From: an uncultured Flavobacteriales bacterium
Lineage (GTDB): Bacteria; Bacteroidota; Bacteroidia; Flavobacteriales_D; Sanyastnellaceae
Direction of reading: 5' to 3'
Assembly: GCA_937881575.1 (NCBI GenBank)
Contig: CALGEI010000112.1
Location: 1 to 37,143, forward strand
Length of the DNA: 37,143 bases
This document shows positions 1 to 37,143 of the stretch, in pieces. The notes beneath the pieces are model-generated. The model was given only the letters and a program-made list of their open reading frames with translations. It searched no databases and had not been told where the DNA came from. Position numbers and translations under genes: made by a program. Position 1 is the first letter of the stretch, and each line of letters begins with the position of its first letter.

Positions 1-770
1 TCCACATTTTGAGAGTTCAAGAAAGCATCAACGTCGACGTAGCCATTGGCCAAAGCGAATGCGGTTACGGCATCATCTGTTGGCGCAAAGACGGTGTAGG
101 GCCCAGGAAGTGGATCACCATTGTTGTCGTCTTCAGCTTCAAGCGCTTGAGCTCCGAGATATTCAGCCAAATACGCATTGTAGATACCCTGCTCAAAGGC
201 GGTGTGGTTTTCGCTCTGAGCGATGGCCTCGACGACCGTTGCTTCGGGATAGCCCGCGGGTGCCAGCGTTTTGTCAATGATGTGAATCACGCCATTTTCA
301 GCGGTGATATTGGTTTGGATTACGTTGGCGTCTTCAATCATCACGCCTCCGTCGATGGAAACATTCAAACTATGGCCTTGCAGGGTCAAAAGGGACATGC
401 CATCGGCTAAATCTTCCGCCATGTAAGTGCCTGGAACGATATGGTAGTTCAAAGCAGTCGGCAAATCCGAAAACCCAATCAAATCCCACTGACTCAAATT
501 CATGAGCGCCATGACTTCTTCCACTGCTTCTTGAGTGGGAACGAAGATGGTATACTCATTGTCCTCATCATCCAGCTGCTCGAGGTTGTAATTCTGAAAG
601 ACATAACCCGAATTGAAACAGCAAGGATCAGGGTTGTCGTCTGTAGAATACATCACAGTTCCCATCGCGTCGTCCAAGGTGTATGACCACTGGGCGTTGG
701 CATTGGATGAAAATAGGAGTGTCAGGAGTGCGCTAGCTGCGACTTGTTGCGAGAATTTAAAAAAGTTCAT
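1..770 (-). CDS. FAS1 (fasciclin) domain secreted protein, 3' end cut by window edge
   Basis: The reading frame is open from an ATG at 770 to the window edge, so the C-terminus is missing. The N-terminus is a signal peptide of about 26 residues ending in ANAQ. Two FAS1 domains follow. The first contains the FVPTQEAVEEV, LNYHIVPG and NGVIHIIDK motifs. The second begins with VVEAIAQSENHTAFEQ and contains the typical PGPYTVFAPTDDAV core. FAS1 domains are secreted adhesion modules; the ligand here is unknown. An in-frame ATG at 791 would add seven residues. I prefer 770 because GGAG lies nine bases before it and the signal peptide then has normal proportions. A decayed FAS1 fragment at 6368-6604 has a very similar core. 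Confidence 0.9.
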   Translation of the reverse strand, partial: MNFFKFSQQVAASALLTLLFSSNANAQWSYTLDDAMGTVMYSTDDNPDPCCFNSGYVFQNYNLEQLDDEDNEYTIFVPTQEAVEEVMALMNLSQWDLIGFSDLPTALNYHIVPGTYMAEDLADGMSLLTLQGHSLNVSIDGGVMIEDANVIQTNITAENGVIHIIDKTLAPAGYPEATVVEAIAQSENHTAFEQGIYNAYLAEYLGAQALEAEDDNNGDPLPGPYTVFAPTDDAVTAFALANGYVDVDAFLNSQNV

Positions 771-1128
771 AATCAGAGGCTCCATTTTCATTTGTTGATG
801 AGGTTACCTATTCGGTCTGTCAAATGTGACAGCGGGCAGGGTTTTTATGCTTTGAATCGGTATGAAAGGCATTCCATCGAATAATTCAGATGAAACAACT
901 GAAGGTGACTCATTTTGTTCTTAGGAATCATTGCCAAGGTGAAGAATGGAATGTGACCTGTGTTGCTGAAATGTTGAGGAGTCACTTGGTCGATGCAGTC
1001 GTTGGTTTGGAGTTCGCGTTGATAATCTGTGGAAGGGCAAGAGTGTATTTGTCGACAGGATAGGCAATCTTTGAAAGGCGCTTGCCATGCGCAACGCACG
1101 ATGAAACGTTGACCCGAATCTGAACACC
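771..1128. other. Divergent intergenic region, FAS1 gene / tspO
   Basis: This stretch separates two divergent genes. Short open frames exist (for example an 84-codon minus-strand frame at 845-1099), but none shows a signal peptide, known motif or convincing codon pattern, so I leave them uncalled. The only structure I see is the inverted repeat at 817-832. It presumably carries promoters for both flanking genes. Confidence 0.5.
817..832. promoter_or_regulatory. Perfect inverted repeat, possible operator
   Basis: CTGTCA-AATG-TGACAG is a perfect 6-bp inverted repeat with a 4-bp spacer, 47 bp upstream of the FAS1 start at 770. Its size and symmetry suit a dimeric regulator such as a Crp/Fnr-family protein, but the regulator is unknown. 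It has no T-tract, so it is not a terminator. Confidence 0.35.
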
Positions 1129-1614
1129 ATGCATTTTACGCGGCTATTGCCCTACCTCGTTTTTACCGTTCTCAATTTTGGAGGGCTCGCTGTGGGGTCT
1201 TTTTTCACAGGGCCCGGCGTTGCTTCAACGTGGTATCAGATGTTGCCGACCGCCCCTTGGACACCGCCGGGATGGGTGTTCGGTGCGGCTTGGACCACCG
1301 TGATGATCGGATTTTCTTGGTTCATGGGCAGTCTTTGGAATGCCGATCAATCCGCGTCATTTAGACAAAGAACGATGGGGTTGTTTGCCGTGAGTTGGGC
1401 ATGCAATGTGGGCTGGAATCCGTTGTTTTTCTATGCCCAAGCCATCGAATGGGCCCTCGTGGTCATCACTGCGCTTTACGCAGTTCTTTTTGTGCTCATG
1501 CGTCACAGTTTCAGCGCATCCTCGCCGAATGTGGGCAAGTGGGGCATTTTGCCTTATCTCCTGTGGCTCACCATTGCCATTTCACTCAACGCGTTTCCGG
1601 TCTTTGTTCGTTGA
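1129..1614 (+). CDS. tspO: TspO/MBR family membrane protein
   Basis: This 161-residue protein has the five-helix layout of the TspO/MBR (tryptophan-rich sensory protein) family. Visible family signatures are WYQMLPTAPWTPPGWVFG near residues 36-53, the Trp/Asn-rich NVGWNPLFF segment after the third helix, and a final helix with LLWLTIAISLNAFPV. TspO proteins bind tetrapyrroles and are linked to porphyrin handling and oxidative or light stress responses in the cell envelope. It is divergent from the FAS1 gene and convergent with the hydrolase gene at 1667-2770. The assignment rests on sequence pattern and length, both normal for the family; the ligand cannot be read from sequence. Confidence 0.87.
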   Translation: MHFTRLLPYLVFTVLNFGGLAVGSFFTGPGVASTWYQMLPTAPWTPPGWVFGAAWTTVMIGFSWFMGSLWNADQSASFRQRTMGLFAVSWACNVGWNPLFFYAQAIEWALVVITALYAVLFVLMRHSFSASSPNVGKWGILPYLLWLTIAISLNAFPVFVR

Positions 1615-1640
1615 GTCCAAGTAAGCGAGACGGAGTTCTT

Positions 1641-1660
1641 CAAGCCATGGCCAGGGCTTG
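1641..1660. terminator. Weak hairpin between convergent genes
   Basis: CAAGCC and GGCTTG form a 6-bp inverted repeat around a palindromic TGGCCA core, in the 52-bp gap between tspO and the convergent hydrolase gene. There is no strong T-tract on either side, so a terminator role is tentative. Confidence 0.25.
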
Positions 1661-1666
1661 CTGTTG

Positions 1667-2770
1667 TTATCGCAACTCCACACCGTCAATGAATGCCGCA
1701 ACCCCTTGCATGAAGACGGTTCGGTCATCCCACATGCAGAGATGGGAACCTGACTCGCACGTCAAGCTTTGACCGTCTTGCACCAATCCCGCTTGCCGTT
1801 TCATCGCCCGGGGATCCATGGTGTCGTGTGTGGCGCCCACCATGAGCGTGGGCGTTGCGATTTCGCTCAACTGGTCGGTGATGTCCCAATCGATCAGGCG
1901 GCCGCCCACTTTGAATTCGCTAGGACCTTGCATCAAATCGTAGAGGGGATAATTCAAACGGGAGAATGAGACTTCGACCTCTTCTGGCCATTCACTCAGC
2001 CGACAGATGTGCTTGTTGTAGAATTCCCGTTGGACCAAGTCCAGGTAGATTTCGTTTTGAAAATCGCCGGCCTCCTCATAGGCATTGAGCGAGTCGACCA
2101 GGCTAGAGCGCATTTGGGGTCTGAGTACTTCGCGGTTGTACGCCGCGTATTCCGGAATGCTTGAAACCATGTTGCACACGATCAAGCCGTTGAGGTGCTC
2201 TGGATACTTCAAGGCATATTCCATGCCCAGGATGCCTCCCCAGCTATTGCCCAATAAATAGAAATTCGACGCATCGTATCCCAGGGCCTGTCGCACTTCC
2301 TCCACTTCTTCCACCCACCGGTCGATGTTCCAAATGTCCTCCGTCGGTTGATCACTGAAAAAACTTCCGAGTTGGTCGTACATCACGACTTCGTATCCAT
2401 GGTCGGTGGGCAAGTCATAAGCAAGTGACAGCAAGTATTCATGGGTCGCTGCCGGGCCGCCGTGCAAGGTGAGGATACAGACATCTGGATTTTCCCCAAA
2501 AGTTTGCGTGAACACGCTGTATCCATTGGATAGTTCAATCCGTCGCGCACCCTCCTCGGCCCACTTCGCTTCTCGCTCGGCCTGCTGTTCTGCAGAAAAC
2601 TCCATGGCATAGGGTGACGATGTTGTTTCTCCATCGGTCACATCGGTCACGTCGGTCACGTCGGTCACGTCGGGCTGATCTGGGTGGGTTTGACAGCTCG
2701 AAAGACTCCACAAGGCCGAAAGTAAAACGAAGGCAAAGGTTGAAAAGAGGGGGGACGAATGGAATTTCAT
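1667..2770 (-). CDS. Proline iminopeptidase-like (S33) alpha/beta hydrolase, lipoprotein
   Basis: An alpha/beta-hydrolase of the proline iminopeptidase (peptidase S33) type. The chosen ATG at 2770 gives a lipoprotein signal with lipobox LSSC (Cys26); the frame continues upstream but the extra 38 residues look non-coding. Motifs are LHGGPAA (oxyanion region, about 102-108), YDQLGSFFSDQP (131-142), GNSWGG with nucleophile Ser176, a GATHD segment (candidate acid Asp316) and GSHLCMW (His343). The likely role is cleavage of N-terminal residues from short peptides at the envelope, though the substrate is inferred only from the family. A low-complexity TDV repeat follows the lipidated Cys as a linker. 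The gene lies downstream of the SGNH cargo gene on the same strand, with a 97-bp gap. Confidence 0.85.
   Translation of the reverse strand: MKFHSSPLFSTFAFVLLSALWSLSSCQTHPDQPDVTDVTDVTDVTDGETTSSPYAMEFSAEQQAEREAKWAEEGARRIELSNGYSVFTQTFGENPDVCILTLHGGPAATHEYLLSLAYDLPTDHGYEVVMYDQLGSFFSDQPTEDIWNIDRWVEEVEEVRQALGYDASNFYLLGNSWGGILGMEYALKYPEHLNGLIVCNMVSSIPEYAAYNREVLRPQMRSSLVDSLNAYEEAGDFQNEIYLDLVQREFYNKHICRLSEWPEEVEVSFSRLNYPLYDLMQGPSEFKVGGRLIDWDITDQLSEIATPTLMVGATHDTMDPRAMKRQAGLVQDGQSLTCESGSHLCMWDDRTVFMQGVAAFIDGVELR
2632..2673. repeat. 9-bp tandem repeat encoding a TDV linker
   Basis: About four and a half copies of a 9-bp unit (catcggtca / cgtcggtca) lie in tandem inside the S33 hydrolase gene. In the protein they give repeated Thr-Asp-Val just after the lipidated Cys, a flexible tether between membrane anchor and enzyme. 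Being in-frame triplet multiples, the copy number could vary without breaking the gene. Confidence 0.85.
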
Positions 2771-2867
2771 CGGAGTGGGTTTGATGCGCTCAAAAATGCA
2801 ACATAAAAATGATTGACGAAGCCGTGCGGAGCACCCATCAAAATTTAGGGCTTGGCAACGCGCACAC

Positions 2868-4130
2868 TTACCGCTGCACCGCAATGGCGCGAGAGTTCAA
2901 AAGCGCACCCTGACTCCAAATCTCCAGACGGTAAAACCCAGAAGGGATCGCAGAAACATCCAGGCACGTTGCGCCGGAAAGGGGCCATTCTTTTGTTTGC
3001 CTCCCGTTGCTGTCTCTCAAAATGGCGTGAGCTGGATTGGCCCAATTCAGTTCAACAAACAGCACATCATGCGCGGGATTGGGATACACCTGCGTGCCCA
3101 AAGGAGATGGGGTTGCAGAGACGGAATTTCCTGCGGAAGTCAACGTTTCTGAATAGGAATAAGGTGGTCCGCATGCGCTGTAAACGACAAGTTCTAAAGT
3201 CGTGGTTCCTTCGAAGTCCAATGTCACCAAATCGCCATCCATCCAAATGAAATCAAACGTTGCATTGGATACTGCCATGCTGTCGACATACGGACTTGTG
3301 CTCACTTGAACGATGCTTCCCGTCGGTGTACTTTGTGAGAACAACTCGGTGCCAAGTAAGTCAAATTGCTTCCATGCGCTCTGTTGGTTTTGCCAGACAT
3401 TCCAGACGGCTTCGTCCAAAGCTTCGCTCTCGTTGAGTCCGATGGGCCCTGAATATTCAGAGTTCATCGGGTTTTCCCCGAAGATGGCAACGAAAAATGC
3501 ACTGGCCGCGAGGTAAGATCCGGCAGCGGAAGGGTGGGAGCTGTCGGGGTTGTAAAGATCGAGGCCTGTTGTGGCCACAACGTCTTCCCAGATCATCCCA
3601 ACAGGAGCGCACCACGACTCGGTCATGTCGGCGGCTTCCAGATAGCGTTCGGTCAATAATTCTTGCATCCCCTCGTAGGTACAGACGGGGGGCCACCAAG
3701 AGCAGTTTTGGTCATCGCCATTTTCCCGTCCCCACGTCATATAAAGCAGCGGTACCGCGCAATCGTTGTGGTTGCGTATTTCATCCGCCAGGGCTTGCAC
3801 AGCAGGGAAGAAATCAGCCTGCACTTGATCATAGGGCAAGGATGCTTTTTGACTTTGTTCTTGCAATACCACAAAATCCCAATCGCCCTGTTGAATGAGG
3901 TCTTGGGAGGTGTCATTGGTCATATGACCTTGCAAGCTCGCACCACCCGGGGTGTTTTGGGACGTCTCAACGACATGCCCCATGCTCGCGGCCAATTCTG
4001 AGAGCATCACGGGAAGCTCATTGAAATAAGTGTAGCTATTGCCCAAAAAAAGAACACGTGTGGTATCCTGGCCCTGAGCGCTGGTTGCAGCAAGCAGAAC
4101 GTTGATGACTGTGAAAATTAGGACACGCAT
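2868..4130 (-). CDS. SGNH/GDSL-like hydrolase with T9SS sorting domain
   Basis: This 420-residue protein starts at the ATG at 4130, which gives a signal peptide ending ...ATSAQGQ; an upstream in-frame codon at 4202 would bury that signal. The mature N-terminus has TRVLFLGNSYTYF, the block I motif of SGNH hydrolases, with Ser32 as candidate nucleophile. SSHPSAAGSYLAA near residue 207 resembles the C-terminal catalytic His block. SGNH enzymes are esterases or acetylesterases of lipids or polysaccharides; the substrate here is unknown. The last 80 residues form a T9SS type A sorting domain (VYPNPAHDVLFVEL, a GR turn, short tail), so the product is expected to be exported through the outer membrane and surface-attached or released. 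Confidence 0.82.
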   Translation of the reverse strand: MRVLIFTVINVLLAATSAQGQDTTRVLFLGNSYTYFNELPVMLSELAASMGHVVETSQNTPGGASLQGHMTNDTSQDLIQQGDWDFVVLQEQSQKASLPYDQVQADFFPAVQALADEIRNHNDCAVPLLYMTWGRENGDDQNCSWWPPVCTYEGMQELLTERYLEAADMTESWCAPVGMIWEDVVATTGLDLYNPDSSHPSAAGSYLAASAFFVAIFGENPMNSEYSGPIGLNESEALDEAVWNVWQNQQSAWKQFDLLGTELFSQSTPTGSIVQVSTSPYVDSMAVSNATFDFIWMDGDLVTLDFEGTTTLELVVYSACGPPYSYSETLTSAGNSVSATPSPLGTQVYPNPAHDVLFVELNWANPAHAILRDSNGRQTKEWPLSGATCLDVSAIPSGFYRLEIWSQGALLNSRAIAVQR

Positions 4131-4214
4131 TCTGGTGGATTTGGTTTTCGAAATGATAACATTTGACCTGCGCGGATATGCCAAGATTGAAGAAGAAGTC
4201 AAGTCCCTCTGCGA

Positions 4215-4535
4215 TTAATTGATTTCGAAACGGTAGACTTGTCCGCAATCGGTTTCGATGGTTTCTTCGGAGTCTTCACAGGCTGAAATAAAGGCCATTT
4301 TAGCCACGATATCATAAGAGCCGGCATCGGCTTGGTAGCTTGCTGAGTCCAAAATGCTCATATCACCAACGAACAAGTCTCCGTTGATTTCAACGTCTGG
4401 AGTACAGACCGTGTTGTTGATGATCCAGATCGTCGCTTTGTCGTCGCATTCTAGAATGTCATCCTTGCACGAGGTCAAGGCAAACAGGGGCAATAAGGCA
4501 GCGACTAGCATCGGTTGAAGAGCAGACTTTTTCAT
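4215..4535 (-). CDS. Small putative lipoprotein, function unknown
   Basis: This 106-residue protein has a clear type II signal: basic start MKKSALQP, a hydrophobic stretch and lipobox LTSC, with KDD directly after the Cys. The mature part is acidic and contains six further Cys residues spread across the chain (in DILECDD, NNTVCTPD, FISACED and TDCGQ among others), possibly forming disulfides. I do not recognise a family. It is upstream of the SGNH cargo gene on the same strand, and a promoter-like element sits about 30 bp before its start. Confidence 0.68.
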   Translation of the reverse strand: MKKSALQPMLVAALLPLFALTSCKDDILECDDKATIWIINNTVCTPDVEINGDLFVGDMSILDSASYQADAGSYDIVAKMAFISACEDSEETIETDCGQVYRFEIN

Positions 4536-4561
4536 GGGGTATACAGGGTGTTGATTGAATT

Positions 4562-4589
4562 CAAATTTAAAGGGAGGGATGAGGCAAAA
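4562..4589 (-). promoter_or_regulatory. Candidate Bacteroidota promoter for the small lipoprotein gene
   Basis: On the minus strand TAAATTTG (4569-4562) matches the -7 consensus TAnnTTTG. TTTTG (4589-4585) lies upstream with a 15-base gap, shorter than the usual 17-23. The ATG at 4535 is 27 bases downstream of the -7 box. Confidence 0.35.
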
Positions 4590-4684
4590 GTGTTAAAAGG
4601 AATTTAATTGACTGAGAGTGCTTGAGGAGGATGCCCGATTTATCCGATTATCTTGCACTTCGTTGGTTTCCCCCAAGGTCCCTC

Positions 4685-5560
4685 ATGAAAGTATCCGGCT
4701 TCACCTTTATCCGAAACGCTGTCAATTATGACTACCCTGTCGTCGAGGCAATCGAGTCGATCCTTCCGATTTGTGATGAGGTGGTCGTGGCTGTTGGAGC
4801 TTCTGATGATGCCACATTGGCCTTGATCCAAGGAATTCAATCCGATAAAATCCGCATCGTTGAAACGGTTTGGGATGATGCGTTGAGAGAAGGAGGGCGC
4901 GTGCTCGCCGTGGAAACGGACAAGGCGCTAGCGGAAGTTGCGGCCGATGCGGATTGGTGTGTTTACATCCAAGGCGATGAGGTCCTGCACGAAGACGGAC
5001 ATGCCGCCTTGAAGCAGGCGATGGAGGTCAATCTGCAGCGCGAAAGCATAGACGGGTTGTTGCTGTCTTACCGCCATTTTTATGGGTCATATGACTATTT
5101 GGGGACAAGCAGCAAATGGTACCGCAATGAGATTCGGGTGATCAAGCCAGGTCGGGACATTTTCTCTTTCCGAGATGCTCAGGGTTTTCGGAAGCGCCCG
5201 GATCAAAAATTGCGCGTGGCAAGGGTAGAAGCATACATGCACCATTATGGTTGGGTCAAGGAGCCCGAAGCCATGCAACGCAAACAAGAGAGTTTTCACA
5301 AGATGTGGCATGATGACGATTGGGTCGCCTCCCATGTGGTTCCTGCAGAATCTTACGATTATGGCCGTGATGTGCAACAAATGCAAAAGTTCACGGGCAC
5401 ACACCCTCGGGTCATGTTGGAGCGCATTCAGCGACAAAACTGGACCTTCGATACCGACATCTCAATTGACCGCCGGACAAGCAAAGACCGGTTTAAATCA
5501 TTTTGCTACAATCGCCTGGGGATTGAGCTCGGATACAAGAACTATCTTGCGGACCGATAA
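4685..5560 (+). CDS. Glycosyltransferase family 2-like protein
   Basis: The chosen ATG at 4685 gives 291 residues starting MKVSGFTFIRN, a typical GT-A start. The open frame extends back to 4622, but those 21 residues are not conserved-looking. Features are a Rossmann-like first strand, an ILPICDEVVVAVGASDD segment (family 2 nucleotide-binding loop) and WCVYIQGDEVLHE near residue 100, where GDE could replace the usual DXD metal motif. The C-terminal part is rich in Trp, His and basic residues. The likely role is transfer of a sugar to an envelope glycan or lipid; donor and acceptor are unknown. The ICMT-type methyltransferase gene begins 22 bp downstream, suggesting co-transcription and a shared envelope role. 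Confidence 0.75.
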   Translation: MKVSGFTFIRNAVNYDYPVVEAIESILPICDEVVVAVGASDDATLALIQGIQSDKIRIVETVWDDALREGGRVLAVETDKALAEVAADADWCVYIQGDEVLHEDGHAALKQAMEVNLQRESIDGLLLSYRHFYGSYDYLGTSSKWYRNEIRVIKPGRDIFSFRDAQGFRKRPDQKLRVARVEAYMHHYGWVKEPEAMQRKQESFHKMWHDDDWVASHVVPAESYDYGRDVQQMQKFTGTHPRVMLERIQRQNWTFDTDISIDRRTSKDRFKSFCYNRLGIELGYKNYLADR

Positions 5561-5582
5561 CCGCAAAACAAGACTGCAGGCC

Positions 5583-6332
5583 ATGGCAATGATTGAAGAA
5601 TTGGAGCGTTCAGGAAATTGGTTGTTCCGCGGGCGTTCATACTTCCCGTTGGTTTTGTACGTGCTCATGGCGATTGTCATTGGCATGGAGTGGGATCCGT
5701 TGTTCCAGACGTTTGATGTCATTTCCGCAGTGGCTTGCATCGCCATTTCCATGTTGGGATTGGTCATCCGCTCTTTGACCATTGGCTTCACGCCTCGGGG
5801 GACATCGGGCCGAAACACCAATGCCGGACAAGTGGCTGAAGTGTTGAACACACAAGGCATGTACAGTCTTGTTCGGCATCCGCTTTATCTCGGTAACTTT
5901 TTCATGTGGTTGGGCATCATGATCTATGTCGGCAATGTTTGGTTTGCCGTGGTTTGCTGCCTGTTGTATTGGCTGTACTATGAACGAATCATGTTCGCGG
6001 AGGAGGCTTTTTTGCGCAAGAAATTTGGCAAGGCTTACCTCGATTGGTCCGTGGACGTGCCCTCTTTTTGGCCTCGAAACCTCAAATGGCAAACACCGGA
6101 TGTGGAATTCTCTTTTCGCAATGTCTTGAAACGAGAATACAACGGTTTCTTCGCTGTTTTCGTTAGCCTCGCTATGGTGTCTGCTGGCAAGTCCTATGTG
6201 CACATCACGAGCGATTGGGAGCAGGTGTTGCAGCCGTTTTGGCAAGGCGCTGTTCTTGGATCCTTTGTGATTTTCCTGACCCTGCGTAGCTTGAAGCGGT
6301 ACACCCGCGTGCTGCATGTGGAAGGGCGCTAA
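5583..6332 (+). CDS. ICMT/PEMT-type membrane methyltransferase
   Basis: A 249-residue membrane protein with several hydrophobic segments and the signature of the isoprenylcysteine carboxyl methyltransferase / phospholipid methyltransferase superfamily: SLVRHPLYLGNF near residues 97-108 (SAM-binding RHPxY), then YYERIMFAEEAFLRKKFGKAYLDW, the conserved E-E-x-L-x-x-x-F-G-x-x-Y block. These enzymes use S-adenosylmethionine to methylate a membrane-embedded substrate. Bacteria seldom make prenylated proteins, and one known bacterial member, LmtA of Leptospira, methylates the 1-phosphate of lipid A. With the upstream glycosyltransferase-like gene, a lipid A or lipopolysaccharide substrate is my inference. 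ATG at 5583 is chosen; another ATG follows at 5589. Confidence 0.83.
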   Translation: MAMIEELERSGNWLFRGRSYFPLVLYVLMAIVIGMEWDPLFQTFDVISAVACIAISMLGLVIRSLTIGFTPRGTSGRNTNAGQVAEVLNTQGMYSLVRHPLYLGNFFMWLGIMIYVGNVWFAVVCCLLYWLYYERIMFAEEAFLRKKFGKAYLDWSVDVPSFWPRNLKWQTPDVEFSFRNVLKREYNGFFAVFVSLAMVSAGKSYVHITSDWEQVLQPFWQGAVLGSFVIFLTLRSLKRYTRVLHVEGR

Positions 6333-6367
6333 ACTCTGTTTGTCAGGTCCTCCCACTCTCGCTCCGA

Positions 6368-6604
6368 TCAGGCTGTGACCTGAAGAATTCGAATGTTCTT
6401 CGTTTCAAGGGAAAGTGCATCGAATTCAATCAATGCAGCATCCGTTGGCGCGAAGATCGTTTCGGGGCCCGGAGACGGTTCATTGGGATTGTGTTAAGGT
6501 TGGCCGCGCAGTACTTCATTGAGATTCGCATCGAAAAGGCTTGCTCCAACAACGTGTTCTTCCCGCGTAGCATTGATCGTGCGCCGATAAGGCCGATGTC
6601 TGCG
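6368..6604 (-). pseudogene. Decayed FAS1-domain fragment
   Basis: Directly after the stop of the di-heme peroxidase gene, the same frame reads on as a FAS1-like fragment: VVGASLFDANLNEVLRGQP, an in-frame TAA at 6494-6496, then PSPGPETIFAPTDAALIEF and a final stop at 6368-6370. The FAPTDAA core is the FAS1 signature and closely parallels PGPYTVFAPTDDAV in the FAS1 gene at the left edge. There is no start codon, no signal peptide and only about half a domain, so this is a remnant. It probably belonged to a former FAS1 gene following the MbnP/MbnH pair. Confidence 0.65.
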
Positions 6605-7729
6605 CTAAAAGGGTGATTTGTACTGTGGGTTTTCAGCAAGAGTGGGGTCCGTGAGGCACTTCAGGAAGGCCGCCAAATCCATGCGGTCTTGTTCGTCGAG
6701 GAGGAGTCCCGTCTCTTGCGTGGCGGCCAATGCCGGATCGACCGTTGCGGACAATTGAATGCCTTCATTGTAGTGATCAACGACCTCTTCCAGCGTGGCG
6801 AAACGACCGTCATGCATGTAGGGTGGCGTGAGTTCGATGTTGCGAAGGCTGGTTACCTTGAATCTGGCGCGATCCTGGGGACTCCCGGTAACCACCATGA
6901 ACCCACTGTCTTGCATGGCGGCATCGCTATCCAATCCGTTGTTCATGAAATCATCGTTTTCGAAGTTGATTCCGGAATGGCAATGCGCACAATCCGCACC
7001 GCTGAATTCAGGAAAAAAGGGATTGTACTCCATGAAGAACAAATCCAACCCTCTAAGTTCACTTTCATTCAGTATGGACTCTCCGGCGAGGTGTTGGTCG
7101 TATCGGCTGCCGTAAGAAACGATGCTGAGCATAAATTGCTCTAGGGTCAAACTGATTCGCTCCGGCGTGATGTTCCCATCTCCGAATGCTCGGGTGAATT
7201 GGTCCACATATTCAGATTCTACCGATAGCTTGGCAATGACATCGTCCAAGTTTTCATCCATTTCCAGCTCATCTTCGATGGGAAGCAAGGATTGGTGTCT
7301 CAGCAACTCAGCCCGGCCATCCTAAAAGAATCGATTGGAGTTCCAGGCCATGTTCGACACGGCCATGGCCTGTCGATGTCCAGGCAGGCCTTGAATGCCA
7401 ATTGAAAACCGAGCGGTATCGCTAAAGCCAGCGCTTTGAAGGTGGCAAGTTGCGCAGCTCATGGTTTCATCACCACTCAATGCGGTTTCGTGAAACAACA
7501 TGCGTCCAAGTTCAACTTTAGCCTGAGTCAAAGGATTGTCTGCCGGCAGAATGGGGGGTGTCACATGTGCTGGGAATACCAGTTGATACGGTGTTGAATC
7601 CGCTGTGATTTCGGGTTCATCCGGAGTGCGGTTGCATGAAGCGATGGTCCCTGCAAGCAGCACAGCCATCAGGATCCACTTGGGGTGGGGTGATCCGGTA
7701 TTCCAATTGAAAGAGCGTGAACCATTCAT
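6605..7729 (-). pseudogene. MbnH-like di-heme cytochrome c peroxidase interrupted by one amber codon
   Basis: Two abutting frames in the same phase encode one complete di-heme peroxidase of the CcpA/MauG/MbnH superfamily, about 374 residues. It has a lipoprotein-like N-terminus (IASC, Cys32), a first heme site CATCH (Cys92-His96), a second heme site CAHCH (about 247-251), and TPPYMHDGRFATLEEVVDHYN near the end. Codon 136 (7322-7324) is TAG in the context NRFF-stop-DGRA. The family motif is FFWDGRA, so a single G-to-A change turned the conserved Trp codon TGG into TAG. No frameshift or other damage is visible. Either the gene was recently inactivated, the base is a sequencing error, or the stop is read through. 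It lies 93 bp downstream of the MbnP-like gene, the usual partner. Confidence 0.85.
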
Positions 7730-7822
7730 TTAAAATGGAGTATTGAGGAAGGTAAATAAGTCCATGCTTCTTCGCTTTGTCCGACGTCCTATGGCACAGG
7801 ATTGAGAACAGCAGAGTATGGT

Positions 7823-8788
7823 TTATTGAATGATGAGACGCCTGGCGACTCTTTCAATCGGACTTTGGATGAAATAAATACCAGGCGCCCATCCTTGAAC
7901 ATCCAATACGTCCATAGGGCTCTGGATATTGGCTGAATGAACAACGCGTCCCTGCGTATCCGTGATGTCAAAAGTGGACCCCATGACGTCGTTGGACCAA
8001 ATCAATTGCATCCAATCCGATGAAGGGTTGGGATAAGCACGGCACCATTCAGGCGCTTCCAGTAGATCGCTCAGTCCGACAGCACTTGTGCCCGGAGCAA
8101 ACACTTCGTCTCGCATGTTCTCCAAAACGGTGACGGCCTCGTTCGTGGTTGAGTGCTCGATCAAGCCATTGGCGACATTGAGCTGAATGAACAAGTTTTC
8201 GTAGTTGGCGTGCAGGGAGATGGTCACGTTGCCATCCACCGCTGAAGCAGCGAGTTCATGAGATTGATTGAAGAAATTGTTGTCTCCGAGTGCGTGTACT
8301 TCGAATACGGCATTGAGATTGGACCCGGCCAATCCTTCCAATGCCACGAAACGGTAGCCACTTGCCCAGCCCCAGTGCATGCTTGGATATTGGGGCGCCA
8401 ATGGATGGCCTGAAGCATATGTCGCAGGGTCGAGGTGGTTGTGCTCTTCGTCCACACCCACGCTAAAATCAATGGCCTCCACATTGTTGATGTCCCAATC
8501 GCCCAAAGAATACATCGGCTCGTCATCGTCTACGTTGACCAAGATATAGGTATCAGTGAGTTCCGTAGTTTGACCTCCATCGTGTGTGATGACGAAATCG
8601 CTGAGATAGTATTCCAGCCGGTCAATTGCGAGGTTCGTTCCGAAAATGGAATGGTTGGTTTCCAACTCCAATGCTTCACCGTTGATCAGATGCTGCAGTT
8701 GCAATTGAAGGGTGTTTTGAGCTTGGGCTCCAAGGGTAAAAACGAATGTGAGCAGGGATGCAACGAAAGCCAAAGAGATTGATTTCAT
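7823..8788 (-). CDS. MbnP-like metal-binding protein with T9SS sorting domain
   Basis: This 321-residue protein has a signal peptide (...GAQAQ) and a body resembling the copper-binding MbnP family: RLEYYLSDFVIT (about 57-68), the acidic GVDEEHNHLDPATY segment (111-124) and SMHWGWASGYRFVALEG (136-152), followed by beta strands. From about residue 250 it has a T9SS type A sorting domain (AYPNPSSDWMQL, a GR turn and an IYFIQS strand), so it is predicted to reach the cell surface. In characterised systems MbnP is modified by its partner MbnH, which oxidises a Trp to kynurenine to create a copper site. The HWGW cluster (Trp139, Trp141) is a candidate target. The MbnH-like gene follows immediately but carries an amber codon. 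Confidence 0.8.
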   Translation of the reverse strand: MKSISLAFVASLLTFVFTLGAQAQNTLQLQLQHLINGEALELETNHSIFGTNLAIDRLEYYLSDFVITHDGGQTTELTDTYILVNVDDDEPMYSLGDWDINNVEAIDFSVGVDEEHNHLDPATYASGHPLAPQYPSMHWGWASGYRFVALEGLAGSNLNAVFEVHALGDNNFFNQSHELAASAVDGNVTISLHANYENLFIQLNVANGLIEHSTTNEAVTVLENMRDEVFAPGTSAVGLSDLLEAPEWCRAYPNPSSDWMQLIWSNDVMGSTFDITDTQGRVVHSANIQSPMDVLDVQGWAPGIYFIQSPIERVARRLIIQ

Positions 8789-9062
8789 TTCGGTTCATTT
8801 GATTTCAGGCTGAAGTTAATCAATGATGTCGCTGATTCAATGCCTGTTGCGAGTCCATGGTATAGTCGGTCGAGTCTGTTCGTCCTCGGGAGAATGTGCC
8901 TTTGATCCTGTTGTCGCCGTCTTATCGAATTGCTCAGAAGTGTATCATACGGCTCAGTCATTTTTCTAATCGGGATTGAGGTTGTGTTCGTTTGTCAATG
9001 AAAGATGTGAATGGTGAAGTCTGTGTGAAAGACATGTCCAATGTTATTGACCAACTCAATCG

Positions 9063-9290
9063 ATGTAGACTAAAAAATTTCTACGCGGAGTTGTGTGGAC
9101 CGGAGCTTTTTTGTTTTTCGGATTCCGTTCAGTTTTGGCGCAGAACGAAAATGAATTATGCTGGTACCCATTGGACATGGGCTGCCTGATTGGACCTGGG
9201 AACCACTCGAGTCGTCGTGTCTACAATTCTCAAGAAGTTGGCAAGAAAAGGCTGTTCAGCTTGAAAAGAGGAGCTGCAGTGGCGCATTGA
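9063..9290 (+). pseudogene. Possible remnant of a secreted-protein gene
   Basis: An ATG at 9063 is followed at once by TAG (9066-9068). The frame then reads TKKFLRGVVWTGAFLFFGF and continues to SVLAQNENE, which looks like a normal Bacteroidota signal peptide ending in AQ. The frame ends at TGA 9288-9290 after 74 more codons with no recognisable domain. A start codon blocked by an adjacent stop and a chain ending soon after the signal peptide suggest a decayed gene. Chance cannot be excluded. Confidence 0.3.
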
Positions 9291-9454
9291 TTGTTGACTG
9301 AGGAGGAGTCGATGCGTGTGATTCACAAATTCTGACCGGCACGGCCCTGTCACCATTTCCCAGCATCAAGGATTGCCACAGAACGTTCGTTTTGACACGG
9401 TGCCATCATTGCCGAATCGATCGATGCGCCGAAATTTGGATGTCCATGTGATTT

Positions 9455-9503
9455 CCTGAATGGGCCACTGGCTTCTGTGCTGGTTTTGTGGCCTATTTTC
9501 AGG
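9455..9503. repeat. Imperfect inverted repeat upstream of the redox operon
   Basis: CCTGAA..GGGCCAC is mirrored by GTGGCC...TTCAGG with a loop of about 19 bases. It could form a hairpin about 95 bp before the operon start. It lacks a T-tract, so it may be regulatory or simply debris. Confidence 0.3.
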
Positions 9504-9597
9504 AATGCTCAAAAAGAGCGTTTGTCTTTTGATGTCTGATTACTTCGTTCGAATTTTGCTTGTAATTTTGTTCTTGATTCTGCGAGGTTAAATAGTC

Positions 9598-11349
9598 GTG
9601 ATGATTCAACGAAGTATGTTTTGTCGGTTTTCGTCCAAGGAAATGATTGCGACGGACGCCTGTGAGGTCACCTTGGTGTCCAAGAAAAAAATGCCCTTGA
9701 GACATTGGATTCCGGGGCAGTTTTTGACGCTAATTCTGGAATTACCTGAAGGCACAGTTCATCGGAATTACACCATTGTGGCAATGGAGGCCCGGAAAAT
9801 TGTATTGGCCGTTCGCCGGGCACCGGGAGGGCGTGTTTCGAATTGGCTAATTGACGACGCCAAAATCGGAGAGGAAATCAAAATCATCTCACCCTTAGGC
9901 CAGTTTGGACTGCCCATCCATCCTCAGGGACCCATTTGTTTCATTGCAGGAGGAAGTGGCATTACGCCATTCATCCCGATGATTCGCCATCGGAAAGCTC
10001 CGCATTTGGAGCATCCATTCTTGCTGATAACGGCCAATTGGACGACGGAAAGCACCATGTACCGTGAAGACTTGGAAGCGTTTCATGCGGATGGCGCGGT
10101 GCGCTGGATGAGCATGCTGACGGCCCCGAATTTGGATTCGGCGGCGGCGAACCGGAACCAAATCATAGGACAGAGTGATGCCAAGGGGTTGGCGTTGGCG
10201 CTGGAGCGACTGGACTGCGCGCTGGACTCGGTTCACTCCAATCCGGAATTTCCAGCACACTTTTATATCTGCGGACCCGCGAAAATGATGCAAGCACATC
10301 GTTCGCTGCTGATGGAGCATGGTGTTTCCAGTGATCGCATTGTTTTGGAAAGTTTCTCCACGGAAAATTTCGCTGTATCCGATTCGAGCCAGGCGATTGA
10401 CATCGTTGTATCGAAGGATGGGCAAGAGGAAAAGGTGGCCGTAAATCCAGGCGAATCTGTTCTGGAGGCCTGTTTGAACCACGGACTATCCATTCCGAAT
10501 AGCTGCCGAATGGGAGCCTGCGGGACATGCCACATGACGTTGGACCATGGGGAGCTGCGGTTGGGTAATCAGGCTGGATTGACCGAATCAATACAAAGGC
10601 AGAGGAAGGTGTTGGCATGCCAGTCATTTCTTCATGATGACGTCAAGCTTGCGCCGGCGCTATCGCACAGTCGAGCGAATGGTCGCCGCAATGCCTTTCT
10701 TGTCGCTGCCGGACTTGCCTTGTTTGTTTTCGCAGGAGCGAAAATTCCAGCAAGCTCCCAATTCATGATGGTTGGGCCTAAAAACACGGGCCATGAGGGA
10801 ATCGAATGTCGCCAATGCCATGTCGATGCGCCGGGTTCCTTTCGACAGCAGGTGAGTCACAACGCCAGAGGAGTCATGGGGTTTCATGATTTGGATTGGG
10901 TGGATGTTGGAACTGCGGAGGTCACCAATGAAACGTGCGAAACATGCCATGCCCGTCCCAACGATCGGCATCCGGTCCAACGTTTTCAGGAATTGCGATT
11001 TTTTGATCAACGAGAAGCCCTGGGGGTGCATGAATGCAAAAGCTGTCACATGGAGCACAACGGAGTGCGGGTAACTCTCGAGGGAGGAGACTTTTGCCAA
11101 TCATGCCATGCCGACCTGGTGATGGACCAAGATCCCTTGGATTTTTCTCATGCCGAGATCATCGCAGAAGGGTCCTGGGATGCCTGCATGCAATGCCATG
11201 ATTTCCATGGCAATCACAAGGCGCAGGCCCCAACATCGATTCAGGATACCATTGGGCTGCATCAAATCCGAAAATATCTCAACGGGGGGGAGGACCCCTA
11301 CGGACTGCAAAAAGAACATTTAGCCCGCAATCCACTTTTAGAAGAATAA
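9598..11349 (+). CDS. FAD/NAD(P) reductase - [2Fe-2S] ferredoxin - TM - pentaheme cytochrome c fusion
   Basis: A 583-residue fusion. Residues 1-258 form a ferredoxin-NADP reductase module: PGQF (39-42), RNYT (56-59, FAD), GGSGITP (118-124, pyridine nucleotide) and CGPA (225-228). Residues 265-350 form a plant-type ferredoxin with Cys303, 308, 311 and 341. A helix at about 365-383 follows a basic RANGRR stretch, placing the N-terminus in the cytoplasm. Beyond it are five CXXCH heme sites (Cys404, 447, 480, 500 and 530), so the C-terminus should be periplasmic. As read, one chain could carry electrons from NAD(P)H through FAD and [2Fe-2S] across the membrane to c-type hemes. It is the first gene of a four-gene unit; the next starts 18 bp on. 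The acceptor is unknown. ATG at 9601 is an alternative start. Confidence 0.88.
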   Translation: MMIQRSMFCRFSSKEMIATDACEVTLVSKKKMPLRHWIPGQFLTLILELPEGTVHRNYTIVAMEARKIVLAVRRAPGGRVSNWLIDDAKIGEEIKIISPLGQFGLPIHPQGPICFIAGGSGITPFIPMIRHRKAPHLEHPFLLITANWTTESTMYREDLEAFHADGAVRWMSMLTAPNLDSAAANRNQIIGQSDAKGLALALERLDCALDSVHSNPEFPAHFYICGPAKMMQAHRSLLMEHGVSSDRIVLESFSTENFAVSDSSQAIDIVVSKDGQEEKVAVNPGESVLEACLNHGLSIPNSCRMGACGTCHMTLDHGELRLGNQAGLTESIQRQRKVLACQSFLHDDVKLAPALSHSRANGRRNAFLVAAGLALFVFAGAKIPASSQFMMVGPKNTGHEGIECRQCHVDAPGSFRQQVSHNARGVMGFHDLDWVDVGTAEVTNETCETCHARPNDRHPVQRFQELRFFDQREALGVHECKSCHMEHNGVRVTLEGGDFCQSCHADLVMDQDPLDFSHAEIIAEGSWDACMQCHDFHGNHKAQAPTSIQDTIGLHQIRKYLNGGEDPYGLQKEHLARNPLLEE

Positions 11350-11367
11350 ACTCAGCTCAACGCATGC

Positions 11368-12645
11368 ATGTCGCAACTACGCAAACACTTATTGGTTGTT
11401 TTTTCATTGGGATTGCTTGTCTTCTCGATGCCGGTTTTGGCACAAAAAGCGTCCAATTCATCCAGTTTTTCACTTGATGCTCAGGTGCGTCCACGCACAG
11501 AAATGAGAGGGGGATACCGCACGCCATTGCTTGAAGGGCAGCATGCTGCAGTCTTGACGGATCAGCGGACTCGATTGGGTGTGCGTTATGCTGACACTGG
11601 GTTTGAGCTCAGGGTCAATTTTCAGGATGTGCGCGTTTGGGGAGCTTCGCCCACCATGACAACAGGTGGAATGGAACCCAGCTCGGGCCAGGTCAATCTC
11701 GGGTTAGTGGAAGCCTGGGCAAGCGTCAATTTGGGTCAATCTTGGAAACTCACAGCCGGTCGTCAAATCATATCATTGGACAATGAACGGTATTTTGGTA
11801 CGGTAGGATGGGCACAGACAGGGCGGGTTCATGATGCGCTGATGTTGAGAAAGTCCGATGATTCTAGTCCTTGGAAGTGGACGCTTGGAGGGTCGTATGG
11901 TCAGCAACAAGCGGTCTTGATCGATCAGCCTTTTGCACTTCCGGGAGCCTACAAGGCGCTGGCTTTGGCGCATGGGGCTTATGAACCTCAAGATGGTGTT
12001 TCGCGGATTTCGGGTTTGTTGACGTCCGTGCAGCGAACGGCCAGTCCGCATCGCTTTGAGCACACGGCTGGTTTGACCTACTCCAAGAAGGCCCCATGGA
12101 GTTTGGTGCTTGAAGGCTATGTCCAATCGGCGGGAGCGGGAGCGGGGACGGGCTATTTGTTGGCGGGATCGCTTTCAACCAAGACGGGCCGCCACCAGTG
12201 GACCATTGGCACCGATTGGTTGTCAGGAGATCAAGAGAATACGGTGGCATTTTCACCTTCATTCGGAACGAACCACAGGTATTATGGGTTGATGGATTAC
12301 TTCTACGCAGGCAGTGGCCATGGTTCAGTTGGACTGATGGACCACTTTGTGAAGTGGGCTTCTACGTTTGGTGATGGCAACACGGCCAAGCATTCCTTGA
12401 CAGCACATTATTTTGTCAAGGGCGATGCATCCGAAATGTTGGGGTGGGAATTGGATTGGGCCTTGTCCAAGCCGCTTCATCCAGGAGTCACCTTTTCTTG
12501 TGGAGCGTCCGTTCTAGACGGTACAGGCGACCTCTTGGAGCTGAAAGGCTGGACGGAAGATCTCGTGGCAGAAGGAACAGGCATCCAGTCTTGGGGATGG
12601 ATTATGCTCAGTGTTAACCCCACCTTATTCTCTCAATCGAAATGA
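11368..12645 (+). CDS. Outer-membrane beta-barrel protein, alginate-export/porin-like
   Basis: A 425-residue protein with a signal peptide (...MPVLAQ) and a chain of alternating polar/apolar strands typical of outer-membrane barrels. The N-terminal third resembles the alginate-export porin family: QVRPRTEMRGGY, QRTRLGVRY, NFQDVRVWG, WKLTAGRQIISLDNERYFG and WAQTGRVHDAL. In other bacteria members of this family pass varied solutes, so alginate is not implied. It sits inside the redox operon, 18 bp after the fusion gene and overlapping the next gene by 4 bp (ATGA). It could admit an electron acceptor or donor to the periplasm, or act as the barrel of a trans-outer-membrane electron conduit. The latter would be new for this family and is only inference. 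Confidence 0.8.
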   Translation: MSQLRKHLLVVFSLGLLVFSMPVLAQKASNSSSFSLDAQVRPRTEMRGGYRTPLLEGQHAAVLTDQRTRLGVRYADTGFELRVNFQDVRVWGASPTMTTGGMEPSSGQVNLGLVEAWASVNLGQSWKLTAGRQIISLDNERYFGTVGWAQTGRVHDALMLRKSDDSSPWKWTLGGSYGQQQAVLIDQPFALPGAYKALALAHGAYEPQDGVSRISGLLTSVQRTASPHRFEHTAGLTYSKKAPWSLVLEGYVQSAGAGAGTGYLLAGSLSTKTGRHQWTIGTDWLSGDQENTVAFSPSFGTNHRYYGLMDYFYAGSGHGSVGLMDHFVKWASTFGDGNTAKHSLTAHYFVKGDASEMLGWELDWALSKPLHPGVTFSCGASVLDGTGDLLELKGWTEDLVAEGTGIQSWGWIMLSVNPTLFSQSK

Positions 12646-13472
12646 AATTGACTTCAGCATTTTGGTTGGTCCTTGCAGGCGTTTTTGTCACGGCCAATGT
12701 TTATTTGTTCTCCACGGCTCCTGAACCACTGATCAAGAAAAATGAGGCCAAAGTCACTTTTTCGATTGAAGAGGCCTTGACGGCGCTTTCGTTTGAGAAC
12801 GACATCACCCGCACTGTGTATACGCGAGAAATTGTCGGGGGTGGGAAGAAAAACGGGTTGAAATTTAGTGAGAAATGGGCGGATGAAGATGTTCACGCTG
12901 GGCCGCTTCCCGCGCTTTTCCTGCGCGGTATAGCAGGCAGCCTTTCGCGATCGAGCGTGCCGTTGGATTTGTATCTCGGTTCGGATTACCCCATTGAAAG
13001 CAGCAATTTGTTTGAAGGCATTCAGGCTGAGAAATTTGCTGAAATCAGGGCCGATGGCGAGCCCAAGTTTTTCTATGATGACCGGACGTCCGCTTACACG
13101 GCGATGTTCCCAGACATCGCCACAGCCATGCCCTGCGTGAGTTGCCATAACACCCATGAACAATCAGCAAAGAAGGATTGGGTGCTCAACGATATCATGG
13201 GGGCCACGACCTGGAGCTTTCCTTCCGATTCCATAACGACGGATGAATGGGTTGAAATGCTCTCAGCGTATCGCGCTGGCGTAGCTGAGACGTATGGAGT
13301 GTATTTGGCCAAGGCGGGTGCGTTCCCAGAAGAATTGCGGCCTGTGATCGGTGGGGGTTGGCCGAAAAGTCAAGCCCAGTTGCCTTCCCCTGAGATGTTG
13401 CGGGATACGATTGATCAGTTGACCTCTCAAAAGCTGATGGAATTCCTCGTCGCTCATGCTGTAGAATCATGA
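12642..13472 (+). CDS. DUF3365 / Tll0287-like membrane-anchored mono-heme c protein
   Basis: A 276-residue protein whose N-terminus is one uncleaved-looking hydrophobic anchor (4-24). The periplasmic part carries the DUF3365 signature: GLKFSEKWADEDVHAGPLPA (72-91), DYPIESSNLFEG, YTAMFPDIATAMPCVSCHN (one CXXCH, Cys165-His169), then DWVLNDIMGATTWSF. DUF3365 (Tll0287-type) proteins bind one c-type heme in a PAS-like fold and are proposed redox sensors or electron carriers. The start overlaps the stop of the barrel gene (ATGA) and its own stop overlaps the next start (ATGA), so translation is probably coupled. Within the operon it could accept electrons from the pentaheme domain or sense the acceptor. 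Confidence 0.83.
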   Translation: MKLTSAFWLVLAGVFVTANVYLFSTAPEPLIKKNEAKVTFSIEEALTALSFENDITRTVYTREIVGGGKKNGLKFSEKWADEDVHAGPLPALFLRGIAGSLSRSSVPLDLYLGSDYPIESSNLFEGIQAEKFAEIRADGEPKFFYDDRTSAYTAMFPDIATAMPCVSCHNTHEQSAKKDWVLNDIMGATTWSFPSDSITTDEWVEMLSAYRAGVAETYGVYLAKAGAFPEELRPVIGGGWPKSQAQLPSPEMLRDTIDQLTSQKLMEFLVAHAVES

Positions 13473-13978
13473 GGTACAGCATCAACCTGTTGACGCTCGT
13501 CGTGAGCGTCGTGGTGGGTGCTTTGGTTCTCCTCAAGGCAGGAAATTGGTCGATGTTTGAGTTTCTGGAAGTCTGGAAACAAGCAGAGAATTATCAAATC
13601 GGCACGGGGCTCGGCTTGCTTTTTGTGGTGATCGCGCAATGGTCTCTCACCGCTGCCAAAGGCGTGTTTAATTTGTCGGGCGCTGCATGGGATCGCATGT
13701 TGCTCTTGCACTACATGCTGGGTTTGGTTAGCCCCATTTTGGCTTTCATGCACAGTGCGAAATTGGGCTACGGTTTATTGGGTGCGCTCATCGCGCTATT
13801 CCTCTTGAACGCCATGTTTGGAAGTGCAATGGGCCTCGCAAATGAAGCAGGTACATCGAGCAGGCGATTTGCAATCAAGTGGTCTGTCGTCCAAATGGTG
13901 CCGATTCACATTGCACTTTCCAGCCTCGTTGCTGCGATGCTATTGGTCCACATTTGGAATGTGATCTATTTCAATTGA
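13469..13978 (+). CDS. Small membrane protein with two HX13H pairs (probable di-heme b)
   Basis: A 169-residue protein with about five hydrophobic segments (5-22, 45-64, 78-95, 100-122, 143-168). Two helices carry paired His residues with identical spacing: His81/His95 and His147/His161. Two HX13H pairs on separate helices are the arrangement used by ferric-reductase/NOX-type and related membrane cytochromes to hold two b hemes, one near each membrane face. I see no FAD or NAD domain, but the first operon gene supplies those functions. It is the last gene of the redox operon, with its start in an ATGA overlap. A role as quinone-linked or transmembrane electron carrier is inference. No specific named family is recognised. 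Confidence 0.72.
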   Translation: MRYSINLLTLVVSVVVGALVLLKAGNWSMFEFLEVWKQAENYQIGTGLGLLFVVIAQWSLTAAKGVFNLSGAAWDRMLLLHYMLGLVSPILAFMHSAKLGYGLLGALIALFLLNAMFGSAMGLANEAGTSSRRFAIKWSVVQMVPIHIALSSLVAAMLLVHIWNVIYFN

Positions 13979-14273
13979 CGGCAACACGTTCAGACAACAG
14001 ATTGTTGATTTCGATTCGTGTGGAAGTGGCGAGCATTTCCTCCGCGATGCACATGGCTGAAGACCAAGCTTCGCGCAGCGCCCCAAGTTCGCTTCCCAAC
14101 GCAACATTCTTCGTGTGGTCTTCAATAACTCCCAATGCAGGGAATCCGTAGGACTCTCCTTCACCGTCGGGACCGCAATATTTGCTGGATTGCACGCCTT
14201 GCTTTGTGGTAGCAACAAATGTGGTCGGACTTTGCGGTTTCAGAGCGTTGCCTTCGTAGACGAATTTCACCAC
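13971..14273 (-). CDS. Small protein of unknown function, GTG start
   Basis: A 100-residue frame convergent with the redox operon. It has no signal peptide or membrane helix. The N-terminus (KFVYEGNALKPQSPTTFVAT) looks beta-rich and the C-terminus (ALREAWSSAMCIAEEML...) helical. No ATG is available in frame; GTG at 14273 or 14270 must serve. Support for its reality is the natural composition and a stop shared with the neighbouring gene inside the palindrome TCAATTGA (13971-13978). Function is unknown. Confidence 0.5.
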   Translation of the reverse strand: MVKFVYEGNALKPQSPTTFVATTKQGVQSSKYCGPDGEGESYGFPALGVIEDHTKNVALGSELGALREAWSSAMCIAEEMLATSTRIEINNLLSERVAVN

Positions 14274-14408
14274 ACATTGGATGTGTTTTTGTTTGCTTAT
14301 AAAGCGTGTTTTATGTCTGACATTCAGCGCTTTAAGTGCGGTTTTTCGCGTTGAATTTTGTATCTTAATAGAGCCAATTGAATGACGAAAACCTGAAGCA
14401 GATCAACC

Positions 14409-14822
14409 ATGGAAGACACAAAAAAACGACAAGAACAGCGCATGTATTTTCAGCAAATGAATGCAGCCATTGCAGAAGATGAGCTGCAAGAGTTTCTGGA
14501 TGAATACAGCGAAGTATTGAAGGACGTCGGATTGATGAAACACCTGATTGGGGGCTCCTACACCACCCCTTTTCACTACTCGCGTTCTTCGGTTGATGCC
14601 TATGTCATCAATGCGATTGATCAGTTGATTTATATCATCGAAGCGGATGGTGATTTTGCAGATTCCGATATGGGTGGAATGACCGTTCTCGATCGGAATG
14701 CATCCATTCCGGATTTGATCGATGACTTCAAGTCAAAATGCAACGATGTCTACCTCATGGATGGAGATTTCTCCGTGGATCAATTGGAGGAGGCTGGTAG
14801 CTCATTGGACTTTACTGCTTAG
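14409..14822 (+). CDS. Acidic soluble protein of unknown function
   Basis: A 137-residue, strongly acidic protein with no signal peptide or membrane segment. The N-terminal half is helical (MEDTKKRQEQRMYFQQMNAA, then ELQEFLDEYSEVLKDVG). The second half contains an EADGDFADSDMGGM loop and a DGDFSVDQLEEAG segment that resemble acidic turn-helix elements, but neither is a confident EF-hand. It is divergent from the 100-residue gene and precedes purT by 91 bp. I do not recognise a family. Confidence 0.72.
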   Translation: MEDTKKRQEQRMYFQQMNAAIAEDELQEFLDEYSEVLKDVGLMKHLIGGSYTTPFHYSRSSVDAYVINAIDQLIYIIEADGDFADSDMGGMTVLDRNASIPDLIDDFKSKCNDVYLMDGDFSVDQLEEAGSSLDFTA

Positions 14823-14913
14823 GATCGAATGGGTTGCTGTTAGGTCCAGAAAAGGCTTTTTGCGGTGATCGTTTTCAATCGTGGGGATGTCAATTGATGG
14901 CTAACTTTCGCCC

Positions 14914-16119
14914 ATGAGAAAGAAGATTGTGTTGCTCGGATCCGGTGAACTGGGCAAGGAGTTGGTGATCGCGTTGCAGCGTTTAGGGCAACACGTGATT
15001 GCTGTTGATGCGTATGCGAATGCTCCGGCCATGCAGGTCGCTCAGGAATGCGAAGTGATCAACATGCTGGACGGCGATGCGCTTGATGCCATTGTAGCGA
15101 AACACCAACCCGATATCATCATTCCTGAAGTGGAGTCTATCCGTACCGAACGGTTCTACGCGTATGAAGAACAAGGAATCCAGGTCGTCCCGTCCGCACG
15201 AGCAGCGCATTTCACCATGAACCGGCGGGCTATTCGTGATTTGTCCGCCCAGGAGTTGGGACTGAAAACGGCTCCTTACCGCTACGCACGATCGCATGAG
15301 CAACTTATTGAGGGCGTCGAGGTCGTGGGCATGCCGTGCGTGGTCAAGCCGCTCATGTCGAGTTCTGGTAAGGGCCAGTCCGTGATCCGCAGTGCGGCCG
15401 ATGTTCAAAAGGCATGGGAGTACGGATTGGACGGATCTCGAGGGGATTTGGAAGAGGTGATTGTCGAGTCTTTCATCGATTTTGATTACGAGATCACGCT
15501 GTTGACACTCACGCAGGCGAATGGCCAGACGTTGTTCTGCCCGCCGATTGGCCACCGCCAGGAGCGAGGGGATTACCAGGAGAGTTGGCAGCCCGCAGCG
15601 ATGGCGCCGGAGTTGTTGCTCGAGGCGCAACAAATGGCTGGAGCGGTCACAGACTCACTCGGTGGAAATGGCATCTGGGGCGTTGAGTTTTTCATCAAGA
15701 ACGGTCAGGATGGTCAGCCTGGAACGGTCTATTTTTCTGAACTCTCGCCTCGCCCGCATGATACTGGAATGGTCACACTGGGCCGGACCCAGAACTTTTC
15801 AGAATTCGAGTTGCATGCCCGCGCGGTATTGGGGATTCCTGTATTGGAGATTGAGCATCTGCGCAATGGTGCGAGTGCAGTCATTCTTGCTCCTGCAACT
15901 GTCGCGGCTGAAAGCGCTCATCCGGGATTTCCGGTGTTGACAGGTCTCGCGGAAGCCGCGGCGATTCCCTACACAGACTTCCGCCTTTTTTCCAAACCCG
16001 CAGTCCGTCCTTACCGACGCATGGCGGTGGCGTTGGCTTTCGGAGAGAAGGGATCCGATGTGTCCGATTTGGTGAGTCAGGCTCAACGCGTAGCGGGAAT
16101 CATTCAGGTCAAGGCCTGA
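14914..16119 (+). CDS. purT: Formate-dependent phosphoribosylglycinamide formyltransferase (GAR transformylase 2)
   Basis: A 401-residue ATP-grasp enzyme of normal PurT length. The N-terminus has [20 protein letters not shown] and the [18 protein letters not shown] segment typical of PurT. PEVESI lies near residue 71. The ATP-grasp core has [16 protein letters not shown] (about 146-161), [35 protein letters not shown] (substrate region) and [11 protein letters not shown]...[18 protein letters not shown] (metal-binding Glu residues). It makes formyl-GAR from GAR, formate and ATP in purine synthesis, replacing folate-dependent PurN. It appears monocistronic between the acidic protein and PadR genes. 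Confidence 0.95.
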
Positions 16120-16235
16120 TGATTCATTGGGCGTAAAAGAAGCTTCCCGATAGCAAAGATGGTGTGTGCGAACCTGTGCATCCCTAACAAACACGGGGCC
16201 TATGGAGTGGTCTTAAAAGTTTCCATACAGTTGCG

Positions 16236-16256
16236 GTACTATGTATTGCAAAGTAC
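16236..16256. promoter_or_regulatory. Inverted repeat, candidate PadR operator
   Basis: GTACT (16236-16240) and AGTAC (16252-16256) form an inverted repeat with an 11-bp spacer. It overlaps the -33 region of the candidate promoter of the padR-pspC unit, the expected position for PadR autorepression. Confidence 0.4.
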
Positions 16257-16277
16257 TCTGTTTAACCTATATATTTG
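16246..16277 (+). promoter_or_regulatory. Candidate Bacteroidota promoter for the PadR-PspC operon
   Basis: TTG (16246-16248) and TATATTTG (16270-16277, a full match to TAnnTTTG) are separated by 21 bases, within the accepted range. The PadR ATG is at 16282, only four bases after the -7 box, so transcription from this promoter would give a leaderless or nearly leaderless mRNA. Confidence 0.45.
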
Positions 16278-16281
16278 CAGC

Positions 16282-16629
16282 ATGAGTGAAAGCCACAAAG
16301 CCAAAGCGCAAATGCGCAAGGGAGTGCTTGAGTTGTGCATTCTTCGGATTTTGAAGGACCACGAGGCGTACACCTCGGATATCATCGCGGCATTGAAAAA
16401 GGTCGACCTCCTGATCGTGGAAGGAACCCTCTATCCTCTTTTGATGCGGATGAAAAATGCGGATATGCTGGAATACCGCTGGGAGGAGTCCCCGTCAGGT
16501 CCGCCAAGAAAATATTATCGGATCACAAAAAAGGGTCAAAAGGTTCTCCTTGAGTTGGAAGCTGCTTGGGTCGCTTTTGTTGATTCTGTCAACTCACTTC
16601 AATCCCCAAGTTCCAAAAGCCATGAATAA
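16282..16629 (+). CDS. PadR family transcriptional regulator
   Basis: A 115-residue one-domain PadR regulator. The ATG at 16282 is chosen over the longer frame from 16159 because MSESHKAKAQMRKGVLELCIL is the standard start. The winged-helix region follows (HEAYTSDIIAALKK), then LLIVEGTLYPLLMRMKNADML (recognition helix and wing), SGPPRKYYRITKKGQKVL and a C-terminal helix for dimerisation. PadR proteins are repressors that often respond to envelope stress or small ligands. The gene overlaps the PspC gene by 8 bp, a common Bacteroidota pairing, so it probably controls that protein and itself through the repeat at 16236-16256. Confidence 0.92.
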   Translation: MSESHKAKAQMRKGVLELCILRILKDHEAYTSDIIAALKKVDLLIVEGTLYPLLMRMKNADMLEYRWEESPSGPPRKYYRITKKGQKVLLELEAAWVAFVDSVNSLQSPSSKSHE

Positions 16630-18253
16630 AACAGTCAATATTGAACTTTCGGGCCTGTTCTTTCATCTTGAAGAGGGAGCTCACGCCGCGCTTCAAACGT
16701 ATTTGACTTCTATACAGAAGGCTCTCGGGTTGACTGAGGGGAAGGATGAAATCATTGTTGAAGTGGAGGCGCGGTTGGCCGAGTTGTTTCAACAAGCCCT
16801 CGAAACTGGACGTCAGGTGATTTCACTCCAGGATGTTCAACAAGCATGCGCTCAAATGGGAGATCCTTCAAATTTCCAAGAAGAGGCTGCGGAGGAAGGC
16901 GAGCACAACGAAGAAAAGGCAGCTCCAAAAGCGGCTGGTTTGCGACGACTTTTCCGTGATGGCGAGAAGCGTTTGATGGGCGGGGTAGCTGCTGGTTTGG
17001 GCCATTATTTCAAGCAAGACCCCGTCATCATTCGCCTCGTGTTTTTTGTATCCATGTTCTTCTTGGGGCCTTTTAGTATTATAGGTTATCTGGTTTTATG
17101 GGTGATTACACCGAAGGCTGTGACGGTTGCAGAGCAGCTTTCCATGCGGGGCGAGTCCGCCAACTTTGAGAACATTAAGTCACGGGTGCAAAGGGAATTC
17201 GAAGACGTTGGCCAATCCGTTCGAGAATGGACATTTGGAAGGCGATTGGGCTCTTTTTTGAAAAAAGGGACTGCAGTTCTGGGGGCGTTGTTATTGGCTT
17301 TGCTGAGAATTGTAGGTTGGAGTTTGCTGATCCTCGTGACGCTTGTTTTATTTCTTGTAGCGACTGTAGCTTTTGCGTTTTTGACAGGGATCAGCGGCGT
17401 CGTGATGGGAGCAGAGAGTGTCGTGCCGGAAGTCCAATGGTTACAGGATCTTTCTCAACTTGCCATGCCGTCAGGGTATGTCTCGGATCATTTGGGAGTT
17501 TGGGCCATTCTGCTACTCGCCTTTCCCATGGTGGTATTGATTTTGCTTTTCCTTCGACTCGTTTTTCGATCGAAAATGAAAAAAGCACGCGTTGCTGCTG
17601 GTTTGGCGATTGGACTGATCTGTTCGTTCATTGGTCTGATTGCGGTCATCAGCATTGGTTTTCGAATTGGCCTCGATACAGAGGAGGAGACGTGTTTGAG
17701 TCAAACGTTAAATCGCACCCACAACAGTCATACCATATCGCTTCAAGCAATTCCAACTGATTTCGAGGGAAGTGGTGTCTTTTTGAATCAAACGCAGTTG
17801 TTCATTCGAAACGAAGAAACCGCTTTGGTATTGATGGACTTCGATGTCTTCCCGAGTGATCAGGTCACTTCTGAGCTGACCATAGAGCGCTGCAGTTTTG
17901 GTTTGACACGGTCGATTGCGCGCAACCGGGCCAAGAACATCGATTTTGATGTGCAATGGAACGTCGATGGATCATTGCGCATGCCCACCCAAATCCGCTT
18001 TCCAAAGGAAGACTTGTACAGAGGTCAGCATGTTGTGTTAAGCCTGTCTATGCCGATTGGGGATACGTTGGTAATTGATGCTGAGTCAGCCAACTCACTG
18101 GCTCAGATGGTGGAGCTCTATGACGATTGCGGGGGGTGCTCTGAAGAGGGGTGGGGCTTTTCCGACATGATCTTGAATTTTATTGAGCCAGGTGATTGGA
18201 TGATGACAGATTCGGGGCTGAAGCCTCTGAATGATGAGAATAGCAACGAATAG
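16622..18253 (+). CDS. PspC-domain membrane protein
   Basis: A 543-residue membrane protein; ATG 16622 overlaps the padR stop. Residues 1-90 form a soluble region (NIELSGLFFHLEEGAHAALQ, then a helical IIVEVEARLAELFQQALETG) typical of Bacteroidota PspC proteins. The PspC domain (about 105-165) reads RRLFRDGEKRLMGGVAAGLG, ending in a double hydrophobic stretch. Further membrane segments occupy about 215-255, 290-315 and 325-345. The C-terminal 190 residues form a beta-rich domain, probably periplasmic, with Cys residues including CGGC. PspC domains belong to the phage-shock envelope-stress response; with PadR this is likely an envelope-stress module. Confidence 0.88.
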   Translation: MNKTVNIELSGLFFHLEEGAHAALQTYLTSIQKALGLTEGKDEIIVEVEARLAELFQQALETGRQVISLQDVQQACAQMGDPSNFQEEAAEEGEHNEEKAAPKAAGLRRLFRDGEKRLMGGVAAGLGHYFKQDPVIIRLVFFVSMFFLGPFSIIGYLVLWVITPKAVTVAEQLSMRGESANFENIKSRVQREFEDVGQSVREWTFGRRLGSFLKKGTAVLGALLLALLRIVGWSLLILVTLVLFLVATVAFAFLTGISGVVMGAESVVPEVQWLQDLSQLAMPSGYVSDHLGVWAILLLAFPMVVLILLFLRLVFRSKMKKARVAAGLAIGLICSFIGLIAVISIGFRIGLDTEEETCLSQTLNRTHNSHTISLQAIPTDFEGSGVFLNQTQLFIRNEETALVLMDFDVFPSDQVTSELTIERCSFGLTRSIARNRAKNIDFDVQWNVDGSLRMPTQIRFPKEDLYRGQHVVLSLSMPIGDTLVIDAESANSLAQMVELYDDCGGCSEEGWGFSDMILNFIEPGDWMMTDSGLKPLNDENSNE

Positions 18254-18339
18254 GTTGGATGGAAATTGAAGCTGTGACGTACTGACAGTTCCGCTTACTT
18301 GTCATCGTCAAGTTCCCGCTTAAGCCATTACAGATTTCG

Positions 18340-18369
18340 TTGGTTTTCAGGGCTTGCACATTAGTTTTG
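18340..18369 (+). promoter_or_regulatory. Bacteroidota-type promoter for the ACN-module protein
   Basis: TTG (18340-18342), 19 bases, then TAGTTTTG (18362-18369) match the Bacteroidota consensus TTG-N19-TAnnTTTG. The start codon lies at 18390, giving a short leader of about 12-15 bases. Confidence 0.5.
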
Positions 18370-18389
18370 TCCCGGAACATAATTTTTTA

Positions 18390-19985
18390 ATGATGAGAAC
18401 AAGTCAGCATAGCAGAGTCTTTAACACGGTGGTTTTATTCTCACTCTTGGCGGTTGCCCCTTCCTCTCTATGGAGCCAGTGCATGGATGAAATAGCATGC
18501 AATTACAACCCTGAAGGCACGGACCCTTGCAATTTCAGCGCATCCGATGAAGACTTGAGTCAGGGGATGTTGTTGGGAATTCCTTTTGGTCAATCGTATC
18601 TGGACACGACTGCTACATGTGCCGTGCAGCCGCTCAATGATCTTCAGGTTCAAATGGAAGAAAATGATGCGGGCTACTTGGTCTTTGTCATTGACGACAG
18701 CGTTTATGAGTACTTCGCTTGGGCAGTCAATTCAGGTGCGGCTTCTCAAGAAGAAGCAGACCAATTTATTGGACTGATGACCTACTCAACCTTTGCTTTT
18801 TGCGGCAATGAAATGAACGCTGTCATTCCGGGTATTGGAGTGGTGATGGACACGTACGAGAACGGATACTGGTATCTCGGCGATATGATTCAGTACTATG
18901 TTTCGCCAATTGCGAATGCTTCGTTGGGCTGCGGTGATGTTGAAGCGGATAACTTCGATATCTGTGCCATTCCGGACAATGCTGCTTGCACATATCCTCC
19001 TGTTTTCTGTGATGATCCATTGGCCTGTAATTTCGAAGAAGGTTCCGAAGGCACTGAGGATTGCGTGTATTTCGATACAGACAACTTCACACTTGACGAA
19101 AATGATTTTATCGGGTTGTACGAATTTGAAGAGTGTGAAAGTGGCTATGCAGGATGGAATGATTTGCCCGTGCCCCTGACGCAGGATAGTACTGGCGGAC
19201 CGCTCTATTACATGTTATTTCCACTTGTTGAACAGACCCTCATCGCAGGGGGATTCCAAGTTCTCGTAGATGACCTCCAAACGCTGACATTGAGTGTTTG
19301 TGGGGATACGATGAACTACAATTCAGATATCGCTGGAGACATCGATTTCTTGTGGGATGGAACGGGTTTTTTAAACACATTTTACGGCGGCTACATTGCT
19401 CCAGAAAGTTCTTTTCCGGTAGCATGTCCAGATCCCAATGCGTGCAATTTCAACGCCTGCTCCAATCCATTCACAACTGAGATGTGTGAATACGTCGAGG
19501 CGGGTGTGATTGTTGGCGATACACTCGTGTCCAATGGAGCGACCTATACATATGTGTATGAGGGTGCACAAGAAGGCTCATCCTTTGTGTTTTATTCGGC
19601 TTGCGGAGTATTTGAACAGGACGGTAGCAACACGGCGACCCTGGTGTTTGATTTCCCGCAAGACTGTGAATTGTGTGTGGAGGAAACAACAGCCGACGGA
19701 TGCAGTACCATTGTTTGTCAGACTCTGACGCCATCCGCAACGGGTGTTTCAGAGGTTGAAAACGCAGCGTGGCAATTGACGCCTAACCCTGCGAGCAATC
19801 AGGTAACCGTAAATTGGTCGGGTGTGGCTGCAGCTTGGGTCATTTATGACCAACAAGGCCGTGAGGTGCGACGTCTTACTTTAAATACGGGAATGACATC
19901 GCTCGACGTGAGCGACCTGACCACAGGCCAATACCTGATGGGTCCGGTCAACGGAACCAAGCAGCGTCTATCGATCGTTCATTAA
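18390..19985 (+). CDS. Secreted protein with Cys-rich ACN modules and T9SS sorting domain
   Basis: A 531-residue exported protein. The ATG at 18390 (or 18393) gives a signal peptide ending ...SSLWSQ. At least three short Cys-rich modules are visible: MDEIACNYNPEGTDPCNF, DDPLACNFEEGSEGTEDC and PDPNACNFNACSNPF. They separate two acidic beta-rich segments of about 130 residues, which may be distant repeats of each other. A TLVFDFPQDCELCVEE region precedes the T9SS type A sorting domain (LTPNPASNQVTVNW, DQQGREVRRL, tail to residue 531). This layout is frequent in marine Flavobacteriales surface proteins; no enzyme motif is seen, so adhesion or structure is more likely than catalysis. A strong terminator follows 15 bp after the stop. 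Confidence 0.85.
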   Translation: MMRTSQHSRVFNTVVLFSLLAVAPSSLWSQCMDEIACNYNPEGTDPCNFSASDEDLSQGMLLGIPFGQSYLDTTATCAVQPLNDLQVQMEENDAGYLVFVIDDSVYEYFAWAVNSGAASQEEADQFIGLMTYSTFAFCGNEMNAVIPGIGVVMDTYENGYWYLGDMIQYYVSPIANASLGCGDVEADNFDICAIPDNAACTYPPVFCDDPLACNFEEGSEGTEDCVYFDTDNFTLDENDFIGLYEFEECESGYAGWNDLPVPLTQDSTGGPLYYMLFPLVEQTLIAGGFQVLVDDLQTLTLSVCGDTMNYNSDIAGDIDFLWDGTGFLNTFYGGYIAPESSFPVACPDPNACNFNACSNPFTTEMCEYVEAGVIVGDTLVSNGATYTYVYEGAQEGSSFVFYSACGVFEQDGSNTATLVFDFPQDCELCVEETTADGCSTIVCQTLTPSATGVSEVENAAWQLTPNPASNQVTVNWSGVAAAWVIYDQQGREVRRLTLNTGMTSLDVSDLTTGQYLMGPVNGTKQRLSIVH

Positions 19986-19999
19986 GAAACTGATGTATC

Positions 20000-20031
20000 A
20001 AAGGGCCATTCTGTTGCAGAGTGGCCCTTTT
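20000..20031 (+). terminator. Rho-independent terminator
   Basis: AAAGGGCCA and TGGCCCTTT form a perfect 9-bp stem around a 13-base loop, in which CTG/CAG can pair further, followed by TCC. It lies 15 bp after the ACN-module gene. The next gene starts only 3 bp (ATG 20034) or 9 bp (ATG 20040) after the stem. Confidence 0.85.
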
Positions 20032-20039
20032 CCATGCTC

Positions 20040-21599
20040 ATGAAATACAGCACGCTAATCCTCCTCCTTCTCGTTTGCAGTCCAGCTGTCATGCGGGCTC
20101 AATGTGAGGGAACCCAAGTGGTCATCCACACCTTCACGTCCTTTTCAAATTCCGAAATCACATGGGATGTGTTATCGGCCGAAAGTGAGGTGATCGGGCA
20201 TTATGATTGGGCTGGAAATGGCCAACATTCGTATGACACCTTGTGCTTGAACCAGCCGTGTGCATTCATCCAAGCGCATTCTTTTACGGGCGAAGGCTGG
20301 GGATTTGGAACGGTGGTGGAAGTATTGGTTGATGACGAGATAATCCAATCCATTGAATTCAACGATGGTGAACTGGGATACTTCCCCATTGAAATTATGG
20401 ACGATGGATGTGACTGGCAGCTCGGAGGCTGCCTCGACATGGCGGCTGTGAATTATACACTTGGAGCCACTGTCGAGACCGTGAGTTGTGATTACATCTA
20501 CTCATTCGATTGGAACGGGACGGAACGCGAGTATTTGCTTCACGTTCCATTTGATTTGCCAGCTGGATCGCCGCTTTTATTCTGCTTGCATGGACTCAGT
20601 GGGAACATGGAGGACATGCGGTTGACAACGGAGTTCAATCAATTGGCAGATGAGCACGGATTTGTAGTGTGCTGGCCACAGGGTTCACTTTGGAATTGGG
20701 ACGGTTCCATTGTGCCATACTGGAATTCCAACTTGTTTCTGACACCAGCGGATGACATTGGGTTTCTAACCGAATTGGCCCTTTCGCTTCAGTTGGAATA
20801 TGAATTGGACCATGCCTGCACCTTTGTGTGCGGAGCCTCCAACGGCGGAATGATGAGCTACACGCTCATTGCTGAACGCCCGGATGTTTGGCGGGGCATG
20901 GCCACCGCGGGAGGGGTGATGAGTGCGCACGAACAACAAAATGCGCCTGTAGGCCCACCTAGACCGGTGCTGCATTTGCATGGCACATCCGATGATGCGA
21001 TGCCGTACGATGCGTATGAAGGTGGAGGTCCTTGGGCCGGGGGATGGGGAGTCATGGACATGGTGGAGTTTTGGGCGAACGAACATGGTCACACAGCAGT
21101 GGACTCCGTGTTGCTGCCGGATGCGTTTCCTGACGATGGACTGACCAACGAAATTTTCGAATGGACAGGTGGACTCGGCAGGGTGGTCCACCACCGTGTT
21201 TACGGGGGGGTGCACGAATGGTGGGGAGGCTATGGGGAGCCGAATGAAGTCGCTACGTCTGAGATTGTATGGGAGTTCTTTGACGACCTCTGTGCCAACC
21301 CGATGCAGGTGATGGAACCGTATGATGCTGGTGCGTTCTCCGAGTCATCGCTTGTGGCCTATCCCAATCCCGCTCAAGCAGGAGAGTCCGTGCAGCTTTT
21401 GCACGATGGGCTCCGCTTTTCCGGACGTTCGTTTGCTCAATTTGATTCGTTTGGACGTTGTGTCTGGCGCGGAAAGACGTCCGATGGGAGGATTCCAACG
21501 TCTCATCTTCCCCCGGGAGTATACAGCATACAAGCTCTGGACTTCGGGAGTGCAAGGGGCTTCTCCAAGCTTCATTCGACGCTACTGCTGGTCGAGTAA
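20040..21599 (+). CDS. CE1/PHB-depolymerase-like esterase with T9SS sorting domain
   Basis: A 519-residue secreted esterase. ATG 20040 gives the signal peptide MKYSTLILLL...VMRAQ; ATG 20034 is also in frame. Residues 22-150 are a beta-rich, Cys-containing N-terminal domain. The catalytic domain has the polyhydroxybutyrate depolymerase / feruloyl esterase (LpqC, CE1) pattern: FCLHGLSGNMEDM, VVCWPQG, CGASNGGMMSY with Ser267, LHLHGTSDDAMPY (Asp318) and YGGVHEWWGG (His392). It should hydrolyse ester bonds in a polymer such as polyhydroxyalkanoate or feruloylated polysaccharide outside the cell. The C-terminus is a T9SS sorting domain (AYPNPAQAGESVQLL, FGRCVWRG). It is convergent with recQ, with a 14-bp gap. 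Confidence 0.87.
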   Translation: MKYSTLILLLLVCSPAVMRAQCEGTQVVIHTFTSFSNSEITWDVLSAESEVIGHYDWAGNGQHSYDTLCLNQPCAFIQAHSFTGEGWGFGTVVEVLVDDEIIQSIEFNDGELGYFPIEIMDDGCDWQLGGCLDMAAVNYTLGATVETVSCDYIYSFDWNGTEREYLLHVPFDLPAGSPLLFCLHGLSGNMEDMRLTTEFNQLADEHGFVVCWPQGSLWNWDGSIVPYWNSNLFLTPADDIGFLTELALSLQLEYELDHACTFVCGASNGGMMSYTLIAERPDVWRGMATAGGVMSAHEQQNAPVGPPRPVLHLHGTSDDAMPYDAYEGGGPWAGGWGVMDMVEFWANEHGHTAVDSVLLPDAFPDDGLTNEIFEWTGGLGRVVHHRVYGGVHEWWGGYGEPNEVATSEIVWEFFDDLCANPMQVMEPYDAGAFSESSLVAYPNPAQAGESVQLLHDGLRFSGRSFAQFDSFGRCVWRGKTSDGRIPTSHLPPGVYSIQALDFGSARGFSKLHSTLLLVE

Positions 21600-21613
21600 T
21601 TCGACCGGAGAGC

Positions 21614-23428
21614 TTAGGCTTTTGATGAGCTGGTGAACTGTTCCAAGACCTCCAAAATTTGTGCGCCAAAACGCTGAACCTTGACCTTGCCGAATCCGTG
21701 GACACCGAGCAACTGCTTCGACGTTGCGGGCATGGATTGGCAGAGCTCCTTGAGTGATCGGTCGGAAAGAACCATGTAGGCGGGAACATTTTGCTGCTTG
21801 GCCAGTTCCTGGCGTTTCGCGCGAAGCAAGTTGAATAAATCCGAATTGGTTGGCGTGTCATTGCGCTCGTAAGTCGAACGTTTTGAGGTCTTTTCGACTT
21901 TGAATTCCACCTTGGTCAATTCGACTTTCGATTGGCCTTTCAGGATTGCCCATGACAGATCATTCAGTACCAAAGTGGGAAAACGACCGGGCGATTGAGC
22001 AAGGCATCCTTTTTGAATCAACTCTTTTCCGATCTGTGTCCATTGCGCCTTGGGAAGGTCTTGACCTATTCCGTATGTCGACAATTCCCGCTGAGCTGCC
22101 GTGACCTTTTGTGACTTGGAGCCGCGGAGGATTTCAATGATGTGGGCCAAACCATAGGGCCATTCCAATCGGGCCACCGTCGAGAGGAGTTTCTGGGCTT
22201 CCTGCGTGGCATCCCACACGTCAAATTCCGTTTGGCAGTTGTCGCAATGGTCGCAGTTTCCTGCATGGGCCTCACCGAAATACTGCAGGAGCGTTTGACG
22301 ACGGCACGCAAAAGAATCCGCGAAGTCCTGCATCCGGCGCAGTTTCTTCAACAAGGTATCTGATTGCTCAGGGTTTTCGTCGATTTCACAGTGCTTGGAC
22401 AAGGTCATGAAATCACTTCCGCCATGAAGTAGCAGTGCGTGACTGGTCAATCCATCCCGTCCGGCCCGCCCCGTTTCTTGGTAATAGCCCTCCATATTTT
22501 TGGGCAGGTTCATGTGGACGACAAAGCGCACGTTGTTTTTGTCGATCCCCATGCCAAAAGCGATGGTCGCCACAACGATTTGAATGTCGTCCCGGACAAA
22601 CTGGTTCTGCCGTTCGGTGCGCATATCCGTGGACAATCCCGCATGGTAGGACACGGCCAGAAACCCCTCGCTTTGCAACATCTTCGAGACGGACTCCGTC
22701 CGTTTCCGAGACAAGCAGTAAATGATGCCCGATTCACTTTTCCGCTCCTCCAGAAACTTGAGCAATTGCTCGTTTTCGTCGTCGCGTCTGATCGCGGTGT
22801 AGTGGATTTCTGGGCGATCAAAGCTGTTCTCAAAAACAGGATCCTGTTCCAATCCGAGTTGCTGACGGATGTCTTGCTTCGTCATGGCATCGGCTGTGGC
22901 TGTGAGCGCCAAGAGCGGCACTTGGGGCAATGCCTGCCGCAGTTCGATCAACCGGGTATATGCTGGGCGGAAGTCATGTCCCCACGAACTGATGCAATGC
23001 GCTTCATCGACGGCAATCAGCGAAATGTTGAGTGACTGGAGTTGCGTGAAAAGCAATGACTCACGGGCGAATAGACGTTCCGGAGACGTGTAAAGGATTT
23101 TGAGCGTTCCATCGGTCATTCGCTGAAACACCTCATTGGAAGCTTCATCACTTTGGGTGGAATTCAGCAAGCCAACGGGAATGTTGCGCAACAACAAATC
23201 ATCCACCTGGTCTTTCATCAAGGCAATCAGTGGAGAGATGACGAGGGTCAGCCCCGGCAGTAACAGGCTTGGTAGTTGGTAACACAGCGACTTGCCGCCT
23301 CCGGTGGGCATCAACGCGAGTCCGCTTTTGTTCGCCAATACCTGGTCGATGACAGGTACCTGCGCGGGGCGCAAGGTGTCGTATCCCCAGTAGTCACTCA
23401 GATATTTGTAAAGGCGGTCGTTGTTCAT
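21614..23428 (-). CDS. recQ: ATP-dependent DNA helicase RecQ
   Basis: A 604-residue RecQ helicase of normal length. Motif 0 and Walker A (TLRPAQ, PTGGGKS at 41-47), DEAH (141-144) in the RecQ form DEAHCISSWGHDFRP, and motif VI QETGRAGRDG are intact. The RQC region has the zinc cluster CRRQTLLQYFGEAHAGNCDHCDNC, with four Cys positions, followed by a winged-helix segment. The C-terminal HRDC domain is also present (LFNLLRAKRQELAKQQNVPA, then GVHGFGKVKVQRFG). RecQ unwinds DNA 3' to 5' in recombination and replication-fork repair. It appears monocistronic, and nothing unusual is seen. Confidence 0.96.
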   Translation of the reverse strand: MNNDRLYKYLSDYWGYDTLRPAQVPVIDQVLANKSGLALMPTGGGKSLCYQLPSLLLPGLTLVISPLIALMKDQVDDLLLRNIPVGLLNSTQSDEASNEVFQRMTDGTLKILYTSPERLFARESLLFTQLQSLNISLIAVDEAHCISSWGHDFRPAYTRLIELRQALPQVPLLALTATADAMTKQDIRQQLGLEQDPVFENSFDRPEIHYTAIRRDDENEQLLKFLEERKSESGIIYCLSRKRTESVSKMLQSEGFLAVSYHAGLSTDMRTERQNQFVRDDIQIVVATIAFGMGIDKNNVRFVVHMNLPKNMEGYYQETGRAGRDGLTSHALLLHGGSDFMTLSKHCEIDENPEQSDTLLKKLRRMQDFADSFACRRQTLLQYFGEAHAGNCDHCDNCQTEFDVWDATQEAQKLLSTVARLEWPYGLAHIIEILRGSKSQKVTAAQRELSTYGIGQDLPKAQWTQIGKELIQKGCLAQSPGRFPTLVLNDLSWAILKGQSKVELTKVEFKVEKTSKRSTYERNDTPTNSDLFNLLRAKRQELAKQQNVPAYMVLSDRSLKELCQSMPATSKQLLGVHGFGKVKVQRFGAQILEVLEQFTSSSKA

Positions 23429-23560
23429 GGCGTGCTACGGGAATGCCGTGAGCGGTATGATAAAATGTGTTTTCCCAAAGTCTAAAGCTAATTCAGTTGA
23501 ACGTGAACAAGATTAGAATCGTTGAAATGGTCGCAAGCGATTGCAAGTTATGGAACACAG

Positions 23561-23587
23561 AAAAGCCGCAGTGCGATTGCGGCTTTT
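23561..23587. terminator. Strong hairpin terminator, possibly bidirectional
   Basis: AAAAGCCGCA and TGCGGCTTTT form a perfect 10-bp stem with a 7-base loop, with A/T runs at both ends. It lies 47 bp past the stop of the minus-strand gene at 23634-24611, so it most likely ends that transcript. recQ reads away from it. Confidence 0.8.
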
Positions 23588-23633
23588 CCTAATCAATTCT
23601 CTTCTCCTTTAAAAAGCGACGGGACCCGGGGTG

Positions 23634-24611
23634 TTATGGATTCACAGACTCCATAAGGGCCAGAGGCAATTCCGAAACGAGCCCAGAGAATTCAAATTCA
23701 AATTCATCACGGCCTTTTTCCCAATCAACGTTTTTTGCCAAGATCTTCCGAATGTCCTTGTCGAGATTGTTGAGGCTGAGCTCAATCTCCATTTCGGGGT
23801 CGCTTTCGCTTTTGGAAAAATCAACGGCGCAATCCAACATCCCTTCTGCCATGTCTGTATCAAGAGCGAAGAAGAGAGCAAGATCATCTCCAATGCGATT
23901 GGCATTGAATTCTAGATCATAAATGAGAAGGGTTTCAATGCCCATTTCATCCAACTCCATTTCTCTTGTTGACGCGATAGGCAGGTCCAAATCTGAAATT
24001 TTGATTTTCAATTCGATGTCTCTCAGAGCGATCCATGACGCTTCGTTCATGTTGCTAATTGTTTCAAAGTCCAGTCCATCGTCTCCGGCATCTCCATAGA
24101 AGAGAACGTGCCCTACTTCAAATGCCATGTATTCGGCATGCGATTCAAACTCTTCCAGTTCGATTCGAAGACTGCGAATGGTGAATTCTTGGTCTTTTAT
24201 GGATATTCGGCCTGAGTATTCGATCGTTCCTTGGGCCATCTCGAACGATTCACGGTCAACAAAAGCGTCCATCTCGTAGCATGTTAATGTGAAATCGGAC
24301 AAAGCGGCGTCTTTGCCTGACTCGCTCAATGTTCGCAGCGTACCCAATCCAATTTTGAGATCGATGGTTCCTACCTCAATAATGTCTTTGTCTTCAATAA
24401 ATTCAAAATCCTCGAGGGTCATTGTTGTTGTGAGGAGGTTGTATCTCAGGTCATCGTAGTCCATTTTCACATCGCTTTCGTTTTCGATTTCTCGGATTTG
24501 ATCTGAGATGGCGTCATCAATTTTTTCTGCTATAAAGCTGTTGATGAAAGCGAGTCCGGCGAAACAGAGCACAACGAATGCTGCCGCAATGAATAGAGGT
24601 TTCTTGTTCAT
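23634..24611 (-). CDS. Membrane-anchored envelope protein, AsmA-like in appearance
   Basis: A 325-residue protein with one N-terminal anchor (about 5-27) and a long acidic, beta-strand-rich periplasmic region. The start of the mature part (DVKMDYDDLRYNLLTTTMTLEDFEFIEDKD) resembles the beginning of AsmA-like/DUF748 envelope proteins, whose repeated short strands describe how a membrane anchor continues into a lipid-transfer groove, but the match is by feel and the protein is short for that group. No catalytic motif is seen. It has its own terminator downstream and a 137-bp gap upstream to the lipoprotein gene on the same strand. The function is unknown. Confidence 0.68.
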   Translation of the reverse strand: MNKKPLFIAAAFVVLCFAGLAFINSFIAEKIDDAISDQIREIENESDVKMDYDDLRYNLLTTTMTLEDFEFIEDKDIIEVGTIDLKIGLGTLRTLSESGKDAALSDFTLTCYEMDAFVDRESFEMAQGTIEYSGRISIKDQEFTIRSLRIELEEFESHAEYMAFEVGHVLFYGDAGDDGLDFETISNMNEASWIALRDIELKIKISDLDLPIASTREMELDEMGIETLLIYDLEFNANRIGDDLALFFALDTDMAEGMLDCAVDFSKSESDPEMEIELSLNNLDKDIRKILAKNVDWEKGRDEFEFEFSGLVSELPLALMESVNP

Positions 24612-24748
24612 TTCTAGAGATTGTTAGAGATTGATTTTTTTTGTTGAGCGGCACAAGCCGTAGACATAGGTTGGGGATTCAACGGGTGTTGATCGAAATG
24701 AGCCAATTGTCAAAAGCGCAATGAACTCAGGCGTTTGTTTTACCGCGT

Positions 24749-25573
24749 TCAGGAATTGCAATGTTTGAACCAAATGTCCGGGAAATCGCTGATTTCGCAA
24801 GTCTCGGAATCAAGCAGGGTGAGGGAGACTTCGATGATCGGCGGCATTCCTTCATAAGGGCTTTCGTTGTTGTACACCATTGTGAATGTCTTAGAAGCTT
24901 GCTGCATTTTGATGATTTCGCCGCCCCACTCGTACCCGGATATGTAGAACAGGCCTTCAGATTCACTCAAGTCAAAAAAATAGGGTGTATCCAAATAACC
25001 GTGCTGATCTCGGGAGCAATCATTCGCCCAAAGACCGGCTAGAGCTGTAAACTCAAGGTTTGATTCAATCGGCTCTGAGTGAGTGGTTTGAGATGGCATC
25101 GTAGCCGTGAAGTCGGGGCCAAAATTCCCAGACACAACCACTGATCCGTCCACCAAGTTGATGGATAATTCAAATTCTGGTTCCGCAGGATATGAGTTTG
25201 TTGATTGCTCTTTGCAGGTGCAACTGAGTTGTGCCGAAGATTCTGATTGGGCGGTCTGTACACAAGTGCCAATGTAATAAACGGTTTCCATGGAGGGGTC
25301 GTCGGCACTTTGGTAGACTTGGACTCCAAGGCCATTCAATTCGATGGTATAGGTGGAACCAGGGACGGGCACTTTTTGTCCGCGAATCACAACGGGTTCT
25401 CCGGAGGCATTCGTTAAGAAGTAATTGTCCTGGGAGCCAAAGTAGGTGCCGTCCCAAGAGTGGGGGGCTTCGATGGAAACGGCAGAAGGGGATTCCTTTA
25501 TTGGAGGCGGGGTTTCGCTGCAGGCGATGAGACAAAAGAGTGCGGGGACGAGTGCGGCATGCAATGGGTTCAT
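24749..25573 (-). CDS. Putative lipoprotein of unknown function
   Basis: The ATG at 25573 is chosen because it gives a lipoprotein signal with lipobox LIAC (Cys18); the frame is open upstream to 25672, but those 33 residues look non-coding. The 274-residue product is acidic and beta-rich, with a DGTYFGSQDNYFLTNASGEP segment, Cys-containing motifs (TCVQTA, LSCTCKEQ) and a second half of ALAGLWANDCSRD type, then YFFDLSESEGLFYISGYEWG. It may hold two related lipocalin-like strands sets, but I do not recognise a family. A location facing the periplasm or surface is inferred. Confidence 0.65.
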   Translation of the reverse strand: MNPLHAALVPALFCLIACSETPPPIKESPSAVSIEAPHSWDGTYFGSQDNYFLTNASGEPVVIRGQKVPVPGSTYTIELNGLGVQVYQSADDPSMETVYYIGTCVQTAQSESSAQLSCTCKEQSTNSYPAEPEFELSINLVDGSVVVSGNFGPDFTATMPSQTTHSEPIESNLEFTALAGLWANDCSRDQHGYLDTPYFFDLSESEGLFYISGYEWGGEIIKMQQASKTFTMVYNNESPYEGMPPIIEVSLTLLDSETCEISDFPDIWFKHCNS

Positions 25574-25822
25574 GGATGTGTGGGGTGTTGTTGAGGTCGT
25601 GGTATGAAATGATCCATGTCTGCGCCTTGTTGCAAGGCATGTCCAATGCGGGAAAGGTGTTTTATGCATCAAAGAGGCTTTTCCAGATGGGATGTCGTTG
25701 CTGAATAATTGTGTTGTTTCAGATTTTTAATAAAAGATTAATTACGTGAATCGATGAGAGATTCTTTTCGAATGGCTTAAGAAGTTTTCCACATTACCTT
25801 CTCGTTCAGAAATTTGATTGGA

Positions 25823-28120
25823 ATGAAACGAGCATGGTTATTCTTGGCCTTAATTGCGCAATCCGGGGCATTCGGTCAATGCTGTGACTACACGCTGATT
25901 GGCACAGATTCATATGGCGATGGTTGGAACGGGGGGTACTTGAATCTTGTCGTCAACGACTTGCTTGTTGAGAGCTTTGCCGCCTTGGACCAAGGCAGCA
26001 GCTTGACCTTTGACGTTTGCGATGGCGATGTCATTCAACTGGAATATTTTTCAGGGGATTACGAAAATGAAAACACGTGGTTTTTGTTGGGGGGAGCAGG
26101 AAATTTAATCGCAGGAGATGGCCCGGAACCCGACGCGGGCATGTCGGAAACCTTCATTGTGGATTGTGGCATCGAGCCTGATCCAGGGGTGAATCCTTGC
26201 AGTGCCCTGGAGGGCCAGCTCGGATGCGTCGAAGTGAGCAATGCGACTGCACCGGGTTCTTTATTCAGCCCGTGGTGCGCCAATTTTCAAGGGGGTGATT
26301 TGTGGTTTACGTATGCCATTCCCGAATCCGGAAGCCTACTATTCACGACCGAAAGTGTCGGTGAGTTGAATGATACGGGATTGGCGGTTTGGGCTGGTCC
26401 ATCGTGCACGCAGTTGCAGCAGGTCTTTTGCGATGACGATTCTGGACCCGGTTATTTCTCCTTGGTTCCGGCTTTCAATTTGGAGCCAGGATCGATTGTT
26501 TACCTCCAGTTATGGGGTTACGGAGGTCAGACTGGAGCAGTGAATGTTTGTGCGATGGACCCTGGGACGGTTGAATTGGAATCGTCCGTTCTGCCGATTC
26601 TTCTCCTCGAAACGAACGACCAAGTCATTGTGCAGGAGGATAAGATCACGGCAGACCTCCAAGTCTTATACAATGGCCCAGGCGTCGAAAATTTCATCAC
26701 AGACGCCCCTTCGAACTACGATGGGAAGATTGGCATTGAGATTAGAGGAGCGACTTCTGCTGGTTATCCACAGAAGCCTTACGGATTCGAAACGCGCAAC
26801 CTCGATGGTAGCAACAACAACGTGTCGCTGGTGGATATGCCCGATGAAAATGATTGGGTGCTCTTGAGCAACTTCAACGATCGCTCGTTCATTCGCAATA
26901 CGCTCGCCCAAGACATCTTTGCGAAAATGGGGAACTATGCACCTCGGGCGACCTTGTGTGAAGTGCAGCTGAATGGCGATTACCAGGGAGTCTACGTGCT
27001 GGGTGAAAAGATCAAACGGGATGCTGAGCGACTCGATATAGCCACGCTCAATCCAGACGAAAATACCGGAGATGGCGTGACGGGAGGCTACCTCCTTCAA
27101 ATGAACTATTGGAACAATGAGAACAGTTGGGAGCTTTCATACAATCCGCCGGCTCATCCCGATTTCGATGTGCATCTGCGGTATGAAATCCCAAAACCCG
27201 AATTGATTACACCGAGTCAAAAGGACTACATCGCGGCCTTTGTCGATTCCATGGAGACGGCGCTCTATAGCGATGGGTTCGATGATCCCTTAACGGGCTA
27301 CCGTCAGTTCCTTGACGTGGAGTCGTTCATTGACTATTTCCTGCTCAACGAATTGAGTCGCAACAACGATGGTTTCAAGAAGAGCCGGTTCTTCCACAAG
27401 GACAAGCACAGCAATGGAGGAAAGTTCAAAGCGGGACCGCCTTGGGATTTTGACTGGGCCTGGAAAAACTTGGCTTCTTGTGAAATTTTTGAAAGCACCG
27501 AAGGGGCGGGGTGGGCCCACCTGATCAACAATTGTCCGACCGACAACTACACGCCCGAATGGTATGTGCGTTTGCTTCAGGACAGCACCTTCGGGAACCA
27601 CTTGAGGTGCCGCTACGATGAATACCGAGCGGATTTCTTGAACATGGAATACCTCGGGAATTACGTGGACAGCGTTTCGAATTTGCTCGTCGATGTGCAA
27701 GCGCGGCATTACCAGAAGTGGCCTTTTCTTGGAATCGCCACGGCTTCACCCGAATTGGAGCCGATCCCAGAAACGTATGCCGCTGAAATGGAAGCCCTCA
27801 AAGATTGGATCGCCATTCGGCTGGATTGGTTGGATGCCAATCTCCCCCAAGAGTGCGCAGGAATTCCCATCGGCATTGACCAGGAAAACCTTCTTGCAGC
27901 TCGCATTTACCCCAATCCCAGCACGGGCCAATTCACGGTCCACAGCGCTGCGGATTATTTGGAAATCTTCACGTTGGATGGTCGGCTGTTGCAGACCCAT
28001 GACCTGCGCAATCAGGTTGCTCCGTTGGAGTTCAACATCCGCCAAAAAGGCCTGTTTGTCTGCGTTTTTCACGGCGCGGGTCAAGTCGATTACCAGCGGG
28101 TGATGGTGGAGATGCATTAG
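25823..28120 (+). CDS. CotH-kinase-family secreted protein with T9SS sorting domain
   Basis: A 765-residue protein; ATG 25823 gives a signal peptide ending GAFGQ. Residues 20-115 hold a module with the DSYGDGWNGGYLNL motif common in Bacteroidota surface proteins. Residues 120-250 form a PPC-like beta sandwich (FQGGDLWFTYAIPESG, GLAVWAGPSC). The CotH domain covers roughly 260-670: GIEIRGATSAGYPQKPYGFE, WVLLSNFNDRSFIRNTLA, GVYVLGEKIKRD, DYFLLNELSRNNDGFKKS and AGPPWDFDWAWKN, the latter holding the candidate metal-binding Asp residues. CotH proteins are atypical protein kinases. The T9SS domain (IYPNPSTGQFTV) ends the chain, so the kinase-like domain would act at the surface or outside. Targets are unknown. 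Confidence 0.9.
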   Translation: MKRAWLFLALIAQSGAFGQCCDYTLIGTDSYGDGWNGGYLNLVVNDLLVESFAALDQGSSLTFDVCDGDVIQLEYFSGDYENENTWFLLGGAGNLIAGDGPEPDAGMSETFIVDCGIEPDPGVNPCSALEGQLGCVEVSNATAPGSLFSPWCANFQGGDLWFTYAIPESGSLLFTTESVGELNDTGLAVWAGPSCTQLQQVFCDDDSGPGYFSLVPAFNLEPGSIVYLQLWGYGGQTGAVNVCAMDPGTVELESSVLPILLLETNDQVIVQEDKITADLQVLYNGPGVENFITDAPSNYDGKIGIEIRGATSAGYPQKPYGFETRNLDGSNNNVSLVDMPDENDWVLLSNFNDRSFIRNTLAQDIFAKMGNYAPRATLCEVQLNGDYQGVYVLGEKIKRDAERLDIATLNPDENTGDGVTGGYLLQMNYWNNENSWELSYNPPAHPDFDVHLRYEIPKPELITPSQKDYIAAFVDSMETALYSDGFDDPLTGYRQFLDVESFIDYFLLNELSRNNDGFKKSRFFHKDKHSNGGKFKAGPPWDFDWAWKNLASCEIFESTEGAGWAHLINNCPTDNYTPEWYVRLLQDSTFGNHLRCRYDEYRADFLNMEYLGNYVDSVSNLLVDVQARHYQKWPFLGIATASPELEPIPETYAAEMEALKDWIAIRLDWLDANLPQECAGIPIGIDQENLLAARIYPNPSTGQFTVHSAADYLEIFTLDGRLLQTHDLRNQVAPLEFNIRQKGLFVCVFHGAGQVDYQRVMVEMH

Positions 28121-28312
28121 AGAAGAGAAAAGGTGGAAAGGTGTCTTTTTTTTTTGAGGGCTGTTTAAGAAGACTTTTTTATATAAAGGGGGGGTGTTTC
28201 TATTTCATTGGTACAAACAACCTGGTGGTGAGGGAGGGATTCGATTGGAAATATTTTTTCATCGCCGCGAATCAAATGGGATGCATTTGATGCAAATTCG
28301 CCGTTAATAACG

Positions 28313-28888
28313 ATGATACATCCACAGACAAAAGTTCAATTCATCAGCGATGAGGTGGGCTACGGAGTTGTCGCTACGGCGCTGATTCCAAAAGGAACAA
28401 TCACTTGGGTCCAGGACCCATTGGATCGTGTGTTTTCGAAGGAAGAAGTGCAGCGTTTGCCCTCCTTCGCTCAAGATCAATTGGAGTATTTTGCTTTCAA
28501 AAATTCCCGTGGCCAAATGGTGCTTTGCTGGGACCATGCCCGTTATGTGAATCACAGCTTCCGAAGCAATTGCCTGAGCACTGTTTTTGATTTTGAATTG
28601 GCGATCAGAGACATTCAGCCTGGTGAGCAGTTGACGGATGATTATGGCTACTTGAATTTGAATGCTCCATGGAAACCCATGGACGAAGGCACGCGACGCA
28701 AATGGGTGCGGCCGGACGACTCGTTGCGTTATGCTCGCGTTTGGGATCGTCAGCTTGGTGGAGCCATGAAACGAATGTCCCGACTACAGCAGCCATTGGG
28801 GCAATGGTTGGCGCCTTCCGTTTGGGATGAAGCGCAAAGGCCCGAGGCCCTGCAGCGCAGCATTCAAGAACTGTATTGTTCCGTATGA
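28313..28888 (+). CDS. SET-domain protein (probable lysine methyltransferase)
   Basis: A 191-residue protein built on a compact SET domain. Visible motifs are GYGVVATALIPKGTI (16-30, the usual G-x-G start), YVNHSFRSNC (78-87, the NHS motif of the SAM pocket) and IQPGEQLTDDYGYLN (101-115, including catalytic Tyr111). A Trp- and Arg-rich tail follows. There is no signal peptide, so it should act in the cytoplasm. SET enzymes methylate lysines; bacterial members are less common than in eukaryotes and their targets mostly unknown. It stands alone, 192 bp after the CotH gene, in a region with poly-T runs, and its stop lies two bases from the stop of the convergent acyltransferase gene. Confidence 0.88.
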   Translation: MIHPQTKVQFISDEVGYGVVATALIPKGTITWVQDPLDRVFSKEEVQRLPSFAQDQLEYFAFKNSRGQMVLCWDHARYVNHSFRSNCLSTVFDFELAIRDIQPGEQLTDDYGYLNLNAPWKPMDEGTRRKWVRPDDSLRYARVWDRQLGGAMKRMSRLQQPLGQWLAPSVWDEAQRPEALQRSIQELYCSV

Positions 28889-28890
28889 AG

Positions 28891-29757
28891 TTACAGTAGC
28901 TCCGGAGCTTCAACGATCACACGCGCTTTGAAGGCTTCGGAGATGCGTTGCTCAGCAAGTCCGCAAAGGTCCTTCCGACTCAACGCCTGCTGTTGGATTT
29001 CCTCGTGTAGGATCGGTTCCAATACACGCACTTCGATTTTGACTTGTCGGACTCGGAGCATGTTGTAGACGTACTTGACAACCGATCCTTTGGGCGAGGA
29101 GTAAACAAAAACATCCAGGTCAGCTCGAGTTACTGGCCGTTTGTTGGCTTGGATGTATTGAAATGCCAGCGGGGTAACTCCAGCTCCTGACGTTGCAGCA
29201 ATTTGAAAAAATGACGAGTGGAAAGGAAGCATCTCAAATCCATTATTGGACATGCCTTCGGGAAAGAAGCCCACGTTAATTTTGGACAGGCCGACCATGG
29301 CAATTGTTGGCTCCAAGACTTCTTGGATGGACCGACGGCGTGAACGATTGACGAAGACAAAACCAAGCTGTTCCATCGCCCATCCGACTCCGCTAACGCC
29401 TCGGATTTCCGTATTGGAAATGACCATGCAGGGAGATAAGGCCATGAGCATCAGGGAGTCGATGACACCTTGGTGGTGACTGACGACCAGCTGTTGGGTC
29501 GTGCTGATTTTTCCAATGACCTTCATTCGAACGCCAATCACTCGCATCAAAATTCGGGAGGCTGGATGGATGATCCAGCGAGCGTTGTAGCGTGCATAGA
29601 GATGCTGAGGAAACGGAAAAGTAAAGAGGCGAAGCAGACGATTCAAAACCATCATGATGGTGACAATGAACACGATACTCGACATCCTCAAAGCGGGGAG
29701 CAGGTGCCCCGAAAGTTCTTCGGAGAGGAGAGGAGTGGAAAAGGTGGAGGAGGGCAT
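28891..29757 (-). CDS. PlsC-type lysophospholipid acyltransferase family protein
   Basis: A 288-residue membrane-associated acyltransferase. A hydrophobic segment at about 26-45 anchors it. SHHQGVIDSL (93-102) contains the catalytic HX4D pair (His95, Asp100), and FFPEGMSNNG (164-173) is the third motif, where FPEG is kept but the usual Thr-Arg is Met-Ser. The family transfers acyl chains to lysophosphatidic acid or related lipids; the exact acceptor (phospholipid, ornithine lipid, other) is not readable. It is convergent with the SET gene and divergent from the isoaspartyl peptidase gene. Confidence 0.85.
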   Translation of the reverse strand: MPSSTFSTPLLSEELSGHLLPALRMSSIVFIVTIMMVLNRLLRLFTFPFPQHLYARYNARWIIHPASRILMRVIGVRMKVIGKISTTQQLVVSHHQGVIDSLMLMALSPCMVISNTEIRGVSGVGWAMEQLGFVFVNRSRRRSIQEVLEPTIAMVGLSKINVGFFPEGMSNNGFEMLPFHSSFFQIAATSGAGVTPLAFQYIQANKRPVTRADLDVFVYSSPKGSVVKYVYNMLRVRQVKIEVRVLEPILHEEIQQQALSRKDLCGLAEQRISEAFKARVIVEAPELL

Positions 29758-29995
29758 TGCTCGTTTCTGTTAGCGTCTTTAGGGTCGGTCTCTGTTGTTC
29801 GAAATGTGCTATTTGAGTTGATAATACAAAGCCAATGTAAGGCAAGGTTAGAGCGATTGAATTCAACGCTTGGCTGAAATTTGGGGAATTGGAAGGCATG
29901 ATGATTCGAACGCTTCTTCGAGGTTTTGTGCGATTGATCCTGCCGCGAACGAATTGGAGGATACTCGACATGAGACACTTTCCTATCTTGCTGCA

Positions 29996-31018
29996 ATGCA
30001 AACAAGGATCATACTCGGATTGGCGATTTTGTTGAACGCTTGTCAATCTTCACCGGAACCGATTGAGGGACAAGCTCAAATCTCAACGCGAAATTGGGCC
30101 ATCGCCATTCATGGTGGTGCAGGCCATTTTGGTGAGGAATCCTTGTCTCCAGAATTACAGGAGCTCTATACCGCGTCGTTGGAAGCTGCGCTATACTTGG
30201 GAGAAACCCAGTTGATTGCAGGGGCGTCCGCTGTCGATGTGGTGGAAGTCGTGGTGCGATTGCTAGAAGACGACTCGTTGTTCAACGCGGGAAGAGGGGC
30301 TGTGTTCACGGCGGAAGGAACCCATGAGTTGGATGCTTCGATTGCCGATGGTGCCTCTCGAAATTGCGGCGCGGTCACAGGTTTGAATGGCTACCGACAT
30401 CCTATTTCGGTGGCTCGCGCAATCATGGATTCGAGTGAGCACGTGTTTTTCAGTGGCCACGGTGCTGGAGAATTTGCTCACGACCAAGGAGCTGAAAGTG
30501 CTTCTTCTGATTGGTTTGATACCGCAAAGGCTTATGATCGGTATGTCGGTGCGGCAGAAAGAGAAGGGGATGCGCCCGTTCCGTTGGATGAAAAAAGGGG
30601 CACCGTCGGATGTGTGGTGTTGGATCAAAATGGTCACTTGGCAGCGGCGACCTCGACAGGCGGAATGACCTACAAAAGGCATGGACGAATCGGGGATAGT
30701 CCCATCATCGGAGCAGGGACTTGGGCCGATGACCGAAGCTGTGCCGTGTCAGCTACAGGTTGGGGAGAATATTTCATCCGGACAGGCGTCGCCCAAGACA
30801 TTCATGCTCAAATGCTCTATGGCGGGAAATCCTTGGAAGAGGCCTGTCGCCATACCATCTTTGATGAAATGGGGGCGCTGGGTGGAGATGGTGGCGTGGT
30901 GGCTGTGGATGCTCAAGGCAACATAGCCCTAGTCTTCAACAGCACGGGCATGTTTCGGGCTTATTCCCATCCAGATGGAAGAGACGTGTTGATGTTTGGT
31001 CCCTATGGCCAACCCTAA
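29996..31018 (+). CDS. Isoaspartyl peptidase / L-asparaginase, exported lipoprotein
   Basis: A 340-residue plant-type asparaginase (Ntn-hydrolase). ATG 29996 gives a lipoprotein signal with lipobox LNAC (Cys16); the frame is open back to 29870, which is rejected. WAIAIHGGAGHFG (34-46) opens the enzyme. NAGRGAVFTAEGTHELDAS (97-115) is the conserved core. KRGTVGCVVLD (200-210) is the self-cleavage site, making Thr203 the nucleophile, followed by HLAAATSTGGMTYKRHGRIGDSPIIGAGTW. It hydrolyses beta-aspartyl dipeptides. The 3' end overlaps the convergent cyanophycinase gene by 4 bp, and both enzymes are exported, suggesting joint use of cyanophycin. Confidence 0.93.
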   Translation: MQTRIILGLAILLNACQSSPEPIEGQAQISTRNWAIAIHGGAGHFGEESLSPELQELYTASLEAALYLGETQLIAGASAVDVVEVVVRLLEDDSLFNAGRGAVFTAEGTHELDASIADGASRNCGAVTGLNGYRHPISVARAIMDSSEHVFFSGHGAGEFAHDQGAESASSDWFDTAKAYDRYVGAAEREGDAPVPLDEKRGTVGCVVLDQNGHLAAATSTGGMTYKRHGRIGDSPIIGAGTWADDRSCAVSATGWGEYFIRTGVAQDIHAQMLYGGKSLEEACRHTIFDEMGALGGDGGVVAVDAQGNIALVFNSTGMFRAYSHPDGRDVLMFGPYGQP

Positions 31019-31899
31019 GGGATGTGGTCTCCTGTGACATAAAAATCCAAACGAAGCTGGTCAAAATGAATGAGTCCGTTGGCCGTGACTTTTCCTGAAT
31101 TGGGATGAAAAAGCACCACCTGACCAGCTCCTTCAATGCTGATGGCGTGGGGTTCAATTACCAAAGCTGTGCTTTCTCCGATGCCAAAAATGGGCAATCC
31201 GGGATGGTCATGTAACGCTGTTAGCGCGCGATTGTATCGGCTCCGCTCAATGAAATGTTGGTCGATGATGGCCTGCTGTAAAAGCCCCAATCCTTCTCCG
31301 TAGATCGCGTTGTCGGTTTCAATTCGGCTGAACGTCGATTCATAATCCGGCTCTTTGATTTGATCTCCCGTGATCATGACTTGACTCATCATCGCCGCTC
31401 CTGCGCTGCTTCCAGCGATGATTGCGCCATTTTTGAACGCCAGTTGAATGGCCTCTTGGATGCTTCCACTCGCTACAGCCATGAAACGGGCTTGGTCTCC
31501 GCCACACAAATAGATTCCTTTGGCTTGTCGGATGCTGTCAAGCTGAGCTTCGCCGTACGTTCCCGGTTGCAAATTCATTCCATGGACATTGGTGCACCCC
31601 AATTCTACCAAAGGCTTGATGCCGTAATGCAGCGAGGTGTCGGGCTCAGAACTGGCCATGGGAAGCACAATGACAAGCGCATCCTTCGATGGAAGCCGCT
31701 GAACCACGCCATCCATGAGTTCCAATGGACGGCTTCCGCCTCCAATGATGAACAATGTCCCCTCTGCGTCGGGGAGAACGAGTCCGTCATAGGAGCAGTT
31801 CCAACTGAATGGATCGGGATTGGCCGCAGGAACATGTTCTTGACAGCTCCACAAGGAGAGCAATAGCGAGCCAGAGACAATCAGTGTTAGTCGATTCAT
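31015..31899 (-). CDS. Cyanophycinase (peptidase S51 family), exported lipoprotein
   Basis: A 294-residue S51 serine peptidase with a lipoprotein signal (LWSC, Cys19). IIGGGSRPLELMDG opens the domain. IYLCGGDQARFM (129-140) carries the GGDQ motif typical of cyanophycinases. IIAGSSAGAAMMS (160-172) contains nucleophile Ser165. IIDQHFIERSRYNRA and GIGESTALVI complete the pattern. Cyanophycinase cleaves multi-L-arginyl-poly-L-aspartate to beta-Asp-Arg dipeptides, which the neighbouring isoaspartyl peptidase could split. Other S51 members (dipeptidase E) lack the GGDQ and DQHF signatures, so cyanophycinase is preferred. Export suggests use of polymer released by cyanobacteria. Confidence 0.88.
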   Translation of the reverse strand: MNRLTLIVSGSLLLSLWSCQEHVPAANPDPFSWNCSYDGLVLPDAEGTLFIIGGGSRPLELMDGVVQRLPSKDALVIVLPMASSEPDTSLHYGIKPLVELGCTNVHGMNLQPGTYGEAQLDSIRQAKGIYLCGGDQARFMAVASGSIQEAIQLAFKNGAIIAGSSAGAAMMSQVMITGDQIKEPDYESTFSRIETDNAIYGEGLGLLQQAIIDQHFIERSRYNRALTALHDHPGLPIFGIGESTALVIEPHAISIEGAGQVVLFHPNSGKVTANGLIHFDQLRLDFYVTGDHIP

Positions 31900-31936
31900 G
31901 ATGGGGTAGTAATGATGTTTTGAAGTTTTCGAGCTA

Positions 31937-32137
31937 TCAGTGCTGGATAATCCAGTTTGCTGATTTCACCCGTTCGTTGCCAACTAAAATTTCCAATATA
32001 TAGCTACCTGCTGGCGTGTCGTTTACGTCGAATTGAATCTTTGTTTCTTGGTGCAAGGACTCCTGAATGACATCACCCCGCAAGCTAGACAATCGAACCG
32101 TGACAGGACCGCGAAAATCATACTGGAAGTTAGGTTT
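31937..32137 (-). pseudogene. Orphan T9SS type A sorting domain (cargo gene remnant)
   Basis: The minus strand is open for 66 codons and reads YDFRGPVTVRLSSLRGDVIQ followed by FDVNDTPAGSYILEILVGNE and a tail ending ANWIIQH before TGA at 31937-31939. This matches the second half of a T9SS type A sorting domain in order and length: strand, turn, strand, GxY, final strand and short tail. The upstream frame is closed by TGA (32138-32140), and the next 100 bp hold two more stops, so no cargo is attached. It is the 3' end of a lost secreted-protein gene. Confidence 0.65.
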
Positions 32138-32234
32138 TCAATCCTGTTCTCAATTGAAAAGTATGATGACAATGCCCGGAAGAAGATAAGTGCAGACCGG
32201 AGCGAGCTGAGGTTGTATCGCATAGAATTAGGGG

Positions 32235-32375
32235 TTAATTCCATTCGGTGAGCTTGAAAATCGTTGGAACAAGGGTGTTGTGTTCTTCATTTTCAATAGG
32301 GACTGCGGCGAGGATACAGCTAGCGTGTTTATTGAGCTTGTAGCTTTGAGGGTGTGTGGTAGCGTGCCATTGCCG
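32235..32375 (-). pseudogene. Short coding-like fragment, probable gene remnant
   Basis: A 46-codon stretch reads with natural composition: HPQSYKLNKHASCILAAVPI followed by ENEEHNTLVPTIFKLTEWN before TAA at 32235-32237. It is bounded upstream by TAG at 32376-32378. I do not recognise the family. It looks like the C-terminal end of a former protein; short length makes chance possible. Confidence 0.3.
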
Positions 32376-32543
32376 CTATCGGCCAAGTGTGTTTAGCAAA
32401 AGTTCAATCCGTCAAATCAGGTCATTTTGCATGCTTGAACCCTTGCAATCGAGGGTCTTCAAGACGGGATTGTTCTTTATTAACCAAGACTTTGCGCGCT
32501 TTTCTCCCTCGTCTGACGGATATTTGCGCCAAGTATAGAATTA

Positions 32544-34253
32544 TTGGAATCATTTGATCACCTTGGCCTCTCGGCCCCGATCCTCAAAGCCATCGGTCAA
32601 CTCGGTTTTGAAACTCCCACTGAAATCCAAAACCAAGCCATCCCAGTTCTGCTGGAGGGAAATCGCGATTTCATTGGTTTGGCTCAAACTGGAACGGGAA
32701 AAACTGCGGCTTTCGGATTGCCTCTTTTGGATCTACTCGATCCGAATGAATCCCACATCCAGGCGCTGATTCTAGCACCTACCCGAGAGTTGGGGCAACA
32801 AATTGCTCAACAAATGGCGTTGTTTGCGGGGCAGATCAAAGGGCTGAAGACCGTTGCAGTGTATGGAGGTGCGAGCATCAGCGATCAAATGCGTCAGCTG
32901 CGCAGCCCGTGCCATGTGGTGATTGCCACGCCGGGTCGTCTCATTGATTTGGCCAAGCGCAAAGCATTGAAGTTGGATCAGATCAAGTACCTCGTCTTGG
33001 ACGAGGCCGATGAGATGCTCAACATGGGATTCAAGGAGGAACTGGATACCATTCTCGAATTCACTCCCGACACCAAACAAACCTGGTTGTTCTCTGCGAC
33101 CATGCCGAGTGAGATTCGTCGGATGGTGAAGCAGTACATGGAGGACCCGTTCGAAGTCCGTATTGATCCCGGAACTTCTGTCAATGTCAACATTGAGCAC
33201 CAATATGCATTGGTTCGGCATACGGACAAGTTGGAGGCCATGTGCCGGTTTCTCGATCTCGATCCCGACTTGTATGGGGTTGTATTCTGCCGAACAAAGC
33301 GGGATACCCAAAACTTAGCGGAAGATCTTTTGAAAGAAGGATATCGTGCGGATGCGCTTCATGGAGACCTCTCGCAACACCAGCGAGATCGTGTTATGCA
33401 GCGTTTCAAACGACGTGAATTGCAGGTGCTGATCGCCACGGATGTTGCTGCGCGCGGGATCGATGTCAATGACCTCACGCACGTATTCCACCATTCGTTG
33501 CCAGACGACAAGTCGTATTACACGCACCGATCTGGCCGTACAGCACGTGCCGGTAAAAAGGGCGTTTCCCTGGCCTTCATCAACAAGAAAGAAAAGGGCC
33601 ACATCAATCGGCTGTCTCGTGACTTGGACATTTCCATGGAACAAATACAAGTTCCGGATGCCTCGATCATTGTGCAAACCCGATTGAAGAACTGGGCTGC
33701 GGAACTTCGCGATCAACCGACTGCTGTGGGCATCGCCTCTGAGCACATGGAGATGGTGGGCAACCATTTTGCTGACCTGTCTAAAGAAGAACTCATTGCA
33801 CGTCTAGTTTCGGGCGAAATGAAGCGACTCAATCTGGATTCAAAAACTGATTTGAACAAGCGAGCGAACGCAGAACCGGACAAGCCTTACCGCAAGGAAG
33901 GGTTCAGTCGCGGGGGATATGGTGGTCGCTCGGGAGGTTATGAAAACCGTCGAGGCTCAGATAGCCGAGGAGGCTCTGGAGGCTCAGGCGGTTATAAGAA
34001 AAAAGAAGGTTTCACGAAGAAGTGGAACGATGACGGCAACGATCGACCCAAGCGCAGCGATAGCCCAGGAAGCTTTCCGAAAAAAGAAAGCTACGGCCAA
34101 CGGATCAGCTCCGATCGTCCCGGTAGCTTTCCTAAAAAGGAGAGTTATGGGAAGAAGCGCAGCACGGAAGGGGCCAGTAGTTCTGGCAGCGCACCCAAAG
34201 GTGGTAGCGGCGGGCGTCCCAGTTTTGGTTTGAAGCGAAATAAGCGGTCCTAA
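32544..34253 (+). CDS. DEAD-box RNA helicase with Arg/Gly/Ser-rich tail
   Basis: A 569-residue DEAD-box helicase. Motifs: Q motif GFETPTEIQNQAIP, AQTGTGKT (47-54), PTREL (79-83), TPGR (129-132), DEAD (153-156), SAT (184-186), FCRTKR, TDVAARGID and HRSGRTARAG. From about residue 450 the tail is low-complexity and basic (SRGGYGGRSGGYENRRG; PGSFPKKESYG occurs twice), as in cold-induced DeaD/RhlE-type helicases that remodel rRNA or mRNA. The start is unusual: the frame opens at 32517 after a stop and has no ATG before the Q motif; TTG 32544 gives the expected ESFDHLGLS N-terminus. No Shine-Dalgarno sequence is seen. Confidence 0.92.
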   Translation: MESFDHLGLSAPILKAIGQLGFETPTEIQNQAIPVLLEGNRDFIGLAQTGTGKTAAFGLPLLDLLDPNESHIQALILAPTRELGQQIAQQMALFAGQIKGLKTVAVYGGASISDQMRQLRSPCHVVIATPGRLIDLAKRKALKLDQIKYLVLDEADEMLNMGFKEELDTILEFTPDTKQTWLFSATMPSEIRRMVKQYMEDPFEVRIDPGTSVNVNIEHQYALVRHTDKLEAMCRFLDLDPDLYGVVFCRTKRDTQNLAEDLLKEGYRADALHGDLSQHQRDRVMQRFKRRELQVLIATDVAARGIDVNDLTHVFHHSLPDDKSYYTHRSGRTARAGKKGVSLAFINKKEKGHINRLSRDLDISMEQIQVPDASIIVQTRLKNWAAELRDQPTAVGIASEHMEMVGNHFADLSKEELIARLVSGEMKRLNLDSKTDLNKRANAEPDKPYRKEGFSRGGYGGRSGGYENRRGSDSRGGSGGSGGYKKKEGFTKKWNDDGNDRPKRSDSPGSFPKKESYGQRISSDRPGSFPKKESYGKKRSTEGASSSGSAPKGGSGGRPSFGLKRNKRS

Positions 34254-34311
34254 AACGGTCGATTGTCATTCGTCTGTGCGTTGGGCTGTTTTCACGGCTT
34301 AAGGCATCGCC

Positions 34312-34875
34312 ATGAAAGCACACGACAAAACGACCAATCCAAACAAGCTGGGTTTTCTGTATTTCTTGGATTTTCTGGTCGTATTTCTGAGCATTTCTGT
34401 TTCTTTTTGGATGAACGAATGGAACTCCGATCGGAAGGATCAACGGTTGCATCAAATGGACGTTCTTGCCCTCTTGGTCGACTTGGATCTTGACGGACAA
34501 AGCCTTCGGGACTATTGCGAAGCAGCGGCGAAACAAGTGAATGACAACCACCACCTCGTGGATGACGTGTGCATGAACTATTACAACGAGGCCCATCCAT
34601 AGCTGAACTTCAGGGCCATCGACCAGGAACAATCCCCCGATGAACTCATGCAGTTTTTTACCGGCGAAGCAGTGCGGCTGCATGATTCAAAACCGGATTT
34701 ATACATCTGAACATTGGCCATGAAGGACCGCGTTGAGTTGCATCAAAATCAGGTCGACGTCTACATGGACAAGTTGGAGCATTTGGATAACTTTGTGCGA
34801 TCACATGCATCGAGGGTGGGCTCTTCAATCCGCTCTGGAACTTCCATCGGCGAGTCGCTAAACGGTAACGTTTGA
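34312..34875 (+). pseudogene. Broken DUF6090-like one-helix membrane protein
   Basis: From ATG 34312 the frame encodes a cytoplasmic start, a membrane helix FLVVFLSISVSFWMNEWNSD and a helical region, then hits TAG at 34600-34602. In the same phase it continues as coding-like sequence (LNFRAIDQEQSPDELMQFF) to a TGA at 34708-34710, and again (MKDRVELHQNQVDVYMDKLE) to a final TGA at 34873-34875. The helix followed by NEWN resembles the Bacteroidota DUF6090-type proteins (helix then NNWNE). Two in-frame stops without frameshift suggest a recently inactivated gene of about 187 codons. If translated, only a 96-residue N-terminal piece would be made. Confidence 0.72.
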
Positions 34876-34900
34876 CTTGTCCAAATACGACTTACTTTTA
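34871..34900 (+). promoter_or_regulatory. Candidate promoter for the outer-membrane protein gene
   Basis: TTTG (34871-34874), 18 bases, then TACTTTTA (34893-34900) fit TTTG-N(about 19)-TAnnTTTG with one mismatch at the last base. The ATG at 34918 follows 17 bases later. Confidence 0.35.
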
Positions 34901-34917
34901 ATCAATTAAGAATTAAA

Positions 34918-35973
34918 ATGAAGGCATTCAATTGCGTTTTCACGGCAGTCGTTTTCTTTTCGGTGATTGGCAGTCCTTTGAGGGGGCTTCAGGCGCAGAC
35001 GGTCTCTACAACAGAGGGACAGGAACATCCGCGCTACATTCGGATTGTTATGACCGACGGAAGTATCAAACTTGGAGAGTGGGTGAATGCGGATGAAAAC
35101 CACATCCTCATCAAATCGGATGGGCTGGGATTGGTCAACATTCCCAAATACTTGGTCAAGCAAGTTGTGGAGTTGGAGACAAGTCAATATGCCCGTTTGG
35201 TAGAAAACAATCGCGGGCGATCCTTTGACATCAACCCACAAGCAAGCCGCTACTTCTTTGCGCCATCAGCTCATCAATTGAAAAAAGGAGAGGGATACTT
35301 CCAGTCCAATATTGCGCTCAATTCGGTGAGTATTGGGGTGACAGACGGGCTGACAGTCGGTGGGTTGATTTCGTTTTTTGGGGCGGGAGGCTCCATTAAG
35401 GTGGGCACTGAAATCGCTGATAACGTGCACATTTCGGTCGGTGGCATTGGAATCAAAGACTTCTTTGGTGAGTTTGATCGGCCCATCGGTTTGTTTTTTA
35501 CCAACGTGACCTGGGGGTCAGAGGATCGGCATCTGACAGTGAACATTGGCAGTGGGTCGAAGATGGAAAATGGAATGAACATCAATAGCTCCTATGAGGA
35601 AACGGAAGTCAATGAATGGGGGAATGCTTACACGACGACAGTCGTGACGGATTATGATCAGCTGTGGACACGACCGTTGATGTTGAGCGTAAGTGCGATG
35701 ACCCAAATTTCAGAGAATCGTTGGTTTCTATCTGAGAATTATTTGATCAACCCGATGCAATCGAGTACCAATGTGCCCAATAGTACCCTGACGTATTACG
35801 GGTATGTGCCGTCTTCCAACTCCCGCAACGATTCCAATGTGACCATCTTGTCCATGGGCATTCGAAATCTCAGTCGCCGAAGCGGCTGGCTTTGGGATTA
35901 TGGGATTGTGGGGATCATCGGGGACGATTTTGGCGCAGCGATTCCGTGGTTGTCGGCTACACTCGCTTTTTGA
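34918..35973 (+). CDS. Outer-membrane-like secreted protein of unknown function
   Basis: A 351-residue protein with a signal peptide (about 1-27, ending LQAQ). Residues 35-85 form a small beta domain (RIVMTDGSIKLGEWVNADEN, then HILIKSDGLGLVNIPKYLVK) that looks like an SH3- or Sm-like fold. The rest consists of amphipathic strands with many Gly, Ser, Asn and aromatic residues (YFFAPSAHQLKKGEGYFQSN, SIGVTDGLTVGGLISFF), ending in Phe (LSATLAF), the usual terminal residue of outer-membrane beta-barrels. A barrel in the outer membrane is likely; its function is unknown. It stands alone after the broken one-helix gene. Confidence 0.78.
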   Translation: MKAFNCVFTAVVFFSVIGSPLRGLQAQTVSTTEGQEHPRYIRIVMTDGSIKLGEWVNADENHILIKSDGLGLVNIPKYLVKQVVELETSQYARLVENNRGRSFDINPQASRYFFAPSAHQLKKGEGYFQSNIALNSVSIGVTDGLTVGGLISFFGAGGSIKVGTEIADNVHISVGGIGIKDFFGEFDRPIGLFFTNVTWGSEDRHLTVNIGSGSKMENGMNINSSYEETEVNEWGNAYTTTVVTDYDQLWTRPLMLSVSAMTQISENRWFLSENYLINPMQSSTNVPNSTLTYYGYVPSSNSRNDSNVTILSMGIRNLSRRSGWLWDYGIVGIIGDDFGAAIPWLSATLAF

Positions 35974-36229
35974 TCGTTTTTACAAGTCGAATGAAGCGGT
36001 TGTGTGCTGGCTAAGCATTGGAGAGAATCTCGTGAAGCTTGCACGATGATCAGGAGAGTGCACGTCATCGGATCGCTTGTGACGCACTTCGCCCGGGTCT
36101 ATCGTGATTTTGAAGGAGCAAGGCCTGAACTTTTTACAGAAGGGTCATTGGCATTCTCGGTGCTACTTTCGCGGCATCAATCGAGTGGTATCTCAAGCGC
36201 ATCAATTCCTCTTCTAGAACATCGAACGG

Positions 36230-36757
36230 ATGAGACTATTTTCTTTAAAATGCAATGGAGTTCAAGCCACAGAGGGCGCGCTTTTTATCCCAATTTTCTT
36301 GCTGCTTCTTACATCGCCGAAGCTTGCAGCGCAGGAGACTGATCGCCTGTTGTTCGGCTTTGAATCCGAAGAAGGAGATGCTTGGCAAATTGTTGCTGAG
36401 GGTGGGCGTGAAGCCATCGCAATTCGTTGGTCTCGTCAAGATTCGCTCATCCTCGAGTTCTTTGACTTGCTGCAGGATCTGGACACCCTCTTGAGCTATG
36501 GTTACTACTTACGCGGAGGGGGGACTTCCAATGCGGGCCTGGATTTGAACTCGCTTCACTACCAGAACGCCGAATACCATTTGGAATTCAAGGACGATTG
36601 GTCTGCCGATGACGACCACCAGCAAATTGACTTGGAGATGACCGAACTGGCCACAGGAGCAGTGCATTACTTCTTAGCGGATACCTCCACGCTGGTGGGC
36701 AGCATCATGGAGTTTCGTTACAACGAGTTGGCGCGCGAAGTGGAGTTGGGACGCTAG
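36230..36757 (+). CDS. Secreted protein of unknown function
   Basis: A 175-residue protein with a long N-terminal region and hydrophobic stretch (about 17-33) ending KLAAQ, a probable signal peptide. The mature part is acidic (FGFESEEGDAWQIVAEGG, LLQDLDTLLSYGYYLRGGG) and ends in a beta-rich segment. No family is recognised. Its stop TAG lies in the palindrome CTAG shared with the stop of the convergent gene. The 256 bp before it hold nothing I can identify. Confidence 0.62.
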   Translation: MRLFSLKCNGVQATEGALFIPIFLLLLTSPKLAAQETDRLLFGFESEEGDAWQIVAEGGREAIAIRWSRQDSLILEFFDLLQDLDTLLSYGYYLRGGGTSNAGLDLNSLHYQNAEYHLEFKDDWSADDDHQQIDLEMTELATGAVHYFLADTSTLVGSIMEFRYNELAREVELGR

Positions 36758-37143
36758 GGTGAAGACTCGGACTGATTTAAGCACTGATCTAGCCACCCCT
36801 GCAGTTGTTTGATAGTCGATTCAGGAGCGGTAGTTTGAAATGCGAGCGTCACATCATCCCGTTGAAATGTGAGGTCAAATACAGATAGAGTTCCGTCACG
36901 CTGGACTTGTTCGCTGCCAATCCATTCTCCTCGTCGAAATGGAATTCCGAAAAGTTCCAATCGGACTTTGAAATAGGCAATGACCCCTTCAGAAGTCTGT
37001 TCGAAGTTGATGATGCGCCGTTCAAATTGAGATTTCAGCATGGTCTCCAATGCTTCATTGCCGGAGCAAGCAAGCAACGTTGCACGAGGGCTGCCGATTG
37101 GACTGCCTTTTAAGGATCCTCGAATGCCTTGCCAAGCGGTCAT
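36754..37143 (-). CDS. Protein of unknown function, start at or beyond window edge
   Basis: The frame is open from an ATG that is exactly the last codon of the window, giving 129 residues, so the real start may lie outside. There is no signal peptide at this Met. The C-terminal part is regular and beta/alpha-like (SQFERRIINFEQTSEGVIAY, FDLTFQRDDVTLAFQTTAPE) and ends in a short amphipathic helix. No family is recognised. Confidence 0.6.
   Translation of the reverse strand: MTAWQGIRGSLKGSPIGSPRATLLACSGNEALETMLKSQFERRIINFEQTSEGVIAYFKVRLELFGIPFRRGEWIGSEQVQRDGTLSVFDLTFQRDDVTLAFQTTAPESTIKQLQGWLDQCLNQSESSP

Follow-up and report, generated by a model that had tools for sequence, protein, structure and literature searches.

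A putative NAD(P)H-driven transmembrane electron wire ending in a heme-Cache protein in Bacteroidota

Organization of the locus

The window, a 37,143-nucleotide stretch of DNA from an uncultured Flavobacteriales bacterium (assembly GCA_937881575.1, contig CALGEI010000112.1), contains four open reading frames on the forward strand (9598-11349, 11368-12645, 12642-13472 and 13469-13978), here called P1 to P4. P1 and P2 are separated by 18 bp, and both P2/P3 and P3/P4 overlap by 4 bp, in agreement with the initial annotation; translation of P1 may start from GTG at 9598 or from ATG at 9601. The domain composition given in that annotation was confirmed by Pfam matches, CXXCH motifs, transmembrane stretches and HX13H pairs, and the features of the locus are as follows.

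9601..11349, + strand: P1, fusion of an NAD(P)H reductase, a [2Fe-2S] ferredoxin, a transmembrane anchor and a pentaheme c-type cytochrome, 582 amino acids (Pfam, CXXCH positions, relatives)
9625..10302, + strand: P1 FAD- and NAD(P)-binding domains, predicted cytoplasmic (FAD_binding_6, NAD_binding_1, conserved GGSGI-P motif)
10414..10629, + strand: P1 [2Fe-2S] domain with Cys 302, 307, 310 and 340 (Fer2, 60.2 bits)
10693..10749, + strand: P1 single transmembrane anchor, residues 365-383 (hydropathy)
10807..11199, + strand: P1 pentaheme c domain (CXXCH at 10807, 10936, 11035, 11095 and 11185)
11368..12645, + strand: P2, outer-membrane beta-barrel, Alginate_exp-like, an optional companion (PF13372)
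12642..13472, + strand: P3, membrane-anchored heme-Cache (Tll0287/DUF3365) monoheme c-type cytochrome, proposed terminal site (PF11845, AF2 model)
13134..13148, + strand: P3 CXXCH heme site, residues 165-169 (invariant in 39 sequences)
13469..13978, + strand: P4, predicted five-helix diheme b-type membrane protein (histidine conservation, AF2 model)

Next to the operon, the window also carries a gene for MbnP and one for CCP_MauG, the latter interrupted.

The reductase-pentaheme fusion

All three Pfam domains of the P1 reductase score above their cut-offs (FAD_binding_6, residues 10-103, 37.7 bits; NAD_binding_1, residues 115-235, 39.8 bits; Fer2, 60.2 bits), the GGSGI-P motif of the FAD/NAD(P)-binding region is conserved in relatives, and the four ferredoxin cysteines are invariant across 8 sequences. 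The FAD-NAD-[2Fe-2S] order is that of the PaaE-type class IA reductases, which provide the best NCBIfam match of P1 (140 bits, far below the PaaE cut-off of 420.8), but P1 departs from PaaE in being joined to a transmembrane helix and a pentaheme cytochrome, and from the NqrF-type reductases in their [2Fe-2S]-FAD-NAD order.

Five CXXCH motifs (residues 403, 446, 479, 499 and 529) lie C-terminal of the transmembrane stretch; a sixth (residue 307) falls within the ferredoxin cluster motif and does not count as a heme site. The five are invariant among 37 heme-domain sequences, as are six additional histidines, which would fit bis-His ligation of every heme. In NrfB-like pentaheme donors some 190 residues hold five c hemes, each with bis-His ligation; P1 would be compatible in heme count and histidines, but PF22678 matches only weakly (E 0.007). 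PDB matches of the pentaheme domain to nitrite reductases are only partial, and a role of this domain as an NrfA-like nitrite reductase in its own right is not favoured, since the extra invariant histidines would suffice to ligate all five hemes.

Conservation and two forms of the module

In a sample of 100 genomes, that of the window and its relatives, the P1 heme domain was matched in nine (again including the window, and in G013 only as a remnant); P1, P3 and P4 occur together in seven of the seven intact relatives, and the barrel adjoins them in six. A first contig scan that used only the P1 heme domain as query gave no match, and a query built from the P3 alignment succeeded. The wide scan, with P3 motifs as its only query, covered one genome per species for 84,980 bacterial and archaeal species and found 213 relatives; as it worked by short motifs, it may have passed over diverged relatives in other phyla. 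The best 80 of the 213 loci were kept, and all of these belong to Bacteroidota by title where a group is named (two say only 'bacterium'). P4 is present in 80 of the 80, the pentaheme cytochrome in 79 and the reductase in 78 (missing from L050 and from L073, the latter at a contig end), a co-occurrence that was not built into the search, because the query was P3 alone. The initial proposal of a single system, which called for the homologues to recur together in other genomes, is not refuted in this respect.

P1 is fused in 24 loci, as in the window, and split into separate reductase and cytochrome genes in 55 by first count, of which two (L026 and L045) are probably broken fused genes, leaving 53 split loci. 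The split form is a single clade (support 0.997), surrounded by the fused form under a midpoint root that is itself uncertain. The fusion is thus not the defining feature, and it is the less common form in this sample (24 loci against 53-55). In L083 the reductase gene is separated from the pentaheme gene by a CcmF/NrfE heme lyase gene; L051 has a similar gene.

P4 and the step across the membrane

P4 has five transmembrane helices with two HX13H pairs, H81/H95 in the third (helix 71-95) and H147/H161 in the fifth (helix 133-168); the four histidines are invariant in 52 P4 sequences and are proposed to be heme ligands. An AF2 model of P4 (pLDDT 92; the alignments for structure models omit row L013, from a plasmid collection) gave no match below 0.001 in Foldseek, and the P4 profile matched no PDB sequence. 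The VIA list for the model is topped by five-helix bundles of talin, taken to reflect a shared helical-bundle arrangement, and its membrane-protein matches include four-helix cytochromes b, the best being superoxide oxidase (5oc0, Z 11.4), with HyaC, FdnI, b6f, bc1 and b561 among the others. Z values of helical bundles can be generic, so the weight falls on the histidine pattern. HX12-14H pairs in the third and fifth transmembrane helices are characteristic of the FRD superfamily (PMC11031084, PMC5676040), and P4 has both pairs, but members of the superfamily have six transmembrane helices against five in P4. None of the 50 structure matches listed for P4 is an FRD protein, although other four-helix cytochromes b are present, and PF01794 stays below its cut-off of 28 (11.0 bits in the window, 18.5 in the L061 homologue). 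Because of the five helices and the sub-threshold PF01794 scores, P4 is not assigned to the superfamily, but it would work like an FRD protein.

The split loci bear on the route of the electrons, which the initial annotation had taken through the transmembrane fusion protein. The separate reductase has no transmembrane stretch in 53 of 53 split loci and the cytochrome has exactly one in 52 of 53, so that neither could carry electrons across the membrane. The existence of 53 loci with a separate, membrane-free reductase argues against the fusion as the crossing step: the transmembrane helix of P1 is, by this comparison, an anchor and not a wire, and electrons very probably cross the inner membrane via P4, the predicted diheme b-type protein.

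P3, the heme-Cache protein

P3 matches PF11845 (formerly DUF3365, now Tll0287-like) with 26.2 bits against a cut-off of 24.1, and its one CXXCH motif is invariant in 39 sequences. The P3 profile matched no PDB sequence, and the best structural match of its AF2 model (pLDDT 90) is Tll0287 (5b82, Z 8.9 over 140 residues). Of the components of the module, P3 is conserved best, with a mean pairwise identity of 58% compared with 53% for the heme domain, 43% for P4 and 40% for the reductase.

The Tll0287/DUF3365 family (sCache_heme, PF11845) is a Cache domain with a c-type heme, according to a 2026 preprint (PMC12889525), in which members fused to signalling parts bind nitric oxide tightly, the binding by a stand-alone member with an axial cysteine is weak and this member is considered to be of redox type, and heme-Cache proteins form superoxide with oxygen. 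P3 shares the fold, the CXXCH motif and an above-cut-off score with this family, but it is longer by about 75 residues at the C-terminus and belongs to a fixed redox operon. Moreover, 77 of 80 P3 homologues have no cysteine outside the CXXCH motif beyond residue 45, and P3 therefore lacks the axial cysteine ligand of Tll0287; its heme site may be open to a ligand. No terminal enzyme is conserved among the neighbours of the fused loci, and on these grounds P3 is the likeliest binding site of the final acceptor.

Proposed electron path

From domain order, cofactor motifs, topology signals and co-conservation we infer a path in which electrons would pass from NAD(P)H to FAD and the [2Fe-2S] cluster of P1 on the cytoplasmic side, from this cluster to the two b hemes of P4 and so across the inner membrane, from the b hemes to the five c hemes of P1, all with bis-His ligation, on the periplasmic side, and finally to the single c heme of P3, with the transmembrane helix of P1 only tethering the two ends of P1 beside P4. 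There is good reason to regard P1, P4 and P3 as an NAD(P)H-driven transmembrane electron wire, and it is likely, at a somewhat lower level of confidence, that the wire ends at P3, whatever the acceptor. In the original interpretation the passage of electrons from NAD(P)H in the cytoplasm to hemes in the periplasm is thus supported by motifs, topology and co-conservation, whereas crossing through the P1 fusion and export through the barrel are not.

The acceptor and the neighbourhood of nitrogen genes

A neighbourhood of nitrate and nitric oxide genes around the split form, like the family membership of P3, was absent from the initial annotation. The neighbours of the split form include globin, Crp/Fnr, NrtABCD, NirBD and NasA/NapA genes: among the 55 loci of the first count there are globin genes at 47, NrtA-like genes at 39, Crp/Fnr regulators at 38, ATPases at 36, a permease at 35, NarK at 17, NirB at 14 and NasA at 9, with some NapA and NrfHA. 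NrtA/B/CD, NasA, NapA, globin, Crp/Fnr and heme lyase were named by family scans of representatives; NarK, NirBD, SUMT, NrfA and others by reading the sequence. A globin or nitrate/nitrite gene is found at 50 of 55 split loci and at 0 of 24 fused loci (flanking DNA covered). The window genome (99% complete) shows no NasA/NapA, NrfA, globin or NosZ, and a NirK match only far below the cut-off, so that any nitrogen oxide there would come from outside. The core module is therefore independent of nitrate reduction, given the absence of such genes from all fused loci and of NasA/NapA from the window genome. Donation of electrons to a nitrate reductase as the general function is rejected for the window lineage, which has no NasA/NapA.

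Because of the split-clade neighbourhood and the family of P3, we tentatively suggest a nitrogen oxide as the acceptor, possibly nitric oxide above all, which the module would reduce or detoxify. A globin and a ferredoxin reductase form an operon under NsrR in Legionella (PMC3820574). In a more speculative version, P3 would be a heme-Cache protein turned enzyme, a new class of periplasmic nitrogen oxide (nitric oxide) reductase or scavenger fed by NAD(P)H without quinone, and perhaps the main nitric oxide defence of small-genome Flavobacteriales that have no globin.

Alternatively, the wire might feed separate periplasmic enzymes such as NapA or MauG-type peroxidases, with P3 a mere carrier. 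NapA-type genes do adjoin some split loci (L068), and the MbnP and CCP_MauG genes lie next to the operon of the window; but no partner enzyme is kept across loci, the window genome yields no match to NapA, the MauG frame there is interrupted, and P3 is conserved beyond the level of carriers, which makes such a donor hub improbable.

Still less probable is transfer via or along the barrel to Fe(III), humics or another extracellular acceptor, the role of outer-membrane conduit originally considered for P2. The multiheme c domain is in keeping with it, as are a lipobox-like cysteine in P3 at 20 of 53 split loci and a barrel in or beside the operon at 14 of 24 fused loci, or elsewhere in the genome (G059, which has none beside the module). 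However, the barrel, of only about 400 residues (single copy in the window genome; Alginate_exp, PF13372, 17.2 bits, below the cut-off of 25.2, but 33.0 and above it in the L061 homologue), is absent beside the other 10 fused loci, lies downstream of NrtABCD genes in many split loci, and is kept alone in G001 and G013, which have lost P1, P3 and P4; nor does the operon encode an outer-membrane multiheme protein. The break points of these losses differ: 60 C-terminal residues of P1 and one end of P4 survive in G013, and G001 has only what may be the start of P3; as read from these remnants, the losses are two independent events. Since the barrel outlasts the redox genes, unlike a dedicated conduit, we read it as a pore with other uses too: P2 most likely lets a small and perhaps anionic substrate through the outer membrane and stands outside the wire.

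A NOX-like or superoxide-handling module is very improbable: superoxide oxidase of E. coli is the best membrane-protein match of P4 (Z 11.4), an FRD protein with an FNR reductase is the plan of NOX, and heme-Cache proteins make superoxide with oxygen (PMC12889525), but Z values of this size are common among helical bundles, oxygen needs no pentaheme relay, and oxidative-stress neighbours are inconsistent (KatG-like and OxyR-like frames, named by eye, only beside L029). It is just as hard to credit that P3 is a redox or nitric oxide sensor whose redox state the wire merely sets, despite its Cache fold, the nitric oxide sensing of signalling family members (PMC12889525) and the genes for histidine kinases and response regulators near some split loci, given that P3 has no signalling domain, that no kinase is among the conserved neighbours of the fused loci, and that an NAD(P)H reductase and seven further hemes would be costly for a sensor.

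An electron wire ending at P3, if real, would link NAD(P)H to the periplasm without quinone and provide a testable role for stand-alone heme-Cache proteins, and its nitrate/globin setting in marine flavobacteria would bear on their handling of nitrate and nitric oxide.

Comparison with known electron-transfer systems

The module, conserved in many marine and other Bacteroidota, combines an FNR-plus-ferredoxin reductase, an FRD-like diheme b protein and c hemes that end in a heme-Cache protein. The view that no named system has this gene set holds among open-licence papers, in which neither a name nor a tested function was found; a description elsewhere is possible.

A close plan is that of Fre/MsrQ-MsrP, in which a cytosolic reductase of the FNR family uses NAD(P)H to reduce a diheme b membrane protein, and this in turn supplies a periplasmic acceptor protein. 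The module would follow the same plan, but it adds a [2Fe-2S] cluster and a pentaheme c domain (fused or separate), has a heme-Cache protein as the putative acceptor, and has five transmembrane helices in P4 where MsrQ has six; no MsrP-type molybdoenzyme is encoded in the operon or among its conserved neighbours. With the prokaryotic NADPH oxidases and other FRD proteins (SpNOX, STEAP) it shares HX12-14H pairs in the third and fifth transmembrane helices and an FAD/NAD(P)H reductase, but NOX has FRD and FNR in one chain whereas P4 and the reductase are encoded separately, PF01794 is below cut-off in P4, and the module has c-type hemes. As in CymA/NapC and MtrCAB, multiheme c proteins would carry electrons outward, but the donor would be NAD(P)H and not quinol, the hemes number five, and the barrel is small and optional; in P1-P4, Pfam gave no match to a NapC/NirT cytochrome, a decaheme MtrA/MtrC or a large MtrB barrel, and only weak MtrC/F-like and c3-like multiheme matches. 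Overall the module resembles Fre/MsrQ and NOX with a multiheme cytochrome added, as if an FNR reductase and a diheme b protein had been extended by c hemes to a heme-Cache end.

Loss, division and neighbours of the module

The barrel has outlasted the rest of the operon in two relatives, G001 and G013, in which the genes of the reductase-pentaheme fusion, the heme-Cache monoheme protein and the diheme b membrane protein (together, the module) are gone from the same place:
L102 5223-6569 and L021 6812-8122, relatives G001 and G013, barrel kept, module lost

Because the gene remnants in G001 are unlike those in G013, these losses were probably two independent events. Four relatives of the same genus (L014, L019, L020 and L021) have, near the module, a reading frame that inspection of the sequence by eye assigns to a SulP-type transporter; this is probably shared synteny.

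Features at further loci:
L083 10804-13335, CcmF/NrfE-type heme lyase gene between separate reductase and pentaheme genes
L051 12345-14924, protein in the corresponding position that resembles the L083 heme lyase in size and start
L013 6597-8344, Flammeovirga plasmid copy of the module
L050 9301-11302, Sporocytophaga locus with pentaheme, heme-Cache and diheme b genes

The Flammeovirga copy is immediately preceded upstream by hemA and a globin gene, and HemA recurs in eight of the loci with divided reductase and pentaheme genes. No reductase gene was found in the DNA retrieved around the Sporocytophaga locus; its diheme b protein may be fed by another donor.

Genes beside the operon

Two adjoining features lie beside the operon in the window:
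6605-7729, minus strand, CCP_MauG-type diheme peroxidase frame with PF03150 matches and one in-frame stop
7823-8788, minus strand, member of the MbnP family carrying a Por secretion tail

The peroxidase frame is broken by a single in-frame TAG (at about 7319-7321), both pieces matching PF03150; the stop may reflect a pseudogene, a recent mutation or a sequencing error. Together the two genes form an MbnPH-like pair, transcribed divergently from the four-gene operon.

Follow-up and report, generated by a model that had tools for sequence, protein, structure and literature searches.

A candidate split NOX/MsrQ-like electron conduit ending in c haems in an uncultured Flavobacteriales bacterium

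How can a polypeptide that carries a flavin and an iron-sulphur cluster at one end and five c haems at the other deliver electrons across a membrane, when a single helix is all that joins its two halves? This question is posed by a gene in the window, as we call the whole 37,143-nucleotide stretch of DNA analysed here, which an earlier note had read as encoding one chain with FAD, [2Fe-2S] and five c haems. The open frame, the Pfam domains and five invariant CXXCH motifs confirm that reading. The frame at 9598-11349 (+ strand, as are all features described below unless stated) is open and real and comprises 583 codons when begun, as in the note, at GTG 9598; the start is, however, more probably ATG 9616, which gives 577 amino acids (9616..11349), since the homologues begin with MW... 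at this position and several of them have a stop just a few codons upstream. In the numbering of the 583-codon frame, the N-terminal half contains a FAD-binding domain (residues 10-103, 9625..9906; PF00970, FAD_binding_6, 37.7 bits against a cut-off of 21.1), an NAD(P)-binding domain (residues 115-235, 9940..10302; PF00175, NAD_binding_1, 39.8 bits against 22) and a ferredoxin domain (residues 273-344, 10414..10629; PF00111, Fer2, E 1.9e-16), all three of which exceed the curated Pfam cut-offs. The RNYT, GGSGITP and CGPA motifs and the ferredoxin ligands Cys303/308/311/341 are found where they had been placed before. With FAD, NAD(P) and plant-type [2Fe-2S] domains all present, this half falls into the FNR/oxygenase-reductase superfamily; it matches benzoate dioxygenase reductase in the PDB (1krh, E 3.2e-22), and the best NCBIfam matches of the fusion, PaaE and GbcB, have scores far under the equivalog cut-offs. 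The oxygenase reductases, among them PaaE and glycine betaine monooxygenase reductase, share the FAD-NAD-[2Fe-2S] order, but the fusion differs from them in carrying a membrane helix and c haems. The FAD-binding motif at 9766-9780 reads RNYTI in the window protein as opposed to SAFSI-like in most relatives, the latter recalling the NOX motif H[PSA]F[TS][LIMV] with its first His replaced (motif: PMC5676040).

The C-terminal half carries the CXXCH motifs at residues 404 (10807..10821), 447 (10936..10950), 480 (11035..11049), 500 (11095..11109) and 530 (11185..11199). All five are invariant in the 17 aligned proteins, as are the four Fer2 cysteines in 16 aligned proteins, and the pattern is therefore beyond chance. 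Seven His outside the CXXCH motifs are invariant in the same 17 proteins, six of them also being kept in the Flammeovirga relative described below, and these spare residues would be enough for bis-His ligation of five haems. This combination of CXXCH motifs and spare His gives the domain the make-up of a multihaem cytochrome c (c3/c7-like). In isolation it matches PF14537 (28.5 against 25 bits) and resembles domains II/IV of MtrC/MtrF just under cut-off, and a PDB profile search with its alignment gave weak matches to nitrite-reductase cytochromes and nothing else. Cytochrome c assembly genes are found in the genome (PF01578). The single-sequence AlphaFold model of the fusion (mean pLDDT 33.3) was too poor for a fold-library search.

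Between the two halves lies a single predicted transmembrane helix (residues 366-384, 10693..10749), a hydropathy peak preceded by three basic residues, in agreement with the helix at about 365-383 after a basic stretch that had been proposed before. Its orientation can be judged from a split relative of the fusion. When the pentahaem domain was compared with plasmids by tblastn, one record was returned, a 640-kb replicon of Flammeovirga kamogawensis (47% identity), on which four consecutive genes encode a DUF3365 protein, a 158-amino-acid HX13H protein, a 352-amino-acid FAD/NAD/[2Fe-2S] reductase and a 228-amino-acid pentahaem protein. The window fusion is the counterpart of the last two of these joined together, which indicates that the fused form arose by gene fusion. 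As the separate reductase lacks an export signal it must be cytoplasmic, and as the helix in front of the haems is a basic N-terminal signal anchor of the pentahaem protein's own (MFKISRKRQRQW followed by the helix), the helix in the fusion should run from the cytoplasm to the periplasm (N-in/C-out). The split form thus lends support to the topology put forward in the note, in which one helix takes the chain from the reductase side to the haem side. Directly upstream of the split cassette, at 4431-6178 of that stretch, lie hemA and a globin gene, possibly for haem supply and as a redox partner.

For the membrane crossing itself the note had nominated the product of 13469..13978, described as an HX13H protein, as a bridge with two b haems. 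The motif is present, but it occurs twice and not once (His81/His95 and His147/His161), in a protein of about five helices. The alignment of 17 sequences has just 17 invariant columns, and these include His81 (13709..13711) and His95 (13751..13753) in helix 3 and His147 (13907..13909) and His161 (13949..13951) in helix 5; the same four are kept in the 158-amino-acid Flammeovirga membrane protein, which likewise has two HX13H motifs and is a clear homologue (hhalign probability 98.5). The loop charges suggest that the N-terminus is inside, with His81 and His147 near the cytoplasm as predicted ligands of an inner haem b and His95 and His161 near the periplasm as predicted ligands of an outer one. 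Two bis-His motifs in the third and fifth helices, with a spacing of about 12-14 residues, are the signature of the FRD/NOX/MsrQ superfamily (PMC5676040), and the HX13H protein shows two such motifs in helices 3 and 5. Its helix order is that of the FRD pattern, as is the basic character of its cytoplasmic loops; the NOX/FRD proteins in the cited literature have six helices, as opposed to about five here. PF01794 (Ferric_reduct) is the commonest Pfam match of the HX13H proteins, though a weak one (12/17 members, best E 1.9e-4), and the window protein itself stays under the curated cut-off (E 0.45, 11 against 28 bits). Comparison by hhalign with single E. coli MsrQ, NarI and CybB sequences gave no discrimination (NarK served as the control), a PDB profile search with the alignment gave no relevant matches, and the single-sequence AlphaFold model (mean pLDDT 59.7) was too poor for a fold-library search. 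That the protein works like an FRD is well supported, and its membership in the FRD superfamily is probable.

The two proteins also belong together genetically. The fusion, a beta-barrel, a Tll0287-like protein (hereafter Tll) and the HX13H protein are encoded in this order, 5' to 3' on one strand, the last three genes overlapping by 4 nt, and this arrangement is repeated in related genomes of three genera, where neighbouring genes mostly overlap by 4 nt or abut directly and the HX13H gene overlaps or adjoins the preceding gene. Of the 114 host-family genomes, 18 carry the fusion; Tll is present in exactly those same 18, and the HX13H protein in all 18 as well, with two fragments elsewhere. 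Such near-obligate co-presence (18/18), together with the gene coupling, the four invariant His and the helix-3/5 signature of the FRD type, supports the proposed role of the HX13H protein as a b-haem bridge. The two HX13H gene fragments that occur without the rest of the cassette (G057:C91:1283-1432 and G087:C61:18-299) are of two kinds: one is interrupted by an internal stop and may be a decaying remnant, the other lies at the edge of its contig. The flanking genes examined differ between loci and are unrelated, being FtsH and RsfS in one case, asparaginase and sulphate permease in another and CIA30 and an rRNA methylase in a third, and this constant content amid changing neighbours identifies the cassette as a unit. 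Pairwise distances among the core parts are correlated at 0.85-0.93, which partly reflects shared descent. The window cassette branches off first within the fused group, apart from the cassettes of its own genus, so that it may possibly have been transferred from an unsampled lineage or be an old divergent copy; its GC content (0.519) differs little from the value for the window (0.502). Within Bacteroidota as sampled the cassette is rare: alignments of the pentahaem domain or Tll found no carrier besides the window among 395 genomes of the phylum and 395 + 376 of the class, which are thin, partly overlapping samples searched with strict cut-offs. A single-protein search of the genome contigs returned one irrelevant reductase, a promoter and terminator scan stayed at chance level, and the open-licence literature yielded no description of this architecture.

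Where would the electrons go? The most conserved component of the cassette is Tll (12642..13472), a membrane-anchored mono-haem c protein of the Tll0287/DUF3365 (haem-Cache) family, which has about 80 invariant columns and a mean pairwise identity of 0.59, higher than the values of the HX13H protein (0.45) and the reductase half (0.40). Because of this highest conservation Tll is likely to be the working end of the chain. Its match to PF11845 (26.2 bits against a cut-off of 24.1) covers the C-terminal half of the model only, but the CXXCH is present, and a PDB profile search with its alignment gave no relevant matches. It is like Tll0287 in its Pfam family, its CXXCH and its stand-alone form: stand-alone DUF3365 members have been assigned redox roles and those fused to signalling modules NO sensing (PMC12889525, preprint). 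A Cys is the distal haem ligand in Tll0287 and in the P. putida protein, although this is not known to define the whole family (PMC12889525). The window protein differs from Tll0287 in having just the two CXXCH cysteines, and no other Cys is conserved in the alignment; its distal ligand must therefore be a different one, and the reported Cys/His ligation cannot apply. For stand-alone Tll0287-like haem proteins, the cassette offers a concrete candidate redox partner.

Taken together, we favour the view that the cassette encodes a split NOX/MsrQ-like transmembrane electron conduit ending in c haems, and put the probability of this at about two in three. Judging from the fold family, NAD(P)H would reduce the FAD of the cytoplasmic FNR domain, from where electrons would pass to the [2Fe-2S] cluster. 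The ferredoxin domain, which a tether of about 20 residues keeps close to the membrane, would then dock beneath the five-helix HX13H protein, a contact that we infer, and reduce the inner haem b (His81/His147). Transfer to the outer haem b (His95/His161) would constitute the membrane crossing, after which the electrons would presumably move to the pentahaem domain, held on the periplasmic side by the fusion's own helix, and from there to the membrane-anchored Tll; the direction of flow and a final substrate beyond Tll are likewise parts of this proposal.

Several known systems share elements of this scheme. NOX and ferric reductases (FRD plus FNR), including SpNOX, also have an NAD(P)H and FAD domain that faces the cytoplasm and two b haems with bis-His ligation in helices 3 and 5. 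However, NOX carries FRD and FNR on one chain, whereas the FNR and the HX13H protein each have a gene of their own, in the examined loci as well as in Flammeovirga; the FRD-like part of the cassette is small and stands alone, with about five helices, there is an additional [2Fe-2S] domain, and the FNR chain also takes a pentahaem acceptor across the membrane. That the flavin domain of both NOX and MsrQ reduces a b haem without a [2Fe-2S] domain counts against the conduit. MsrQ (YedZ), which together with the flavin reductase Fre feeds MsrP, resembles the cassette in its separate FRD-type b-haem membrane protein, separate flavin reductase and periplasmic acceptor. Different from MsrQ/MsrP, the acceptor here would be a pentahaem c domain on the same chain as the reductase and then Tll, with no molybdenum enzyme. 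Inner-membrane cytochromes of the CbcL type, in which multihaem c is fused to a di-haem b domain, likewise combine b and c haems from the membrane to the periplasm, but they are thought to take electrons from quinol and, unlike the cassette, contain neither an FNR nor a ferredoxin domain. Finally, the flavinylation-associated MsrQ-like systems comprise PF01794 proteins that draw on NAD-binding domains to supply carriers outside the cytosol (PMC8238504), these carriers being FMN-binding domains and not multihaem c as in the cassette.

But are the two halves of the fusion wired to each other at all? They might instead be merely tethered, the FNR-ferredoxin part serving a cytoplasmic partner and the pentahaem part having another donor, for instance quinol if the HX13H protein were to oxidise it. 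Quinol oxidation is a common activity of di-haem b proteins with four to five helices, and contact is seen in no structure, the two single-sequence models (pLDDT 59.7 and 33.3) being too poor for use. Moreover, the halves are separate genes in Flammeovirga, where the globin gene upstream would be a possible cytoplasmic partner. On the other hand, this explanation does not sit well with the near-invariant linkage of the three core genes or with the finding that the host family has the halves joined in one gene and Flammeovirga has them side by side, and the pairing of an FRD-type membrane protein with an FNR donor is known (PMC5676040); we therefore regard it as unlikely. The latter recipe of an FRD-like membrane protein plus FNR donor is also that of NOX and FRE (PMC5676040) and might point to an oxidase or ferric reductase, in which the outer haem b or the exposed c haems would reduce O2 or ferric chelates, with Tll as a redox sensor of the reaction. 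However, NOX chemistry would need neither a dedicated pentahaem acceptor whose ligands are invariant nor a highly conserved haem c protein, and the flanking genes examined include none recognised as an iron-uptake gene, so that we give this idea little credence.

Equally improbable in our view is a conduit of the porin-cytochrome kind, in which the pentahaem domain would pass electrons through the barrel encoded by the adjacent gene to an acceptor outside the cell. Such a reading would make use of the likeness of the pentahaem domain to MtrC/MtrF and of the position of the beta-barrel gene (11368..12645), which is second in the operon in most loci. Yet the barrels, of 358-425 amino acids, give alginate-export (PF13372 in 13/14 members) or porin O/P matches only and no MtrB/PioB match, whereas the MtrCAB/PCC systems combine a large MtrB/PioB-type barrel with a multihaem partner, and the cassette lacks a gene for an extracellular multihaem protein. 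The barrel is, in addition, a neighbour of the cassette in 13 of the 16 other loci, lying divergently in one and downstream in another, but was not detected within the stretch examined beside the cassette in the remaining three, nor is one annotated in the Flammeovirga stretch. By this gene content the porin lies outside the conserved core, which consists of the fusion, Tll and HX13H genes, and is probably an accessory for the passage of a small solute.

To return to the split NOX/MsrQ-like conduit, NAD(P)H-driven electron transfer of the FRD type is known as such, and what is notable here is the architecture: the geometry is unusual in that the donor and acceptor modules reside on one chain and the membrane step on another. 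We consider it an evenly balanced question whether this amounts to a class of its own among NAD(P)H-driven conduits. In such a class a single chain with both terminal modules, flavin/Fe-S inside and five c haems outside, would clamp a separate minimal di-haem b protein, and the path would end at a haem-Cache protein whose distal ligand is not a Cys and which acts as reductase for a periplasmic substrate. The cassette would join NAD(P)H-to-membrane transfer in the style of NOX and MsrQ with multihaem c wiring, two things usually kept apart, and, if the proposal is true, periplasmic multihaem cytochromes would be fed directly from NAD(P)H, bypassing the quinone pool. The fused and split versions represent a natural experiment on the assembly of such a chain.

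We also weighed whether the adjacent MbnP and di-haem peroxidase genes form part of the system and rejected this, as they lie on the opposite strand and are not seen beside the cassette in other genomes, in which the MbnP labels represent short matches to the C-terminal sorting tail of MbnP. The peroxidase gene (CCP_MauG, 6605-7729, - strand) is broken by an in-frame TAG, which falls within FF*DGRA where the di-haem peroxidase family normally has FWDGR, and this is either a nonsense mutation or an assembly error.
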